Shown: one piece after another, positions 1 to 64,000 of the stretch | Numbering within the stretch: position 1 is the first letter of the stretch | Layout: every line of letters starts with the position of its first letter | Source: Muricauda sp. SCSIO 65647 | GTDB taxonomy: Bacteria > Bacteroidota > Bacteroidia > Flavobacteriales > Flavobacteriaceae | Reading direction: 5' to 3' | DNA length: 64,000 nucleotides | Assembly: GCF_021534965.1 (NCBI RefSeq) | Contig: NZ_CP091037.1 | Location: 846,501-910,500, forward strand | Notes under the pieces: model-generated | Told to the model about the DNA's origin: nothing | What the model saw: only the letters and a program-made list of their open reading frames with translations | The model's database searches: none | Position numbers and translations under genes: made by a program

Positions 1-1266
1 CATGTGCCCCATTTCGAAAAAATGCTGTACGACAATGGCCAATTGATCAGTTTGTATGCCAAGGCCTATGCTGTCACCAAAAATGAGCTATACAAAAATG
101 TGGTTGAAGAGACCTTCATTTTTATAAAGGAGGAATTGACCGATGCGAATGGCGGATTCTATTCCTCATTAGATGCCGACAGCCTTGATGAAAACGGTGA
201 GTTGGAAGAAGGGGCTTATTATGTTTGGACGGAAACGGAACTACAACAATTGCTCCAAGATGATTTTGAGATCTTCAAAGATTATTTCAATATCAACTCT
301 TATGGCCTTTGGGAGAATGGAAACCACGTGCTGATACGCGACAAATCCTCTGAAGAAATTGCCGAAAAGCACGGGATTTCTGGCGATGAACTCATAAATC
401 GCATCGATAACGATCTGGCAACATTGAAGGAAGCACGTCAGAAAAGGGAAAAACCCCGTCTCGATGACAAAATACTGACCTCTTGGAATGGTTTGATGCT
501 TCAAGGCTTGATCGATGCCTATCGCTATCTGGGCGATGAAGCCTATCTCAATACGGCCTTAACGAATGCCGAGTTCATAAAAGAAAATATGCTTAAAAGT
601 GATGGCGGACTTCATCGTAACCATAAAGAAGGCAAAAGTACCATCAATGGTTTTTTAGATGATTACGCCACAGTAATAGAGGCCTATATTTCTTTATATG
701 AAGTCACTTTTAACGAAACTTGGTTGAAAGAGGCCAAAAACTTGACTGATTATACCATTGAACATTTTCAAGACAAAGACAACAAACTTTTCTATTACAC
801 CTCAGACGAAGATGCCTCGCTCATTAGACGCTCGGTCGAAACCTATGACAATGTAATTTCTTCATCGAACTCGATAATGGCAAAAAATCTATTGAAATTG
901 CATAAGCTTTACCATGAAGAGCCCTATGGTGATATTGTTCGTCAAATGGTCAATAATGTTCAGGATAATTTTGCGGAAAACGCCCAGAGTTTTGCCAATT
1001 GGCTGCATTTGGTGATGTATGGCAACAATAACTTTTATGAGATTGCCATTATCGGTGATGACCATCAACGTTTGGGTACTGAAATTGCAAAAAGCTATAT
1101 TCCCAATAGTATACTGGTCGGGGCTGAAAGAGAAGGTAATATCGAGCTATTGAAAGATAGGTACAGTGAAGGGGAAACATTGGTATACGTATGTATAGAG
1201 GGCACTTGTAAGCTACCCGTCACCACTGCCCCTGACGCACTGCGGCAAATTCAGTCCTTTCGATAA
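1..1266 (+). CDS. YyaL/SPATA20-like thioredoxin-domain protein (C-terminal part)
   Basis: This is the C-terminal 421 residues of a YyaL/SPATA20 (DUF255) protein; the reading frame is open through base 1, so the start lies outside the window. The segment VPHFEKMLYDNGQL at the very beginning is the family hallmark that normally sits near residue 250 of a roughly 680-residue protein, so the N-terminal thioredoxin-like domain is missing only because of the window edge. The rest is an alpha/alpha six-barrel of the glycosidase/cellobiose epimerase type, with DDKILTSWNGLML and a late CIEGTCKLP. The physiological substrate of the family is not established. The identification is secure and the function is open. 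A new gene on the same strand follows after 71 bases. Confidence 0.9.
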   Translation, partial: HVPHFEKMLYDNGQLISLYAKAYAVTKNELYKNVVEETFIFIKEELTDANGGFYSSLDADSLDENGELEEGAYYVWTETELQQLLQDDFEIFKDYFNINSYGLWENGNHVLIRDKSSEEIAEKHGISGDELINRIDNDLATLKEARQKREKPRLDDKILTSWNGLMLQGLIDAYRYLGDEAYLNTALTNAEFIKENMLKSDGGLHRNHKEGKSTINGFLDDYATVIEAYISLYEVTFNETWLKEAKNLTDYTIEHFQDKDNKLFYYTSDEDASLIRRSVETYDNVISSSNSIMAKNLLKLHKLYHEEPYGDIVRQMVNNVQDNFAENAQSFANWLHLVMYGNNNFYEIAIIGDDHQRLGTEIAKSYIPNSILVGAEREGNIELLKDRYSEGETLVYVCIEGTCKLPVTTAPDALRQIQSFR

Positions 1267-1337
1267 GGTTAACAATTTCTTTGATTCAAAAAACTTGACT
1301 TCACCGCTAATTTTCTTATGTTGAATAATGAAAAATA

Positions 1338-2168
1338 ATGTCTATGGAACAACTAAAAGACTACGAACAGCATATTGAAAGAGCCTTGGATTGGTTCTGG
1401 AACCTACTACCCAATCTTTTATTGGCGGCAATAATTCTCATTGTCGGGCTTTGGGTCATTAAATTCATAAACAGGTTGGTTCGAAAATTCTTTGAAAAGA
1501 AAGACTACGACCCCGCCCTTGAATCTTTTCTGCAAAGTTTCATAAGAATCACATTAAAAGTTCTGTTATTAGTCTTGGTGGTCACCCAATTGGGGGTCAA
1601 AACCTCGTCTTTGGTCGCCATGATCGGTGCTGCTGGTCTTGCCATAGGCCTCGCTCTACAAGGGTCTTTGGCCAATTTCGCGGGTGGCGTACTTATTTTA
1701 TTGTTCAAGCCTTTCAGAATCGGGGATTGGATATCGGCCCAGGGTGTGGATGGCGCCGTAAAGGAAATTTCCATTTTCAATACCAAATTGAACACCTTTG
1801 GCAACCAAATCGCCATTATTCCCAACGGGCAATTGGCAAACGGGAATATCATCAACTACAATGCCGAACCCATGCGAAGGGAAAACTATGTAGTGGGAAT
1901 TGGGTATGGATCCAACATAAAAACCGCGAAAGACATCTTATTGGACATTTGCGCCAACGACGGGCGTATTCTAAAAGAACCTGCCCCAGAGGTCTATGTA
2001 GACAGTTTGGGCGATAGTTCGGTAAACCTCACCCTCAGGTTTTGGGCACCCAATGAAGTCTTTTGGCCGGCACGGTTCAACCTTATTGAGCAGTCTAAAC
2101 TTCGTTTTGACGAAGCAGGTATCGAAATTCCTTTCCCACAACGGGTGGTACACCAAATCGATGACTAA
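1338..2168 (+). CDS. Small-conductance mechanosensitive channel, MscS family
   Basis: A 276-residue inner-membrane channel expected to open on membrane tension and release solutes during hypo-osmotic shock. Three transmembrane helices fill residues 20-115. The third is the pore helix, rich in Gly and Ala (GAAGLAIGLALQGSLANFAG), and runs into the beta domain starting PFRIGDWI. The cytoplasmic alpha/beta domain follows and ends at EIPFPQRVV, a typical MscS C-terminus. The length matches the minimal MscS type (E. coli 286 residues). ATG at 1338 gives MSMEQ; a second ATG two codons later is equally possible. Its stop codon interlocks with that of the convergent tsaB. Confidence 0.93.
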   Translation: MSMEQLKDYEQHIERALDWFWNLLPNLLLAAIILIVGLWVIKFINRLVRKFFEKKDYDPALESFLQSFIRITLKVLLLVLVVTQLGVKTSSLVAMIGAAGLAIGLALQGSLANFAGGVLILLFKPFRIGDWISAQGVDGAVKEISIFNTKLNTFGNQIAIIPNGQLANGNIINYNAEPMRRENYVVGIGYGSNIKTAKDILLDICANDGRILKEPAPEVYVDSLGDSSVNLTLRFWAPNEVFWPARFNLIEQSKLRFDEAGIEIPFPQRVVHQIDD

Positions 2169-2842
2169 GTTTTCTTTTTCTGTAGGATAAAATCTTTGAG
2201 GTAATAAGGTTCAAAATAGGCCACATCTTCGAACTGGCCCGTTTCAAATTTTTTATGGGAGAGTACGGCCATTTCCTTTGAGGAAGGAAAAGCCCCTGTA
2301 TGAAAAATGAAGTTTCTATCTTTTGGCAGTATTTCCCGGCATTTTTCTGCACCACTGCCGATCAAATGTATTTTTGGGCGCTTTGAAAACTCCATGAACG
2401 ATGCTGCATCGATCACTTCTGCCCTCGTTTCCCTGATTTCTTCACCATGATGATCATATACGGCCGAATAGACTTCCATTCTACGGGCATCCAACATGGC
2501 AACGATCACTTCATCTTCGCTCACATCAAGCTGGCTAGCCATGCTCTCAAGGGTCGGAACGGAAATCAAGGGCACATCCAAAGAAAAACAGAGTCCTTTT
2601 GCCGCCGACACCCCTATGCGCAAGCCGGTATAGGAGCCAGGTCCCTTGCTCACGGCAATGGCATCTAAATCTGAAAACGCCATTGAAGCCTCTTGCAGTG
2701 CCTGCTCGATAAAGACATGGAGCTGTTCTGAATGGGAGTAGTTCGCTGAGTTTTCTTCCTTCAAGCACACTAGGTCGCCTTTGTCCGCAATGCTGACCGA
2801 ACAGTTGGTGGTCGCTGTTTCCAAATTCAGGATTTTTGCCAT
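2165..2842 (-). CDS. tsaB: tRNA threonylcarbamoyladenosine biosynthesis protein TsaB
   Basis: A 225-residue ASKHA-fold protein that serves with TsaD and TsaE in making the universal t6A37 modification of ANN-decoding tRNAs in the cytoplasm. The N-terminus LNLETATTNCSVSI and the segment AVSKGPGSYTGLRIGVSAAKG are the TsaB signatures; the latter is the conserved GPGSFTGLRIG motif. Length is normal for the family (about 220-230 residues). The ATG at 2842 is the natural start because ILNLET follows within four residues. It converges on the MscS gene with a 4-base overlap of stops. A terminator-like hairpin directly upstream separates it from the efflux cluster. Confidence 0.94.
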   Translation of the reverse strand: MAKILNLETATTNCSVSIADKGDLVCLKEENSANYSHSEQLHVFIEQALQEASMAFSDLDAIAVSKGPGSYTGLRIGVSAAKGLCFSLDVPLISVPTLESMASQLDVSEDEVIVAMLDARRMEVYSAVYDHHGEEIRETRAEVIDAASFMEFSKRPKIHLIGSGAEKCREILPKDRNFIFHTGAFPSSKEMAVLSHKKFETGQFEDVAYFEPYYLKDFILQKKKT

Positions 2843-2851
2843 TTGGCGAAG

Positions 2852-2888
2852 ATAAAAAGACCTGACAGGTTTTAAAAACCGTCAGGTC
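2852..2888 (-). terminator. Intrinsic terminator of the efflux operon
   Basis: The arms GACCTGAC (2859-2866) and GTCAGGTC (2881-2888) pair perfectly and enclose a second inverted repeat, GGTTTT/AAAACC. Read on the minus strand, the hairpin is followed by TTTTTATC. It lies 24 bases beyond the stop of the TolC-like gene and 17 bases before the tsaB start, so it should end the efflux transcript. Confidence 0.8.
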
Positions 2889-2911
2889 CAGCTATTAGGA
2901 TGCACATTTTT

Positions 2912-4276
2912 CTAATCTAACCTCAAAGGAATACCAAAGTAAAACTCGAGTATCTTCAATCTGAAGATATAGTCATATTTGGTACGAACGACATCGGCCT
3001 CGGCATTATCCAATCTTGCCTGCGCTTGGCTGAAATCAAACGAGTTCATCAGTCCGACATCAAAACGCTCTTTGGCATACTCATAGGCTGTTCTTCTCGC
3101 CTCAAGGGTTTTTTGTGCCGCTTCATAGGCCTTTTCAAAGGTATTTACATCAACATACGCCTGTTGTATGTTCGACTCTAGTTCGAGTTTGGTCTGTTCT
3201 AATTGCAGCCTTGCGCTTTCAAGGCTGATTTTTGAGCGCTTCACATTGTTTCGGGTGCTCCAGCCATTGAACAGGGGCACGTTGAGCGAGAAACCATAAG
3301 CCAACCCATCAAACAAATACAATTGATCGGTAAACGGTATTATTGAAAAATCTGTGGGCATACCATCTGTATCAAATGCCGTGGGAACAAGGTTTTGATC
3401 TGAATACCGTGTGTTATAATTTATGAATGCCGACAATGAAGGGTAATTTGCACCCTTAGCGATCTTTAAGTCTTCTTCGGCAAGTTCTACATTCGATTCT
3501 GACAATTTTATATCATTTCTAAATGTCAACGCCTTATCAAAAATTACTTTTGCTGAATTGTCTAAAATATCAGAAGGAGGTACGTCAAACGATTCATCGG
3601 CAATATCAAAATTCTCATAATCGGTAATTTGAAGTAATTGTGCCAAATTCACTCGAGAAATCAATACCAAGCTTTCCCCATTGATGATCTGCTGTTCTTG
3701 ATTGGCGGCAGTGGCCTCGATCTCCAATAGGTCACCCCGTGGTACTACACCAGACTCTACCAGTTCTTTCGTACGCTTCAAATCTTGCTCTGTCACCGCA
3801 TACTGCGCCCTGAAGACCTTTAATTGTTCTTTGTTGCTCAACACCTGTAAATAGGCATTGGCCACATTCAAGCGAATATCGTCTCTCAGATCATCTAATC
3901 GATATTGGTTGGCAATGGCATTTAGTTTGGCCCTTTGCAACTGTCTAATATTTCGTAGTCCATCAAAAAGAGTCCAAACCGAAGTTAAGTTACCCGTAAA
4001 GTTAAGCTGCGTATTCACAGGTTCTTGAGAAGTTGGGTTAAATGATAAACCCAAGTTTTCGGTTAAACGTGCATCACCGTTCAAATTTGGCAATAAAGCA
4101 CCCAGGGCATCTGATTTATCGATTTTTGCATTTTCAAGATCGAGTTCAAATTGCTCTATGGTCAGGTTATTGTCAACAGCATAGATAACGCATTCTTCAA
4201 GCGTCCATTTTTTCATCTGGGCGTTAGCAAGGCATAAGGCAAACAGTGCTAACAATAGTGTCAGTTTATTTCTCAT
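2912..4276 (-). CDS. TolC-family outer membrane efflux protein
   Basis: A 454-residue outer membrane channel protein of the OEP/TolC family, the exit duct for the adaptor-permease complexes encoded just upstream. A signal peptide occupies residues 1-19 (hydrophobic stretch, then ANAQ). Two OEP repeats follow, each with long coiled-coil helices (for example ANQEQQIINGESLVLISRVN and the helices ending FDFSQAQARLDNAEADVVRT). The N-terminal phrase WTLEECVIYAVDNNLTIEQ is typical of Bacteroidota members. It is the last gene of the minus-strand cluster, 41 bases after an adaptor, and is followed by a terminator. The exported substrate cannot be told from the sequence. Confidence 0.93.
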   Translation of the reverse strand: MRNKLTLLLALFALCLANAQMKKWTLEECVIYAVDNNLTIEQFELDLENAKIDKSDALGALLPNLNGDARLTENLGLSFNPTSQEPVNTQLNFTGNLTSVWTLFDGLRNIRQLQRAKLNAIANQYRLDDLRDDIRLNVANAYLQVLSNKEQLKVFRAQYAVTEQDLKRTKELVESGVVPRGDLLEIEATAANQEQQIINGESLVLISRVNLAQLLQITDYENFDIADESFDVPPSDILDNSAKVIFDKALTFRNDIKLSESNVELAEEDLKIAKGANYPSLSAFINYNTRYSDQNLVPTAFDTDGMPTDFSIIPFTDQLYLFDGLAYGFSLNVPLFNGWSTRNNVKRSKISLESARLQLEQTKLELESNIQQAYVDVNTFEKAYEAAQKTLEARRTAYEYAKERFDVGLMNSFDFSQAQARLDNAEADVVRTKYDYIFRLKILEFYFGIPLRLD

Positions 4277-4317
4277 TCGTTTTTTGATTTTTGTTGGTAA
4301 TTGGCTATTGTTGGTGC

Positions 4318-5460
4318 CTACTCGTCAGATTCTTCACCTTCCTCCTCTTCTTCTAGGCCTTTTTTGATTGGTTCTGTTTTGTTCCATTGCTTCACGTTGT
4401 CTTCTTCGGTCAGTCCTGAGAGTATTTCTACATTGATTCCGTCAGAGATACCGATTTCAACATCACGCCTTTCAAACTCTTGTTCTCCGGTGGCCACCTC
4501 AACATAGGGCTCGTCGGTTTCTTTATCGAATTGTAGCAACGCTTCCGGTATTACCAAAATGCTGTCTTTTTTCTCTAATGTCAATGAAGCATTGGCGCTA
4601 TAACCTGCCCGCACCATAAAATCATCGTCTACATTGACATCGCCCTCAATCTTGAATTGAACGGCACCTGCCTCTTCGACCCCTTTGGGCGCTATGAACT
4701 TCAATGTGGCATCAAATTCTTTATCTTCAATGGCACCTAGGCTTATTTTCAATGGCATGCCGACTTCAAGCTTACCGACCTCGCCTTCATCGACCTTTCC
4801 TTCAAAAATCATTTTGCCCAAATCGGCAATGGTGGCAATCGTGGTACCGTCATTGAAATTATTGCTCTGAATAACCTGATCGCCCTCTTCAACAGGAATT
4901 TCCAAAATTGTTCCGTCAACCGTGGCACGAATATTTGTATTGGCACTGGCAGAGCCACCCGCAGAACCCCTAAGGATTATCTGATAATCATTTTGGGCAT
5001 TTTCAAGTTCTAATTTTGCCTGTTCATATTGTAATTGAAGGTTTAGAAAATCTTGATTTGAAACCACACCCCTGTCAAAAAGGGTTTTATTTCTATTATA
5101 CTCTATTTCAGAGTTCTTGAGGGCCACCTTGGCGTTGTTTACCCGGCCTCTTGCCTGAAAAAGGGCCTGTTCATTAGGCACCACCCTAATAAGGGCAATC
5201 AAATCACCCGTTTTTACCTCATCGCCCTCTTCATTGTATATCTTGTCGATAATGCCCGAAATCTGTGGCTTGATCTCAACCTCTTCTTGGGGAATCACCT
5301 TACCCGTGGCCACAGTCTTCTTTTCTATGTTTGAAATAAAGGGGTTATGGGTTTCGTATTCTATCGGTGACTTGCTGTTAGAGCTGATAAAGAAAGATGC
5401 GGCCCAAAGGGCACCGATTACCAAGACTGCAAGTCCTACCCATTTTAGAATTTTCTTCAT
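4318..5460 (-). CDS. MacA-like periplasmic adaptor (HlyD/RND adaptor family), copy 1
   Basis: A 380-residue membrane fusion protein that should bridge the MacB-type permeases to the TolC-like channel. One N-terminal membrane anchor (about residues 9-26) is followed by the first half of a lipoyl domain (GDEVKTGDLIALI), a coiled-coil hairpin (about 80-150) containing the usual LFDRGVVSNQDF turn, the second lipoyl half and a beta-barrel. The C-terminal tail is very acidic (GLEEEEEGEESDE). It closely resembles the second adaptor at 8779-9891; both share the segment IMFEGKVDE and an AIED/IAPKG pair. It lies between a permease and the TolC-like gene in one transcription unit. Confidence 0.93.
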   Translation of the reverse strand: MKKILKWVGLAVLVIGALWAASFFISSNSKSPIEYETHNPFISNIEKKTVATGKVIPQEEVEIKPQISGIIDKIYNEEGDEVKTGDLIALIRVVPNEQALFQARGRVNNAKVALKNSEIEYNRNKTLFDRGVVSNQDFLNLQLQYEQAKLELENAQNDYQIILRGSAGGSASANTNIRATVDGTILEIPVEEGDQVIQSNNFNDGTTIATIADLGKMIFEGKVDEGEVGKLEVGMPLKISLGAIEDKEFDATLKFIAPKGVEEAGAVQFKIEGDVNVDDDFMVRAGYSANASLTLEKKDSILVIPEALLQFDKETDEPYVEVATGEQEFERRDVEIGISDGINVEILSGLTEEDNVKQWNKTEPIKKGLEEEEEGEESDE

Positions 5461-5493
5461 TTTCTGATTATTTAGTTTCTTATATCCAGTTTT

Positions 5494-6756
5494 TTATTCT
5501 TCTCTCAATGCATCGATCGGCCGAATGCTGACGGCCCTTTGCGCTGGTATCAGCCCTATGAGCACACCTAAAACCATCATCAACATGAATGCCCCCACCA
5601 CCAGTGGTATCGGCACCGTCGGATTGGTATATGGAAAATCAATGCCCTGTGTCGCATTATCGACAATTTTTAGCACTACCGCCCCTAAGATGATCCCTAT
5701 TATTCCTGAGATCAATGTCAAAAAGAGGCACTCCAAAACAATCAAGGTACGTACTTCACCGGGCGTGGCACCCAAGGCCCTTCTCACGCCCAATTCTTTG
5801 GTACGCTCTTTGACCGAAATCAACAGAATGGCCCCGATACCGATAATACCCGCCAAAATGGTGGCTATGCCCACTACTAACGAGATAAAGGTCAACCCTT
5901 TCGAGAAGCCCATAATCTTATTGAATACTTCGCCCAAATTGAATGTGCCAAATGCCCTTTCATCAGTTGGATCTACGCGGTGTATGGATTTGAGAACCGA
6001 TTTTACATCTTCTTCAACCTGAACCACATCGGCATCATCGTAAGCGGCAATAGAGAACCAGCCAACATTTTCGCCAGAATTGTACAATCTTCGATAGGTT
6101 GTAAAAGGGATAAAAATGTCGCTATCTGAGTCAAAGGGTGCCGTTTGTACAAATTTGTGAACCCCGACCACTTGAAAATAGATACCATCAATTCGAATGT
6201 ACCCCCCGATCGGGTCTTCATCTTCTTCAAACAATTCTTGTTGGGTGCGCTCACCGATCACACACACCTTTCGAGCCTGCTCAATATCATCGTCGTTGAT
6301 AAAACGACCACCGTCATATATCTTTTTGGTGGCGATTTTCGTAAAAACAGGAAAATCGCCATAAACAGGGTAACTGCCTGATTTTAATCCTCGGGATATG
6401 GATGCCGGAGAAGAACCAAAAGTGCCTTTTACGTTTCTAGGGGCGATATATTGAATTTCAGCGATTCGGTTTTCAAGTACAGTGGCATCACCAAGTTTCA
6501 ACTGTAATTGTCTTCCTGTCTTGAAGCCTGAATAGGGTTTGCTGGTACTTTGCGCCCAAGCAAAAAGGCTGTTCATGGCTACTGTTTCAAAAGACTTTTC
6601 AAAACCGTTGTCCATTCCTTTAGCGGCACCTGACATGGCTATGTAAACAAAAATACCCCAGAGTACCCCAACGATGGTAATTATGGTGCGTATTTTATTT
6701 TTTCGGATGGATCCGAAAATTTCTTGCCAGGTATTTCTATCAAATAACAATCTCAT
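5494..6756 (-). CDS. MacB-type ABC transporter permease
   Basis: A 420-residue permease with the MacB topology: one transmembrane helix near residues 21-43, a large periplasmic MacB-PCD domain (about 50-270), and three C-terminal helices forming the FtsX domain. The segment VKERTKELGVRRALGATPGEV is the cytoplasmic coupling region that contacts the ATPase. Unlike E. coli MacB there is no fused nucleotide-binding domain, so it must use the separate ATPase at 7977-8681. It is separated by one base from the next permease upstream and is the positional counterpart of the permease at 9917-11176 in a duplicated module. The substrate is unknown; family members export peptides, macrolides or lipoproteins. 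Confidence 0.92.
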   Translation of the reverse strand: MRLLFDRNTWQEIFGSIRKNKIRTIITIVGVLWGIFVYIAMSGAAKGMDNGFEKSFETVAMNSLFAWAQSTSKPYSGFKTGRQLQLKLGDATVLENRIAEIQYIAPRNVKGTFGSSPASISRGLKSGSYPVYGDFPVFTKIATKKIYDGGRFINDDDIEQARKVCVIGERTQQELFEEDEDPIGGYIRIDGIYFQVVGVHKFVQTAPFDSDSDIFIPFTTYRRLYNSGENVGWFSIAAYDDADVVQVEEDVKSVLKSIHRVDPTDERAFGTFNLGEVFNKIMGFSKGLTFISLVVGIATILAGIIGIGAILLISVKERTKELGVRRALGATPGEVRTLIVLECLFLTLISGIIGIILGAVVLKIVDNATQGIDFPYTNPTVPIPLVVGAFMLMMVLGVLIGLIPAQRAVSIRPIDALREE

Positions 6757-6757
6757 C

Positions 6758-7987
6758 TTATTCGTCCCTTAATGCCACTATGGGTTTGATTCTTGCTGCA
6801 CGTCTCGCGGGAATATAACCGGCCAAAGCTCCGAAGAGGATCAAAAAAACGGTTGCGATAATGGCAAGGCCCGTGTTGATATATGGATTCTTGATGAAGA
6901 AATCCTCAAGACTGGTACCAATCGATTGCAATACGACCAGACCAATCAACATGCCTATATAACCAAACGCTGTGGTAATAAAAACAGATTCCAATAAAAT
7001 AGATCCAATGACCGAAGCCGGTGTAGCCCCCAAAGCCTTTCGAATACCAATTTCTTTGGTACGTTCTTTTACCACGAAAACCATAATATTACTGATCCCG
7101 ATGATACCTGCCACCAAGGTGCCCAAGGCAAATACGGATGCAATAATGCCCAGTATATTGGCGAACTGCTGGTTTTGTTTTAGTTGGTCGGCCACATTTC
7201 TGATAAAAAGCCCATTTTGGTCTTCAGGGCTTATGTATTTTTTCTCCTTCAGAAACTTTTCTAGACTTGTTTCAAAAGCCATTGCCCCTGCATATCCTAT
7301 CTCTGGTTTGAAGCCAAGAATGATTTGATCGATCTTATCAGTGTTTTTTTCAATCAACTGTCTGGTGGTATAGGGCAAATAAATATATCGCTCTTCATTG
7401 TCGCCCCCATCATCTTGAAAAACCCCGATGACCTTAAATGCACTTCCTCCGATATCGATGTATTTGCCAATAGCGTCGACTGCGCCGAAAAGGTCTTGTT
7501 CCACCAACCTGCCAATGACCGCATATTTGGTCTTCTTGGCAATATCTTCTTGATTGAGGTACCGCCCCTTCATCATAATGGTCTTTTCATTGAATTGATG
7601 ACCGGGGGCCACGGCCCTTGTGTTGTAGTTATTTGACTCTTCACGGTACTTCACCAAGGCATTTCTACTTATTCTTGGGGTTATATAGTCAACAAAGAGC
7701 GCAAAGTTCTTCTTGATATCGGCCAAATCAGAATTATCGAATTCTATTCTTCTTCTTGATTTGTAACCTTTATATGGCATGGTCGTTCTGCCGGGAAATA
7801 GGAAAAAAGTATTGGTGGCATCGTCGCTGAAAAACTCATTGAAGGTGTTCTTCAACCCATTGGTCAAGCCTACCAAAGAGACAAAGATGAGAATACCCAA
7901 AGCCACTGTAAATCCCGCCAAAAATGTGCGGAGTTTATTTTTCTTGATGGATATGAATATTTCTCGCCAAGTATCTCTACTGAACAT
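6758..7987 (-). CDS. MacB-type ABC transporter permease
   Basis: A 409-residue permease with an N-terminal helix (about residues 20-42), a periplasmic MacB-PCD domain and a C-terminal FtsX domain with three helices. The coupling motif VKERTKEIGIRKALGATPASV is intact. The start overlaps the end of the ATPase gene by 11 bases, which suggests translational coupling with the only ATPase of the cluster. With the neighbouring permease at 5494-6756 it could form a heterodimer. Sequence features match the permease at 11179-12423 better than its immediate neighbour, consistent with duplication of a permease pair. Confidence 0.92.
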   Translation of the reverse strand: MFSRDTWREIFISIKKNKLRTFLAGFTVALGILIFVSLVGLTNGLKNTFNEFFSDDATNTFFLFPGRTTMPYKGYKSRRRIEFDNSDLADIKKNFALFVDYITPRISRNALVKYREESNNYNTRAVAPGHQFNEKTIMMKGRYLNQEDIAKKTKYAVIGRLVEQDLFGAVDAIGKYIDIGGSAFKVIGVFQDDGGDNEERYIYLPYTTRQLIEKNTDKIDQIILGFKPEIGYAGAMAFETSLEKFLKEKKYISPEDQNGLFIRNVADQLKQNQQFANILGIIASVFALGTLVAGIIGISNIMVFVVKERTKEIGIRKALGATPASVIGSILLESVFITTAFGYIGMLIGLVVLQSIGTSLEDFFIKNPYINTGLAIIATVFLILFGALAGYIPARRAARIKPIVALRDE

Positions 7988-8681
7988 ATGCGGAGGCCCT
8001 TACCTGTTTTATTTTTTCGTCTTTTTCAATGACACCGTCCTTTAGATAGACAATACGTTTGCACATATGCGCGATATCATCTTCGTGGGTGACCACCAAA
8101 ATGGTGTTTCCTTGATCATTTATCTTTTGAATGAGTTCCATGATCTCATATGAGGTGGTACTGTCTAGAGCACCCGTCAACTCATCGGCCAACAAAACCT
8201 TTGGCTCGGCCGCCATGGCCCTTGCTATCGCCACCCGTTGCTTTTGGCCACCAGAAAGTTCGTTCGGTAGGTGGTGCGCCCACTCTTTGAGACCCACTTG
8301 CTCTAAATACTTCATTGCCTTTTCTTGACGCTCTTTTCTGGGCATTCTTTGATAGTACAGTGGCAATGCCACGTTCTCTAAGGCGTTTTTATAATTGATA
8401 AGGTTGAAAGATTGGAAGATAAACCCTAGAAACTTGTTTCGATATTGGGCCGCTTTTGTCTCTGAGAGGTTTTTGATCGGAACCCCATCCAATGTGTATT
8501 CTCCTGAATCTGCTTCATCCAACATGCCCAAAATGTTCAGCAGGGTTGATTTTCCAGAACCAGACGAGCCCATAATGGCCACCAATTCACCTTCTTCAAT
8601 TGAAAAGTTCAATCCTTTGAGTACATGCAGGGAATTGCTTCCCATTTTATAGGATTTGTGAAGATCTTTGATTTCTATCAT
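7977..8681 (-). CDS. ABC transporter ATP-binding protein (MacB/LolD type)
   Basis: A 234-residue nucleotide-binding subunit that would power the four permeases of this cluster. Walker A is GSSGSGKSTLL, the Q-loop is FQSFNLI, the signature is LSGGQKQRVAIARAMA, Walker B is VLLADELTG and the switch His is in VVTHEDDIA. The ATG at 8681 (MIEIKDLHKSY) is chosen because family members start there; the frame stays open upstream without homology. The D-loop reads TGALD, typical of the LolD/MacB branch. It is the only ATPase visible for two permease pairs. The 97-base gap in front of it could hold an internal promoter, but no clear -7 element was found. Confidence 0.95.
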   Translation of the reverse strand: MIEIKDLHKSYKMGSNSLHVLKGLNFSIEEGELVAIMGSSGSGKSTLLNILGMLDEADSGEYTLDGVPIKNLSETKAAQYRNKFLGFIFQSFNLINYKNALENVALPLYYQRMPRKERQEKAMKYLEQVGLKEWAHHLPNELSGGQKQRVAIARAMAAEPKVLLADELTGALDSTTSYEIMELIQKINDQGNTILVVTHEDDIAHMCKRIVYLKDGVIEKDEKIKQVRASAYVQ

Positions 8682-8778
8682 GATTGGTTTGTTAGCTATC
8701 CCGTAACGAAGATTCGTACAATATGACTCACAAGATGTTAAATTGTTACAAGAATTGAATAAAAATTTTGTTAAATGA

Positions 8779-9891
8779 TCAGTTGGCCGTGACTTCTGGC
8801 TCAACGTTGTTCCAGACCTTGATTTTGTCATCTGGACCAACGCCTGATTTTACCTCCACGAAAATACCATCACTGATACCGAGCTGGATCTCTTTTCTTT
8901 CGAATTGTTGTTCGCCTTTTTCGATTTCAACAAAAGGTTCTTTGGTCTCTGTATCAAACTGTACCAAAGCTTCTTTTAAAGCTAGAACGCTGTCGGCCCT
9001 TGCCAGAATAATGGAGGCATTGGCACTCAGGCCAGCGCGGATGAAGGTGGTATCCTCTTTTGTCAAAGTGCCCTTAATCTCAAACTGGATCGCTCCATTT
9101 TCTTCTTTTCCCTTTGGTGCGATGTAATCGAGAACTGCATCAAAAACTTGATCCTCAATGGCCCCTACGGTAATTTCCAACGGAAGGTTTTCGGTTATTT
9201 TACCGACTTCAGATTCATCGACCTTGCCTTCAAAAATCATTTTCTCAACATCAGCTATGGCGGCTATGGTAGTTCCTTCATTGAAGTTGTTGCTCTCGAT
9301 AACCTGATTGCCCTTTTCGACGGGTACATCTAAGACCATACCGCTGACCGTAGAGCGAATGAGGGTATTGGCCTGGTTGCCATAACCACTCGCCGTACCT
9401 GTTTTGATGATGTCGTATCTTTTATTGGCGGCATTGTACGATTGTTTTGCTTGGTCAAACGTGACTTCGGCCCGTTCAAGGTCTGCTTGGGAAATAACCC
9501 CTCTATCGAACAGGGATTTTTGCCGATCATAGTTACGCTTCTGATCGTTTAAATTGATTTTGGCCTGATCGATCGCGTCGCGAGCATCATTGAGCGCATT
9601 CAAATTAGGGACCACTTTGATTTTGGCAATCAAATCACCCGACTTCACATAGTCACCTCCCTCAACATAAACTTCTTCGATTACCCCTGAAATATTGGGC
9701 TTTATCAATACTTCTTCTAAAGGAAGGATACTTCCCGTAGCCACGGCTTTTTTTATGATGGTCTGTTTTGACGGTTTTTCAGTTGAATAGATTACCGGAT
9801 CTTCAGCATCCTTTTGATATAGATAGTACATCGCTCCACCGAATCCGATTAAAATGATCAGGAGAATGATAATGGTTACTGACTTCTTCAT
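8779..9891 (-). CDS. MacA-like periplasmic adaptor (HlyD/RND adaptor family), copy 2
   Basis: A 370-residue adaptor with an N-terminal membrane anchor (residues 5-25), split lipoyl domain (GDYVKSGDLIAKI), coiled-coil hairpin with LFDRGVISQADL and a beta-barrel. It is clearly a paralogue of the adaptor at 4318-5460, sharing most landmark motifs such as NFNEGTTIAAIADVEKMIFE. It lacks the acidic C-terminal tail of copy 1 and ends at EPEVTAN. Its gene follows two permeases and precedes the ATPase in the same direction. Whether the two adaptors serve separate permease pairs or mix cannot be seen. Confidence 0.93.
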   Translation of the reverse strand: MKKSVTIIILLIILIGFGGAMYYLYQKDAEDPVIYSTEKPSKQTIIKKAVATGSILPLEEVLIKPNISGVIEEVYVEGGDYVKSGDLIAKIKVVPNLNALNDARDAIDQAKINLNDQKRNYDRQKSLFDRGVISQADLERAEVTFDQAKQSYNAANKRYDIIKTGTASGYGNQANTLIRSTVSGMVLDVPVEKGNQVIESNNFNEGTTIAAIADVEKMIFEGKVDESEVGKITENLPLEITVGAIEDQVFDAVLDYIAPKGKEENGAIQFEIKGTLTKEDTTFIRAGLSANASIILARADSVLALKEALVQFDTETKEPFVEIEKGEQQFERKEIQLGISDGIFVEVKSGVGPDDKIKVWNNVEPEVTAN

Positions 9892-9916
9892 TTTAATTAT
9901 TTTGATTGATATTTAA

Positions 9917-11176
9917 TTATTCATTTCTTAATGCCTCAATGGGTCTGACACGTATAGCACTCTGTGCGGGTATGAACCCTGCCAACAGCCCCGATATCAC
10001 CAATACCAAAAGTGCGGTCGCGACCACACGAACGCTTACACTGGGGTTCATGAACATGTCTACCGGCCCCACATTTGCCAAAAGCGCATTGACCGCATAA
10101 ATAAAGAGTGCCCCAAAAATTATACCGGCCATTCCTGAGATTATGGTCAAGAATATCGACTCTAATATGACCTGCTTCTTAATCGACCAAGGATGTTCGC
10201 CCAGAGCCCTTCGTATGCCGATCTCTTTGGTACGTTCTTTTACCACTATGAGCATGATATTACTGACACCGATGATTCCTGAAAGCAAAACAAAGGTTCC
10301 CACTATTATGGCAATCCATCGCATACCGGCAAAAAGGCTCTCTACGCGGTTATATTGTTCATAGAGATCGAAATGGCCTATCGCGCGATGGTCTTCAGGA
10401 TGCACTTTGTGCTTTTTCTTCATCACATCGATGATTTTTTCCTTGAGCACCGATATCGAGTGGCCATCTTCGGCAGTAATGGCCATCCAGCCTACATCTT
10501 CGCCGTAATTGAAAGCCTGCGAAAATGAAGTAAAGGGGACAAAAATTTCTTTTTGGGCTTCTTCGCCCCCATCACTACTGTTCTTTTTATACGTACCTAC
10601 CACCAAAAAATTGACACCTTGAATCTTGATATAGGTACCCAACACCTCTTCATTCTTATCATAAAGATCATTTTTCACTCCTTGCCCAATAATGGCCACC
10701 TTGCGCTTTTCGTTGATATCGTTATAATTGATAAACCTACCGGACGTCACGGTCATGGGGTCTTGGTTGATAATTTCGGGATAGTCGCCATACACATTGT
10801 ACGCACCGGCATTGAGCCCCCTTACCACATTGTTACCGCCCGAACTGAAGCCACCTAGTTGGTTTCTTGGAGAAAGAAATCTCAGATTTGGCACATTATC
10901 CCTAATGGTCTGTACATCTTCGCGCTTAAATTCGAAACTCCTATCTTTTGGCAGGCCTTGGTAAGGTTTTGTGGTCCTTCTTGTCCACATGAACATGGTA
11001 TTGGTGGCAATATCACCGAAATCTTGGTTAATACCATTCTCCAGCCCTTTGCCTGCCGCCAAAAGAATGATGAGTATGAAAATGCCCCAAAAGACTCCAA
11101 AAGCGGTCAAGACGGTTCTAAACCAGTTACTGGTCAATACCTCCAAAATTTCTTTCCAACGATCTCTATTGAACAT
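9917..11176 (-). CDS. MacB-type ABC transporter permease
   Basis: A 419-residue permease starting MFNRDRWKEIL. The ATG at 11176 is preferred over an upstream in-frame codon because all four paralogues start with a Trp-containing amphipathic segment followed by the first helix. Topology is MacB-like without a fused ATPase; the coupling region is VKERTKEIGIRRALGEHPWSI. It begins 2 bases after the stop of the previous permease. Its first helix contains GVFWGIFILI, like GVLWGIFVYI in the permease at 5494-6756, supporting the duplicate-module reading. The periplasmic domain lies at about residues 50-270. Confidence 0.92.
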   Translation of the reverse strand: MFNRDRWKEILEVLTSNWFRTVLTAFGVFWGIFILIILLAAGKGLENGINQDFGDIATNTMFMWTRRTTKPYQGLPKDRSFEFKREDVQTIRDNVPNLRFLSPRNQLGGFSSGGNNVVRGLNAGAYNVYGDYPEIINQDPMTVTSGRFINYNDINEKRKVAIIGQGVKNDLYDKNEEVLGTYIKIQGVNFLVVGTYKKNSSDGGEEAQKEIFVPFTSFSQAFNYGEDVGWMAITAEDGHSISVLKEKIIDVMKKKHKVHPEDHRAIGHFDLYEQYNRVESLFAGMRWIAIIVGTFVLLSGIIGVSNIMLIVVKERTKEIGIRRALGEHPWSIKKQVILESIFLTIISGMAGIIFGALFIYAVNALLANVGPVDMFMNPSVSVRVVATALLVLVISGLLAGFIPAQSAIRVRPIEALRNE

Positions 11177-11178
11177 GG

Positions 11179-12423
11179 TTATTCGTCTCTCAGTGCTTCG
11201 ATTACTTTTATTCTGGCAGCCCTCCATGCTGGGAAAAACCCAGCGATCGTTCCTGCCAATATCAGTACCAGAACGGTCGCTACCGCAACTTTTAAGTTTA
11301 CAGATGGATTTACCACATAGTCAATCTCAACATTTGGCCCAACGACTTCTAACAACAACATACTCAGTATGAGTCCTCCAAATCCTGAAATAGCCGTTAC
11401 AAATATCGATTCGTGAAGAATCATGCCCACAATCGACCAAGGTTTCGCGCCCAAGGCTTTTCGAATACCTATTTCGCGAGTTCTTTCCTTAACGACAATC
11501 AACATGATATTGCTTACGCCCACTACTCCAGCGATGATGGTACAGACACCTACGAACCAAAAAAACAGTTTGATGTTGCCGGTAAGGCTATAATACCGCT
11601 TAGCTTCTTCAAGGGCACTCCAGACCTCGACCGCACTGGTATCATCAGGTGCCACGGTGTGAACTTGCTGTAAATGTTTTTTTAGCCCCTCTTTGAACAT
11701 CGTCGCTTCGGCCACAGCTTGGTCAAAATTCTCTTTGGGCGGCAAGGTATACGATAGTGTGTTTAAACGATCACCGCCATTAAAAACCTTTTGTGCCGTT
11801 GTTATAGGAATATAGATTCGCTCTTCTTCGCGGTCTTCATATTCTTTAAAGACACCGACAATTTTGAAGGGAATGCCACTTATCTCAATGAATTCGCCTA
11901 TTGGAGTTTCTACTTTGTTGAACACATCGGTCCTTATTTTCCTTCCGATAACGGCAATCTTGGCGGTTGATGCATAATCTTGGTAGTTGATAAACCGTCC
12001 TTCAATAATTCTGGTGTTCTCGATGAATTGAAACTGATCCGATACCCCCTGTATACTATACACCAAAGCTTCTTTGCCATAGTTTACCGTGACATCACGT
12101 ACAAAAAGCCTTGGTGATTGATATTCTATTGTTTCAGAAAAAAGTTTGCCTGAAGAGTCAAAGTTCTCATTGGTCAGCTGAATGCGCCGGCCGGGGTTGA
12201 GCCCCTTGTACTCTTTTGAAGTGACTCCTGTCCATACCCATAAACTGGTAGTCGCATCTTGTTCAAACTCACGTTTGATACCATTCTGCATACCATTGCC
12301 AAAACCCAAAAGCACTACCAAGATGAATATGCCGGATGCTACGGAAAGGCCCGTCAAAAAAGTACGAAGTTTGTTCTTACGGATGGTATCAAAAATCTCT
12401 TGCCATCTTTCAAGATCGAACAT
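11179..12423 (-). CDS. MacB-type ABC transporter permease
   Basis: A 414-residue permease and the first gene of the efflux cluster. It has the N-terminal helix, a periplasmic MacB-PCD domain and three C-terminal helices with the coupling motif VKERTREIGIRKALGAKPWSI. The C-terminus FPAWRAARIKVIEALRDE matches that of the permease at 6758-7987. The 109 bases upstream contain a small inverted repeat (GTACG at 12450-12454 and CGTAC at 12459-12463) and TGTTACTGTAACA-like bases, a possible control region, but no standard TAnnTTTG element was found. It should be translationally coupled to the next permease. Confidence 0.92.
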   Translation of the reverse strand: MFDLERWQEIFDTIRKNKLRTFLTGLSVASGIFILVVLLGFGNGMQNGIKREFEQDATTSLWVWTGVTSKEYKGLNPGRRIQLTNENFDSSGKLFSETIEYQSPRLFVRDVTVNYGKEALVYSIQGVSDQFQFIENTRIIEGRFINYQDYASTAKIAVIGRKIRTDVFNKVETPIGEFIEISGIPFKIVGVFKEYEDREEERIYIPITTAQKVFNGGDRLNTLSYTLPPKENFDQAVAEATMFKEGLKKHLQQVHTVAPDDTSAVEVWSALEEAKRYYSLTGNIKLFFWFVGVCTIIAGVVGVSNIMLIVVKERTREIGIRKALGAKPWSIVGMILHESIFVTAISGFGGLILSMLLLEVVGPNVEIDYVVNPSVNLKVAVATVLVLILAGTIAGFFPAWRAARIKVIEALRDE

Positions 12424-12532
12424 AGGTTGGTTGTTTGATGATTGATGAAGTACGCTATCGTACCTTAATAAGACAATAGATAGCCCACTTTGTTACAGTA
12501 ACACGCCAAAAAATATGTTAAAATTTTAGCAT

Positions 12533-12742
12533 CTATTTTTTCAACTTTCGGTACACAAAGAAAAAAATCGTGGCCACAATGATATAGGGAATGGCCATCA
12601 AATAGAGAATGCCATCATTTATACCCTCGGCCGTACCGCCTTCGGCCTCACTTTCCAAAACGGCCCGACACATAGAGCATTGGGCTTCCGCCAAGCTTGG
12701 GAGCATTATGAAAACCAGTATGAAAAAGACCGTTCTTTTCAT
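12533..12742 (-). CDS. Small CxxC membrane protein of the oxidase accessory operon
   Basis: A 69-residue protein that I cannot name. It has a cleavable-looking signal peptide (residues 1-20, ending AEAQ), then QCSMCRAVLES with a CxxC pair at the expected mature N-terminus, a short polar linker and one transmembrane helix (about 46-64) with a basic tail YRKLKK. The start ATG overlaps the stop of the DUF420 gene by one base (TAATG), so translation is coupled. Position after SCO and DUF420 suggests a role in cytochrome oxidase maturation, for example periplasmic copper handling; that is inference. The frame upstream of this ATG only copies the neighbouring gene. Confidence 0.75.
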   Translation of the reverse strand: MKRTVFFILVFIMLPSLAEAQCSMCRAVLESEAEGGTAEGINDGILYLMAIPYIIVATIFFFVYRKLKK

Positions 12743-13275
12743 TATTGGTAATAGGGTGAAATCATCAAATAGACCACTACCCCCGTTATGGCCACATATA
12801 ACCAAATAGGAAAGGTAATCTTTGCCAATCTTCGATGTCGTTCAAACTGTTTCAAATACGCCCTTGCATACGTTTTCAATACCAATGGAATGATCACTAT
12901 CGACAAAAGGATATGGGAAATAAGCACAAAAAAATAAACATATCTGAGCAATCCCTCTCCCCCAAAGGGTGTCGAATCTGAGGTCATATGATAAGCCACA
13001 TACATCAACAAAAACAATAATGAGAGCGCGATACAGGTGGTCATCAGCCTTTGGTGCAAGACCCTTCTACCATTTTTGATGGCAATTACGGCAATAATCA
13101 ACAAAATGGCGGTCACGGCATTGATGGCGGCATAAATAGGCGGCAAAAAAGACAAGGGTTCCACGTTCGGAAGTTTGACCCCGAACAACAATGCCACTAC
13201 AACAGGAATTGCCACCGAAACGATATTGATGATCCTGTTGAATTTTTTCTCTTTCAAAACCACATCTTCTATCAT
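12742..13275 (-). CDS. DUF420 membrane protein, oxidase assembly-associated
   Basis: A 177-residue DUF420 protein with about five transmembrane helices and conserved-looking histidines in YHMTSDSTPF, ISHILLSIV and FERHRRLAK. In Firmicutes the DUF420 protein CtaM is needed to assemble heme-copper oxidases, so the same role is likely here. The ATG overlaps the TGA of the SCO gene by four bases (ATGA), which indicates co-translation. The gene lies in a run with SCO and the CxxC protein downstream of the oxidase subunits. Confidence 0.88.
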   Translation of the reverse strand: MIEDVVLKEKKFNRIINIVSVAIPVVVALLFGVKLPNVEPLSFLPPIYAAINAVTAILLIIAVIAIKNGRRVLHQRLMTTCIALSLLFLLMYVAYHMTSDSTPFGGEGLLRYVYFFVLISHILLSIVIIPLVLKTYARAYLKQFERHRRLAKITFPIWLYVAITGVVVYLMISPYYQ

Positions 13276-14021
13276 TCTTGCAAAAGCTTTTTAATGTCTT
13301 GTTTCAACAACGAAATCTGTTCTTCTTCTCCTTCGGCATTTACGCCCTGTTCTTCGGTCACCGTGCCTCGATAATAAATAATGGGATTACCATGTCTGTC
13401 TTTTCTTGAGCGAATGTATCCCTCTCTATCGACCAAAGCAAACATTCCCGAATGTTCAAAACCGCCGGGTGCATCTTCGGCTTCACTGGCCACGATATAA
13501 AAGCCTTCTTCGGCCAGACGGTAAATTTCTTCTTGGTCACCGGTCAAGAGATGCCAGTCTTTATCGACAATACCGTTCTTTTTGGCATATTTCTTAAGTA
13601 TAGAGGGGGTATCGTATCGCGGGTTAATGGTAAACGAAGCCACTCCGAAATCGTCATTATCGGTAAAGGTTTGCTGTAACTCGACCAAGTTTTTGGTCAT
13701 CACCGGGCATATGGTCGGGCATGTGGTAAAGAAAAAATCGACCACATAAACCTTGCCCAGATAGTCTTCGTTGCTGACCCTTACACTATCTTGGTTAATG
13801 AAAGAAAAGGAAGGTACTTTTCTTTTCTCACCTGTTTGCTTGTTCTCTATATAGGTCAATTCACCTGATGGAATGGCGGCAGCCGACCTTTCGTCCCTGA
13901 CCACATCGCCCTTGGCCAGACGGTCGACAATTTTGGGCACGAAAATGATACCGAAAATCAAAATCACCAAAGACACCCAAATGTAGTTGTACTTTCGCTT
14001 GTTATTCGCTGTTGTCGGCAT
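13272..14021 (-). CDS. SCO1/SenC/PrrC-family copper chaperone
   Basis: A 249-residue membrane-anchored thioredoxin-fold protein expected to deliver copper to the CuA site of cytochrome oxidase or keep its cysteines reduced, on the periplasmic side. One N-terminal helix (about residues 12-30) precedes the SCO domain. The copper ligands are all present: CPTICP with Cys101 and Cys105, and His190 in GGFEHSGMF. An insertion before the C-terminus (YYRGTVTEEQGVNAEGEEEQ) is mildly unusual. It overlaps the previous gene by 20 bases and the next by 4. Confidence 0.94.
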   Translation of the reverse strand: MPTTANNKRKYNYIWVSLVILIFGIIFVPKIVDRLAKGDVVRDERSAAAIPSGELTYIENKQTGEKRKVPSFSFINQDSVRVSNEDYLGKVYVVDFFFTTCPTICPVMTKNLVELQQTFTDNDDFGVASFTINPRYDTPSILKKYAKKNGIVDKDWHLLTGDQEEIYRLAEEGFYIVASEAEDAPGGFEHSGMFALVDREGYIRSRKDRHGNPIIYYRGTVTEEQGVNAEGEEEQISLLKQDIKKLLQE

Positions 14022-14634
14022 TGTTCTTCTTTAAGGCGAGTCGATATTCGGCCAAGATAATTTTTACGTCGTCTCTCATCTTATTGTTCAGGTCTGCAAC
14101 AGAACTTGTGTCAAAACCATATTTCATTCCCTCGTCTTCATCATCGTTTCTTCCGCGCAGGTTTCCCTCTTTGTCGATAATGAAAACATGGGCGGTGAAC
14201 AAATCATTTTCTAAACTTAAATCAGTCTGCAGGCTTTTGAAAAGCCTTTCTATGTCAGATGGGTCTCCATAGACAAAATTCCAGTTCTGTGTATCGGAAA
14301 AAGTGCCCAATTCTCCTTTAAGTTCGGCCACTTTTTCTTCAGAGCCTTCTGGAACGACCATTACAAACTGCAGATCTTTAAACCCATCGAAGCGCTTGTA
14401 TATTTTTTGGTTAAGGTTGAAGACATTGCCCTTACGCTCATCTATATTGTTTCCCAAAAAACCCAAGATGGTGATTTTTCCGTTCAAAACGGCATCTCCT
14501 TGAAAGCTTTCAAGCGAAGTGATATTTTCGGTCAGAATGGGAAGTCTGCCAAAGTTATTGACCCCCGAGGCAAAAAACAGGTAAGCTACCAGAGGAAAGA
14601 TGAACAACACTACCAAGACCACCGTCTTCTTCAT
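14002..14634 (-). CDS. Cysteine-free SCO-like membrane-anchored protein
   Basis: A 210-residue protein with one N-terminal anchor helix (residues 4-22) and a domain that resembles the thioredoxin-like SCO fold: ITILGFLGNNIDERKGNVF occupies the place of the SCO copper loop, and HVFIIDKEGNLRGR matches the late SCO strand (FALVDREGYIR in the neighbour). It contains no cysteine at all, so it cannot bind copper like SCO or act as a thiol reductase. It is the first gene of the SCO unit, overlaps SCO by 20 bases and probably arose by duplication. A structural or partner role in oxidase assembly is an inference. A TAAATTTG box (14639-14646) lies 4 bases before the ATG. Confidence 0.8.
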   Translation of the reverse strand: MKKTVVLVVLFIFPLVAYLFFASGVNNFGRLPILTENITSLESFQGDAVLNGKITILGFLGNNIDERKGNVFNLNQKIYKRFDGFKDLQFVMVVPEGSEEKVAELKGELGTFSDTQNWNFVYGDPSDIERLFKSLQTDLSLENDLFTAHVFIIDKEGNLRGRNDDEDEGMKYGFDTSSVADLNNKMRDDVKIILAEYRLALKKNNADNSE

Positions 14635-14680
14635 ATTGCAAATTTACGACCCAACAAGAAGATACCCATGCTATCGGAAC

Positions 14681-14704
14681 AAAAAAGACGGCCATTTGAC
14701 CGCC
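14681..14704 (-). terminator. Intrinsic terminator after cytochrome oxidase subunit IV
   Basis: On the minus strand GGCGGTC (14698-14704) and GGCCGTC (14687-14693) pair over 7 bp with two G-U pairs around an AAAT loop, followed by six T. It lies 23 bases beyond the subunit IV stop and separates the oxidase subunit operon from the SCO operon. Confidence 0.7.
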
Positions 14705-14727
14705 TCTCTTATGCTATTTTTTGAATC

Positions 14728-15111
14728 TTAGAAATTCCATGCCAGAAAACCCTCTTTGAAGACCGTGTAAACGTAATCGGCTTCATAGAGTAAGATGAAC
14801 ACAAGGTAACACACCAAGAAAATTGGCGTCCATACAATGGCTCTACGAAGTGAGCTTTTTTCGTCACGAAGGTGCATGAAATCCCATGCGATATAGTAGG
14901 CCTTGACCAAAGTCAATACAATGAAAATCCAGTTCAACAACTTCATGCCGATGAAATAGTTCTTGGTCAAGATTTCAGGCTTGGTGATCCCAAGACCCAC
15001 TTCTATTGCCGTGACTATGGTCAAAAAAATGAGTACTCCCCAAATTTTCTGGGTGTTTGACCTGAACTTTAGAAGCCCCCTGAATATTTCCAATTTATGA
15101 TCGTGCGCCAT
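14728..15111 (-). CDS. Cytochrome c oxidase subunit IV-like protein
   Basis: A 127-residue inner-membrane protein of the prokaryotic cytochrome c oxidase subunit IV (caa3/COX4_pro) family. It has three transmembrane helices, with the conserved VKAYYIAWDFMHLRDE segment following the second. The start at 15111 (MAHDHKLEIFRG) is chosen because the upstream in-frame extension is only the translated end of the subunit III gene. It follows subunit III by 16 bases and is the last gene of the cyoE operon, before a terminator. The subunit stabilises the core enzyme and has no redox centre. Confidence 0.9.
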   Translation of the reverse strand: MAHDHKLEIFRGLLKFRSNTQKIWGVLIFLTIVTAIEVGLGITKPEILTKNYFIGMKLLNWIFIVLTLVKAYYIAWDFMHLRDEKSSLRRAIVWTPIFLVCYLVFILLYEADYVYTVFKEGFLAWNF

Positions 15112-15127
15112 AGTATCAAATGATTTT

Positions 15128-16189
15128 TTATACCAAATAAAAGAATGTGAATACGAATACCCAGACCAAATCGACAAAGTGCCAGTACAGTCCTACTTTT
15201 TCAACCATTTCATAATGGCCACGCCGTTCATAGGTGCCCAATATGATGTTGAAGAAAATAATGATGTTGATGACCACCCCTGAAAATACGTGAAAACCGT
15301 GAAAGCCGGTGATGAAAAAGAAAAAGTCGGCGAACAATCGGCTACCGTACTCGTTTCGAATCAAGTTGGCCCCTTCTACCACTCGAACTGCATTGTTCAA
15401 TCTGGCCAAAGCTGCCTCTCTTTTAAAAATTGCTTTCTCCCCTGTTTCGCCCAAGTTACTGTAATTACGCTCTAATTCTTGTAATTTGGACTGGTCAGAA
15501 GGATTTTCAGATGAACGTAATTGTTCAACATCGGGAATAATTTGCTCTGCACGCATCAAAATACCCGGATTGGCCTTGAAGCCCTCTATCACCTCATTTA
15601 ACGAAAAAGATGTTTTATAGCCCTCGGCCTCATACCAAATACCTTCATTGCTAACATGCTTCACGCGGTCTTCGGGCAACACTTTCGCAAAGTCGGCCAA
15701 TGCTGCACGTTCACCCGAATCAGCTTTCACAAATTGAAGAATACGCCCCCCTTTGGTTTCCAATGCGCCAAAATCGCCTTTGATGAACGTGGCCCATTCC
15801 CAAGCTTGAGAGCCCACGAAAATGGCGCCCCCAACAATGGTCAAGAACATGTACAAGATCACTTTTTTCTGCATCATGCGATGGCCGGCATCAACTGCCA
15901 GTACCATTGTGACCGAAGACATGATCAGTATAAAGGTCATGAACGCCACATAGTACATGGGGTAATTGCCGTGAAAAAAGGGCACGTGGGTAAACACCTC
16001 ATCGGCTATGGGCCAAGTCTCGATAAACTTGAACCTTGAAAATCCATAAGAAACCAAAAAACCTGAGAAGGTAAGTGCATCTGAGACGATGAAAAACCAC
16101 ATCATCAATTTGCCGTAACTGGCTCCCAGAGGTCTGTTGCCCCCTCCCCAAACTGTTCCTTCCGATTCGGTCGTCACCGCTGTATCCAT
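15128..16189 (-). CDS. Cytochrome c oxidase subunit III with large soluble insertion
   Basis: A 353-residue heme-copper oxidase subunit III. The usual motifs are present: NRPLGASYGKLMMWFFIVSD near the N-terminus, QAWEWATFI at about 128-136, FFFITGFHGFHVFSG at 289-303 and GLYWHFVDLVWVFVF at the end. Between QAWEW and the TGFHG helix there are about 140 extra residues (139-278), mostly charged and helical-looking, where typical subunit III proteins have a short loop. The insertion is probably a soluble domain on one face of the oxidase. The gene is followed by subunit IV and preceded by the smaller paralogue at 16283. Confidence 0.93.
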   Translation of the reverse strand: MDTAVTTESEGTVWGGGNRPLGASYGKLMMWFFIVSDALTFSGFLVSYGFSRFKFIETWPIADEVFTHVPFFHGNYPMYYVAFMTFILIMSSVTMVLAVDAGHRMMQKKVILYMFLTIVGGAIFVGSQAWEWATFIKGDFGALETKGGRILQFVKADSGERAALADFAKVLPEDRVKHVSNEGIWYEAEGYKTSFSLNEVIEGFKANPGILMRAEQIIPDVEQLRSSENPSDQSKLQELERNYSNLGETGEKAIFKREAALARLNNAVRVVEGANLIRNEYGSRLFADFFFFITGFHGFHVFSGVVINIIIFFNIILGTYERRGHYEMVEKVGLYWHFVDLVWVFVFTFFYLV

Positions 16190-16282
16190 AAAAACCGTTG
16201 TTTTAATAAAGCTTTAGCAAAAATAAACGTTTTGACGTATTCTGAAAATCCAATTACTGATGAAACCCCAAATTTTGAAAAA

Positions 16283-16864
16283 TTATTTTACAAAGTACAT
16301 GAACAATAACAGATAAACCCACAACAAATCCAAGAAATGCCAAAACGAAGCCCCCAATTCAAGCCCCAACATATCACTGGGCCGATATTTGCCCCTGAGT
16401 TGTTGAAAGATGACCACCAGCAACGAAATGAGCCCTGCCACCACGTGCAAAATATGCACAAAGGCAATCAGAAAAACATACGACATTTTGATATTGCTGG
16501 TCGGGCCGGTAAAATAATACCCGCTCTGCAGCATTTGTGAAAAACCATAAAATTGAAAGCCAATGAACCCCATACCCAGCAACAAGGTCACCAGCAACCA
16601 GAGTGAGGCATTTTTTTGATCATCTGCCCTGACAGCCTTTTTTGCAAAAATATAGGTAAGGCTACTGACGATGATGAGTGCGGTACTGATGAAGAAAGCC
16701 GTAGGCAGTTCCAACTCCTGCACCCAATCATCACGCTTGCTGCTGACGATGTATGCGCTCGTCCATCCGGCGAAACCCATGATGAGGCTTCCCATACCGA
16801 ACCATAGCAGCATTTTTCTTGAACGTTCCCTTCTTTCTTTTCCGGTTCCTTTTGTCAAATCCAT
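16283..16864 (-). CDS. Cytochrome c oxidase subunit III-like protein, short form
   Basis: A 193-residue, five-helix member of the subunit III family, the length of the short CyoC/CtaE type. It contains FIGFQFYGFSQM, YVFLIAFVHILHVVAGL and the C-terminal ASFWHFLDLLWVYLLLF, equivalent to the WHFVD motif of the long paralogue. The start is ATG 16864, placed two bases after the cyoE stop; a TTG two codons upstream would overlap the stop. Two subunit III genes in one operon suggest that one is an accessory or assembly subunit, since the residues before the second helix differ. Confidence 0.9.
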   Translation of the reverse strand: MDLTKGTGKERRERSRKMLLWFGMGSLIMGFAGWTSAYIVSSKRDDWVQELELPTAFFISTALIIVSSLTYIFAKKAVRADDQKNASLWLLVTLLLGMGFIGFQFYGFSQMLQSGYYFTGPTSNIKMSYVFLIAFVHILHVVAGLISLLVVIFQQLRGKYRPSDMLGLELGASFWHFLDLLWVYLLLFMYFVK

Positions 16865-16866
16865 AT

Positions 16867-17766
16867 TCAAATCAACTTATCCACTACATACACTATTTGC
16901 ATCAGTGTAATGTATGAAACGCTTGCCAACATTAAATTTCTGGCAGCTTTATTATCCTTTTTTTCATATAGGCGAAAAGCAAAGCCCAGCATGACCAGGC
17001 CCATCAAAAGCACCACTATTGCTGCCGTGATCGAAAGATGCAACCGGCCCGTAAAACCAAAGACCGGCATAATGGAGATGACGATCATCCAAATGGTGTA
17101 CAATATGATCTGCAGGGCAGTGCCATTGTCTTTTTTTCCTGTGGGCAGCATTTTGAAGCCTCCCCGTTTGTAATCTTCGTCGAGCATCCACCCCAGTGAC
17201 CAAAAATGTGGGAATTGCCAAAAAAACTGAATCATGAAAAGGGTGCCAGGTTCGATGCCAAAATCGTTGGTGGCCGCCACCCAACCCAACATAAAGGGTA
17301 TCGCCCCGGGTATTGCCCCCACAAATACCGAAAGGGGCGTGACGGTTTTTAAAGGGGTATAGGCGCAAGTGTACAGAAATATCGATATGGCGCCGAACAG
17401 TGCTGTTTTCGGGCTCAGAATGTAGAGCGAGACCACGCCAAGCACCGTCATGGCAATCGCTACCGTCAAAGCGGTGGCCACCGACATGCGCCCTGCCGGA
17501 ATCGGGCGGTTCTTGGTGCGTTTCATCAACGCATCAAGGTCACGTTCGATAATCTGGTTGTAGGCATTTGAGGCACCCACCATACAATAGCCCCCAAAAC
17601 CGAGCAATAAAACCGAAAGCGGTTCAATGGTGTAGGCACCCAAAAAATAGCCGGCAATGGAAGAAAACACCACACTGACCGCCAAACGCACCTTGGTGAT
17701 TTCTTTAAAATCAGTAAAAATCAAAGACCAAGTTGTGTTTTTGACCGTGCTTACCGCCGACTTCAT
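16867..17766 (-). CDS. cyoE: Heme O synthase (protoheme IX farnesyltransferase)
   Basis: A 299-residue UbiA-family prenyltransferase that adds a farnesyl group to heme B to give heme O, needed for heme-copper oxidases. Eight to nine transmembrane helices are visible. The prenyl-diphosphate site is NAYNQIIERDLDALMKRT, with the NxxxD and following Asp, and the second acidic cluster is LDEDYKRGGFKMLP. It is the first gene of the oxidase subunit operon, has a good promoter 20-50 bases upstream and sits two bases before the next gene. The name ctaB is equally used. Confidence 0.95.
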   Translation of the reverse strand: MKSAVSTVKNTTWSLIFTDFKEITKVRLAVSVVFSSIAGYFLGAYTIEPLSVLLLGFGGYCMVGASNAYNQIIERDLDALMKRTKNRPIPAGRMSVATALTVAIAMTVLGVVSLYILSPKTALFGAISIFLYTCAYTPLKTVTPLSVFVGAIPGAIPFMLGWVAATNDFGIEPGTLFMIQFFWQFPHFWSLGWMLDEDYKRGGFKMLPTGKKDNGTALQIILYTIWMIVISIMPVFGFTGRLHLSITAAIVVLLMGLVMLGFAFRLYEKKDNKAARNLMLASVSYITLMQIVYVVDKLI

Positions 17767-17786
17767 GTGGTATCGTTATCAGCCTG

Positions 17787-17817
17787 CAAAGATACGTCTG
17801 CAATGCTTCTTTTGCAA
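17787..17817 (-). promoter_or_regulatory. Promoter of the cyoE-cox operon
   Basis: On the minus strand TTG (17815-17817), a 20-base spacer and TATCTTTG (17787-17794) match the Bacteroidota vegetative promoter TTG-N17-23-TAnnTTTG. The start codon is 20 bases downstream of the -7 element. Confidence 0.65.
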
Positions 17818-17825
17818 TTATCAAT

Positions 17826-17915
17826 GTCATTTCGACATGAGCCAGCTTTCGGCGGACGATTGAGAAATCTTTTAGTTGAATGGATTTCTCAGTCGCGATG
17901 CTCCTTCGAAATGAC
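17826..17915. repeat. REP-like imperfect palindromic element
   Basis: The outer arms GTCATTTCGA (17826-17835) and TCGAAATGAC (17906-17915) are exact reverse complements, and so are the inner arms TGAGAAATC (17861-17869) and GATTTCTCA (17883-17891), around a 13-base loop. Elements built on GTCATTTCGA...GAGAAATC...TCGAAATGAC are, from my knowledge of Flavobacteriia genomes, dispersed in intergenic regions, so this is likely one copy of a multicopy family. Only one copy was noticed here. It is not followed by a T tract, so it is not an ordinary terminator. Confidence 0.7.
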
Positions 17916-18040
17916 GTTTTTATGATCGCGAATCATATATCTCATGCGCCACCGCAATATTTTTGTATGCCACACGAAAGAATCTATGTGGTAACAGGGT
18001 CATTTGCAATGCCAGTGCCAGCGTTTTTGATTTCTTTGAC

Positions 18041-18068
18041 AAAAAAAACCCCGACATTGCTGTCGGGG
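18041..18068 (-). terminator. Intrinsic terminator of tonB
   Basis: A perfect 8-bp stem, CCCCGACA (18049-18056) with TGTCGGGG (18061-18068), a 4-base loop and, on the minus strand, eight consecutive T. It lies 25 bases after the tonB-like stop codon. Confidence 0.92.
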
Positions 18069-18092
18069 TCTCTATATCGGAAGATAAGCTAT

Positions 18093-18797
18093 CTATTGTA
18101 GCTTAAACGTAATCGGAATACTGAACGGAACTTTTACCGGACGCCCCCTTTGTTTACCGGGAGTCATCTTAGGTAGTTTTTGGATGATACGCAATGCCTC
18201 GGCCTCTAAATTTTTGTCCGGGCCGCGCATTCTGATGTTGCCGATGCTACCGTCTTTCTGGATGACGAAGATGACGTTCACCCTACCTTGAACCCCCATT
18301 TCTTGGGCAATTTCTGGGTAGCGGAAGTTTTTACGAATGTGCTTCTGCATCATTTCCTGGAAACATGACTTTTTATCTTTTGCCCCTTCACAACCTGGAA
18401 AAATCGGCACATCTTCAATAACGGCAAAAGGAACGGAAATATCTTCCTCGACCTCTTCTACTTCAACCTCTTCTACCTCCATGACCTCTTCTTCTTGACT
18501 GGTCTCGGTCGACTCGATCACCGTTTCTTCCACCTCCTCTTCATCTTCCACAACCTCTATTACCTCTGGGGCAGCTGGTGGCGGTGGCGGTGGCGGGGTT
18601 TTTATTTGTTCGGTCATTGGCACTTCTTCATCCAACTGGTCTTCTACATTGAGCGCAATATCATAATCGTTGACCTTGTCATATTTCTTCCATTCCATCG
18701 AGGCATATATGATGCCCAATACGGCTGCTAGGCCGATGACGAAATACAAGGCACTATTTTTGTTCACATCTACATGAGGATTCTTCTTTGGTTCCAT
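18093..18797 (-). CDS. TonB-family energy transducer
   Basis: A 234-residue TonB-like protein that would couple the proton motive force to outer membrane receptors or related machinery. One N-terminal transmembrane helix (about residues 15-31) is followed by PPPPPPPAAPEV, a long Glu-rich stretch (about 75-125) and a C-terminal TonB domain with YPEIAQEMGVQGRVNVIFVI, IRMRGPDKNLEAEALRII and VPFSIPITFKL. The segment FPGCEGAKDKKSCFQEMM before the TonB domain is typical of Bacteroidota TonB proteins. Downstream lies a strong terminator. ExbB/ExbD genes are not adjacent. Confidence 0.92.
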   Translation of the reverse strand: MEPKKNPHVDVNKNSALYFVIGLAAVLGIIYASMEWKKYDKVNDYDIALNVEDQLDEEVPMTEQIKTPPPPPPPAAPEVIEVVEDEEEVEETVIESTETSQEEEVMEVEEVEVEEVEEDISVPFAVIEDVPIFPGCEGAKDKKSCFQEMMQKHIRKNFRYPEIAQEMGVQGRVNVIFVIQKDGSIGNIRMRGPDKNLEAEALRIIQKLPKMTPGKQRGRPVKVPFSIPITFKLQ

Positions 18798-18853
18798 CTT
18801 CCTTTTAGATTTTAGTATTTGCTAATTTAATTTTTTTTGTTTAACGCAGCAAT

Positions 18854-19255
18854 TTAATTTTTGATTTTAACCCGCCCTGGCCTTGAAAAATGCCGAAATA
18901 ACAATAGAGCGGCGGTTAACGCTCCCAGACAATTGGCAAAAAAGTCGCCCCATTCTGCCGAGCGATCGGTAGTTACCGTGTGCTGTAACACTTCAATAAT
19001 AGAACCATATGCGACTGCGGCCAAAAACAACCAAAGCAACATTTTCTTGAGCCCGAACCCTTTGGTTGGATCTTTGAACGTGGCGTGCCCACCCAACCAG
19101 ACAAATCCAAAATAAAAAGCAAAATGGGCAATCTTATCAGAGTATGGAATATCAATGGTATTGGTATCCAAATCGGAAAAAGAGAACAGGCTGAGCATGG
19201 TAACCAATATGATCCAGCCAAAAAATGAAATGGTGAATACGGTACGTTTAGGCAC
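18854..19255 (-). CDS. VanZ-like membrane protein
   Basis: A 133-residue VanZ-family protein with four transmembrane helices. The family features [20 protein letters not shown] and [28 protein letters not shown] are clear; the second is the conserved EILQ...R..DW.D...N..G pattern. The function of VanZ proteins outside glycopeptide resistance is not known. The start is a GTG at 19255 overlapping the end of gcvH by 8 bases, so it is translationally coupled to gcvH. The pairing of gcvH and vanZ next to sprA is common in Flavobacteriia. Confidence 0.88.
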
Positions 19256-19628
19256 CGATCAATGCTTTGTAATCTGAAGCGCTCAAAAGATCTTCAACTT
19301 CAGAAGCGTCGCTGATTTTTAATTTGATCATCCAACCTTCCCCATAAGGGTCTGAATTCACTTTTTCAGGCTCATCTTCCAAGGCCTCGTTGAATTCAAT
19401 GATTTCACCGGCTAGGGGCAAGAAAAGATCCGATACGGTCTTTACCGCCTCGACCGTGCCAAAGACCTCTTCCCGGTCTAAGGTCTCATCAACGGTCTCG
19501 ACTTCAACATAGACAATATCGCCCAATTCACCTTGAGCAAAGTCAGTAATGCCAACTGTGGCTACGTCTCCTTCAATTCTTACCCATTCGTGGTCTTTGG
19601 TGTACTTTAAATCTTCTGGCAAATTCAT
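19248..19628 (-). CDS. gcvH: Glycine cleavage system H protein
   Basis: A 126-residue lipoyl carrier protein that shuttles the aminomethyl group between the P, T and L proteins of the glycine cleavage complex. The lipoyl-lysine is Lys63 in [13 protein letters not shown]. The N-terminus [25 protein letters not shown] is characteristic. ATG 19628 is the correct start; the frame extends upstream but without homology and past the promoter. The other gcv genes are not in the window. It heads a short unit with the VanZ-like gene. Confidence 0.96.
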
Positions 19629-19652
19629 TTTGTCAACTATTTTCAATGCCCA

Positions 19653-19683
19653 CAAAAATAATGGAATATTGAATGCTTTTCAA
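19653..19683 (-). promoter_or_regulatory. Promoter of gcvH
   Basis: On the minus strand TTG (19681-19683), a 20-base spacer and TATTTTTG (19653-19660) fit the Bacteroidota consensus. The -7 box lies 24 bases upstream of the gcvH ATG, which also supports that start. Confidence 0.65.
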
Positions 19684-19745
19684 AGGTTTTGAAAATAGAT
19701 TATTCTAGAATGCGGGTTGAACATACTTATAGGACGCAAGACGGT

Positions 19746-22700
19746 CTAGTTTCCAAAATTATACCGCAGCGTAAAGCCCGTGTTGATGGTGGTCTGGGGA
19801 AAAGCCGTCGATACCGCAAACTTTGAGAACGAATGGTCATAGAAGAACAAGGCGTTCAGGTTCTTGCTCAACGCATAATCGGCCGTAAAGTTGAACGACC
19901 AAAGGTTTTGGCCCGCGGTAATCTGGTTGTTGTCGATATCGAGATTGCGAATGATGGTGATATTATCTCGAAGCGATAGATCGGCCTTCAGGTTCAGGTC
20001 ACCCTTCAAGCGGGTACGCTCGCCGCCGATATTGGTCACAAATTTCACATCTTTAAAACGGTACCCCAACCCAAGGGTATATTCCTTGCCATTGATTTCG
20101 GTCAGCAGGTTATTGTCAAAACTCAACGAGAGGGTTCTATCGGTACGCACCTCGGCCAAGAAGCTAAAGGAGTTCTTCATTTCAAAATCAACACGAACCA
20201 AAGGATTGAAGGCATCGTTCAACACAACATTGTTGATGATGTTGTCGGGCAATAGGTCGCCTGTTTCAGGGTCTATTGCACTGTTTTCCTTTTCTAGATT
20301 GGTCTGGAACGAGTTGATGCTATATGCTGCACGGTAGCCATGTGTCAATGAAAAACGGGTAAACTTTTTCTTGAACCATTTGTTTTTCATCAGGCCGGTG
20401 TATTTGATGTTCCAATTGGGGATGGGAATATCACGAAAGGCATCCAAGTTCACACGGTTTACATCTTGCCCCGTGTAGGCCGCAAAAAAGGCTGGAAGCA
20501 GTACCTCTTGCTGGGTCTTGCCATAGCGCTCGGGAAAACCATCTTCGTCCAATTCACCAGGGGTCTCGCCCCTATCTGAAACCAAACGGTTGGCAATGGT
20601 GATACGGTTCGCCTTGAATTCTTCAAACGTTTCCGAGTCAAATTCATCGCTCTTTCTAAAAGCCGTACCGATCATCATGGTCGAAATGGTGAAATTGCCA
20701 AAGTTGTTGCCCAAAAGATTTTCATACTCAAATACGCCATTGCCCAAATCATTTACTTGAAAATTCTCTTGGTAACTGTTCGAAATCTGGCGATCAGCCG
20801 TGAGGTCAATGGTCAGCTCTTGTGTTGGTTGGGCGGTCGCGGTAATGGCCAATTGTTTGGTAGAGTTTTCCAGATATTGTGAATTGAACTCTGAAAAGGT
20901 CGTCAACCAACCCCTTCTGGCCGCCTCAAAACGCACATCGGCCTGACTACCGAACACAAAGCCCAATGAAGGCCTGGCCGTACCGATAAAGCCGATGGAT
21001 TGGGTATACCCGGGCAGTACCTTACCATTGTTTTCGGCATAGTTCACATTCACCCTTTTGACCATGGTCACGATATCGATCAGCGTATTAAAGGCCTTGC
21101 TCGTCTTTTTCTGGGGTTTTTGGTCTTCTCCCCCATCAGCCGGATTGCCCGCCTTGTCTCTACGAACCGGGGCGCGCTGGTTGGTCGGAATCTTGCCATC
21201 ACGTTTTTTCAGGCCTATGGCATCATAGAATCGTTGCATGGTCATATTGGCCGTTAAGTTATGGGTGTTGGCGTTCTGTATTGTGTTGATCTGTTCCCCG
21301 GGGTTTTCTTCCTGCACCACCTCATTCAAGGCATCACCTCCGCGTTGCCAGTCAAAATTGCTGGTATAGGTATATTGTGCATTGATAAAATCTAAGAATG
21401 GTATTTTATCAAACGGCAGCTCATAGTTAAGTTGCATCTGCTGCGAGTGGCGATTGGGCTCGCCGACATCAAAGAAACCATCCCACAGATTCAGATCTTG
21501 GTTGATGCCCGAATCAGGGTCTCCGGGAGTGTTGAAGTAGTTTCTGACAATGTTATTGTTCGATCCCGTCAACTGTAACCGAAGTGATTTAGAAAGACTA
21601 TAGTTCAAGGCATATTGCCAGTTGAAAAGGTAATTTCGCTGTTGCAAGAGTGGTAGATCGAGTGCCTCTACCCCAGGTTCAAGCACATCTCTAAAACGTT
21701 GTTGGTTGAACGATCGGTTGTAGTTCGCATTGACCGAAAGACTGGTCGGCAGTACGTTAAAATTCAATTCTTTCAACCATTGCCAATATTTACCGGTGAA
21801 CAGCGAATCTTTTTTTGCAAATGGCGCCACGGTGGCCGGTTTGAAATTGTGGTTATAGACAAAGCCCGTGGTGACGTTCTGGTCGCGCAGCTCGGCTATC
21901 TCAAAATCACGGTGATTGGTTTCGTTATACGAATAATTGAAAGTGAAATTTTCAATGTCAAAGAAGTTTTCCTCAGCCTCTTCGCCCCTCTCTTTTCGCA
22001 CCCCGATCAAGTTGATGCTCGTTCGTTTCGTATAATCTTCGGCCTGCTCCCTAATGGTTTCGGCTTCTTGGGCAGTTTCGGCCGCTGCAATACGGTCGTC
22101 TAATTTCAGGTCATCATAGACAGGGTCAAATTCTGGGGTGATCAAGGTCTCTGAAATACCGTAGTTGAACGGTATCTGTAAGCCCCATTTTTTAGGGAAT
22201 AACTGCCCTACATTTATATTGGTCACCACATCGTACGAAATGGCATCTTCACGTAAACGCTCATTGGGCAACTGATCGATAGAACCAAAACCAGAGGTGC
22301 TGCGATTCGCCGTGGCCGAGATATTGGCGAAATCGGCCATATTGGCATCCATGGCCATAATGGCCGCCCAGCCCCCATTGTTGTCGAGACCCGCCAAACG
22401 AAGCTCATTGAACCATACTTCACCCCTTGCCGGCACATCATCAATGTTCTTTACCCCCACCATCATGGCACGAATGCTACCCAATGAAGGATTACCCCTG
22501 ATACCGATACGGTTTCTCCCCAAAGTACGTGGGGCAAATTCATCTACGGGCACCACCTCTCCGTCGATCACTTCATAATAGTTGATCTCGCCCAAACTTT
22601 CATTGGCAATACCCAACGACTTGACCTTGTTCAAGTCAGAAAGGGCAATGTCTATTTCATTCACACTGGGCCATATCACATCGGCTGCACTAGACCCAAA

Positions 22701-25700
22701 AGGTGTAAATTGTAAAGGCAACTCGATTTGGTAGAAATTTTCTGAGAAATCTGTTCCGATCCTAAGGAAGCCCACCAGAGGGGTATCATCATTCGAATAA
22801 TCAGTATCAATTATCTTTTCTGCATGCATGAACATTTTGATGCGTTCATATTGCCTAACATCTATGTTCACGTTTTTGAACACTCCGCGAGCGTCTTGCG
22901 CCTCTAGGTTCTCGACGACAAATGACAGCGATTGTTCATTTTGGCGTATGATGGTGTTGTTGTTGTTCAACTGTTCACGAATAACGCCCGGTGGCAACAC
23001 GTAAGGTATCGGGGTACGGCCGCTGTTCTCTTCGATATTGACCGTGTTGACGTCGGTGACCGTACCATCATCAGAGGGATCATCTTCGTCGGCTTGCAAG
23101 GTATTGGTATAGGTTCGCCAGTCGCCACGAACCAAATCCAAGGTCGCGAAACGAAGCACCACATCATCTGAAAAACCGGTAAGGTACATTCGCATAAAAC
23201 TGATGGAACGAAAATCGGTGATGCCCCCGACCGCATCGGTAAAATCACTGAGCGGAATCTTATACTGGATCCAGCGGTAGTCGACCTCAGAACCATCGGG
23301 AACCCTTGAGCCAGTGGCTACACCCTCACGTATGTCGGTCACATATTGGTCGTCGATCGTGGTATTGGGCCTTATTTGAATGCGATATTCGTAGTAACTG
23401 TTCACTGTGTTCATGGTCAGGTCACGATCCACATCTTCAACATCTGGTAAGGTGGTCGAGCCCCGATCGGTATTGGTCACCGTTACAGGCGAGTTACCCT
23501 CTGGATTATTGAAATCGATATAACGCTCTAAAATGCCCCCTTCGCGGTTCAAATAATAGATATAGTTATCTAAGGCCGGGTCATCTGAAGGACCATTGTA
23601 TATCGAAGCCTCTCCGGTATCATCCAAACCATCAAAACCAAGATCCTGTAATGTACGGTTGGTCTCATCGGCATCAAAGGCATAGACCAATGACTGGGTA
23701 GCAGGCACCTCGCCCCAAGAGGTCGGCGCCACCAAATCGTTGCTATTGACCCCGGGTAGGCCATTTTCATATTGCTTTTTGCCATCTTTGAGCACATCTT
23801 CAGAAATATTGCCCAAATTGAGCACCAGCTCACCACTTGAAGTGGTATTGCCATCAACATAGGGATCCAATACCCAAAACTGCACAAACTCAACATTCGA
23901 TTGCTCAAAGTTGGTACTGCTCAACGAACGCATGATACCGCCCCATTTTTCTTGGGGCAGTTCCGCATCAAAATTGGTATTGGTGTTATACGGTCCCTTT
24001 TGGTTCGGATAGTAGGCCACATCCAATGTACCCTGTACCTGAGTCTGCCCTTGGGCGACATCGGTGACAGGAAATACCTCATCGATGAATACGCGTCGTG
24101 TCTCGTTGGTCGAGATATCGCTGTCAGTAATACCCGAAGGTCTTTGGTTGGTATAGAAAATCGGATCGATGGTGTACCAGGCCATTTTGGCACGACCCTG
24201 TCCGGTCAACAAGTTATCGGGGTCTTCAGGTGAGCTGCCGGGCAATTGGCCTCCTGTAAAGAACTCCAATGGCGGGCTGGCCAACATCCACCCTAAAGAC
24301 GATCGAATGTCAATCAGGGCCTGGGCGCCTTCAAAATCATCGAGATAAGTGGTCGTTTCTCCTTGAAAATCAGCATTCTTTGGTGAATTGGGTTTCAAAA
24401 CGGCCACTTCGCCCCTTACCGACAGGTTAGAAGGCACATCGGTATCAATGTTCGGCAGTTTGTTGACCAATCGTGTCAAAAAAGGCACTTCGGTACTGAA
24501 ATTTCCGTTAAGGCCAAAAATGGTGTTGTTCACGGGTTCTATACCAAAATTTGATTTTTGGGTCAACGGCCGCTCGTTCAGATTCAAAAGGGTACCCCCC
24601 AATACAAAATTTTCATTGAATTGATGTTCGACATTGATCCCTGTAAACCTTCTTGTCTGCTGCCCAAATACGGCATTGTTCTCAACAGAAATATTAATAG
24701 GGGTGTTTGAGGCCTCAAGACTGGGGTCGAGCAATTGTACGGTACCTGCCTGATAATTCACGGTGTAATCGATGCCCTCTTGCAATTGACGGCCACCGGC
24801 GGTCACCCGTACCGAACCCCGTGGTACATTGAAAGCCCCTATAGGGATACCGTTGGCACCCTCTGACTTATAGCGCCCTTTGAGTTGAAAACGGTTCTTT
24901 TCAGCATCTTGCAATGAAGCTGCTTTGGTCAGGGTATACATATTTCGAAAGACATACTTCTGTTGGTTGGCATTGAAGCTTTGTTCATTCGGAGCACCAT
25001 AATCCCCTCCTCCCAAAAGATCAAAAAGGTATTCCCCAAAAGGCTCCACTTTGGTGAAAATGATATTTCCTGATTGTGTATCAATTGTGATGCCGGGTAT
25101 ATAGTCAAAAAAACCGTCACCGCCCGATTGCACATCATTGTAGATGTTCAAACGGTCAAGGTTGAACACGTTCAGTAAAATACGCTCTTCCAAGGGCTTG
25201 CCATTGGCGCCCGCCGAAATGGGAAAAGGTTCTACCGGAGTGATATAGTTTCTGGGCGTCGGGTCTGAATAGAGAATGTTGAAATTGAAATCTTCTTGGC
25301 TGAGTTGAAACGCTCCCGTGGCATAGATGTTCTTCATCATCAAATCCCAAATCGGATCTTCGACGTTGGTAATATTGCTCTTCAACAATTTTAAGATAAG
25401 GGTATTGTTCTCGATTATGGGATTCACCCCACCAGAGACCGTAGTGGCATCGACACCCCCATTGGCAAACTCACCCACTTGAAACACCTCGCCCTGAAAG
25501 GTATATTGAAAGGCAACGCCCAAGACCTCATCATTGCTCAGTCGCTGGTTCAATGAGATATATCCCAATTGCGAATCGAATCGGTAATCACGGCCTACAT
25601 CCAGTTTTCGGGCATTTTCAAGTATGGCGTAATCAAAGCCTTGGTTGGCATTGTATCCGGTAATATCAAACCCTGCCTCAACCGTGGCAATGTCTCGAAT

Positions 25701-26936
25701 GGCAGCCGTCAAAGCGCCTCCAGCACCTATGAGCGTTGGGTCATAATCGTTTGCACCATTTTGGGGAAGCACTTCAGTGCCTACAATATTGAAGAACCCA
25801 GCTGGTGCATTACCTGCAATTCTGGTTATCTCACGGCCATCATCGCCCAATCTTGATTCCCCTAGATCTTGAATAGCGACCACGTTTCGCACGTTCAAGG
25901 TCTGCTGGTTTCGGTTGGTCACCCAGACTTCCAATCGGGTAATCTGAATTTGGCTTTGAATGAAAGGATAGTTGGCCAATGCATCATCGTAACGATCCCT
26001 GAAATATTGTGCCAAGAAAAAGTGTTTGTCCTCATCATAGTCCAATGCGGTCAGCGAGAATTCATTCAAGGTACCGCCACCCTGGGCCACCACTGTATTG
26101 TTCTGTGATTGCTGTTCAGAAAAAACAGCAGTTACAGTCGTTTTACCAAACTGCAACTGCGTTTTTACCCCAAAAAGACTTTGCGCGCCGGTAATCAATG
26201 AACTGTTGAGGGGCATGTTCACATTACCGATTTCTATCTTTTTGAGAATATCATCTTCTGTGGGGGTATAATCGAGTTTGACCAGATTCTGAAAATCAAA
26301 GGTCGCTTCGGTATCATAATTGGCCGTCACCTGAAGCCTTTCGCCCACCTTGCCCAAAAGGCTCAGACTGATTCGTTGGTCAAAGTCGAAAGACAGATTT
26401 GTACGATTTCTGGGCGATAGTGCCGGATTGTCATTCTTTTGCCAAAGAATGCCCAGATCCATGGCCACAGAACCCTGGGGAATGACCTCAATGGTGTTTC
26501 CACCAAAAACGGACTCAAAAAAGTTGCTGTTGACGTAGAAGTTGGGAAGCAAGTTCTTTCGGGCTTCTTCACTGCCTTCCTTTTTTCCCGTAAAGGCATC
26601 TATCTTATCTTGAAAGTACGTTTTCATACCCTCTTTGCGAACCAGCTCATAATACTGTTCAGGGGTCAGAAAAATAGGATAGTTGATATTGAAGTTGCCG
26701 ACGCTCTCGGTATATACATAGCGATCCAAAGCAGGGTCGTAGGTATATTTGGCCACAATGCTGTCAGGGTTTTCGAGCAAAATCTTACCAAGTGAGATCC
26801 CTGTCTTGACTGAATCTACAGCTTGTTCATCAGTATCTTGGGCCACTGTTGAACATATTACCCCAAATACTGCTGCAAAAAAGAAAAAATACTTAACCAA
26901 CGATACGTTAAGAAATCGTTTTGCCCCTCTTTTCAA
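19746..26936 (-). CDS. sprA: SprA, outer membrane translocon of the type IX secretion system
   Basis: A 2396-residue outer membrane protein. In Flavobacterium johnsoniae SprA forms the very large beta-barrel through which type IX secretion substrates leave the cell, with PorV and a plug protein; it is also needed for gliding. A signal peptide occupies residues 1-33 (hydrophobic core, STVAQ). The length and features such as DLGILWQKNDNPALSPRNR, TQLQFGKTTVTAVFSEQQSQ and EVWFNELRLAGLDNNGGWA are those of SprA/Sov proteins. The C-terminus INTGFTLRYNFGN ends as a barrel strand with a terminal aromatic region. No ATG is available: an in-frame stop lies 30 bases upstream, so initiation is at TTG 26936 or at a nearby rare codon. 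It follows ruvA by 5 bases. Confidence 0.95.
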   Translation of the reverse strand: MKRGAKRFLNVSLVKYFFFFAAVFGVICSTVAQDTDEQAVDSVKTGISLGKILLENPDSIVAKYTYDPALDRYVYTESVGNFNINYPIFLTPEQYYELVRKEGMKTYFQDKIDAFTGKKEGSEEARKNLLPNFYVNSNFFESVFGGNTIEVIPQGSVAMDLGILWQKNDNPALSPRNRTNLSFDFDQRISLSLLGKVGERLQVTANYDTEATFDFQNLVKLDYTPTEDDILKKIEIGNVNMPLNSSLITGAQSLFGVKTQLQFGKTTVTAVFSEQQSQNNTVVAQGGGTLNEFSLTALDYDEDKHFFLAQYFRDRYDDALANYPFIQSQIQITRLEVWVTNRNQQTLNVRNVVAIQDLGESRLGDDGREITRIAGNAPAGFFNIVGTEVLPQNGANDYDPTLIGAGGALTAAIRDIATVEAGFDITGYNANQGFDYAILENARKLDVGRDYRFDSQLGYISLNQRLSNDEVLGVAFQYTFQGEVFQVGEFANGGVDATTVSGGVNPIIENNTLILKLLKSNITNVEDPIWDLMMKNIYATGAFQLSQEDFNFNILYSDPTPRNYITPVEPFPISAGANGKPLEERILLNVFNLDRLNIYNDVQSGGDGFFDYIPGITIDTQSGNIIFTKVEPFGEYLFDLLGGGDYGAPNEQSFNANQQKYVFRNMYTLTKAASLQDAEKNRFQLKGRYKSEGANGIPIGAFNVPRGSVRVTAGGRQLQEGIDYTVNYQAGTVQLLDPSLEASNTPINISVENNAVFGQQTRRFTGINVEHQFNENFVLGGTLLNLNERPLTQKSNFGIEPVNNTIFGLNGNFSTEVPFLTRLVNKLPNIDTDVPSNLSVRGEVAVLKPNSPKNADFQGETTTYLDDFEGAQALIDIRSSLGWMLASPPLEFFTGGQLPGSSPEDPDNLLTGQGRAKMAWYTIDPIFYTNQRPSGITDSDISTNETRRVFIDEVFPVTDVAQGQTQVQGTLDVAYYPNQKGPYNTNTNFDAELPQEKWGGIMRSLSSTNFEQSNVEFVQFWVLDPYVDGNTTSSGELVLNLGNISEDVLKDGKKQYENGLPGVNSNDLVAPTSWGEVPATQSLVYAFDADETNRTLQDLGFDGLDDTGEASIYNGPSDDPALDNYIYYLNREGGILERYIDFNNPEGNSPVTVTNTDRGSTTLPDVEDVDRDLTMNTVNSYYEYRIQIRPNTTIDDQYVTDIREGVATGSRVPDGSEVDYRWIQYKIPLSDFTDAVGGITDFRSISFMRMYLTGFSDDVVLRFATLDLVRGDWRTYTNTLQADEDDPSDDGTVTDVNTVNIEENSGRTPIPYVLPPGVIREQLNNNNTIIRQNEQSLSFVVENLEAQDARGVFKNVNIDVRQYERIKMFMHAEKIIDTDYSNDDTPLVGFLRIGTDFSENFYQIELPLQFTPFGSSAADVIWPSVNEIDIALSDLNKVKSLGIANESLGEINYYEVIDGEVVPVDEFAPRTLGRNRIGIRGNPSLGSIRAMMVGVKNIDDVPARGEVWFNELRLAGLDNNGGWAAIMAMDANMADFANISATANRSTSGFGSIDQLPNERLREDAISYDVVTNINVGQLFPKKWGLQIPFNYGISETLITPEFDPVYDDLKLDDRIAAAETAQEAETIREQAEDYTKRTSINLIGVRKERGEEAEENFFDIENFTFNYSYNETNHRDFEIAELRDQNVTTGFVYNHNFKPATVAPFAKKDSLFTGKYWQWLKELNFNVLPTSLSVNANYNRSFNQQRFRDVLEPGVEALDLPLLQQRNYLFNWQYALNYSLSKSLRLQLTGSNNNIVRNYFNTPGDPDSGINQDLNLWDGFFDVGEPNRHSQQMQLNYELPFDKIPFLDFINAQYTYTSNFDWQRGGDALNEVVQEENPGEQINTIQNANTHNLTANMTMQRFYDAIGLKKRDGKIPTNQRAPVRRDKAGNPADGGEDQKPQKKTSKAFNTLIDIVTMVKRVNVNYAENNGKVLPGYTQSIGFIGTARPSLGFVFGSQADVRFEAARRGWLTTFSEFNSQYLENSTKQLAITATAQPTQELTIDLTADRQISNSYQENFQVNDLGNGVFEYENLLGNNFGNFTISTMMIGTAFRKSDEFDSETFEEFKANRITIANRLVSDRGETPGELDEDGFPERYGKTQQEVLLPAFFAAYTGQDVNRVNLDAFRDIPIPNWNIKYTGLMKNKWFKKKFTRFSLTHGYRAAYSINSFQTNLEKENSAIDPETGDLLPDNIINNVVLNDAFNPLVRVDFEMKNSFSFLAEVRTDRTLSLSFDNNLLTEINGKEYTLGLGYRFKDVKFVTNIGGERTRLKGDLNLKADLSLRDNITIIRNLDIDNNQITAGQNLWSFNFTADYALSKNLNALFFYDHSFSKFAVSTAFPQTTINTGFTLRYNFGN

Positions 26937-26941
26937 ACTGG

Positions 26942-27523
26942 TTATAAATTTTTCAGCGCCTGTTTAATAATGTCCTCGACGCTTAAGGAGGAATCTTGGC
27001 TCAAAACCTTGTCAACGACCTTTCCAGATTGCCGTCGGGTGAAACCAAGAACCTCTAATGCAGATAACGCTTCTTCTTTGGTTGTATTGTTTGAAGGAAG
27101 GGAAACTTCATCCATATCATAAACTTTCAAAATCTTGTCTTTAAGGTCAACAATTACTCGTTGGGCGGTTTTACCGCCTATACCCTTGATAGCCTGTATG
27201 GTAGCCACATCACCCCCTGCTATGGCATCCCTTATCTGGTCGGGGCTCAGTGATGATAACATCGTTCGGGCAATGCTCGAACCAATGCCCGAGACCGATA
27301 ACAACAATCGAAAGATCTCACGCTCACTGCGCTCGGCGAAACCAAAAAGTGTATGTGAATCTTCCTTTATTTGAAGATGGGTGAAAAGTTTTATGTTCTC
27401 TTCGTCTTTTATTGAGGAAAAAGTATGGAGTGAAATGTTCAAAAAATACCCAACCCCATTGCATTCAATGATAACATAGGTTGGGTTTTTCTCGACCAGT
27501 TTTCCTTTTAGATGGGTAATCAT
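26942..27523 (-). CDS. ruvA: Holliday junction branch migration protein RuvA
   Basis: A 193-residue DNA-binding protein that tetramerises on Holliday junctions and recruits the RuvB motor. It contains the N-terminal OB fold (MITHLKGKLVEKNPTYVIIECNGVGY), two helix-hairpin-helix motifs (LLSVSGIGSSIA and IQAIKGIGGKTAQRVIVDLKD) and a C-terminal RuvB-binding domain. Length is typical. The gene lies between maeB and sprA with short gaps; its partner ruvB is at 38242-39264. Confidence 0.96.
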   Translation of the reverse strand: MITHLKGKLVEKNPTYVIIECNGVGYFLNISLHTFSSIKDEENIKLFTHLQIKEDSHTLFGFAERSEREIFRLLLSVSGIGSSIARTMLSSLSPDQIRDAIAGGDVATIQAIKGIGGKTAQRVIVDLKDKILKVYDMDEVSLPSNNTTKEEALSALEVLGFTRRQSGKVVDKVLSQDSSLSVEDIIKQALKNL

Positions 27524-27571
27524 ACCAGATTGTTGTGTTATTGGTTTGTTGGGTAAATCTCGAAGCGCCTG

Positions 27572-29866
27572 TTACTTTTTCATTTTAGCCTTTTTTCGCT
27601 TTTCGCGCTCTTGTGCATCGACAACGGCCACTGCGGTCATGTTGACCATTTCTTCGACACTTGCACCCAATTGTAGAATATGGGCCGCCTTTCGAAGGCC
27701 GAGCATTATGGGCCCTATGGAGTCTGCATCATGTAGGCCTTTCAAGAGCTTGTAGGTAATGTTCGCCGATTCTAAATTTGGGAATATCAAGGTGTTCGCT
27801 TGTCTGCCCGCCAACTTTGAGAACGGAAAATTGTTCTGGCACAGCTCCTGGTCCAAAGCGAAATCGGTCTGTATCTCGCCATCTACAATAAGCTTTGGAT
27901 ATCTTTCATGGAGTATTTTTACGGCCTCCCTGACCTTATTGGCATGTGGGTGGGTCGAAGAACCGAAGTTCGCATACGATAACAAGGCCACCACTGGCTC
28001 GAACCCGAACGTTGCGGCCAAATTGGCCGTCATCTTAGCAATCTCAGCCAATTCTTCGGCTGTCGGGTCTACATTAATCGAAGTATCTGCCAAAAAAAGT
28101 GGGCCTCGCGGGGTAATCATAATATTGACGGTTGAAGCCTTGGTCACTCCAGAAGCCTTGCCCAGTACCTCAAAAACAGGTCGCAATACTTTCGGATATG
28201 CCCTTGAATTGCCTGAAATCATACCTTCGGCGTCGCCTTCGTGCAGCATCATCGCCCCGAAGTAATTTCTTTTTCCCATGTTGACCCCGGCGCTATATTT
28301 GGTTTCGCCCTTACGTCTTCGAGACTCCCACAACTTGTGTGCATATTTTTTTCTGAGTTCTCGGGTTTCTTCGCCCCGTGGGTCTATGATCGGCACTTCG
28401 GCATCGAAATCAAGCTCTTGCTTCAATCTCTCGATATTGTCTTTATTGCCAAGAAGGATGGGCTTTGCGATGCCTTCGTCATGTGCGATTTGTGCGGCTT
28501 TTAATACATCGAGCACATCTGCTTCTGCAAATACGATACGTTTTGGGTTCACTTTTGCGCGATTGTGCAGCGAGCGCACTATTTTATTGTCATTGCCCGA
28601 GCGCTGGTACAATTCTTCTTCATATTTCTTCCAATCTTGTATGGGTGCCCTTGCCACCCCACTTTCGATAGCCGCTTTGGCCACTGCCGGTGGAATCTTG
28701 GTGATCAACCTCGGATCGAAAGGTTTTGGAATGATATAGTCTTTGCCGAATGTCAAACGGGTAATATCATAGGTGATGTTTACCTGTTCAGGTACTGGTT
28801 CTTTGGCAAGGTCGGCCAATGCCCGAACAGCTGCCATCTTCATTTCTTCGTTGATTTTCGTTGCCCGAACATCTAAAGCACCCCTGAAAATAAATGGAAA
28901 ACCCAGTACATTGTTCACTTGGTTAGGGTGGTCTGATCGGCCCGTCGCCATGATGATGTCACCGCGGGTCTTGCAGGCCAAATTATATTCAATCTCTGGA
29001 TTCGGATTGGCCATGGCAAAAACAATGGGGTTCTTGGCCATTGATTCCAGCATTTTTGGAGAGACGATATCTGCAATCGAAAGCCCAATGAACACATCGG
29101 CATCTTCCATGGCCTGCTCAAGGGTGTCTACCTTTCGGTCTGTGGCAAACTCCAGTTTTTCTTTGGTCAGATTTTCCCGGTCTTTTCGAATTACGCCTTT
29201 GCTATCGAGCATGACCATATTTTCCCTTTTTGCTCCAAAGGCCTTGTACAATCGAGAACATGAAATAGCGGCTGCCCCCGCCCCACTGATCACAATGGTC
29301 ACTTCATCAATCTTCTTTTCTGCCAGCTCAAGGGCATTCAATAGTGCGGCGGCAGAAATGATGGCCGTGCCGTGCTGGTCATCATGCATGACGGGGATAT
29401 CGAGCTCTTCTTTTAAACGACGCTCTATCTCAAATGCTTCCGGTGCCTTGATATCCTCTAGATTGATGCCGCCAAAAGTGGGTGCGATAATTTTGACCGT
29501 CTCTACGAATTTATCTACATCTTCGGTATCTAATTCTATATCGATGCCGTCGATATCGGCAAAAATCTTGAACAAGAGGCTTTTGCCCTCCATGACAGGT
29601 TTTGACGCTTCGGGACCTATATTTCCAAGTCCCAAAACGGCTGTTCCGTTAGAAATTACGGCCACCACGTTTCCTTTGGCCGTGTAGCGATACACCTCTT
29701 CTTTGTTCTTATCGATCTCAAGACATGGCTCTGCCACCCCAGGTGAGTAGGCCAGTGCCAGGTCACGTTGCGTAGAATAGGCCTTGGTGGGCACCATCTT
29801 TATCTTGCCCGGTTGGGGTTTGGCATGATAGACAAGAGCCTCCCGTCTTCTTTTTTCCTTACTCAT
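27572..29866 (-). CDS. maeB: NADP-dependent malic enzyme with phosphotransacetylase-like domain
   Basis: A 764-residue multidomain malic enzyme that oxidatively decarboxylates malate to pyruvate in the cytoplasm. The malic N-terminal domain (about residues 15-160, with SPGVAEPCLEI and MHDDQHGTA) and the NAD(P)-binding domain (about 165-400, VVISGAGAAAISCSRLY) are followed by a region resembling phosphate acetyltransferase (about 430-760, with EADVLDVLKAAQIAHDEGIA and LADTSINVDPTAEELAEI). The fused domain in E. coli MaeB is regulatory and not known to be active. The gene precedes ruvA and sprA on the same strand, an order often seen in Flavobacteriia. A TACCTTTG box lies 21 bases upstream of the ATG but without a well-spaced TTG. 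Confidence 0.95.
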   Translation of the reverse strand: MSKEKRRREALVYHAKPQPGKIKMVPTKAYSTQRDLALAYSPGVAEPCLEIDKNKEEVYRYTAKGNVVAVISNGTAVLGLGNIGPEASKPVMEGKSLLFKIFADIDGIDIELDTEDVDKFVETVKIIAPTFGGINLEDIKAPEAFEIERRLKEELDIPVMHDDQHGTAIISAAALLNALELAEKKIDEVTIVISGAGAAAISCSRLYKAFGAKRENMVMLDSKGVIRKDRENLTKEKLEFATDRKVDTLEQAMEDADVFIGLSIADIVSPKMLESMAKNPIVFAMANPNPEIEYNLACKTRGDIIMATGRSDHPNQVNNVLGFPFIFRGALDVRATKINEEMKMAAVRALADLAKEPVPEQVNITYDITRLTFGKDYIIPKPFDPRLITKIPPAVAKAAIESGVARAPIQDWKKYEEELYQRSGNDNKIVRSLHNRAKVNPKRIVFAEADVLDVLKAAQIAHDEGIAKPILLGNKDNIERLKQELDFDAEVPIIDPRGEETRELRKKYAHKLWESRRRKGETKYSAGVNMGKRNYFGAMMLHEGDAEGMISGNSRAYPKVLRPVFEVLGKASGVTKASTVNIMITPRGPLFLADTSINVDPTAEELAEIAKMTANLAATFGFEPVVALLSYANFGSSTHPHANKVREAVKILHERYPKLIVDGEIQTDFALDQELCQNNFPFSKLAGRQANTLIFPNLESANITYKLLKGLHDADSIGPIMLGLRKAAHILQLGASVEEMVNMTAVAVVDAQEREKRKKAKMKK

Positions 29867-29966
29867 GCAGTGCTTCGATTTGTGGTCAAAGGTAAGGTAT
29901 TCCCAAATTTGGAAAACACCTTTTGCCCCAGTATGAAATCACGATCCTATTTTGTACGTACCGTAC

Positions 29967-31631
29967 TTAAGCATCAAGACTTGTATCCAATTTATCTTTT
30001 GGTAAGTTTAGTCGAATTGCAAAAATGCCCGCAACTATGAAGAACACTCCCGCAAATATTATGGCCCAGGTAGCATCATTGTTCAAAAAGTTCTTGATTA
30101 TGGGTCCGAAACTCACTGTTTGTATCAACATAGGAATCACGATCATCATGTTGACAATTCCCATATAGACCCCCCTACGTTCTTCTGGAATTACCTTTGA
30201 GACCATTGCATACGGTATGCCCATCATAGCTGCCCACCCAATACCGAACAGCACCATTGGGGCGAGTAACAGCCACTTGTTCGCAATAAAAGGCATGCTC
30301 AACATGGCTATACCCGTTAAGAACAGACAGACCACATATACCAACTTTGATCCTATTTTGGCAGCCATGGGCACCAATGCCAGTGCCACTAACATGGTCA
30401 CAAAATTATAGGTTCCGTTCATCAAACCTGCATGACCCAGCGCCTGTTCGGCCAGTGATTGTATCTGCTCGGCAAATGACATGTCTTGTGCGCTGATTTC
30501 AGCACCTCCCCTGAACGATTCCATGATGGAATCAAACCTGGCATTATCTTCATTCGATATTCCATAAAGACTGGTTCGCAGCATGGGCGGCATAAATTGC
30601 CAGTACACGAAAAGGGCATACCATTGAAATAGATATACTGCGGCCAATTTCCATAAAAACCCTGGCATTTCTCCAATGGCCTCTGCCGCTTCCAAAAGTG
30701 GATCCAGCGTATCTCCCAATTTTTGAATGGTGCGATTGTCTGTATTTTTTTTGATAAGACGATAAAGAAAATACAGCCAAAAGAAAGCGTACACCAACAT
30801 TATGACCACCAAAAGGTTGGTATTGTGCCATAATTCTGGAAAGATATTGGCGGTCAGATAACCCAATAATAACGGAACGGAGAAAATGACCAAAAGCACA
30901 CTCAATATCTGTATGATGGGTGCCGGGGTATCTTCATTGTGCCTTTTGATTTCTTGAAGCTCTTCATCTGTTGGTGGGATTTCCGGAGTTTTCCAAACCG
31001 ACCACATTACGGTACCAATTGAGGCCAAAGCCCCTAAAAAGAATGAATAATAAACCCAAGTCGGTATCGATGAGGCACCCTCATTGGCAGCATCGAAAAG
31101 ACCTCCGGTCTCAGGCGTGCTGAACCAGTGTTGAAACATAAAAAGCGATAGGTTGGCCAACGTAATGCCCGCTCCGACGAACAAGCTCTGCATCTGGTAA
31201 CCAAAGGTCAATTGACTGTCTGGCAACTTATCGCCCACAAAGGCCCTATAGGGTTCCATTGCGGTATTGTTACCGGCATCCAAAATCCATAATAATCCGA
31301 CAGCGAACCATAATTCTGGACTAAAGGGAAAAGCGAAAAGACACAAGCTCGCCAGAATGGCCCCAATCAAGAAAAAGGGCTTTCGTCGCCCGCCCCATTT
31401 CGGTGACCATGTCTTATCGGAAATAGCACCGATTATCGGTTGAATCAACAAGCCCGTTACGGGTCCTGCCAAATTGAGCAATGGCAGTTCATCATGGTGG
31501 GCCCCCAAAAATGAGAAAATGGGACTTACGGCAGTCTGTTGCAGACCAAAACTGAATTGGATTCCGAAGAACCCGACGTTCATGTTCCAGATTTGCCAGA
31601 AGCTCAATCTGGGCTTTGTGATTTTTACCAT
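29967..31631 (-). CDS. SLC45-type MFS transporter, probable sugar transporter
   Basis: A 554-residue major facilitator superfamily protein with twelve predicted helices. The motifs GLLIQPIIGAISDKTWSPKWGGRRKPFFLIG and DAGNNTAMEPYRAFVGDKLP are those of the SLC45/GPH sucrose-type and bacterial maltose/trehalose transporter group, and the RGVYMGIVNMMIVIP segment fits the C-terminal half. A long central region (about residues 215-345) between helices 6 and 7 carries an extra charged stretch, EEAAEAIGEMPGFLWK-like in character. It stands alone with about 150 bases free upstream; no sugar utilisation genes are adjacent, so the substrate is inferred from the family only. Confidence 0.88.
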   Translation of the reverse strand: MVKITKPRLSFWQIWNMNVGFFGIQFSFGLQQTAVSPIFSFLGAHHDELPLLNLAGPVTGLLIQPIIGAISDKTWSPKWGGRRKPFFLIGAILASLCLFAFPFSPELWFAVGLLWILDAGNNTAMEPYRAFVGDKLPDSQLTFGYQMQSLFVGAGITLANLSLFMFQHWFSTPETGGLFDAANEGASSIPTWVYYSFFLGALASIGTVMWSVWKTPEIPPTDEELQEIKRHNEDTPAPIIQILSVLLVIFSVPLLLGYLTANIFPELWHNTNLLVVIMLVYAFFWLYFLYRLIKKNTDNRTIQKLGDTLDPLLEAAEAIGEMPGFLWKLAAVYLFQWYALFVYWQFMPPMLRTSLYGISNEDNARFDSIMESFRGGAEISAQDMSFAEQIQSLAEQALGHAGLMNGTYNFVTMLVALALVPMAAKIGSKLVYVVCLFLTGIAMLSMPFIANKWLLLAPMVLFGIGWAAMMGIPYAMVSKVIPEERRGVYMGIVNMMIVIPMLIQTVSFGPIIKNFLNNDATWAIIFAGVFFIVAGIFAIRLNLPKDKLDTSLDA

Positions 31632-31782
31632 GTTCGAGTCAGTTTGTTAGTTGGTTTTTCCATCCATTCCTTAAAATAATGGAAAAGTATTGCCTATCAA
31701 GATAGCATATTTAATGAATGATTGAACAAGATCTGTCCAAAAAACACACAAAAACTGTAACGAAAACGTTTGAAATCGTTAA

Positions 31783-32703
31783 TTACTTTATGAAATCGAT
31801 ATTTCTCTTCAAGCCACTGAACTTGGTACGCTTGACCGCTGATTTTTTGAAGATTTTTTTGAAAACATCCTCTGTGATCTCTTGCCAATCTTTTTTTGTC
31901 ATGGACAACAATTCGGGATGCGGATCAAAAAGTGGCTCTGAGTGCGATTTTGAGAATCGGTTCCAGGGGCATACATCTTGGCAGATATCACAACCGAACA
32001 TCCAATCGTCAAATTGGCCCTTGAACGCCGTGGGAATTTCATTTTTTAACTCAATCGTGAAGTACGAGATACACTTGCTGCCATCGACCACGTAAGGTTC
32101 AACGATTGCTTCGGTAGGGCAGGCATCAATACAGGCCGTGCATGTGCCACAATGATCGGTCACCGGGGTATCGTATTTCAACTCTAAATCGACGATCAGT
32201 TCGGCGATGAAATAGAACGACCCCACCTCTTTGGTCAACAGGTTGGTGTGTTTGCCCATCCATCCCAATCCGCTTTTGGCGGCCCATACCTTATCCAGTA
32301 CTGGTGCAGAATCGACAAAAGCCCGACCATGCACTGCGCCGATTTCCTCCTGAATGAAGTTCAATAAACTTTTCAACTTGTCTTTTATCACAAAGTGATA
32401 ATCGGTGCCATAGGCATATTTAGACACCTTAAGGGTGTTTTGTGGTTGGGTTTCTTTCGGATAATAATTCAACAACAAAGAGATGACCGACTTTGCCCCG
32501 GGCACCAGCTTTGTTGGGTCGAGGCGTTTGTCAAAATGATTTTCCATATACCGCATCTCACCGTGCATGCCATTTTTGAGCCACTTTTCCAATCGGGGAG
32601 CTTCTTCTTCCAAAAACCCGGCCTTTGAAATGCCACATGACAAAAAACCAAGGCGTTTGGCTTCGGTTTTTATAAGATTGGTATGAACTTGCCCATTATT
32701 CAC
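31783..32703 (-). CDS. queG: Epoxyqueuosine reductase QueG
   Basis: A 306-residue cobalamin- and iron-sulfur-dependent enzyme that reduces epoxyqueuosine to queuosine in tRNA, the last step of the pathway. The catalytic Asp is Asp131 in [13 protein letters not shown]. Two 4Fe-4S clusters are bound by [16 protein letters not shown] (Cys185, 188, 191, 195) and by [13 protein letters not shown] (Cys238, 241, 245) with Cys211. The C-terminal HEAT-like extension of some homologues is absent, as is common. The start is a GTG at 32703; no in-frame ATG lies near. It borders the accessory block that continues to ruvB. Confidence 0.95.
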
Positions 32704-32758
32704 AATCCGAAGATAGTACTATCTCCAAAATAGCAAACTTCTATCTTCATTTCATAAA

Positions 32759-34126
32759 TTAGGCACTTGGCACTATATTTTGATTCATGTGGAAGAAGTT
32801 TTCTGGATCGTATTTCTTTTTAATGATTCTCAATCTCTCATAATTACCCTTGTAACTTTGTTTAACACGATTTTGACCTTCGTGCATCATAAAATTAACA
32901 TACCCTCCTCCACTGCTATACGGAATCATGGCATCGTAATATTTTCTCGACCAATCTCTAATCACCTTCTTGTCTTTAGGGTCTTCGGATACTCCGATAA
33001 TGACCTGAACCCATCTCACATCGCGATGTGCCCAAGCTGTATCTTCTAAAGCTACTTCATGTGCTTTACCATCGACAGGATACAAATGCATTGTTGACTT
33101 AGCTGTAGGCATCGCATTCGCAAATTTTAGGTGTTCTTTTATACTTTCATCTGTAAGCTCATTCATGTAGTGGCCTTTCCAATACCACTGAAGTCCAGGT
33201 GGGTAAGCCCAATCAAAAAGGCTGTTCAAGGCCGGCAAGGGCATTTCGGTTACCGCATCGAGTATAGGCGGGCCAAATTCTCGTATTGGTTTAAAAACCT
33301 TTTCGACTTCATCCATTGACCCTGTATAACACCAAACAACGCCACAAACTTTTTGATTTCGAAGCGATTCAGGAAATGCTTCTGCATCAGGCACGGTTAA
33401 AAAAGCAAAAAATCCATAGAGATCTTGCGAAGCATTCTTGGTAAAATGGTCATAAAAATTCATCACTTCGTCAGCACTTTCCAAAGGCCAAAGCATGGGG
33501 CCGGCAAATACATTCTTTATCGCAATCAAATTAAACGTGAATGAAACCACAACGCCAAAATTTCCGCCACCACCTCGTAAGGCCCAAAATAAATCTGGGT
33601 TTGTGTTTTTGTTGGCCGTCACAATTTCTCCTGATGCAAGTACGACCTCAGCTTCAATCAGATGGTCGATGGTCAAACCTGCCTTTCTTGTTAAAAACCC
33701 AAGTCCGCCCCCCAATGTCAATCCTGAAATACCTGTGTAACCATTCACACCAATGGGTAAGGCCAGACCATGCTCATGGGTTGCTTTATCAACATCGGCA
33801 AGGGTATTTCCTGGTTCAATTACGGCCCTGAGGCTATCAACATTAACTTGAATGGACTTCATTTCATTCAGGTCAATTACCAAACCATTTTCTACCAATG
33901 CCAAACCGGCACCATTGTGCCCACCCCCTTTAATAGCTATTTCCAAACTGTTATTTTTAGCAAAATGAATGGCCTGTACCACATCATATTTGTTTTTGCA
34001 CTTCACAAATAGTTTTGGCCGTTTGTCTACCATTGCATTATAGATACTTCGCAAAGTATCATATTCAGTATCGGTCGGCAATACAATACGACCATCAATT
34101 TTCTGTGCCAACTTTTCAATTTCCAT
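32759..34126 (-). CDS. FAD-linked oxidase, berberine bridge enzyme-like
   Basis: A 455-residue flavoprotein of the FAD_binding_4 plus BBE type. The FAD domain has IKGGGHNGAG with His70 in the position of the 8-alpha-histidyl FAD link, and GISGLTLGGGLGFLTRKAGL. No Cys occurs at the second attachment site of bicovalent enzymes, so the flavin is probably held by one covalent bond. The C-terminus carries the BBE motif NYERLRIIKKKYDPENFFHMNQNI. Such enzymes oxidise sugars, alcohols or aromatic compounds with oxygen; the substrate is unknown here. No signal peptide is seen. It starts 3 bases after the cupin gene and forms a two-gene unit with it. Confidence 0.88.
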   Translation of the reverse strand: MEIEKLAQKIDGRIVLPTDTEYDTLRSIYNAMVDKRPKLFVKCKNKYDVVQAIHFAKNNSLEIAIKGGGHNGAGLALVENGLVIDLNEMKSIQVNVDSLRAVIEPGNTLADVDKATHEHGLALPIGVNGYTGISGLTLGGGLGFLTRKAGLTIDHLIEAEVVLASGEIVTANKNTNPDLFWALRGGGGNFGVVVSFTFNLIAIKNVFAGPMLWPLESADEVMNFYDHFTKNASQDLYGFFAFLTVPDAEAFPESLRNQKVCGVVWCYTGSMDEVEKVFKPIREFGPPILDAVTEMPLPALNSLFDWAYPPGLQWYWKGHYMNELTDESIKEHLKFANAMPTAKSTMHLYPVDGKAHEVALEDTAWAHRDVRWVQVIIGVSEDPKDKKVIRDWSRKYYDAMIPYSSGGGYVNFMMHEGQNRVKQSYKGNYERLRIIKKKYDPENFFHMNQNIVPSA

Positions 34127-34129
34127 TTT

Positions 34130-34618
34130 CTAATTTTCGCTTTGCATCTTAGAAATTTTTTCCAAAACAAAGTCATTCAGTTTGATCATTTCCTTTTCAG
34201 GACTAAAATCAATAATTATAGCATCTTCATCAACGATAAGCGTGTGACCCGGTGGCATGTAAAAAACTTCTCCCGAAACGATTTGCTCGGTTTGGCCCTC
34301 TTTATTAATGACTCGAATTTTTCCCTTTTCCAAATAGCCCCAATGGGGTACTTGACATAGGTCGTCTTTCAATCCTTTTAAGATTGGAGTAAAATCGGTA
34401 CCAGCTTTTAGCTCATTGATTGCAACTGTCATTCCACCCCAACCATTGACCATGTTGATAATCTTATCTTTAGGAAAATTCTCTTTGGCGATATGTGTTT
34501 GCCCCTCGAACTTGCCTGTTTCAAGTACTACCTTTTGTGACCTTAGGTTCGATCCAACCAAAATTATCATTGCTATTGTAAATAGGGTTGTCGTTTTTCT
34601 GGTTTGTCTTTTTTTCAT
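34130..34618 (-). CDS. Exported cupin-fold protein
   Basis: A 162-residue protein with an N-terminal hydrophobic segment (about residues 10-25, ending GSNLRSQ) that looks like a signal peptide. The core has a cupin pattern: VPHWGYLEKGKIRVI followed by GEVFYMPPGHTLIVDEDA, with one His in the first motif and one in the second. It is not a recognised enzyme. It is transcribed with the FAD-linked oxidase, and the region upstream has an 18-base palindrome (34654-34671). Metal binding or small-molecule binding is possible; the function is not known. Confidence 0.75.
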   Translation of the reverse strand: MKKRQTRKTTTLFTIAMIILVGSNLRSQKVVLETGKFEGQTHIAKENFPKDKIINMVNGWGGMTVAINELKAGTDFTPILKGLKDDLCQVPHWGYLEKGKIRVINKEGQTEQIVSGEVFYMPPGHTLIVDEDAIIIDFSPEKEMIKLNDFVLEKISKMQSEN

Positions 34619-34653
34619 CTTTGTCTTGGCTCTAGTTAAAAATGTTCTAGCGA

Positions 34654-34671
34654 ATACAGTATATGCTGTAT
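34654..34671. promoter_or_regulatory. Candidate operator palindrome upstream of the cupin-oxidase unit
   Basis: ATACAG (34654-34659) and CTGTAT (34666-34671) are inverted around TATATG. It lies 36 bases upstream of the cupin start, between that gene and the end of the first AraC-type regulator. Size and position suit a dimeric repressor or activator. No T tract follows, so it is not a terminator. Confidence 0.4.
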
Positions 34672-34772
34672 CCTAATATTTACATCTTAAAACTACACTG
34701 TCAATAAAACCGCAACTGTCAGAATTGTTCCAAATGTTGAAACTTTTTTGACTCTCTGATAAAATTCCAAGA

Positions 34773-35846
34773 CTATCGAGCTGCTTTACCAAAAACATTG
34801 GGCAGTACATCAAATCGTTTACGAAAAACCCGAGTGAAATAGGTAGGGCTATTGAAACCACAATCGTAGGCCACTTCCGCTACGGTCTTTTCACCCGTTT
34901 TTAATGCCCTTATAGCTTTTTTCAGTCGGAATTCAGTAAGTATTTTGTTTGGACTGAGGCCAGTTAAAGCTTGCATCTTTCTGTGCAATTGTGTTTTACT
35001 CAGTCCAAATTCTTGTCGAAAATTTTCGGTTTTGAATGAGGCATCATTAAAATTTGATTCCAGTATTTTATCTAACCGTTCAAGTACGGAATAACCTGAA
35101 TCATCAAAAAAAACTACGACATCAGAATCAGTAGACACTTTTTTGTTGGTCAATTCGACAGTATTTTTAGTGGGTAAATCGATAAAGATTTTTCCGTTAT
35201 TCCCCAATCTAGAAAGTACCCTGACCACTTTTTTGGTCTCCCCGAACAAATCATTGCTATGTTCATCTACCGGTTTTCCTGTAGCAATACCAAAACTGAA
35301 TTCGAGTTTTCCCTCTAAAGCTTTGAGCATAATATGAATTTCAAGAGCGCACACAACGGCATCATGGGCATCAATAAAGGAAGTCATGATACTTTGCTTG
35401 GGCAATTTTACAATACTACCCTTGTTTTTCTTTACAATCGCTATCAATTTGGATTTCCATGCCTCTGAATTTTTTGAAAAATCAACTATGTCAACAAGTA
35501 CCAGTGTTCGATAACCACTATCTATATCACCTGATAGTGTCAATGCCAGATCTTGCTCATTTTGTAGACCCTCACCCATGAATGGCAGAAATTCATTTTC
35601 TGTTGAGACTTCAATGACATTGCAAGCTCCTACACCATGGGCCTCCTTATGACTTTCAACACATGCTTTCCTATTCGGGCTCTCCATCAAACAAAAAATG
35701 GCTCCTTGTTCCAGATTCAGATAATACCGCTTGTACACTAGGCCATGTTTGTTCTGAACGGCCACATCCCGCAAATGCCCTTTGTATGCATCTTCTTCGG
35801 TAAATGCATCATCTTCAATTTTATGAAAATCCATGAATAAAGGCAT
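34773..35846 (-). CDS. AraC-type regulator with DUF4242 and cyclase-like domains, copy 1
   Basis: A 357-residue cytoplasmic protein in three parts. Residues 1-82 are a DUF4242 domain (family of the nickel-binding protein SCO4226), with MPLFMDFHKI, IFCLMESPN and HKEAHGVGACNVIEV. Residues 112-235 resemble a class III nucleotide cyclase: LVLVDIVDFSK keeps the first metal Asp, but the canonical GDG loop is replaced by KQSIMTSF, so catalysis is unlikely. Residues 255-352 are an AraC-family DNA-binding domain (FGLSKTQLHRKMQALTGLSPN, VAYDCGFNSPTYFTRVFRKRF). It lies between the cupin-oxidase pair and the secreted DUF4242 gene; its likely targets are neighbours, which is inference. A paralogue with the same architecture is at 36460-37560. 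Confidence 0.85.
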   Translation of the reverse strand: MPLFMDFHKIEDDAFTEEDAYKGHLRDVAVQNKHGLVYKRYYLNLEQGAIFCLMESPNRKACVESHKEAHGVGACNVIEVSTENEFLPFMGEGLQNEQDLALTLSGDIDSGYRTLVLVDIVDFSKNSEAWKSKLIAIVKKNKGSIVKLPKQSIMTSFIDAHDAVVCALEIHIMLKALEGKLEFSFGIATGKPVDEHSNDLFGETKKVVRVLSRLGNNGKIFIDLPTKNTVELTNKKVSTDSDVVVFFDDSGYSVLERLDKILESNFNDASFKTENFRQEFGLSKTQLHRKMQALTGLSPNKILTEFRLKKAIRALKTGEKTVAEVAYDCGFNSPTYFTRVFRKRFDVLPNVFGKAAR

Positions 35847-35898
35847 CCGTACTAAATGGATTGAGGTTAATCAGTTTAATTTAAGAAAATAAATTACT

Positions 35899-35931
35899 GA
35901 TTAAAAAACCGAGGTGCCTGACTTCGGTTTT
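35899..35931 (-). terminator. Intrinsic terminator after the secreted DUF4242 gene
   Basis: AAAACCGAGGT (35905-35915) pairs with ACTTCGGTTTT (35921-35931), 11 bp with one G-U pair and a 5-base loop; on the minus strand it ends in TTTTTTAATC. It lies 30 bases past the stop at 35961 and isolates that gene from the AraC-type regulator that follows. Confidence 0.78.
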
Positions 35932-35960
35932 GATGTAGTGAATGACTCTCTTTCTGACGG

Positions 35961-36362
35961 TTATTCGTTAGCGGTAGCGGGACTTATTTTCGTTGACATT
36001 TCTTGTACCGAATTCACAGGAAAGCCCCCTTTTTCGGCATGTTCCCGAATCAAATCTTGGCTTTCGGCTTTGTAGACACAATACACCTTATCATCGGTCA
36101 CATAGCTGTGCAACCACTCTATTCCGGCTCCCATTTCTTTCAACACTGAACATGATTTTTGGGAGATGCCTTTAAGTTCTTCAGCGGTCAATTGCCCCGC
36201 ATTGGGAATTTCACGTTCGATCAAATACGTTTTCATTGTGGTTTTTTCATTTTTTGCCTTTGCCATTTTGGTGTAGATCACTTCTTGTTCTTGGGCATTG
36301 ACCGCCCCGTGAAAAAAAAGACATCCCAGAAGGGCTGCCATCAATACATTACATTTTTTCAT
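35961..36362 (-). CDS. Exported DUF4242 (nickel-binding-like) protein
   Basis: A 133-residue protein with a signal peptide (residues 1-23, AVNAQ) and a DUF4242 domain at about 43-125: TYLIEREIPNAGQLTAEEL, GIEWLHSYVTDDKVYCVYKA and IREHAEKGGFPVNSVQEM. The His in REHAEKGG matches the conserved His of the family (HKEAHG and HDRAHG in the two regulators). The homologue SCO4226 of Streptomyces binds nickel, so metal binding is plausible but unproven. It sits between two regulators carrying the same domain and has one copy of the AAAAATGGTTCA box 83 bases upstream. A TAGTTTTG -7-like box lies at 36391-36398. Confidence 0.82.
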   Translation of the reverse strand: MKKCNVLMAALLGCLFFHGAVNAQEQEVIYTKMAKAKNEKTTMKTYLIEREIPNAGQLTAEELKGISQKSCSVLKEMGAGIEWLHSYVTDDKVYCVYKAESQDLIREHAEKGGFPVNSVQEMSTKISPATANE

Positions 36363-36429
36363 GATTTAGCTTTTAAGGATTTAACTTCCTCAAAACTAAA
36401 TTGCTACGCCATAGAAAAATAGTACTCCC

Positions 36430-36456
36430 GAACCAAGAAATGAGAAAAATGGTTCA
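36430..36456. promoter_or_regulatory. Candidate AraC-type operator upstream of the secreted DUF4242 gene
   Basis: AAAAATGGTTCA (36445-36456) is identical to the two boxes upstream of the second regulator, and GAACCA (36430-36435) is an inverted half site 20 bases away. It lies just past the regulator stop codon and about 70-90 bases upstream of the secreted protein start. Confidence 0.5.
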
Positions 36457-36459
36457 GGT

Positions 36460-37560
36460 CTACATGGCCTTTTGGTATGCCAAGGGAGACATACCAAACC
36501 GTTCTTGAAAGCATTTGGTGAAGTATGAAGGGCTGCCAAAACCACAGTCAAAAGTGGTTTGGGCAATGTTTCGGTCGGTCTTGAGCAGTTCAAGTGATTT
36601 TTTCAGTCTATACTCCCGTAGCATTTCATTGGGCGACAACCCCAAAATTGCCTTGCTTTGGCGATAGAGTTTTGATTTGCTCATACTTGTTTTTTTACAG
36701 AAATCCTGCATACCGAATTGTGGGTTTGCATGGTTATCCCACAACACATCAAATATCAGTTGCAGCACATTCTCATTTGCCGGTGAAATAGATGTGAAGG
36801 CAGCTTCGTCATTGATGTTGTGCTGGCCATCATCTTTATAAAGCTCATTGATAATGGAAGCCAATACCGTCTGATTGGGTGTACCCGTCCGACACAGGTA
36901 TTCTGCCATTCTAATGACATCTCCAAAAATGCTCTTATCTTTTGTGACCGGCATTCCGGCATTGAGGGCCATTCGCAAATTTATCAACTCACCGGCCACA
37001 TGAAGCCCTTTTTGCACTGCTGCAGCACAGGCGACAGCTTGGGTGACCGATACAAAAGAGGCGATAAACCGTTCTCCTTTCAGCTCTACCTCACGGCCTT
37101 GGTTTTCATTTACCTGATCCCGAATGATTTCATGGTAAAGTACCAGCAATTTTTCCGCTTTTTTGGCTCCCATTTGGTTTTTCAACAGTCGAGAATCCTC
37201 GGCTTGGGCAACCAAAATGATGCGAAAAGCCGGGTCATTGAAAATTTTGAGATTGGGGTCATCGGAATCGTAATATCCCTCGGGATCCGTTACCCGGCCC
37301 AAAAAGGCCTCTACCACGTTACTGTTCACCTGAACAATTTCATAGGGGATAAGGCCATGTGCCCTATCGTGCATTTTCTTGACAGCCTCTTCATTTGGAG
37401 CATCGATTAGGCAGAAGGCACTGCCCCGATCTTCATAGACCCAATAGGTCATGCAACGACAGCCATATTCATCTTGTATCAACAAATCTTCACGATGTGC
37501 CTGTGCCGCATGCTTGGCCTCAATTCCCGGTACGATATGTCGGTCCATGTAAATGGGCAT
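36460..37560 (-). CDS. AraC-type regulator with DUF4242 and cyclase-like domains, copy 2
   Basis: A 366-residue protein with the same three-part build as the regulator at 34773-35846. The DUF4242 part (1-80) has MPIYMDRHIVPGIEAKH, SAFCLIDAPNEEAV and MHDRAHGLIPYEIVQV. The middle part (112-240) follows the class III cyclase fold, ending GDVIRMAEYL, but lacks the first metal Asp (LVAQAEDS) and has GERFIASF instead of GDG. The AraC domain (265-364) has TSMSKSKLYRQSKAILGLSP and TFDCGFGSPSYFTKCFQERF. It is probably a ligand-sensing transcription factor rather than a cyclase. Two direct repeats 66 and 87 bases upstream of its start suggest autoregulation. Confidence 0.85.
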   Translation of the reverse strand: MPIYMDRHIVPGIEAKHAAQAHREDLLIQDEYGCRCMTYWVYEDRGSAFCLIDAPNEEAVKKMHDRAHGLIPYEIVQVNSNVVEAFLGRVTDPEGYYDSDDPNLKIFNDPAFRIILVAQAEDSRLLKNQMGAKKAEKLLVLYHEIIRDQVNENQGREVELKGERFIASFVSVTQAVACAAAVQKGLHVAGELINLRMALNAGMPVTKDKSIFGDVIRMAEYLCRTGTPNQTVLASIINELYKDDGQHNINDEAAFTSISPANENVLQLIFDVLWDNHANPQFGMQDFCKKTSMSKSKLYRQSKAILGLSPNEMLREYRLKKSLELLKTDRNIAQTTFDCGFGSPSYFTKCFQERFGMSPLAYQKAM

Positions 37561-37625
37561 ATCACTTTTGATTCAAAATGTTCTTGGTTTTTTAAAGAAA
37601 GGGAACTTTTGCTACTGAAAATAAA

Positions 37626-37664
37626 AAAAATGGTTCAATTAATAGCAAAAATGGTTCAGAACCA
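37626..37664. promoter_or_regulatory. Direct-repeat operator upstream of the second AraC-type regulator
   Basis: AAAAATGGTTCA occurs at 37626-37637 and again at 37647-37658, exactly 21 bp apart, two turns of the helix, as in AraC-family tandem half sites. The second copy runs into GAACCA (37659-37664), giving the palindrome TGGTTCAGAACCA. It lies 66 bases upstream of the regulator ATG. Confidence 0.6.
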
Positions 37665-37690
37665 AGGCATTAATAAGAAAAAACAGAAGC

Positions 37691-38194
37691 TTAGCTTAAC
37701 AATGCATAGCGATGCTCGTCCCAAAAACTCCCGTTTTTAAAGACTGCCTTTTTCGCGATGCCCTCTTTATAAAATCCGTTTTTTTCTAAAACCTTCATTG
37801 AAGCTACATTGAATTCAAAGGTATTCGCAAAAATCCGTGCCAATTTTAAGTCTTCAAAGCCATATTTCAAGATTAATTCTACAGCCTTACTGGCAATGCC
37901 CCTATTCCAAAATGGTTCACCAATCCAATAGCCAAGCTCAGCAGACTTACTGTAAACATCTTTTTGTAGAATCAAGCCGATGACTCCGCAGAATTGACCA
38001 TTGTATTCAATGGCAAAGTTTTGTTGAACTTCTTCATTCTGTAATTTTAGAAAGGCTTCAGCGTCTCTTTCGGAATAGGGATGTGGAAAATGGTCCCTAA
38101 CATTGTTCCATATCTTTTTGTTATTGGCAAGTTTCGCCATGGAGGCAATATCTGATGGGCGCAATGCCCTTAACTTTGTGTTATTGAATTTCAC
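37691..38194 (-). CDS. GNAT-family N-acetyltransferase (RimJ/RimL-like)
   Basis: A 167-residue acetyltransferase of the Acetyltransf_3 type. It has LRALRPSDIASMAKLANNKKIWNNVRDHFPHPYS at the start, AELGYWIGEPFWNRGIASKAVELILKYGF as the acetyl-CoA binding core and RIFANTFEFNVASMKVLEKNGFYKEG, the classic N-terminal-acetyltransferase-like motif. The natural acceptor is unknown. Initiation is probably GTG 38194, since an in-frame stop lies 12 bases upstream. It is the last gene of the accessory block, 47 bases after ruvB. Confidence 0.9.
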   Translation of the reverse strand: MKFNNTKLRALRPSDIASMAKLANNKKIWNNVRDHFPHPYSERDAEAFLKLQNEEVQQNFAIEYNGQFCGVIGLILQKDVYSKSAELGYWIGEPFWNRGIASKAVELILKYGFEDLKLARIFANTFEFNVASMKVLEKNGFYKEGIAKKAVFKNGSFWDEHRYALLS

Positions 38195-38241
38195 CAGATA
38201 GCGTTAGAAAACAACATTGATAGGCATAAAATGCAAAAGTC

Positions 38242-39264
38242 TTAAAACAACCCTTGTTGGTCTCCTCCCTTGATTCTACCCAAATGTTTATAGGCCAACT
38301 CTGTTACTTCACGGCCGCGGGGAGTGCGCATGATAAAGCCCTGTTGGATCAAAAAGGGCTCATAGACCTCTTCAATGGTCTCGGCACTTTCTGAGACCGC
38401 TGTCGCCAAGGTGGTAATGCCGACCGGACCCCCTTTGAATTTATCGATTATGGTGGTCAGAATTTTATTGTCCATCTCATCGAGGCCATGGGCATCGACG
38501 TTCAAGGCCTTGAGTGCGAACCTTGAAATATCCAAATCGATATTGCCATCGCCTTTTATCTGGGCAAAATCGCGCACCCTTCTCAATAAGGCATTGCTAA
38601 TTCTGGGAGTACCACGGCTGCGACCGGCAATTTCAATAGCTGCGTCATTGGTAATGGGCACTTTCAAAATATCGGCACTACGCTGTACAATGGTTGAAAG
38701 CAATTCGGTGTCATAATACTCCAATCGACTGGTAATGCCAAAACGGGCACGCATTGGGGCGGTCAACAAACCTGAACGGGTGGTGGCACCTATCAACGTA
38801 AAAGGCGCCAAATTGATCTGTACCGAGCGGGCATTCGGACCCGTTTCGATCATGATATCGATTTTATAATCTTCCATGGCCGAGTACAGGTACTCTTCCA
38901 CTATCGGACTCAACCGGTGGATTTCATCAATGAACAACACATCACGTTCTTCTAAATTGGTAAGCAATCCGGCCAAATCGCCTGGTTTGTCCAATACCGG
39001 ACCGGAAGTCACTTTGATGCCCACACCCAACTCATTCGCCAAAATATGGGCAAGTGTCGTCTTCCCAAGGCCAGGGGGGCCATGAAAAAGGGTATGGTCC
39101 AACGCTTCACCACGAAGATTCGCAGCCTGTACAAATACCTTAAGGTTTTCCAACACCTGTTCTTGGCCCGTAAAATCGTCAAAAGAAATGGGCCTAAGGG
39201 CTCTTTCAATATCGAGCTCTTCTTGTGAGTACTGTTCGCCTGTGGGATCTAAATATTCGTTCAT
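38242..39264 (-). CDS. ruvB: Holliday junction branch migration helicase RuvB
   Basis: A 340-residue AAA+ motor that drives branch migration with RuvA. Walker A is [11 protein letters not shown], Walker B is LFIDEIHRL, sensor 1 is [18 protein letters not shown], and the C-terminal winged helix ends with [23 protein letters not shown] 39264 (MNEYLDPTG) is chosen; a TTG three codons upstream is less likely. TATATTTG, a perfect -7 box, lies at 39271-39278, only 6 bases before the ATG, with no well-placed TTG, so the transcript may be nearly leaderless. It is divergent from the acyl-CoA oxidase-like gene. Confidence 0.96.
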
Positions 39265-39350
39265 GCAAAACAAATATAACGTAATTACGCCATAAGATTT
39301 TTAAATGGGAGGCGGCAAAACCGTATGCTGAATTATTGTATTTTCACCTT

Positions 39351-41615
39351 ATGGGCACAACTACCTATAGTGAGGGGCTCTTACCGTACATCCCCTTTTA
39401 CTATGTCATTTGGTCTGACGACCTTTTATCGGCCTCAGAAGTACAAGTAGTAAGACAAGCATTTGAATCGGACGAATCATTGTCTGATGATGATAAAACA
39501 ATACTAGGGTCTTGGTTGGATAAGGAAAATCCGCCAAAAGATGGGGAGATCAAAAAATGGCAGCAACTGATCACCGAAAGCCATGTTACCTTAATCGAGA
39601 GTGAAATCTATCCCTTGGAGACATTTTCGCAAAAAGTGGCTCAGTTTTATGGCGGTCACGGTAAACCCAACGAGCAGCTACAAGAGATTGAACGCAATTT
39701 GGGTATTCAGCCCAATCACTACAACCATCTTTTCAATGTAGAAGTGGTGCATCAACCCTTCTCAAACCACTACGACGGATCGAAAATCGACATCTTGCTC
39801 AACGCAGCATATGAAAATGAGCTAAAAGTTTTCAGGGAATTTTTGGAGCAGCCCATTTTTAAATGGGAAATTCTACGCGACAAAGAAGAGGCCCGTTCAA
39901 AGGTATTGGAGCAACTAAAAGTCTTGTCATCACATGGGTGGGGTGCCTTGGCCTATCCCAGGGCGTATGGCGGTAAGGAAAACATTGAAAGCTATGCCAC
40001 CATTTTTGAGCATCTGATGTATGTAGATGGCAGTTTGGCGGTCAAGTTCGGCGTGCAATTCGGCCTTTTTGGTGGTAGTGTACATCATTTGGGCAGTAAA
40101 AAACACCATGATCTGTATCTTGAAGATACAGGTTCGGGCAAACTGTTGGGCTGTTTTGCCATGACCGAAACAGGTCACGGTAGTAATGTGCGGGGCATTA
40201 AAACCACGGCCACCTATGTACATGGTGACCGGGCCTTGGTCATTCATACCCCGGGCAAAAATGACAACAAAGAATATATTGGCAATGCCCTGCATGCCAC
40301 CATGGCCACGGTTTTTGCACAATTGATCGTAGCTGGAAAAACTATGGGCGTACATGCCGTTCTGGTGCCGTTGAGAAATGATAATCACGAGTTATTGGAA
40401 GGCATCCATATTGATGATAACGGCCATAAACTGGGCCTAAATGGTGTCGATAACGGTAAAATATGGTTCAATCAGGCAAAAGTTCCCGTTGAAAACCTAC
40501 TGGACAGGTATGGAAGCATTGATCAAAATGGTAAGTACCGATCTGAAATCAAAAATGCCAACAAACGCTTTTTTACCATGTTGGGCACACTGGTCGGGGG
40601 GCGCATCTGTGTGGCAAAGGGTGCTTTGGCCGGGTCTAAAATGGCGCTTACCATCACTACCAAGTACGCCCTGAAAAGAAGACAGTTCAATGATAATATC
40701 AAAATACAGGAAGATTTGTTGATAGATTACCCCAGTCATCAACTTCGACTGATACCTAAAGTCGCCTCGGCCTACGTGTATCACATTGTACTCCAAAGGG
40801 CCATGCAAGACTATGCCCAAAGTGAACATAAAGACAAAAGAAAAATAGAAACCCAAGTGGCCGGGCTGAAAGCGACCGTTACCCACTTTTCGACAGAGAC
40901 GATCCAAGAATGTCGTGAAGCTTGTGGCGGTAAGGGATATCTGCTTGAAAATCGAATTGCCGACCTTAAGAACGATACTGATATTTTCACCACTTTTGAA
41001 GGTGATAATACGGTGCTTTTACAACTTTGCGCCAAGGGTGTACTTTCCGATTTCAAATCAGAATTGAATTCTGGTGGTTTTGTAAGTGTTCTGAAACTAC
41101 TGGGCACAAGAATCTCCGATAGGTTCGCGACCATCAATCCCGCTTACGTCAATAAAGTTGACAGTACCCATCTCTACAACCATAAGTTTCATTTACATGC
41201 CCTTGATTTCAGATTACGAAGGCTGACCTACACCGCTGCCATGCGCATCAGAAATTACATCAAAAAAGGAATGCCCAGTTATCAAGCTTTTCTAAAGGTA
41301 CAGACCCATCTCATCGAATTGGGCAGGGCCTATAGCGATGCCCTGGCCATGAAATGGTATTATGATTTTGTCGTTAAGATGGATGATGGTGACCATAAAG
41401 AGTTGATGTACCAACTGGGTGCCCTTCATGGACTATCGATCATTCGAAAAAATGCCTCTTGGTATTTGGAGCAAGGGTATTTTGGCAGTACCAAATCAAA
41501 GGCCATACGACAACGGGTCGAGCGTTTGAGCACTGAGCTCAGGCCACATATCAACGCTTTGGTCGAAGGTTTCGGCATACCTGACCAACTATTGACAGCC
41601 CCGATAGCCGATTAG
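39351..41615 (+). CDS. Acyl-CoA oxidase/dehydrogenase-family flavoprotein
   Basis: A 754-residue enzyme of the acyl-CoA oxidase (ACOX) branch, much longer than ordinary acyl-CoA dehydrogenases (about 380-400 residues). The FAD contact CFAMTETGHGSNVRGIKTTATY and the catalytic region GGKGYLLENRIADLKNDTDIFTTFEGDNTVLLQ, whose Glu is the base, are the family signatures. The C-terminal helical domain (about 560-745) is also ACOX-like. It should introduce a trans-2 double bond into an acyl-CoA in beta-oxidation; oxygen or an electron-transfer flavoprotein could be the acceptor. ATG 39351 is preferred to an upstream TTG. It is one of few plus-strand genes here and its stop interlocks with the convergent GIN-domain gene. 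Confidence 0.9.
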   Translation: MGTTTYSEGLLPYIPFYYVIWSDDLLSASEVQVVRQAFESDESLSDDDKTILGSWLDKENPPKDGEIKKWQQLITESHVTLIESEIYPLETFSQKVAQFYGGHGKPNEQLQEIERNLGIQPNHYNHLFNVEVVHQPFSNHYDGSKIDILLNAAYENELKVFREFLEQPIFKWEILRDKEEARSKVLEQLKVLSSHGWGALAYPRAYGGKENIESYATIFEHLMYVDGSLAVKFGVQFGLFGGSVHHLGSKKHHDLYLEDTGSGKLLGCFAMTETGHGSNVRGIKTTATYVHGDRALVIHTPGKNDNKEYIGNALHATMATVFAQLIVAGKTMGVHAVLVPLRNDNHELLEGIHIDDNGHKLGLNGVDNGKIWFNQAKVPVENLLDRYGSIDQNGKYRSEIKNANKRFFTMLGTLVGGRICVAKGALAGSKMALTITTKYALKRRQFNDNIKIQEDLLIDYPSHQLRLIPKVASAYVYHIVLQRAMQDYAQSEHKDKRKIETQVAGLKATVTHFSTETIQECREACGGKGYLLENRIADLKNDTDIFTTFEGDNTVLLQLCAKGVLSDFKSELNSGGFVSVLKLLGTRISDRFATINPAYVNKVDSTHLYNHKFHLHALDFRLRRLTYTAAMRIRNYIKKGMPSYQAFLKVQTHLIELGRAYSDALAMKWYYDFVVKMDDGDHKELMYQLGALHGLSIIRKNASWYLEQGYFGSTKSKAIRQRVERLSTELRPHINALVEGFGIPDQLLTAPIAD

Positions 41616-42433
41616 TTTTTTTTGATCAATTGGGAAGTATCCAAAAATTCCAAAACCGTGATTTTTGGTGTTCCGTATAGATAGGTCCTGGCATTGCCCT
41701 TTGAGCTCAGTTCTAAATCGCGATAGGCATATACATTGACATTTGCCGATTCTTGAACGGTTAACTTGATCGATGCGGCTTCCATTCGTTCGCCTTTCAG
41801 TTTTGCATTTCCGTGTACCGCTGCAACCAAATCATCAGAAGTACCCTCAAGTACAATATTGGCATTGTCTTGCACCTGTAACCTGGTAACGCCATTGACC
41901 GTATAGATCGAAGGTTTTGCCCTGCTCTTGAGGTTGATGTTCAACGAATCAACATCGAGATTGAAGTCACCAGAACTGGCATCTTCCATGTTCAAATCCA
42001 AAACCGAAGCATCGGCCTTTAGGTTCAATTCTGAATCACCGAAAGCATCTATGTACATTATATCGTTTGAAATGATGTCTTCACAAACAATACTACCTGC
42101 GCGCATCGTCACCGCTTTCAATTCATCGAATTCTATTGTGATATTGAATTTTTTCTTCGATGTTACGGTATAAAAGGAAGAAATGACCAGTGTGCTGTCT
42201 TCAACCTTAAATTTCAGAATATCGACCAAATTATCATCAGCTTCTATACGATAGCCCGGTCCGAAAGATTTTTTCAATTTAATATCCAAATCATCGTTCA
42301 GCACTATGGCATTGAAAGGGGGCAATTCATCATTCACTTCGGTCACCACGCGGTTTCCCTTGATCTTTGGTTTGCGTTGGGCCACTGATGAAATCACTGA
42401 CAGCAACAATAATGGTAGAATGAGTTTTTTCAT
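41612..42433 (-). CDS. Exported GIN-domain (DUF2807) protein
   Basis: A 273-residue protein with a signal peptide (residues 1-18, SVISSVAQ) and a DUF2807/GIN domain, the putative auto-transporter adhesin head-like fold common in Bacteroidota. The domain is a beta-helix of short repeats, for example FNAIVLNDDLDIKLKK, VTMRAGSIVCEDI and LVAAVHGNAKLKGERMEAASIKLTVQESANVNVYAYRDLELSSKGNARTYLYG-like strands in the C-terminal half (residues about 200-260). The cellular role of the family is unknown; it is probably periplasmic or surface-attached. It lies alone between the acyl-CoA oxidase-like gene (convergent, 4-base overlap) and the coxA terminator. Confidence 0.85.
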   Translation of the reverse strand: MKKLILPLLLLSVISSVAQRKPKIKGNRVVTEVNDELPPFNAIVLNDDLDIKLKKSFGPGYRIEADDNLVDILKFKVEDSTLVISSFYTVTSKKKFNITIEFDELKAVTMRAGSIVCEDIISNDIMYIDAFGDSELNLKADASVLDLNMEDASSGDFNLDVDSLNINLKSRAKPSIYTVNGVTRLQVQDNANIVLEGTSDDLVAAVHGNAKLKGERMEAASIKLTVQESANVNVYAYRDLELSSKGNARTYLYGTPKITVLEFLDTSQLIKKN

Positions 42434-42500
42434 GACAGACAGGCTCTTAATATTTTTAAAGATATAAATTGAGAAACAATATCAGTGCCAAAGTCACCAA

Positions 42501-42528
42501 CAAAAAACCCATCCGTCTGGGATGGGTT
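42501..42528 (-). terminator. Intrinsic terminator of the act-cox operon
   Basis: AACCCATCC (42506-42514) pairs with GGATGGGTT (42520-42528) over 9 bp with a 5-base loop, and six T follow on the minus strand. It lies 20 bases past the coxA stop. Confidence 0.88.
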
Positions 42529-42548
42529 CTTGCAGTTATTACTGAAAC

Positions 42549-44378
42549 CTAATGGTTGAGTTCTTCTTCGTTCTCTTGTAATGGTACGGTCTGCGGCACA
42601 AAGTCTTGATCTGGAATAATGTACTCTCCATTTTCATATGTCTTGCTATAGTCATATGCCCAACGATGTACATGAGGTATCGCGCCCGGCCAGTTACCGT
42701 GTATATGCTCTTGTGGTGCGGTCCACTCTAGCGTAGTGGCTTTCCACGGATTAAGGGGCCCTCTCTTACCGTAGAAAATACTTCTTATGAAGTTATAGGC
42801 AAATACCAATTGTGCACCTGCGGTGATAATGGCAAACACCGTCATCAACACCTGAACATCGGTCAATTCATCGAACATGGGAAATGCGGTGTTCTGATAG
42901 TATCTTCTCGGCACCCCTGCCATGCCCACGAAGTGCATGGGAAAGAAAATTCCGTAAGATCCAATGGCCGTTATCCAAAAGTGGATATAGCCTAGATTCT
43001 TGCTCATCATGCGCCCTTGGAACATTTTCGGGAACCAATGGTAAACCCCGGCGAACATTCCATACAAAGCTGAAATACCCATCACTAAATGAAAGTGTGC
43101 CACAACGAAGTACGTATCATGCACATTGATATCCAAAGCACTGTCACCCAAAATGATACCGGTCAGACCTCCTGTTATAAAAGTCGACACCATACCGATC
43201 GAGAACAACATACCAGGGTTCAACTGTAGGTTTCCTTTCCATAAGGTGGTAATCCAGTTGAAGGCCTTTACGGCAGATGGAATTGCAATCAACAATGTGG
43301 TAAAGGTAAAGACAGATCCCAAGAAGGGATTCATCCCTGAGATGAACATGTGGTGCCCCCAAACAATGGTCGAAAGAAACGCAATGGCCAGTATGGAGGC
43401 AATCATCGCACGATATCCGAAAATCGGTTTCCGGGCATTGACCGACATCACTTCTGACACAATGCCCATCGCCGGTAAAATCACGATATAGACCTCAGGG
43501 TGCCCCAAGAACCAGAAAAGGTGCTCGAACAACACGGGCGATCCGCCCTGATAGTGCAACACCTCGCCTTGAATAAAGATATCGGAAAGGAAGAACGAAG
43601 TGCCAAAACTTCTGTCCATTATCAATAGTAAAGCCGCTGACAATAAAACAGGAAATGAAATGACCCCGATTATTGCGGTAACAAAGAACGCCCATATGGT
43701 CAAGGGCAATCTGGTCATCGACATACCCTTGGTTCTCAGATTCAATATGGTAACGATGTAATTCAATGAGCCTAAAAGGGACGATGCAATGAATATGGCC
43801 ATTGACACCAACCATAAGGTCATACCCATGCCCGAACCGGGCTGTGACATGGGCAGGGCGCTAAGCGGTGGATAAATCGTCCAACCTGCTGCTGCAGGAC
43901 CTGCCTCGACAAATAGCGAGATCAGCATGATGACAGATGAGGTAAAGAACATCCAATACGAAAGCATGTTCAGAAAACCTGAGGCCATATCCCTTGCCCC
44001 TATCTGCAACGGAATCAACAAATTGCTGAACGTTCCGCTCAGCCCTTGGGTCAGCACGAAAAATACCATTATGGTACCGTGAATGGTGACCAAGGCCAAG
44101 TACATGTCCGCATCCATCACCCCATCAGGTGCCCATTTACCGAGAAATGTCTCAAGTATTGGGAATGATTCACCTGGCCAAGCCAACTGCATTCTAAAAA
44201 GCAATGACATCGCGATGCCTATAAAACCCATTACCAAAACACCTGTTATGAAGTATTGCTTGGCAATCATCTTATGGTCTTGGCTAAAGATGTATTTGGT
44301 TATGAAGGTCTCTTTATGATGATGCCCATGGTCATCATGTCCGTGTCCATCGTTATGATTGTGCGCTGCTGCAGACAT
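42549..44378 (-). CDS. coxA: Cytochrome c oxidase subunit I
   Basis: A 609-residue heme-copper oxidase core subunit that reduces oxygen to water and pumps protons. Twelve helices carry the heme and copper ligands: TIHGTIMVFFV, FWFLGHPEVYIVILPAMG with the cross-linked His-Tyr pair, VWGHHMFISGM, and VAHFHLVMGISALYG. The N-terminus is very His-rich (MSAAAHNHNDGHGHDDHGHH), unusual for the subunit and possibly metal-binding. It is the last gene of the operon and is followed by a terminator. The K-channel-type residues around HPEVYI suggest an A-type oxidase, though this was not checked by alignment. Confidence 0.96.
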   Translation of the reverse strand: MSAAAHNHNDGHGHDDHGHHHKETFITKYIFSQDHKMIAKQYFITGVLVMGFIGIAMSLLFRMQLAWPGESFPILETFLGKWAPDGVMDADMYLALVTIHGTIMVFFVLTQGLSGTFSNLLIPLQIGARDMASGFLNMLSYWMFFTSSVIMLISLFVEAGPAAAGWTIYPPLSALPMSQPGSGMGMTLWLVSMAIFIASSLLGSLNYIVTILNLRTKGMSMTRLPLTIWAFFVTAIIGVISFPVLLSAALLLIMDRSFGTSFFLSDIFIQGEVLHYQGGSPVLFEHLFWFLGHPEVYIVILPAMGIVSEVMSVNARKPIFGYRAMIASILAIAFLSTIVWGHHMFISGMNPFLGSVFTFTTLLIAIPSAVKAFNWITTLWKGNLQLNPGMLFSIGMVSTFITGGLTGIILGDSALDINVHDTYFVVAHFHLVMGISALYGMFAGVYHWFPKMFQGRMMSKNLGYIHFWITAIGSYGIFFPMHFVGMAGVPRRYYQNTAFPMFDELTDVQVLMTVFAIITAGAQLVFAYNFIRSIFYGKRGPLNPWKATTLEWTAPQEHIHGNWPGAIPHVHRWAYDYSKTYENGEYIIPDQDFVPQTVPLQENEEELNH

Positions 44379-44411
44379 AATCTTTTTATATTATTATTCT
44401 TTTTCCAATTT

Positions 44412-45557
44412 TTATTCTTCTATCACTTCTACTGCGACTTCTTCAAGAATCTCTTCTGCTTCGCCAGTTGCTGCAGGTGTTACCTCGGTTTCAGGTTCAT
44501 CAGACAAGAGGGTTTCGGCAAAGGTCTTTTGTTCGGCCATCCATTTGTTGAACTCTTCTTCTGTTTCAACAATGATCTTCATCTGCATATTATAGTGCGA
44601 CTTACCGCAAATCTTGTTGCACAGTAGAACATAATCAAATTCCCAAGGGTCTGAATCAGGTCGCCCTTCAGCAGCCCATTCGGCCCTAAGGGCGTTTGTT
44701 CTTTTCACTTTTTCGACCACATCAGGGTTTAAACGCATCTGCTCAGTAGTTATGGTGGGCGTGAACGAAAACTGGGTAATCATGCCCGGTACACAGTTCA
44801 TCTGCGCCCTGAAGTGTGGCATATAGGCCGAATGCAGTACATCTTGTGATCGCATCATGAAATTCACCTTTCTACCTACCGGAAGGTGCAGTTCTTTTAC
44901 AATGACATCATCTGTGCCGTTGGGGTCGGCCTCATCAATGCCGAGCACATTGGCCTTGTTGATATCGATCAGCCGCACACTGGCATCGCCCAATACGTTG
45001 TCTTCACCTGCGTATCTGGCTGTCCAATTGAATTGTTGTGCATATAGCTCAATGATCAAGGGGTCGTCTTCTTCATTGACATCCATGATATTGGTCCAAG
45101 AATAAAGCCCCCAGATGATCAATCCTGCAAGAACGATCACGGGAATGATGGTCCATATAAACTCCAATCGGTCATTATCTGCAAAGAAAAGTGCTTTTTT
45201 TCCCTTTTTGCCCCGATACTTATATGCATAGTAGTGCAATAATGCCTGTGTAATGAACTGAACAAAGAAGATGATGGCAAAAGACACCCACATCAGCGTA
45301 TCATAACCCCCGCCATGTGCAGAAGCTGCCTCTGGCAATAGCACTTTCGAGTACTTGGCGAAACTGAAAATGGTGATGCCATAGATAAAAATCAAAAAGC
45401 CAAACATCAGATAACCATTGCTATTGTTATCACCATCATCGGCAATTTCTGATTTCGAGGTCTCGGCCCTTAGTTGTGACAATTCAAAAATCTTGGTCAT
45501 TTGCCAAATTGCAATGGCCACCAAAACCAAAACTGTCAATATCAATAGTGTTGTCAT
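44412..45557 (-). CDS. coxB: Cytochrome c oxidase subunit II
   Basis: A 381-residue subunit II with the binuclear CuA centre that accepts electrons from cytochrome c. There are three N-terminal hydrophobic helices rather than two (about residues 3-18, 50-68 and 88-108, plus one at about 132-152), followed by the cupredoxin domain. The CuA ligands are in HSAYMPHFRAQMNCVPG and CNKICGKSHYNMQM. No C-terminal cytochrome c domain is present, and the tail is acidic. It lies between actF and coxA, so the oxidase core is co-expressed with alternative complex III. Confidence 0.94.
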   Translation of the reverse strand: MTTLLILTVLVLVAIAIWQMTKIFELSQLRAETSKSEIADDGDNNSNGYLMFGFLIFIYGITIFSFAKYSKVLLPEAASAHGGGYDTLMWVSFAIIFFVQFITQALLHYYAYKYRGKKGKKALFFADNDRLEFIWTIIPVIVLAGLIIWGLYSWTNIMDVNEEDDPLIIELYAQQFNWTARYAGEDNVLGDASVRLIDINKANVLGIDEADPNGTDDVIVKELHLPVGRKVNFMMRSQDVLHSAYMPHFRAQMNCVPGMITQFSFTPTITTEQMRLNPDVVEKVKRTNALRAEWAAEGRPDSDPWEFDYVLLCNKICGKSHYNMQMKIIVETEEEFNKWMAEQKTFAETLLSDEPETEVTPAATGEAEEILEEVAVEVIEE

Positions 45558-45585
45558 TGTATCTCTTTCTTGCGCTTACGTATTG

Positions 45586-46887
45586 TTAATAGTGAAACTG
45601 TCTGCTTTCTTCAAGAAATGGATTTCTCTTGGGTTGTAAAGGTGCTTTTGTCATGGCCGTGAACACCCAGAAAATAAACAACCCGGCAAAGAAAAGGATG
45701 CCTCCGATCTCTGAAATGCCTATTCCCCATTGATCGCCTACGGTGGCCGGCATGACCATATTGAAAACATCTAGGTAATGGCCCACCAAAATAATGATAC
45801 CGGTCATGATCACAAACCAGTTAACCCGCTTATAATCACTATTCATCAATATCAACAAAGGAAATATGAAGTTAAGGGCCAACATACCGAAGAAAGGCAG
45901 TTTATAATCTTCAATTCTTGTAACAAAGTAGGTCACCTCTTCGGGAATATTGGCGTACCATATCAGCATGAACTGGCCAAACCAAAGATAGGTCCAGAAA
46001 ATACTGATCCCGAACATGAACTTTGCCAAATCATGAATGTGACTATCGTTGACTTCGGTCAAGTATCCTTTTGACTTTAGATAAACGGTCACCATGGCAA
46101 TCACCGTAATGCCTGAAACGAACATGCTTGCAAAGACGTACCAGCCAAACAAGGTACTGAACCAGTGCGGGTCAAGGCTCATAATCCAGTCCCAAGACAT
46201 CATGGACTCGGTGACGAGATAGAATACCAAGAATCCGGCAGAGATCCTGAAATTCTTTTTGAAATTTGAAATATCATCTGATTCATCCTGTGCCAACGAG
46301 AGTCTTCTTGAGTATTCGCGGTAGAAAATCCATCCACCCAAAAACAGGGCAGCACGTATCAAAAAGAACGTCGGATTCAGATAACCGGCTTTACCTTGTA
46401 GCAATTTATCGTGTGCGACCACGTCGGCATCCATCCAAACAAATAGATGGTTCATATGCAATACCGATAATACGAGAATCACAAAAACAATGATCCCACC
46501 GGGCACCAGATAAGCGGTAATGCCCTCCATGACCCTGAAGAGCATTGGGGACCAACCTGCTTGGGCCGCACGTTGAACGGCATAAAAGGCCAATACGCCC
46601 AAGGCGATCATGAAGAAAAAGAAAGCAGCGGTATATAATGCCGCCCAAGGCCGGTTCTGCAATTGGTGCAAGAGATGCTCATCATGTGAGGCATCGTGGC
46701 CCTCATCATGATGGGCAACGGTTTCCCCGTGGTCACCTCCATGGCCATCATGATGTGCGGCAGCGACCATTTCTTTGGCCTCCTCAACCGTACTTGGGGC
46801 ACTCAAAAAGCCCGTTGCAAGACAAATGACTCCAAGTGCCATCAGTATAAAAGATCCTATCTTGAGTCTGTTTGAGAACGTGTACAT
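45586..46887 (-). CDS. actF: Alternative complex III subunit ActF
   Basis: A 433-residue integral membrane subunit (ten helices) of the quinol:cytochrome c oxidoreductase, related to NrfD-type proteins and to ActC. ATG 46887 (MYTFSNRLKIG) is chosen; the upstream in-frame extension overlaps actE without homology. After the first helix there is a strongly His- and Asp-rich loop (about residues 45-74). The core contains MMSWDWIMSLDPHWFSTLFGWYVFAS and FWTYLWFGQFMLIWYANIPEE, typical of ActF. It lies between actE and coxB. Confidence 0.93.
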   Translation of the reverse strand: MYTFSNRLKIGSFILMALGVICLATGFLSAPSTVEEAKEMVAAAHHDGHGGDHGETVAHHDEGHDASHDEHLLHQLQNRPWAALYTAAFFFFMIALGVLAFYAVQRAAQAGWSPMLFRVMEGITAYLVPGGIIVFVILVLSVLHMNHLFVWMDADVVAHDKLLQGKAGYLNPTFFLIRAALFLGGWIFYREYSRRLSLAQDESDDISNFKKNFRISAGFLVFYLVTESMMSWDWIMSLDPHWFSTLFGWYVFASMFVSGITVIAMVTVYLKSKGYLTEVNDSHIHDLAKFMFGISIFWTYLWFGQFMLIWYANIPEEVTYFVTRIEDYKLPFFGMLALNFIFPLLILMNSDYKRVNWFVIMTGIIILVGHYLDVFNMVMPATVGDQWGIGISEIGGILFFAGLFIFWVFTAMTKAPLQPKRNPFLEESRQFHY

Positions 46888-46898
46888 AACCTCTTCTA

Positions 46899-47468
46899 CT
46901 ATTTTGTTAAGTCTTGCTTTAATTTCATGACATATTCGGCCACCTGCCACATTTCTTCTTCATTTGCGAACTGGGATGCATAAGAGCCCATTGAGTTCAG
47001 CCCATAGTACATCACATAATAGCTGCTACCTACCGTAATGTCCCTACCAGCATCGGCATAACTGGGAACGCCTAGAATTTTTTCACGTTTCACCAAAGTT
47101 CCTTGTCCATCACCTTTGTTTCCATGGCAAACAGCGCAGTAAATCGCGTACAACTCTGCTCCCTTGGCCAAGTTATCTTCCATCGCCAATGAATCTAAAG
47201 GGCTTTGTTGTTCTCTTGCCAACTCGCGCCCCTCTGGGGTATTTTCGAACCCGTAGGGCATCCACCCCCTCGAAATGGTATTCTCAGCGGGCTGAAGGGC
47301 CGCAGTACCTTCGGGAAAAAGACCATTGTCAACACCCTCATATGTTTCGTAACCTACCGGTTCGTACATATTGGGCATAAACTGGTAATTGGGCTCGTTC
47401 TTATCAGCACAGGCCGATATTGCAAGAACGAGAGCCAAAATCGATGTTATCTTTACCAACTGCTTCAT
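46899..47468 (-). CDS. actE: Alternative complex III subunit ActE, lipoprotein cytochrome c
   Basis: A 189-residue monoheme cytochrome c. A lipobox AISAC places the lipidated Cys at residue 20, anchoring it on the periplasmic face. The heme site is CAVCH (111-115), and a Met in the later segment MYYGLNSMGSY is the likely sixth ligand. The N-terminal part PNMYEPVGYETY and RGWMPYGFENTPEG are typical of ActE. It passes electrons from the complex towards the oxidase. Spacing to actD is 9 bases. Confidence 0.94.
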   Translation of the reverse strand: MKQLVKITSILALVLAISACADKNEPNYQFMPNMYEPVGYETYEGVDNGLFPEGTAALQPAENTISRGWMPYGFENTPEGRELAREQQSPLDSLAMEDNLAKGAELYAIYCAVCHGNKGDGQGTLVKREKILGVPSYADAGRDITVGSSYYVMYYGLNSMGSYASQFANEEEMWQVAEYVMKLKQDLTK

Positions 47469-47477
47469 ATCTTACCC

Positions 47478-47999
47478 CTATTTTTCTATAGTATTGACTT
47501 CGACAGCACCGGTTTCCCAAAGCAGTTCTGTCAATTCCTTTTCGTTGTCGTGCACCCCCACTTCCATTAAAAAATGGTCATCGGTGGTTCGTATATCAGG
47601 ATTTTCAGCTTTTTTGAAAGGCCACATCTTGCTTCGTAAGTAAAATGTGATCACCATCAAGTGGGCGGCAAAGAAAACTGTCATCTCGAACATAATGGGC
47701 ACGAAGGCCGGCATATTGTCCAAATAAGTAAAACTTGGTTTGCCCCCAATATCTTGCGGCCAGTCTTGAATCATCATATAGTTCATCATCACGATTGCCA
47801 CGGTCAGCCCAAGGCAGCCGTACATAAACGATGTGATGGCAATTCGGGTATCGGCCAGCCCCATCGCTTTGTCGAGCCCATGCACGGGAAAAGGTGTATA
47901 TACCTCTTCTATATGATGGTGTGCCGACCTGACTTCTTTGACGGCCTTCATCAAGATGTCATCGTCATTGTAAAGTGCGTGTATAACCTTTGAAGCCAT
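47478..47999 (-). CDS. actD: Alternative complex III subunit ActD (DUF3341)
   Basis: A 173-residue membrane protein with two transmembrane helices (about residues 60-80 and 97-120) and the DUF3341 features YTPFPVHGLDKAMG, GGKPSFTYLDNMPAFVPIMFEMTVFFAA and the C-terminal DDHFLMEV. It carries no cofactor. Its start lies 2 bases after the actC stop. In known structures ActD packs against ActC and helps position the quinol-oxidising unit. Confidence 0.93.
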   Translation of the reverse strand: MASKVIHALYNDDDILMKAVKEVRSAHHHIEEVYTPFPVHGLDKAMGLADTRIAITSFMYGCLGLTVAIVMMNYMMIQDWPQDIGGKPSFTYLDNMPAFVPIMFEMTVFFAAHLMVITFYLRSKMWPFKKAENPDIRTTDDHFLMEVGVHDNEKELTELLWETGAVEVNTIEK

Positions 48000-48001
48000 A
48001 A

Positions 48002-49720
48002 CTACTTTTTGTTTTTTAGTTCTTGCGCCTGACCGGCCCAGTCATCTCTTTGTGCCCTACCCGGGAAAGAGCCTGTGATCGAATCTAATAGATCGTATTC
48101 TTTCTCGGTCATTCGGCTGACCTGCTCGAAAGAATAAATGCCGATCTGGTTCAGTGCTTTTTCCATTTGCGGACCGATACCTTTTACTTTCTTCAAATCA
48201 TCGGGGGTATCCGTTTCGGGATCAAAGGTCCCCAATGAGTCGAGCAAGGTCGATACGTCTTTTGACTTATCTTCTGTTTCTTGAACTTCAGCTTTTTTCA
48301 CTTCTTTCTTCGCAGAAGGCATTTGGTACATGGCCTTGCCCTCTTCTCGAAGTCTTTTATAGCGCTCACCCGACGATTTCAAAATCGATTTTACCTCTGC
48401 TTGGGCAATCACGGGGAACGTTCTCGAATACAACAAGAACAATACAAAGAAAAATCCAACGGTGCCTATAAAAATGCCCACATCGACAAAGGTCGGCGAG
48501 AACATTGTCCACGATGAAGGCAAATAATCCCTGTGCAATGAGGTTACGATGATCACAAAACGCTCGAACCACATTCCAATGTTGACCACTATCGAAATGA
48601 AGAACGAAAACATAATGCTTGTTCGCAACTTTTTGAACCACATGAACTGTGGTGAGAACACGTTACAGGTCATCATCGACCAATAGGCCCACCAGTAAGG
48701 CCCGGTGGCCCTGTTCAAGAAGGCATATTGTTCGTATTCCACACCAGAATACCATGCGATGAACAGCTCAGTGATATACGCACAGCCCACTATCGACCCT
48801 GTGATCATGATGACGATGTTCATCAGTTCGATATGTTGTACCGTTATATAGGCCTCAAGATGGCATACCTTTCTCATGATAATCAATAGGGTCTGCACCA
48901 TGGCAAAGCCAGAGAAGATGGCCCCTGCAACAAAGTATGGAGGGAAGATGGTGGTGTGCCAACCGGGTATCACCGAGGTGGCAAAGTCGAACGATACGAT
49001 GGTATGCACCGAAAGTACGAGCGGTGTGGCCAAACCGGCCAATACCAATGACACTTCTTCAAAACGTTGCCAGTCTTTGGCACGGCCTGTCCATCCAAAG
49101 CTCAATAGGCTGTATATTTTCTTTTGGAATGGTTTTACCGCCCTGTCACGAATCATCGCAAAATCAGGAAGCAGTCCAGTCCACCAGAAGACCAATGAAA
49201 CCGATAGGTAGGTAGAAATCGCAAATACGTCCCAGAGCAAGGGTGAGTTGAAGTTTACCCAAAGCGACCCGAACTGGTTCGGAATTGGCAACACCCAATA
49301 CCCCAACCATGGGCGCCCCATGTGGATAATCGGAAAAAGCCCTGCTTGAATCACCGAGAAGATGGTCATGGCCTCAGCAGATCGGTTAATGGCCATTCTC
49401 CATTTTTGCCTGAACAACAAAAGTACCGCTGAAATCAGCGTACCGGCGTGACCGATACCTACCCACCAGACAAAGTTGGTGATGTCCCAGGCCCAGTTAA
49501 CGGTTCGGTTGAGTCCCCAAACTCCGATACCCGTTGAAATCGTATAAATGATGCATCCGAGACCCCAAAGAAATGCCAACAGGGCAATGGTAAAGACAAT
49601 CCACCACTGTTTGTTCGCCTTTCCCTCTACCGGAGCGGCTATATCAACCGTTACGTCGTGATATCCCTTATCACCGAGTACTAGGGGTTTTCGAATAGGT
49701 GCTTCGTAATGCGACGCCAT
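48002..49720 (-). CDS. actC: Alternative complex III subunit ActC (NrfD family) with helix-hairpin-helix tail
   Basis: A 572-residue NrfD/PsrC-like membrane subunit, ten helices, that binds quinol. The membrane part ends around residue 450 and includes VGIGHAGTLISAVLLLF, PIIHMGRPWLGYWVLPIPN and MTCNVFSPQFMWFKKLRT. After a charged, Lys/Glu-rich linker (about 455-505) the last 66 residues (507-572) form a separate domain: DDLKKVKGIGPQMEKALNQI, then GIYSFEQVSRMTEKEY and RAQRDDWAGQAQELKNKK. This is a helix-hairpin-helix unit like the C-terminal tail of some NuoE and L21 proteins. Standard ActC proteins lack it, as far as I know. actB precedes it and actD follows. Confidence 0.93.
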   Translation of the reverse strand: MASHYEAPIRKPLVLGDKGYHDVTVDIAAPVEGKANKQWWIVFTIALLAFLWGLGCIIYTISTGIGVWGLNRTVNWAWDITNFVWWVGIGHAGTLISAVLLLFRQKWRMAINRSAEAMTIFSVIQAGLFPIIHMGRPWLGYWVLPIPNQFGSLWVNFNSPLLWDVFAISTYLSVSLVFWWTGLLPDFAMIRDRAVKPFQKKIYSLLSFGWTGRAKDWQRFEEVSLVLAGLATPLVLSVHTIVSFDFATSVIPGWHTTIFPPYFVAGAIFSGFAMVQTLLIIMRKVCHLEAYITVQHIELMNIVIMITGSIVGCAYITELFIAWYSGVEYEQYAFLNRATGPYWWAYWSMMTCNVFSPQFMWFKKLRTSIMFSFFISIVVNIGMWFERFVIIVTSLHRDYLPSSWTMFSPTFVDVGIFIGTVGFFFVLFLLYSRTFPVIAQAEVKSILKSSGERYKRLREEGKAMYQMPSAKKEVKKAEVQETEDKSKDVSTLLDSLGTFDPETDTPDDLKKVKGIGPQMEKALNQIGIYSFEQVSRMTEKEYDLLDSITGSFPGRAQRDDWAGQAQELKNKK

Positions 49721-49752
49721 AATGTATCTTCTAGTTGCTTACTTGGTTATTG

Positions 49753-52700
49753 TTATGCCTCGTCTATATTTCTGACCTTTACATGATAGAACACATTGGG
49801 TTTAGTACCCACATGCTCTAGCAGATGGTACATTCTATCATCTTCTTTCAACTTGGCCACTTCGCTTTCTTTGTCGTTCACGTCACCAAATACAATGGCA
49901 CCTGAGCTACAAGCTGCAGAACATGCAGTTTTGAACTCACCATCTTTGATTTGGCGGCCTTCTCTCTTAGCGTCCAAAATGGTCTTTTGTGTCATTTGGA
50001 TACACATCGAGCATTTTTCCATCACCCCTCTTGAGCGAACATTCACATCAGGGTTTAGAACCATCTTGCCAAGATCGTTGTTCATATTGTAATCAAACTC
50101 GTCATTGTCACTGTAGAGGAACCAGTTGAACCTTCGAACTTTATATGGACAGTTGTTGGCACAATAGCGTGTACCCACACATCGATTGTAGGCCATGTGG
50201 TTTTGCCCTTGTCGGCTGTGCGATGTTGCCGCTACCGGACATACGGTCTCGCATGGGGCATGGTTACAGTGCTGGCACATGACCGGCTGAAAGGCCACCT
50301 GCGGGTTCGCAGACGGGTTTTCCAACTCGAGCATGGTGTTCCTATACCCTCCCTCGGCGGTATCTTTTGTGTCAACGTCTTCACTGAACGTTTCTTCTGA
50401 CGAATAGTACCTATCGATACGCAACCAATGCATATCGCGAGACAATCGCACCTCTTTTTTACCGACCACCGGAACATTGTTCTCGGCATGACAGGCAATC
50501 ACGCAGGCACCACAACCCGTACAGGCATTCAAATCAATCGACATGTTGAAATGGTGCCCAATGCTTCTATCAAACTCATCCCATAAATCGACCGAAGTGG
50601 CAGGAACCTCGTTATGGTTCAATGACACTACAGGAATCGGATTCCACTCGCTATGGTCTTTGGTATTGAATATTTCAAGTGTGGTCTCTTTGATGATATC
50701 GCCACGACCCATTAGGGTATTGTGCAGCTGTATACAGGCAAACTCATGCTCGCCCGATGCTTTTTCAATCGTAACCGATTGTACATTGTTGAATTCTTTG
50801 TACAGCTTGTAGGCGTTTACACCTGTTCGCATGTCAGCTTTCATACCGGCTTGCTTGCCATACCCAAAGGAAAGACCTATGGTTCCGACGGCCTGCCCCG
50901 GCTGTATGATCACGGGCACGCCATCAATGGTTGCACCATCAACGGTCAACTTTGCATAGCTTCCGTTCAAACCTCCATTGGCCACGTTCCAATTCTCAAA
51001 GCCCCACTTTTCGGCATCGGCTTTTGAAACGGTCATATAGTTATCCCAAGAAACCCTTGAAATGGGATCGGGAAATTCTTGCAACCAAGGATTGTTCGCC
51101 TGACGACCGTCACCCATGCCCACTTTCGAATACAGCACCAGTTCGGTACCGCCGCTTGTCGCATTGGCCAACGAACGAACGGCTGAAGCGATAGAAACAA
51201 TAGTAGATTCTACATTTTCTTCAGAAGTTTCTTCTGGGTTTGCCTGTTGTTGGGCACCTTCTTCAGCTTCAACACTTATATCTCCCTGGGCAAAAACCCC
51301 ATCGTGCAAGGCTTGGTTCCAACTACCGCCATTGAGAATGTTCGTTTCCCATGTTTCACGAAGGTAATCGTAATAGGTTTTGTCACTATCCATCCACTTT
51401 AGCAAAGCTGTCTGAAACTGTCGGGTATCGAACAGCTCTCTAATAGTGGGCTGCGCCAAAGTATAATGCCCTTTCTTGAATTGTGCATCGCCCCAAGATT
51501 CTAAATAATGGGGAGCGGCAGCAACATAATCAGACGATTGGGCCGTTTCATCATTATTGAATGAAAAGCTTACCGAAACATCTACCCTGTCAAGGCCGGC
51601 AACAAATTCATCGGCATTGGGCAATGTATACACGGGATTGACTCCGTCCATTATCAAAAGACCGATGCGACCGGCATTCATTTCACCGATCAAACGGTTG
51701 ATTTTTGCGGTATTTCCTTGGCGGATATATTTTGGGTTTTCGGCATCAAATGCCACGCTTCCCAACATTTTGTTGATGGCGAGTACAACTGTCTGGGCAT
51801 TTACATCATCTAAACCTGTGATAACTACGGCTTTGCTACCTGCTTTGCGTATTTGCATGGCGATGGCATCAACTGCACCATCAACCTCAGATGTCCCTCC
51901 TCCCACACTGCTTCCATTGAGCTTGCCGTACAGTTTTGCCAAGGCAATTTTCTGTTGGGTCGGTGTCAGCGGAATTCGTTTATCGGCATTGGCACCGGTC
52001 AGTGACATATTGGACTCTAACTGGATATGCTTCGACATCTTTCCGTTCTTTGGAACACGACCTTTTGCATAACCATCGTCATAACCGCCACCTTGCCAAT
52101 CGGCCAAGAAATCTGCACCGAAAGAAACAATGAGACCTGCTTGTGAAAAATCATAGTCTGGCAGTGCCCTTTCACCATATGCGGCTTCAAAGGCATTCAG
52201 GGCCGCATCCTCAGAAATGGCATCATAGACCACATGGTCGACATTGCCATAGGCTTCTGAAAATTCAGCTACCAATCGTTCTGTCGATGGGCTCGCATAG
52301 GTCTGTGTGAGCAATGCCACTTTTTGGTTCGAGTTTTTGAGGGCGTTCAATTTTGCCCTTACCGTGGCATCAAGAACATCCCACTCAATGGGCTCTCCAT
52401 TGGCCATTGGCCCTTGCACCCTTTTACTGTCGTACAGCGAAAGCACAGAGGCCTGTACCCTTGCATTGGCACTACCTTTGACCTTGGCCTCGGTATTGTT
52501 CTCTATTTTAATGGGCCTGCCCTCTCGGGTCTTCACCAAAATACTGGCAAAATCAAATCCGTCGGCGATGGTGGTAGCATAATAATTGGCGACACCGGGC
52601 ACTATTCTATCGGGCTGCACCACATAGGGAATGGACTTTCTTACCGGCCCTTCGCAGGCGGCCAAAGAAGCCGCAGCGGTACTGAAACCCACGTATTTCA

Positions 52701-52866
52701 AAAAATCCCTTCGGTTCGTGTTGGTAGCCGACAAATTCTCTTTATCACCCAAAAACTCGTCAACCGGAATTTCTTCAACGAATTCATTCTGTCTAAGCGT
52801 CTCAACAATGGAATCGTTCGGATTCAACTCCGCTTCACTCTTCCAATATTTCTTGTTTGATGCCAT
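49753..52866 (-). CDS. actB: Alternative complex III subunit ActB, iron-sulfur protein
   Basis: A 1037-residue periplasmic subunit with a fused molybdopterin-oxidoreductase-like N-terminal part (without visible Mo ligand role) and a ferredoxin-like C-terminal part. A twin-arginine signal NRRDFLKYVGFSTAAASLAAC lies unusually far in, at about residues 52-72, and ends with a Cys that could be lipidated. Four iron-sulfur sites are visible near the C-terminus: CTGCGACVIACHAEN, CQHCNHAPCETVCPVAA, CVGTRYCANNCPYKV and CSMCIQMTQ with CSAACSSGA. These carry electrons from quinol to the heme subunits. A Glu/Gln-rich insertion (EGAQQQANPEETSEEN) occurs in the middle. Confidence 0.95.
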   Translation of the reverse strand: MASNKKYWKSEAELNPNDSIVETLRQNEFVEEIPVDEFLGDKENLSATNTNRRDFLKYVGFSTAAASLAACEGPVRKSIPYVVQPDRIVPGVANYYATTIADGFDFASILVKTREGRPIKIENNTEAKVKGSANARVQASVLSLYDSKRVQGPMANGEPIEWDVLDATVRAKLNALKNSNQKVALLTQTYASPSTERLVAEFSEAYGNVDHVVYDAISEDAALNAFEAAYGERALPDYDFSQAGLIVSFGADFLADWQGGGYDDGYAKGRVPKNGKMSKHIQLESNMSLTGANADKRIPLTPTQQKIALAKLYGKLNGSSVGGGTSEVDGAVDAIAMQIRKAGSKAVVITGLDDVNAQTVVLAINKMLGSVAFDAENPKYIRQGNTAKINRLIGEMNAGRIGLLIMDGVNPVYTLPNADEFVAGLDRVDVSVSFSFNNDETAQSSDYVAAAPHYLESWGDAQFKKGHYTLAQPTIRELFDTRQFQTALLKWMDSDKTYYDYLRETWETNILNGGSWNQALHDGVFAQGDISVEAEEGAQQQANPEETSEENVESTIVSIASAVRSLANATSGGTELVLYSKVGMGDGRQANNPWLQEFPDPISRVSWDNYMTVSKADAEKWGFENWNVANGGLNGSYAKLTVDGATIDGVPVIIQPGQAVGTIGLSFGYGKQAGMKADMRTGVNAYKLYKEFNNVQSVTIEKASGEHEFACIQLHNTLMGRGDIIKETTLEIFNTKDHSEWNPIPVVSLNHNEVPATSVDLWDEFDRSIGHHFNMSIDLNACTGCGACVIACHAENNVPVVGKKEVRLSRDMHWLRIDRYYSSEETFSEDVDTKDTAEGGYRNTMLELENPSANPQVAFQPVMCQHCNHAPCETVCPVAATSHSRQGQNHMAYNRCVGTRYCANNCPYKVRRFNWFLYSDNDEFDYNMNNDLGKMVLNPDVNVRSRGVMEKCSMCIQMTQKTILDAKREGRQIKDGEFKTACSAACSSGAIVFGDVNDKESEVAKLKEDDRMYHLLEHVGTKPNVFYHVKVRNIDEA

Positions 52867-52890
52867 ATAACTGAAATAACTTCTTCTTGA

Positions 52891-54264
52891 TTAATAGTGA
52901 CACTTACCACACTCCAATGCCCCCATCTGCGCTGCCGTCAACTGCTCAACTCCATATTTTTTGGACAATTCGGCGTGTATTTTTTCATAGTACGGGTTAT
53001 CGGCCAATTTTACATTGGTCTCACGGTGACAATCAATGCACCAACCCATGGTAAGGGGTGAATATTGGTACATGATCTCCATTTCTTCAACCGGGCCATG
53101 ACAGGTCTGGCATTCAATACCGGCAACCGATACGTGCTGTGAGTGGTTGAAATAGGCAAAATCGGGCAGGTTGTGTATCCGCACCCATTCTATAGGTTGG
53201 GTCTCGCCCGTGTAGCGTTGGTTTTCTTCATCCCAGCCCACTGCCTTATACAATTTTTTGATTTCGTTGGTATAGAACTCATTGGTATAACCATTGGCCA
53301 AATCTTCGGCACTGGGCCCTTCAGGATTGCCCTTGTACTCATAAATCGACTTATGACAATTCATACATACATTCAATGAAGGAATGCCAGAATGCTTTGA
53401 TGTTCTTGCCGAAGAGTGACAGTACTTACATTCGATTTTGTTATCGCCGGCATGGATCTTATGGGAATAATGGATGGGCTGAACAGGGGCATATCCTTGA
53501 TCGATACCTATTTGCATCATCCACGCAAAGGCATAATAAGCGCTTGCCAAAAGCAGAAAGATCACCGATACCAAAACCAAGAATTGATTTTGCACAAAAG
53601 CTTTCCAAATCGGGATGCGCTTTTCTTTTTCCTTCTCAAGTGCCACCCCATTGGCTTCAGCGATACGTTTCAAGGTTCGGTTCACCAAAATCAGCATGAG
53701 CACCAAAAGGGCTAAAATAAGTATCAAAGCGCCCAATACCATTTCATTTGAAACACCGCCCGATGTTTCTGCCGTGGCTCCGGCATCTGCGGTTTCAGCT
53801 TGTGCTACAGGGGCTGGTGGCGGCGCTTCTGTGTAAGCAATGATATCATTGATATCCTGGTCGCTGAGCGTTGGAAAAGCGGTCATCGCCGCTTGGTTGT
53901 ATTCGTTATAAATTCTATTGGCATAGTCATCGCCAGATGCGATCATGCCCGGACTGTTTTTGATCCAACTGTATATCCAATCACAGTCCAGTCCCTCTTC
54001 TTCCATCAACCTCGTGGTGGCATTGGCCAAAGCCGGGCCCGTCATCTTTCTATCCAATGCATGACAAGCGGCACAGTTCTGGTTGAACAGCTGTTTTCCC
54101 TTGACAGGGTCACCCGGTCCACAGGGGCCTTCATCAGAAGCTGCTTCCACAGTCGCTGCCTCGGCATCTTCTTGCGCCAAAACTGGATTTGAAATAAGAA
54201 AGAAAAGAAATAAACTTAGACCTAAAACCGTTGAAAATTGAATGCGGTGTAAAACCTTTTTCAT
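52891..54264 (-). CDS. actA: Alternative complex III subunit ActA, six-heme cytochrome c
   Basis: A 457-residue cytochrome with a signal peptide (residues 1-30). It carries six CxxCH sites: CAACH (64-68) in an N-terminal cytochrome c domain, then, after two transmembrane helices (174-196 and 228-252), CKYCH (279-283), CMNCH (300-304), CQTCH (385-389), CIDCH (409-413) and CGKCH (452-456). The last five are the usual pentaheme ActA; the first is an added monoheme domain. ATG 54264 is preferred because the signal peptide begins there. It heads the act-cox operon. The region upstream has a TATTTTTG box inside a small hairpin. Confidence 0.94.
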   Translation of the reverse strand: MKKVLHRIQFSTVLGLSLFLFFLISNPVLAQEDAEAATVEAASDEGPCGPGDPVKGKQLFNQNCAACHALDRKMTGPALANATTRLMEEEGLDCDWIYSWIKNSPGMIASGDDYANRIYNEYNQAAMTAFPTLSDQDINDIIAYTEAPPPAPVAQAETADAGATAETSGGVSNEMVLGALILILALLVLMLILVNRTLKRIAEANGVALEKEKEKRIPIWKAFVQNQFLVLVSVIFLLLASAYYAFAWMMQIGIDQGYAPVQPIHYSHKIHAGDNKIECKYCHSSARTSKHSGIPSLNVCMNCHKSIYEYKGNPEGPSAEDLANGYTNEFYTNEIKKLYKAVGWDEENQRYTGETQPIEWVRIHNLPDFAYFNHSQHVSVAGIECQTCHGPVEEMEIMYQYSPLTMGWCIDCHRETNVKLADNPYYEKIHAELSKKYGVEQLTAAQMGALECGKCHY

Positions 54265-54348
54265 ATTAGCGTAAATTCTAATAGACTGTGGCACGATAAT
54301 TACTATTGATACTGTGCTTGTTAGCATTACCGCGGCCCAAATTGCTGT

Positions 54349-54375
54349 CAAAAATACGACATAGGCCGTATTTTT
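54349..54375 (-). promoter_or_regulatory. Possible -7 box and hairpin upstream of actA
   Basis: TATTTTTG (minus strand, 54349-54356) fits the -7 consensus and lies 84 bases upstream of the ATG. It overlaps an inverted repeat, AAAAATACG (54350-54358) and CGTATTTTT (54367-54375). No TTG is found at the usual distance, so this is a weak promoter or a regulated one. Confidence 0.35.
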
Positions 54376-54435
54376 TAAATGTTAAGGTATTTATAATATA
54401 CAATTTATAACTATTCTAAATAAGATGAAAAAAGT

Positions 54436-54463
54436 TTGTTTAAGGCTCAAAGAATTATTTTTG
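54436..54463 (+). promoter_or_regulatory. Promoter of the SPOR-domain gene
   Basis: TTG (54436-54438), a 17-base spacer and TATTTTTG (54456-54463) match the Bacteroidota promoter consensus. It lies downstream of an in-frame ATG at 54425 and upstream of ATG 54485, which shows that the second ATG is the real start. Confidence 0.65.
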
Positions 54464-54484
54464 TTTTCTTATAGTTCCATTTAC

Positions 54485-54868
54485 ATGAAAAATATCTCAA
54501 AAACCTTTGCCACAGTTGCATTTGCATTGGGTTTTTTCTTCATTGCAAAGGCCCAAGAGGGCACTGTGAACATTCAACAAGATGAACGAATCGACAAGCT
54601 GATGACCGTCTATAAATCGGTCAATTCAAAAGCGGAATTCTATCAAATTCAAGTAGGGTTCGGCAGTTACGAAAAAGCCCAAAATCTGAAATCACAGGTC
54701 GATATCGATTTTCCCGGATGGTATTCCAAAATCGAGTTTGAGTCCCCTACCTATCGTGTGCGTTTGGGCCGTTTCAAAACAAAACTTGAGGCCGAACGCA
54801 AGTTTCTGGAAGTGCGAAAAAAATATCCGAGTGCCATGTTGCTCAAACCCGAAAGTGACTCGCGCTGA
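54485..54868 (+). CDS. Exported SPOR-domain protein
   Basis: A 127-residue protein with a signal peptide (residues 1-22, AKAQ) and a SPOR domain at about 55-125: EFYQIQVGFGSYEKAQNL, YRVRLGRFKTKLEAERKF and KYPSAMLLKPE. SPOR domains bind glycan strands stripped of stem peptides at the division site. A small secreted SPOR protein next to the act operon and infB is often seen in Flavobacteriia. The start is ATG 54485, supported by the promoter between it and an upstream ATG at 54425. It converges on infB; the gap holds a weak hairpin. Confidence 0.86.
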   Translation: MKNISKTFATVAFALGFFFIAKAQEGTVNIQQDERIDKLMTVYKSVNSKAEFYQIQVGFGSYEKAQNLKSQVDIDFPGWYSKIEFESPTYRVRLGRFKTKLEAERKFLEVRKKYPSAMLLKPESDSR

Positions 54869-54877
54869 TTTTCTATG

Positions 54878-54904
54878 TTGGTCCACATAAGAACTGTGGC
54901 CCAA
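54878..54904. terminator. Possible shared terminator hairpin between SPOR gene and infB
   Basis: TTGGTCCACA and TGTGGCCCAA are inverted with one mismatch around TAAGAAC, between two convergent genes. No T tract follows on either strand, so termination would be weak. Confidence 0.3.
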
Positions 54905-54918
54905 TGAATCGATAAGGC

Positions 54919-57543
54919 TTACAGTTTTTTCTTGACGGCCACCTCTTGGAAAGCTTCTAGGGTATCACCCTCTTTGACATCATTGTAGTTCTTGACCTGA
55001 ATACCGCAATCATAACCTTTTGCCACTTCTTTCACGTCATCTTTGAAGCGTTTCAGCGAGGCCAGCTCACCTGTAAAGATGACCACGCCATCCCTGATGA
55101 GGCGAATCTGGGAATTTCTAAAGATTTTACCACTGGTCACCATACAACCTGCAATGGTTCCGATCTTAGAAATCTTGAACGTTTCGCGCACTTCGGCCGT
55201 ACCCGTTACTTCTTCCTTGATTTCAGGTGACAACATGCCTTCCATCGCATCTTTCAAGTCGTTGATGGCATCATAGATGATCGAGTAGGTTCTGATGTCG
55301 ATCTCTTCTTTTTCGGCTATATCGCGGGCATTGCCCATGGGTCGTACATTGAAGCCGATAATGACGGCATCGGAAGCACTTGCCAACAATACATCTGATT
55401 CTGTTATGGCACCGACACCCTTATGGATAATGTTTACCTGAATCTCATCGGTGGAAAGTTTTTGGAAAGAATCGGTCAACGCTTCAACGGAACCATCGAC
55501 ATCTCCCTTCAAAATAATGTTCAGTTCTTTGAATTCGCCAAGCGCGATACGTCTTCCGATTTCATCCAATGTAATATGACGCTGTGTCCTGACCGACTGC
55601 TCACGCTGTAACTGGGAGCGTTTTGCGGCGATCTGTTTGGCTTCACGCTCATCTTCAAGTACATTGAACTTGTCACCAGCCTGCGGGGCACCATCCAATC
55701 CCAATACCGAGATAGGGGTGGCAGGGCTCACTTGCTTCACATTCTTTCCACGCTCATCGTGCATTGCCTTGATCTTACCGCTATGGGTACCCGCCAAAAG
55801 GTAATCGCCTATTTTAAGGGTACCTTCTTGTACCAGAACCGTAGAGACATATCCACGGCCTTTGTCCAAAAAGGCTTCCACCACGGTACCATTGGCCAAC
55901 TTGTCAGGATTGGCTTTCAACTCAAGCAATTCAGCTTCCAACAGTACTTTCTCAAGCAACTCATTTATGCCCTCACCTGTTTTGGCCGAAATATCGTGTG
56001 ATTGAATTTTACCTCCCCAATCTTCCACAAGCAAATTCATGCCGGCCAATCCTTCTTTGATCTTATCTGGATTCGCAGTAGGCCTGTCTATCTTGTTGAT
56101 GGCAAAGACAATCGGCACCCCGGCCGCCTGGGCGTGGCTAATGGCCTCTTTGGTCTGGGGCATGATATCATCATCGGCAGCCACTACAATAATGGCAATA
56201 TCGGTTACTTGGGCACCTCTGGCACGCATCGCGGTAAACGCTTCGTGGCCCGGTGTATCAAGAAAAGTGATTTTTTGTCCACCTTCCAATGTGACACCAT
56301 AGGCGCCGATATGCTGGGTGATACCCCCACTTTCACCAGCGATGACATTTTCTTTTCTGATGTAATCGAGCAAAGAGGTCTTACCGTGATCAACGTGGCC
56401 CATCACCGTGACAATGGGAGCCCTTGGCTTCAAATCTTCAGGATTGTCTTCTTCAACTTCGATGGCCTCTTCAATCTTGGCGGTCACAAATTCTACCTCG
56501 TAACCAAACTCTTCAGCGACAATGCTGAGCGTTTCGGCATCAAGTCTTTGGTTCATGGTCACCATGATACCCAGTGACATACAGGCCGAGATGATCTCTG
56601 TAGTCGAGACGTCCATCATAGTGGCGACCTCGTTCACGGTCACAAACTCGGTCACTTTCAATATCTTGCTCTCGAGTTCTTGCTGCTCTAGATCTTTTTC
56701 TGTCTGTTGGCGGTGGAGGTCTCTCTTTTCCCTTCTGTATTTTGCGCCCTTGCCCTTGCTTGATTTTCCTTGGAGTTTTTCAAGGGTTTCACGCACCTGC
56801 TTTTGCACTTCTTCTTCTGTGGGCTCTACCTTTGGGGCACTGAAACGCTGCCCCTTTTGACCCCTTCTGGCTTTGCCGTTGGCGGCCTTATCGGAAGCGG
56901 TTTTGCTCACAATACGCTTTCTGCGTTTTTTTCTGTCAGCAGCAGCATCGGGTTTGCTCTCCTCTTTTTTCTTTTTTGGTTTGTCGAATTTCGAAAGATC
57001 GATTTTATCTCCGGTAATCTTTGGCCCCGAAAGTTTTTGGTACTGCGTTTCAATGGCCTGGGGCTTGGGAGCAGGTTCAACTTCTTTTTTGACCTCTTTG
57101 GGCTCAGGCTTTACAACCTCTTTGGGTTTTTCTTCAACCTTGGCCTTGGGCTTTTCCTCAACCTTTGGTTCAGGCTTTTTTTCGAGGTCTATTTTACCTA
57201 CCGTTTTGGGTCCTGAAAGTTCTGCTTTTGCCTTGATTACCTCGGCAGTGCCACTCCTTTTTTCACGTGCCAGACGACGCTCTTCTTGCTCTTGCTCTAT
57301 CTGAATACGGAGTGCTTCCTTTTCTTTGAGCTTCTCTTCGGCCACCTCTTTTGAAGCTACCTTTTTGCTCTTATCGGTCTGGAACTCATCTAACAGTACT
57401 TGGTACACTTCATCACTGATCTTTGTCGTGGGCCTTGCTTCTACCTCATGTCCCTGAGAAGCTAGATAATCCACGGCACGATCCAGTGAAATGTTCAATT
57501 CCCTGAGTACCTTGTTTAATCTTATTGATGGGTTTCCTGCCAT
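54919..57543 (-). CDS. infB: Translation initiation factor IF-2
   Basis: An 874-residue GTPase that brings initiator tRNA to the small subunit. The N-terminal IF2_N fold ([21 protein letters not shown]) is followed by a long charged, low-complexity region (about residues 70-290, rich in Lys, Glu and Pro), a second N-terminal domain, and the G domain beginning [20 protein letters not shown] with DTPGHEAF and NKIDRP. The C-terminal domains II-IV end normally ([13 protein letters not shown]). It is the last gene of the rimP-nusA-infB operon, 42 bases after nusA. The start [11 protein letters not shown] is clear. Confidence 0.97.
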
Positions 57544-57585
57544 AAAAAGTTCGCTATCCCTTTAAAATTCGCTGCTAATATAAGT

Positions 57586-58818
57586 CTAATCTTCAAATTC
57601 CTCTTTAAGGATCCGTATGACCTCAGCCACTGTCTCCTCTTCCAAATCGGTACGCTTCACCAAATCATCTGCCTCTTGCTCAAGTACGCTTCGAGCGGTA
57701 TCCAATCCGATTTTTTTGAACTCCTCGATGATCCATGCATCGATTTCATCAGAGAACTCGGTCAATTCGACATCTTCTTCGACCCCTTCCCTGAACACAT
57801 CGATTTCATAACCGGTCAGCTGTCCTGCCAAACGGATGTTATGCCCCCCACGGCCAATGGCCTTTGAAACCTCTTCTGGCTTCAAATACACTTGGGCGGT
57901 CATCTTTTCATCATTGAGCTTTACGGATGTTACCCGTGCCGGGCTCAACGCACGTGTGACCATCAACTGTGGATTGTTCGTCCAGTTGATGACATCAATA
58001 TTTTCATTGCCAAGCTCACGTACAATTCCATGTATTCGCGATCCCTTCATGCCCACACAGGCACCCACAGGGTCGATTCTATCATCATACGAGTCAACGG
58101 CAACCTTTGCTTTTTCACCGGGTATGCGCACCACCTTCTTGACGGTGATCAAACCATCGAACACTTCCGGAATCTCTTGAAAGAACAACTGTTCTAAAAA
58201 CTTTGGTGAGGTACGCGACATGATAATGGCCGGCTTATTGCCCTTCAATTCGACACTTTCGATGATGCCACGAACATTGTCACCTTTTCTAAAGAAGTCA
58301 GAGGGTATCTGCCTTTCTTTCGGAAGGATGATCTCATTGCCCTCGTCATCAAGCAAAATAATCGCTTTGTGACGTATGTGGTGCACCTCTGCCGTATAGA
58401 TTTCACCCTCAAGATCTTTGAACTGTTTGTAGATAGTGGTATTATCGTGCTCATGAATTTTGGCAATGAGGTTTTGGCGCAAAGCCAAGATGGCCCTACG
58501 GCCAAGATCCATCAATTTCACCTCTTCAGACACATCTTCACCCACTTCAAAGTCAGGCTCGATTTTTCTTGCCGCCGTAAGCGAAATCTGTTCATTGGGC
58601 TCTTCAACCTCACCATCTTCAACCACTATTCGGTTTCTCCAAATCTCGAGATCGCCCTTGTCAGGGTTGATAATGATGTCAAAGTTCTCGTCAGATCCAA
58701 ATTTTTTCTTCAACGCATTGCGAAACACTTCCTCAAGAATGGCCATCAACGTTACCCTGTCAATGAACTTGTCATCTTTGAACTCGGAAAAAGATTCGAT
58801 GAGCGCAAGATTTTCCAT
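57586..58818 (-). CDS. nusA: Transcription termination/antitermination factor NusA
   Basis: A 410-residue RNA polymerase-associated factor. The N-terminal domain (residues 1-125) binds the polymerase; it is followed by an S1 domain (about 130-200, GEIYTAEVHHIRHKAIILLDDEG) and two KH domains (about 230-340; VDSYDDRIDPVGACVGMKGSRIHGIVREL and VSKAIGRGGHNIRLAGQLTGYEIDV). The C-terminal acidic repeats of E. coli NusA are absent, as usual outside gamma-proteobacteria; a short helical region ends the protein. It lies 10 bases after rimP. NusA stimulates hairpin-dependent termination, which is relevant to the leader hairpin upstream of rimP. Confidence 0.97.
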   Translation of the reverse strand: MENLALIESFSEFKDDKFIDRVTLMAILEEVFRNALKKKFGSDENFDIIINPDKGDLEIWRNRIVVEDGEVEEPNEQISLTAARKIEPDFEVGEDVSEEVKLMDLGRRAILALRQNLIAKIHEHDNTTIYKQFKDLEGEIYTAEVHHIRHKAIILLDDEGNEIILPKERQIPSDFFRKGDNVRGIIESVELKGNKPAIIMSRTSPKFLEQLFFQEIPEVFDGLITVKKVVRIPGEKAKVAVDSYDDRIDPVGACVGMKGSRIHGIVRELGNENIDVINWTNNPQLMVTRALSPARVTSVKLNDEKMTAQVYLKPEEVSKAIGRGGHNIRLAGQLTGYEIDVFREGVEEDVELTEFSDEIDAWIIEEFKKIGLDTARSVLEQEADDLVKRTDLEEETVAEVIRILKEEFED

Positions 58819-58828
58819 TTTTAACCAA

Positions 58829-59290
58829 TTAAAATTTTAAAACCACTTTTGCTTCTTCAATATCAGTCAAGGCTATTTCTTGCCTTTTCTGAACTGTTTG
58901 TTTGCCCTTGCCCACTGGCTTGGGTTCACGAGCTTTCCACTCGATCGTTATGCTATCATCAGAGGCCGAGGTCAATACGCCCTCAAATTCTGCGTTAGTT
59001 GTCTTTATCTTCAATTTTCGGCCGACATTTTTTTTGTACTGTCGGGCATAGACCAAAGGTGCCGTTGCACCCGCCGAGGTAACCTCCAAAGAAAAATCTT
59101 CTTCTTCCCTATCAAGGTTGTGTTCAATGGCCCTGCTCACATCGATACAGTTTTCTAGGCTTACCCCTTCATCACCATCGATTACCACCTTTATCTTGTT
59201 GTCGGATGAAATGGAAAAATCGATCAAAAAAAGTGATTCGTTCTTCTTCAAAACATCGTGCAAAAGCTCGGCAACCTTGTCTTTCAGCAT
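58829..59290 (-). CDS. rimP: Ribosome maturation factor RimP
   Basis: A 153-residue protein needed for assembly of the 30S subunit. The N-terminal domain has KVVIDGDEGVSLENCIDVSRAIEHNLD and SLEVTSAGATAPL (the usual SPG triad reads SAG here), and the C-terminal SH3-like domain has GRKLKIKT and EFEGVLTSASDDSITIEW. The length is typical. It starts the rimP-nusA-infB operon; promoter and a hairpin lie in its 5' region. Confidence 0.94.
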   Translation of the reverse strand: MLKDKVAELLHDVLKKNESLFLIDFSISSDNKIKVVIDGDEGVSLENCIDVSRAIEHNLDREEEDFSLEVTSAGATAPLVYARQYKKNVGRKLKIKTTNAEFEGVLTSASDDSITIEWKAREPKPVGKGKQTVQKRQEIALTDIEEAKVVLKF

Positions 59291-59297
59291 AGATTTA

Positions 59298-59328
59298 AGT
59301 AATAAAAGAGGGGACTCGAAGTCCCCTC
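59298..59328 (-). terminator. Hairpin with T tract upstream of rimP (terminator or attenuator)
   Basis: GAGGGGACT (59308-59316) pairs perfectly with AGTCCCCTC (59320-59328) around a 3-base loop, and TTTTATTACTT follows on the minus strand. It is 17 bases upstream of the rimP ATG and downstream of the likely rimP promoter, so it could end transcripts of the preceding potassium channel gene, act as an attenuator of the operon, or both. Confidence 0.8.
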
Positions 59329-59357
59329 ATGAATACTTTACTATCCGTTCAGTGGTG

Positions 59358-59386
59358 CAAATATACGATAAATCTGCTGTCTACAA
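59358..59386 (-). promoter_or_regulatory. Promoter of rimP-nusA-infB
   Basis: On the minus strand TTG (59384-59386), an 18-base spacer and TATATTTG (59358-59365) form a near-perfect Bacteroidota promoter. It lies between the potassium channel stop (59413) and the hairpin at 59308-59328, 68 bases upstream of the rimP ATG. Confidence 0.75.
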
Positions 59387-59412
59387 AATCGTGCTGTAGA
59401 AGAGTGGTTCGT

Positions 59413-60084
59413 TCATTTCTCTTTTTCAGAATGCCTGATATATTTTTCGACCACGACCGCGGTTACTATCACCAAATAGAACTGGCCGACCAGCCCTACC
59501 AACATCGCCGCTTTTTGCGCAATGGGAACTACCGGAACAATCTCCCCGTAGCCTATGGTCAACAAAGTGATGTACGAATAATACAGTATGGCCTCACTGA
59601 ACACGCCCATATCTTTATTCTCCAACAATATGCCCTGAAATGCCCCTGGATGTGTCAACTCAATGGACATGAACAGAAAAAATGCCAAAAAGCCCAATGA
59701 GATATAACCGCTCATCAAACCCATAATGACGTTCTTGTTCACGTATTTGGCCCGCCATACTTGTTGAATGATGTTCCAGGTCACGGCGATATGGAACACA
59801 AAATAAATCGATAGACGCATCAAAATGTTTTCTTGTGATTCTTGCCTATTGATCATCGCACTACCAAAAATGATGGCCGAGGCGATAAACAACAGTATAA
59901 AAAACCAGGTCAGCCGCTTGCGCTTTGAAATCATCAAAATACCGGCAAGTATGCTTATCAAATAAAGTATTGGCAATACGGTAAACTCAAAAAAATCGGC
60001 GGGCACCAATAATGACCCAAAAAGTATGGCCAATTGGGTGCAAAGAAAAATTTCAAAACGATATTTATATAATTTCTCGATCAT
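59413..60084 (-). CDS. Two-pore-motif potassium channel protein (Ion_trans_2)
   Basis: A 223-residue membrane protein with six or seven helices, the last pair flanking a potassium selectivity filter TIGYGE (176-181). The pore helix SYITLLT before it and the last helix IAQKAAMLVGLVGQFYLVIVTAVVV after it give one pore loop per subunit, so a tetramer is expected. The first five helices resemble a sensor-like membrane domain without an Arg-rich S4. No cyclic-nucleotide-binding or RCK domain is fused, although the gene overlaps an adenylate cyclase gene by 20 bases. It is the last gene of that unit. Confidence 0.85.
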   Translation of the reverse strand: MIEKLYKYRFEIFLCTQLAILFGSLLVPADFFEFTVLPILYLISILAGILMISKRKRLTWFFILLFIASAIIFGSAMINRQESQENILMRLSIYFVFHIAVTWNIIQQVWRAKYVNKNVIMGLMSGYISLGFLAFFLFMSIELTHPGAFQGILLENKDMGVFSEAILYYSYITLLTIGYGEIVPVVPIAQKAAMLVGLVGQFYLVIVTAVVVEKYIRHSEKEK

Positions 60085-61159
60085 AGTTCAAAATGGAATG
60101 GATCTTGACCTCTTTTTGCTTTCCCTTTAACAGCACGCTTCCCAAGAATTTCGTAGCTGATTGGGCATCATCATGCAAATCATTAAGGAGCTTTTCAGAA
60201 ATCAACAGGGTGACATTATGTGTGTTGCACTCTGCCTGTATTCGAGCTGATGTGTTTATGACGTCACCGTGGTAGGCTACTTCCTTTTTTATCACCCCAA
60301 CTTCGGCGACCATAAGCACACCACCGTGCAAACCGGCCTTAAACTCAGGGGAAGTCCCGTATTTGTTTATGTAGTAGTCATTTTTATCGAGCAATTTTTG
60401 TTTGAAAGCAAAAAAAAGTCGGACACAATTATTGTTCGACAACCCTTTTTCATAAGGCCAACTCAGCACGGCTTCGTCACCAACATATTGATAAATTTCG
60501 GCGTCGTAACCAGGCACTACTTCATTCAAATCATAGAAACAATCTTGAATCAATTGGCTATACTTGAAGTGCCCAAGCTTTTCAGCAATGGTCGTTGAAG
60601 ATTTAAGGTCTAAAAACATAAAAATACGTTTCTCTTCTTTTGGCTTCCTGTATTTTCCGAAAAGCATTTTCAAGAAAACGCCTTTGCCAAATTTGTCGTT
60701 CGCAATTTGAATAAACGATGAGACCAATGTAGCCAAAGCAATGTATATGATGATTGTCCAAAAGGTTTTGTCGTATACCCACCATCCTCTATTGTTGTTA
60801 ATCCCCATGTCGTAAACCAGATTACTTATTTCAATGGTCAGGGTCGAAAGAAATACAATGGTAATAAGGTATATGAAAGAGCTTATAATTAAATTCAGCC
60901 CGATTGAGACCTTTTTAGAGAGGTATTTATCTAAAAAGAATTCTATAAATGCACTGAGAAAACCAATACCTAGGCCGAAAAGCACGAACATAGATAGCGC
61001 TCTGGAAAAGCTATATTCAACAGGAGTTGATACCCCCTCTTCTTCTGAAAGGCCGTAGTATCTAAAAATGGCAAAAAGTGCCATGGCAATTATCCAAAAA
61101 ACAACTGACCGCCCAAGCTGTTTAAAAAACTCTTTCAGGTTCTTGTTTTGATAATTCAT
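60065..61159 (-). CDS. Membrane-anchored class III adenylate cyclase
   Basis: A 364-residue cyclase with four transmembrane helices (about 18-35, 53-77, 85-108, 131-152) and a C-terminal catalytic domain (about 178-350). The metal-binding aspartates are Asp184 (MFLDLKSST) and Asp228 (YVGDEAVLSW). The transition-state Asn302 and Arg306 lie in INTSARIQ. Lys274 (EFKAG) and Asp299 (YHGD) are the pair that selects ATP over GTP, so cAMP is the likely product. ATG 61159 lies two bases after the RND gene stop; a GTG overlapping that stop is possible. Coupled downstream to the potassium channel gene by a 20-base overlap. Confidence 0.88.
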   Translation of the reverse strand: MNYQNKNLKEFFKQLGRSVVFWIIAMALFAIFRYYGLSEEEGVSTPVEYSFSRALSMFVLFGLGIGFLSAFIEFFLDKYLSKKVSIGLNLIISSFIYLITIVFLSTLTIEISNLVYDMGINNNRGWWVYDKTFWTIIIYIALATLVSSFIQIANDKFGKGVFLKMLFGKYRKPKEEKRIFMFLDLKSSTTIAEKLGHFKYSQLIQDCFYDLNEVVPGYDAEIYQYVGDEAVLSWPYEKGLSNNNCVRLFFAFKQKLLDKNDYYINKYGTSPEFKAGLHGGVLMVAEVGVIKKEVAYHGDVINTSARIQAECNTHNVTLLISEKLLNDLHDDAQSATKFLGSVLLKGKQKEVKIHSILNYDREII

Positions 61160-61161
61160 CA

Positions 61162-64000
61162 CTACTCATCCAAAAGTGCCTCATTAAATTGATATCCTTT
61201 ATAGCTTACCTTGAACAGCGCACTGTACAAGGCAGGTATGAACAATAGGGTGATGATGGTACCGAACAACAAGCCGATCATAATGCTTACCGCCATACCT
61301 TCCCACATTTCACCTCCGCTCAGGTAAAGCGGAATCAAACCGAGCACTGTGGTAAACGTTGCCAACAAAATGGGCCTGAACCGTTGTAAGCAAGCAGCGA
61401 TCACGGCGTCTTGTTCAGAGCGGCCCAGGTCATTCTGTTCAATTTCCATTCGGTCGATCAATACAATGGCGTTGTTGATGACGATTCCTGCCAATGAAAT
61501 GACCCCCAAAAAGGGCATGAAGCCAAAAGCCTCCCTAAATACCAACAGCCCTATGACCACCCCAATTATCGCCAAGGGAATTGTCAATACCACCATGCTC
61601 ATTTTTCTAAATGAATTGAACTGTATGATCAATAGCAAAACGATTATAAAGCCAGAAATGGGCAAATATCCGATAACCGACCCCATACTCTCAGCAGTGC
61701 TTTCGGCATCACCGCCAAATTTATAGGTGTACTGTTCTGGCCAGTTTTGCATTTGCTGCTCCAGCCAAGGTGTGATTTCGTTAGTAATCGCAGAGGCATT
61801 GGCCCCATCCCTTAGCTCACTGCTGATATTGATGGTTCTTCGAAGGTCGAGTCTCTTTATTTTGGAATATTGCCATGCCGGTACGATCGAGGCCACTTGT
61901 AGCAAGGGCACTGTCTTACCCGAGTTTTGTGAATATACGTTCAATGTTTCCAAAGATGCAAGTGATTGCTGTTGTGTGGCATCACTGCGCATCACAATGG
62001 GAATGGACTTGTCTTCTTCGCGGTATTCGCCCGTTTGAAACCCATCCAATACCGTTTGTAGTGAGGTTGCGATATCTTGATTGGTAATGCCCGCCATTTG
62101 TGCCCTGCTCTGATCGATTTCAATCAAGAACTTTTTACTTTTTGGACCCCAATCGTCTTTTACATTTTTTGTACCTGAAATACCTGAAAGCCGTAATTTG
62201 ATACTCTCGGCTATTTCCGCCAATTCATCGGGATCGCTACCCGAAACCTTTATTTCAATCGGAGTACCCGAGCCTCCTGCCCCAAGCGCCCCTACTTTGA
62301 TATCGGCATTGGGAAATCTGCCAAAGGCAAATTTGTCGAGTTTGGTGATCATCGCATTATTTTCATTAAAGGATGAGGTATTTACCAGAATATGCGCGTA
62401 GTTTGAATTGGCCTCATCGGGCGAATAGCCCAAATCGTATGATTCAGGACCTTCCCCGACATAAGAAGACCAATCGACAATGCCCAAGGTTCTGGTTGCA
62501 TTGGTCTTCAATGAGTCAGACATATATTCTTCCAACTGTCTGACCACCTCGGTGGTACTTTCAATCTTATTGCCCTCAGGAAGGTTGATGTCTATGGTAA
62601 TCATATTTCTATCACTGTCAGGAAAAAAGATGAAGGGAATCTTTGTAAATCCGTACAACGAAATGAAAAAGGCAATGAAAATGCCGATAATCACCTTATA
62701 CTTATTGGCCAGCGCCACCAAGATCAAATCTTTGTAGTACGCTTTCAGTTTGTCAATGGTTCTATCGACAAGACTTGGTTTTTTCTCGCCTTTGGGCTCA
62801 ACTTTCAAGAAAAGGTAACAGAACATCGTAATGATGGTAAGTGCTATGAGCCAAGACGATGTCAGGGCAATGGTGATCACCACAAAAATGGGGCCCACGA
62901 TATCACCCATGGTGGTCGGCGACAGATAGAACGAAAGAAAAGCTGCCGATGTGGTCAAGGTAGATATCAACAAGGGCATCCAAAGCTCAGAAAAGGCATC
63001 AACGGCCGCCTTTTTCTTTTCAACGCCCTGTTCAAGCTTCACCATAATGGTCTCGGCGACCACTATCGCATTATCGACCAGCATACCGAGTGCCATGATC
63101 AATGCCGCCAAGGTGACCTGGTTCAGACCGACATCAATAAGACCCATGACCATAAGGGTCATGATGGTCACAATGGGTATTAAACTGGCAATGACAAACC
63201 CGGTTCGAAAACCAAGAAAAATCAACATTACCAATAAAACAATAGAGATAGACTGTAGCAGGTTGATGATGAAATCGCCTACCTTAACATCGATGTAAGT
63301 GTCGAGTGATGAAACACGTGTCAGTTCTAAACCGACGGGGAGCCTCTTTTGCCAATCTGCCACTACGCCGTTCACGGCCTCACCAAGTGATACGATATTT
63401 TTGTTCTCTTTCAAGTTTACATGTAGTGAAATGGCTTCACGACCATTGACGCTCACAATTTGGGTAGGTGGGTCGATATATCCCTTGGTGACCCTTGTGA
63501 TATCTCCCAATTTTACCAGTTGGGAGCCATCGCCCACGGCAATTAAAATCTCGCGAATATCATCGACTGAATCAAAGTTTCCGGTCGGTTCTAAAATGAT
63601 GCGTTCATCGCCCACGTTCACCTGCCCCCCAGAATTCAATATATTGGTGGCCGAAATACTTTGCTGAAGCCTAGAGGCCGAGAGGCCATATTCTTTCAAA
63701 CGGGTATTGTCAAACTCAACAAAGACCCGTTCTTCTTGAACACCGCCCAGTTCAACTTTTGCGGCATCGGGCAGTTTTATGAGTTCGTCCTTGATATCAT
63801 CGGCATATTCTTTCATTTCGGTATACGAATACCCATCAGAGGTGAGGCCCACAACAATACCGTACACATCGCCCACACCATCATCGTTCAGGTTGGGCAT
63901 AACCCCGCTCGGCAAACCTTGAATGGCATTCAATTTACGGCGCAACCGATCCCAGACGGCTTGCATGTTTTCTTTGCTCACCTCATCTTTCAAGGTCACG
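61162..64000 (-). CDS. RND efflux transporter permease (3' part; start beyond window)
   Basis: The last 946 or so residues of a hydrophobe/amphiphile efflux (AcrB/MdtB-like) inner-membrane pump; the reading frame runs off the right edge, so only a short N-terminal part is missing. The motif GMLVDNAIVVAETI on helix 4 contains the proton-relay Asp, and PISGFIIVLLLIIQFNSF and GIVINNAIVLIDRMEIEQN belong to the second half. Porter subdomains lie at about 40-230 and 500-760. The C-terminus ends normally at FNEALLDE. It heads the operon with the cyclase and channel within this window. Substrate unknown; an adaptor gene may lie just outside. Confidence 0.94.
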   Translation of the reverse strand, partial: VTLKDEVSKENMQAVWDRLRRKLNAIQGLPSGVMPNLNDDGVGDVYGIVVGLTSDGYSYTEMKEYADDIKDELIKLPDAAKVELGGVQEERVFVEFDNTRLKEYGLSASRLQQSISATNILNSGGQVNVGDERIILEPTGNFDSVDDIREILIAVGDGSQLVKLGDITRVTKGYIDPPTQIVSVNGREAISLHVNLKENKNIVSLGEAVNGVVADWQKRLPVGLELTRVSSLDTYIDVKVGDFIINLLQSISIVLLVMLIFLGFRTGFVIASLIPIVTIMTLMVMGLIDVGLNQVTLAALIMALGMLVDNAIVVAETIMVKLEQGVEKKKAAVDAFSELWMPLLISTLTTSAAFLSFYLSPTTMGDIVGPIFVVITIALTSSWLIALTIITMFCYLFLKVEPKGEKKPSLVDRTIDKLKAYYKDLILVALANKYKVIIGIFIAFFISLYGFTKIPFIFFPDSDRNMITIDINLPEGNKIESTTEVVRQLEEYMSDSLKTNATRTLGIVDWSSYVGEGPESYDLGYSPDEANSNYAHILVNTSSFNENNAMITKLDKFAFGRFPNADIKVGALGAGGSGTPIEIKVSGSDPDELAEIAESIKLRLSGISGTKNVKDDWGPKSKKFLIEIDQSRAQMAGITNQDIATSLQTVLDGFQTGEYREEDKSIPIVMRSDATQQQSLASLETLNVYSQNSGKTVPLLQVASIVPAWQYSKIKRLDLRRTINISSELRDGANASAITNEITPWLEQQMQNWPEQYTYKFGGDAESTAESMGSVIGYLPISGFIIVLLLIIQFNSFRKMSMVVLTIPLAIIGVVIGLLVFREAFGFMPFLGVISLAGIVINNAIVLIDRMEIEQNDLGRSEQDAVIAACLQRFRPILLATFTTVLGLIPLYLSGGEMWEGMAVSIMIGLLFGTIITLLFIPALYSALFKVSYKGYQFNEALLDE

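Follow-up and report, generated by a model that had tools for sequence, protein, structure and literature searches.

The window, a 64,000-nucleotide stretch of Muricauda sp. SCSIO 65647 DNA, contains a block of five genes, all on the minus strand. R2 (36460..37560) joins a DUF4242 domain (about residues 1–90), a cyclase-like domain that looks like a pseudo-enzyme (about residues 111–245) and an AraC DNA-binding domain (about residues 263–364). R1 (34773..35846) has the same three-part architecture, represents a second subtype and is 29% identical to R2; the coordinates and reading frames of both are exact. Between them lies S (35961..36362), a predicted exported DUF4242 protein of 133 aa with the SCO4226 fold, whose N-terminal signal-peptide-like stretch was judged by eye. 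The block continues with a cupin-like protein of 162 aa (34130..34618), also with a signal-peptide-like start by eye, and an FAD-linked oxidase (32759..34126). Of these neighbours, both named in the preliminary description, the oxidase was confirmed (FAD_binding_4 and BBE), while the cupin match is weak and under the Pfam cut-off. Because the gap between their genes is only 3 bp, the two probably form one unit, opened by the cupin gene and a likely target of R1. The oxidase has no other relative in its own genome at E<=1e-10.

The genome holds only three matches to PF14026 (the DUF4242 profile, currently named SCO4226-like), namely R1, R2 and S, so their clustering is not due to chance. The block probably comprises more than one transcription unit, with different likely targets for R1 and R2. 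Separate promoter elements speak against a single operon of all five genes, as does a possible terminator between S and R1 (35903..35930, minus strand), read by eye as a 7-pair stem with an 11-base loop and a T-run; a terminator scan with a loop limit of 8 did not list this candidate. A sigma-70 promoter scan gave 11 hits against 9.1 in shuffled sequence, as expected, because the scan is not built for Bacteroidota promoters.

Domain architecture and the cyclase-like domain

The three-part architecture first described for R1 and R2, with a secreted DUF4242 protein between them, is borne out. DUF4242 scores are 54.8 bits for R1 (residues 4–80), 64.4 for R2 (4–78) and 94.3 for S (46–121), all above the Pfam cut-off of 28.5, and HTH_18 scores at the C-terminus are 72.5 (R1) and 75.7 (R2), above the cut-off of 33.6. 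The domain search proposed at the outset thus found the two outer domains and missed the middle one: Pfam flags no cyclase domain in R1 or R2, and the cyclase-like part emerges from a sequence profile and from structure prediction of R2. In NCBIfam, R2 residues 128–240 match LipJ at 1.3e-9, below the family cut-off (37.3 bits vs 800), and a nine-homologue profile searched against PDB sequences finds Ma1120 (2.1e-17) and LipJ (1.4e-11). The AlphaFold2 model of R2 (pLDDT 93.6, pTM 0.90) aligns with the cyclase domain of Rv1900c at Z 17.2 (rmsd 3.0, 146 residues), and its C-terminus with the C-terminal domain of YesN at Z 15.0. In this model, the R2 middle domain has the class III nucleotidyl cyclase fold; the R1 middle domain is assigned by sequence profile. 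Residues 86–271 account for most of the VIA list obtained with the R2 model, so that this list speaks neither for nor against SCO4226 at the N-terminus; that likeness comes from sequence profiles. Searched alone with phmmer, the R2 N-terminus retrieved mostly TALE repeat proteins via a short AHGL stretch, which were dismissed as chance. The architecture is recurrent across Bacteroidota, the family and phylum of some relatives' genomes being taken from named relatives.

Class III cyclase catalysis requires two metal-binding Asp residues, a substrate Lys, and a transition-state Asn and Arg. Read from the alignment with Ma1120, the positions of the first Asp, Lys, second Asp, Asn and Arg are Q, E, E, V and Y in R2 and D, K, Q, T and V in R1. 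Among 113 regulators (those of 127 candidates passing all three domain profiles), the catalytic Asn is kept in none and both metal Asp in 10, all of them outside the R2-like set of 81 sequences. In 70 of these 81 R2-type proteins, Glu replaces the substrate Lys. From these residue columns the domain looks like a pseudo-enzyme that cannot be an ordinary cyclase, and the active-cyclase reading was rejected. One relative (L139), whose best match is R2 and which lies next to an S gene, keeps both metal Asp, so their loss is not universal among S-linked members.

The regulators might instead be repressors, or might work together with a nucleotide that the pseudo-cyclase binds, a pair of options that together are quite unlikely. 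The nucleotide option draws on the ten relatives that retain both metal Asp; the prevalent Glu at the substrate Lys position argues against it. The repressor option is taken up with the operators below.

Several known proteins share parts of this architecture. Ma1120, Rv1900c (LipJ) and other class III cyclases have the fold of the middle domain, with the catalytic residues lost here. An alphaproteobacterial 'nickel-binding protein' (271–280 aa) is at most 38% identical to R2 over residues 1–241, the DUF4242 and cyclase-like parts, but is too short for an AraC domain; three annotated stretches around it, with possibly incomplete gene tables, name no S-like gene. PMC3466318 describes Mycobacterium regulators in which a cyclase-homology domain is likewise fused to an HTH; there the HTH is of LuxR type and cyclase activity is spoken of for Rv0386, whereas here it is of AraC type. 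Among the papers listed by text searches of an open-access collection, with subscription papers mostly outside this scope, none has a title or abstract opening that deals with the DUF4242-cyclase-AraC architecture.

The DUF4242 domain and the nickel question

The N-terminal domains of R1 and R2 and mature S belong to the family of SCO4226 from Streptomyces, a free-standing protein of 82 residues, and S shares its fold. The predicted S structure aligns with SCO4226 at Z 11.5 (rmsd 1.6, 79 residues), against Z 7.7 for the next row; S as a query against PDB sequences gave no match. SCO4226 is a nickel binder with a nickel-induced gene, and nine of its side chains ligate the metal in the crystal (PMC4186839). 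Accordingly, R1 and R2 could form a metal switch in which DUF4242 binds nickel and the AraC part induces an exported DUF4242 protein that sequesters nickel. The SCO4226 profile matches R1 and R2 along its length, both carry Asp, His and Cys residues that could bind metal, and among the rows below SCO4226 in the S fold search are NikR and copper chaperones, at Z <=7.1 and near background. When the nine crystal ligands were mapped on the 113 regulators, only the His23 position proved invariant. In 85 of them Asp is kept at the Asp43 position (Tyr in R2, Asn in R1), a point in favour of nickel. The position of the partner His76 carries Ile, Val or Leu in every one of the 113, and at the His3, His12, His20, Glu38, Ser46 and His76 positions most or all regulators have a different residue.

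Crystal-type nickel sites are therefore mostly absent from the regulators. All three proteins fall well short of the 125-bit cut-off of the NF033706 nickel-binding equivalog (R1 35.9, R2 47.6, S 12.6). The genes found beside relatives (oxidase, SnoaL-like, nitrilase, SoxA/TsdA-type cytochrome) are also unlike metal homeostasis. Nickel as the signal, suggested in the preliminary description by way of SCO4226, is thus not supported, and a metal switch of this kind is unlikely. The regulators do share an invariant set of sensor residues, Asp6/His8/His22/Asp25/Cys50/His64, which may be grouped in space and is likely to suit binding of a metal or a small ligand. S lacks D6, H8, H22 and D25, a further point against the nickel switch.

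Gene linkage and predicted operators

Among the 80 relatives nearest to R2 (the best 80 of 462, hence biased to R2-like genes), S lies downstream on the same strand in 67, within 350 bp in 65 of these; 13 lack S, two of them with less than 1.2 kb of downstream sequence. A wider family sample comprises 76 R2-type loci (30 + 46, some from one genome); it omits most R1-type hits and three R2-like hits at E<=1e-100 (a stop, a contig end and L136). Here S lies within 1 kb in 33 loci, an FAD oxidase within 2.5 kb downstream in 28, and neither is in reach in 15; 30 of the 76 stretches span just 1.5 kb per side, where an oxidase can be missed, and with such flanks the window's own locus was scored for S only. 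The proposed link of homologues to a secreted DUF4242 gene is thus upheld for R2-type proteins, a second large group being oxidase-linked instead. Further linked genes encode SnoaL-like, nitrilase, SoxA/TsdA-type cytochrome, DinB-like, acyl-CoA dehydrogenase and cytochrome c proteins.

A motif trained on 27 R2-upstream regions (the window and L021–L046) consists of two TGAAnnATTTnT half-sites 21 bp apart, of which the proximal ends 19–20 bp ahead of the Bacteroidota -7 box in the target promoter. This predicted operator with its geometry is the new element here. In 48 other R2-S gaps held out from training (L047–L100), a double site occurs in 38, against 0.04 expected. The commonest half-site spacing is by far 21 bp (74 pairs), in a count that used the same loci for training and scanning. 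Of 59 gaps, 54 have the first -7-like box at 19/20 bp (0.6 expected, at most 5 in 200 resamplings), a figure that includes boxes 21 bp further on where the proximal half-site is undetected. Before FAD-oxidase units, the double site is found in 21 of 26 cases (1.8 expected) and the -7 box at 18–20 bp in 20 of 26 (0.4 expected). The held-out gaps and the oxidase loci are the cleaner tests; species may overlap between the family sample and the training set.

Linkage and motif could in principle simply be inherited with a conserved gene block, with no regulation involved. Of the 80 nearest relatives, 16 do have the regulator between ruvB and queG, both within the stretch covered, but several observations make this reading very improbable. 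The motif persists in distant loci and moves with S when gene order is flipped: where S lies ahead of the regulator, the site precedes S in 8/9 loci (p<=0.02) and keeps the -7 spacing in 7/9; in the gap after the regulator a double site occurs in 1/9. It also stands before unrelated targets. Finally, it is missing from 15 of 16 control DUF4242 genes without a regulator nearby (one site at p<0.05); those with a regulator have it in 5/5, and the best site shows the -7 spacing in 3/5, three of these five genomes having been in the training set. One exported DUF4242 copy (L118) occurs without the regulator circuit.

R1 loci with an oxidase show a double site in 5/5 and the -7 spacing in 1/5. Five distant loci (L130–L134) have a modest site before a SnoaL-like gene (p 0.007–0.02) and no -7 box was found there. 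Double sites at p<=0.04 occur in 16 of 25 chosen gaps around other regulators; the 9 gaps that lack one include all six tested regions ahead of R1-like or distant regulators, the window's S-R1 gap being one of the six. Ten two-domain cyclase-AraC proteins without DUF4242 lack the operator geometry, with a double site in 3 (0.6 expected) and the -7 spacing in none.

In the window, the predicted R2 operator (37620..37658, minus strand) consists of TGAACCATTTTTGCTATT (37641–37658) and TGAACCATTTTTTTTATT (37620–37637) with a period of 21 bp and scores 40.1 bits. The putative -7 box TTTCTTTA (37593..37600, minus strand), 19 bp after the proximal half-site, is degenerate, with no match to TAnnTTTG. 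The predicted S operator (36418..36456, minus strand) combines a strong distal half-site (36439–36456) with a degraded proximal one (36418–36435), scoring 14.0 bits (distal 18.0, proximal -4.0), and its -7 box TAGTTTTG (36391..36398, minus strand) again follows at 19 bp. A weak candidate R1 operator lies before the cupin gene (34715..34753, minus strand; half-sites 34736–34753 and 34715–34732), at p about 0.04 as one among 25 gaps tested, with a -7-like box TAGTTTTA (34688..34695, minus strand) 19 bp further on; the 21-bp self-repeat in the R1-cupin gap is no stronger than other periods.

A possible third half-site TGAATCAAAAGTGATATG (37558..37575, minus strand) overlaps the R2 start codon at a distance of 62 bp from the start of the second half-site. 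It is under the scoring threshold in the window. Half-sites were found in 32 of 81 R2-upstream regions, 28 of these being the window and L021–L047, and 15 of the 32 have a scored third half-site 62–63 bp downstream, near the R2 start, which would suit a repressor. The usual position of AraC activators is just ahead of the promoter, and the site at S, ending 19–20 bp before the -7 box, occupies this very place, which speaks for activation.

A scan of the same genome with the double-site pattern at <=3 mismatches gave one mismatch-free match, at the R2 promoter, and five 3-mismatch hits versus one in a backwards control, so a wide R2 regulon was rejected. The pattern also misses the degraded S site, and a regulon of weak sites stays compatible with the scan. 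Nine other genomes gave 41 pattern hits vs 33 in the control, with a hit at the regulator's own locus in five and no genome-wide regulon readable.

A putative local activation circuit

The best explanation as a whole, which we hold with fair confidence, is that R1 and R2 are local AraC-type activators of neighbouring genes. Both would be cytoplasmic one-component transcription activators. In this scheme DUF4242 is likely to do the sensing, the cyclase-homology domain, catalytically dead, is probably a dimerising relay, and the AraC domain would bind the two direct half-sites 19–20 bp before the -7 box. At araBAD, AraC binds two direct half-sites 21 bp apart close to the promoter and contacts RNA polymerase at the -33 region; the regulators may touch the polymerase there in the same way. 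The likeness to AraC/XylS proteins lies in the C-terminal double HTH and the predicted direct half-sites 21 bp apart close to the promoter, whereas the sensor of AraC is an arabinose-binding domain and that of R1 and R2 is DUF4242 with the dead cyclase domain.

We infer that R2 pairs with the sites at S and at its own promoter, activating S, which has the same fold as its sensor, and controlling its own expression, and that R1 most likely activates the cupin-FAD oxidase unit. The early proposal that the AraC part controls the neighbours is thus supported for S, by linkage and operator geometry, and probably also for the enzymes. Linkage and motif could also fit another factor, not R2, binding the predicted sites.

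Within this explanation, the signal may be an organic or redox-active small molecule handled by S and the FAD oxidase, much as for sensors encoded next to catabolic or detoxifying genes, an option given somewhat less than even chances. The neighbours vary and are mostly small-molecule enzymes or exported proteins, and operator-like sites stand ahead of several such genes, but a common chemistry among the targets is not evident. More tentatively, the two kinds of DUF4242 protein might form a matched inside-outside pair, in which the regulator, its dead cyclase domain turned to dimer relay, reads a ligand in the cytoplasm and the exported protein captures the same ligand outside, as a feedback loop. 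If true, exported single-domain DUF4242 proteins would have arisen mainly within this circuit.

With operator, promoter and likely targets predicted to the base, an uncharacterised domain family becomes a testable circuit. It is also a clear example of a transcription factor that has taken over a class III cyclase domain for a non-catalytic role, and may open a way to the DUF4242 ligand in Bacteroidota.

A block of DUF4242 regulators and its relatives

Five minus-strand genes form the block. The first encodes R2 (36460-37560), a regulator joining DUF4242, a class III cyclase-like domain and an AraC DNA-binding domain; then come S (35961-36362), a DUF4242 protein with a signal-peptide-like start, R1 (34773-35846), the second regulator, a cupin-like protein (34130-34618) and an FAD-linked oxidase (32759-34126). 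R2 is preceded by a GNAT acetyltransferase gene and by ruvB, and the oxidase is followed by queG. Elsewhere in the window, a 2396-aa SprA_N (motility/secretion) protein (19746-26936) adjoins ruvA. According to Pfam, R1, R2 and S all contain DUF4242 (PF14026) and the two regulators also contain an AraC-type HTH, every score being above cut-off. Pfam detects nothing in the middle domain of either regulator, where a nine-sequence profile matches the solved cyclases Ma1120 and LipJ. The three-part architecture and the third DUF4242 protein between the regulators, both proposed in the preliminary description, are thus borne out. The genome holds no PF14026 match beyond these three proteins and no other oxidase relative at E<=1e-10.

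A scan of 84,980 species genomes yielded 462 relatives of R2, of which the best 80 were kept; 79 of these come from records naming a Bacteroidota genus or group, and one is named 'bacterium' only. Among these best 80, 67 have S downstream of R2 in the same orientation (69-170 bp distant in 54); in 6 of the other 13, one to three R1-type genes follow R2 directly. An even sample of the window's family comprised 397 genomes, 101 with a match at E<=1e-40. Of the 76 R2-type loci examined there (30 of the stretches short), 33 have S no more than 1 kb away, which in 9 cases means immediately upstream, 28 have the FAD oxidase downstream, and 15 have neither. Under the distance limits used, and with those 30 stretches short, S and the oxidase occur together in 0/76. 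The window combines an R2-S unit with an R1-cupin-oxidase unit, an order shared, among the best 80, only by the near relative L021.

Other contexts are also found. Distant regulators of the phylum sample, paired in L130-L133 and single in L134, lie ahead of a small SnoaL-like protein (assigned by Pfam on L130 alone) and an oxidase of the same kind. R1-like regulators precede and adjoin nitrilase-family genes in L138 (3172-4125) and L145 (9299-10216; Pfam run on L145 alone), and a further such gene in L132 (187-1098) lies a few genes off. Behind R2-R1 tandems of Ulvibacterium, an uncultured Flavobacteriaceae bacterium, two Kriegella and Pricia, operator-like sites precede a set of genes for cytochrome c, an unassigned protein whose start looks Tat-like, a DsrE-like protein and a TauE/SafE transporter (L040, L042, L046; partly L039, whose stretch ends past the cytochrome, and L043, whose stretch ends inside the DsrE-like gene; Pfam for L046 alone, DsrE just under cut-off). 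A lipoprotein-like small protein recurs near R2-type regulators without S (L148:5214-5792, L050:7492-8010, L067:4844-5431), with MGHH in two of three copies and a variant in L067; the L148 copy has no Pfam match. Tandem DUF4242 domains occur in the proteins L143:4880-5626 and L144:5529-6185. At L141:2385-5761, two DUF4242 genes lie directly behind an 862-aa AAA-TPR-LuxR regulator, so that the same domain adjoins another kind of regulator. Small DUF4242 genes with no three-part regulator in a stretch of about 3 kb lack a signal stretch in 15/16 cases, and those with this regulator nearby have one in 5/5 loci.

Likely sensor domain and degenerate cyclase-like domain

Residue columns were compared across 113 full three-domain regulators (81 R2-like, 14 R1-like, 18 others), those among 127 candidates that passed all three domain profiles. 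In the DUF4242 domain, the likely sensor, Asp6, His8, His22, Asp25, Cys50 and His64 are invariant (113/113), and His68 is kept in 106. By alignment, the six correspond to Asp6, His8, His23, Asp26, Cys51 and His65 of SCO4226; His68 does not align with a residue of its own type. In an AlphaFold2 model of R2 (49 sequences; pLDDT 93.6, pTM 0.90), the set sits on strand 1, helix 1, strand 3 and helix 2, a placement that would let these residues meet. S keeps Cys95 and His108 (equivalent to Cys50 and His64) and lacks the other four invariant residues. Its model (pLDDT 83.0, N-terminus of low confidence) matches nickel-bound SCO4226 (Z 11.5, rmsd 1.6, 79 residues; next match Z 7.7).

The published nickel ligands of SCO4226 are His76/Asp43/Ser46, His23, His3/Glu38/His12 and His20/Glu74, and its authors term the affinity low (Kd 10 uM) (PMC4186839). 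Across the 113 sequences, the position of His23 is always His, that of Asp43 is Asp in 85 (Tyr in R2, Asn in R1), that of Glu74 is Glu in 34, including R2, and that of Ser46 is Ser in 5; the positions of His3, His12, His20, Glu38 and His76 hold other residues in most or all. Judged by these columns, the conserved set common to the regulators and SCO4226 differs from the published nickel sites. Nickel as the signal is not supported by these columns: among the crystal ligand positions, that of His23 alone is invariant and most others are replaced.

The R2 model also matches the Rv1900c cyclase domain (Z 17.2, rmsd 3.0, 146 residues) and AraC-type domains (Z about 15). Class III cyclases work with a metal-binding Asp pair, a Lys, an Asn and an Arg. 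In columns aligned to the Ma1120 catalytic residues, the Asn is missing in 113/113 regulators; the first metal Asp is kept in 15, the second in 30 and both in 10, none of the 10 in the R2-like set. The L139 regulator, which adjoins an S gene and has R2 as its best match, keeps both. At the first Asp, Lys, second Asp, Asn and Arg, R2 has Q, E, E, V and Y, and R1 has D, K, Q, T and V. Because catalytic residues are lost in both, normal cyclase activity is very unlikely; the domain would be a pseudo-enzyme, with dimerisation as the natural role left to it.

In Mycobacterium, cyclase-homology domains are reported fused to a LuxR-type HTH (PMC3466318), whereas the HTH of R1 and R2 is AraC-type. Among papers listed by text searches of an open-access library, none deals with the DUF4242-cyclase-AraC architecture, judging by titles and the openings of abstracts. 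Ten of ten family-sample proteins (L234-L243, about 250-285 aa) carry pseudo-cyclase and AraC parts without DUF4242, which gives the sensor the look of a detachable module. Alphaproteobacterial 'nickel-binding proteins' (L155, L156, L157; 271-280 aa) align with R2 across its DUF4242 and cyclase-like parts but are too short to hold an AraC domain.

Predicted operator and promoter geometry

Aligning spacer regions revealed a repeated word. Before R2, the window reads TGAACCATTTTTGCTATT AAT TGAACCATTTTTTTTATT, two predicted half-sites 21 bp apart. A weight matrix was trained on the regions upstream of R2 in the window and in L021-L046; applied to L047-L100, it locates the 21-bp double site in 38/48 of their R2-S gaps, where first-order resampling of the sequence predicts 0.04. 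Counted across every gap and upstream region, a spacing of 21 bp leads with 74 pairs, ahead of 33 bp and 54 bp (26 each), which reflect a second pair. At 16 bits, both strands of 908 kb from the best 80 loci give 27 matches ahead of R2, 66 between R2 and S, and 7 at other places. These 7 all belong to loci that lack S; four immediately follow the last R1 gene (L039, L040, L042, L046), and the other three precede further genes in L039, L040 and L067. The next gene encodes cytochrome c in four of the seven (in L046 a SoxA/TsdA cytochrome by Pfam). Only 32/81 regions upstream of R2 have sites, and the window and L021-L047 account for 28 of these; predicted control of its own gene is therefore not general. 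The candidate site before the cupin gene is weak (p about 0.04). The nitrilase-family genes of L145 and L138 have a double site in front (24-27 bits), and no -7 box was found before them.

The -7 box of flavobacterial sigma-A is TAnnTTTG (PMC9723704), scored here as TAnnTT, then T or A, then G or A. A half-site was detected, with sufficient sequence behind it, in 59 R2-S gaps; in 54 of these the first box follows the last half-site at 19 or 20 bp, with another 21 bp added if the proximal one is degraded. Resampling gave 0.6 on average and 5 at most. In the window, the box at the predicted position is TAGTTTTG before S and TAGTTTTA before the cupin gene. The lipoprotein-like gene has an operator with -7 spacing before its L148 (= L170) and L050 copies. 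AraC binds half-sites spaced by 21 bp beside the -35 box at araBAD. R1 and R2 group with AraC-family activators by DNA-binding domain and predicted operator, and this agreement in spacing and promoter position suggests the same activation mode.

In loci where the oxidase takes the place of S, a type that the training set scarcely covers, the double site is present in 21/26 (1.8 expected) and a -7 box at 18-20 bp in 20/26 (0.4 expected). Where S precedes the regulator, the site lies ahead of S in 8/9 (p<=0.02 each), with -7 spacing in 7/9, and in the gap behind the regulator in 1/9. Small DUF4242 genes with no three-part regulator in about 3 kb fall below p 0.05 in 1/16 loci; DUF4242 loci with this regulator have the site in 5/5 and -7 spacing in 3/5, three of these five genomes belonging to the training set. 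Two-domain cyclase-AraC proteins without DUF4242 show the operator geometry in 0/10. Three results count against the scheme: R1-oxidase loci have the double site in 5/5 but -7 spacing in 1/5 only, sites upstream of R2 are limited to the 32/81 regions given above, and in the distant loci linked to SnoaL the sites are modest and lack a -7 box.

Proposed mechanism

R2 would be a cytoplasmic dimer that senses a ligand through DUF4242. Active R2 would occupy the paired half-sites and recruit polymerase at the S promoter and its own promoter. S would be exported and, since it has the sensor's fold, would probably encounter, beyond the cytoplasm, the ligand that the sensor reads or one related to it. 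On the cupin and oxidase genes, R1 would act likewise. The best explanation of the whole is, with good probability, a set of local AraC-type activators, R2 serving itself and S, and R1 probably serving the cupin-oxidase pair.
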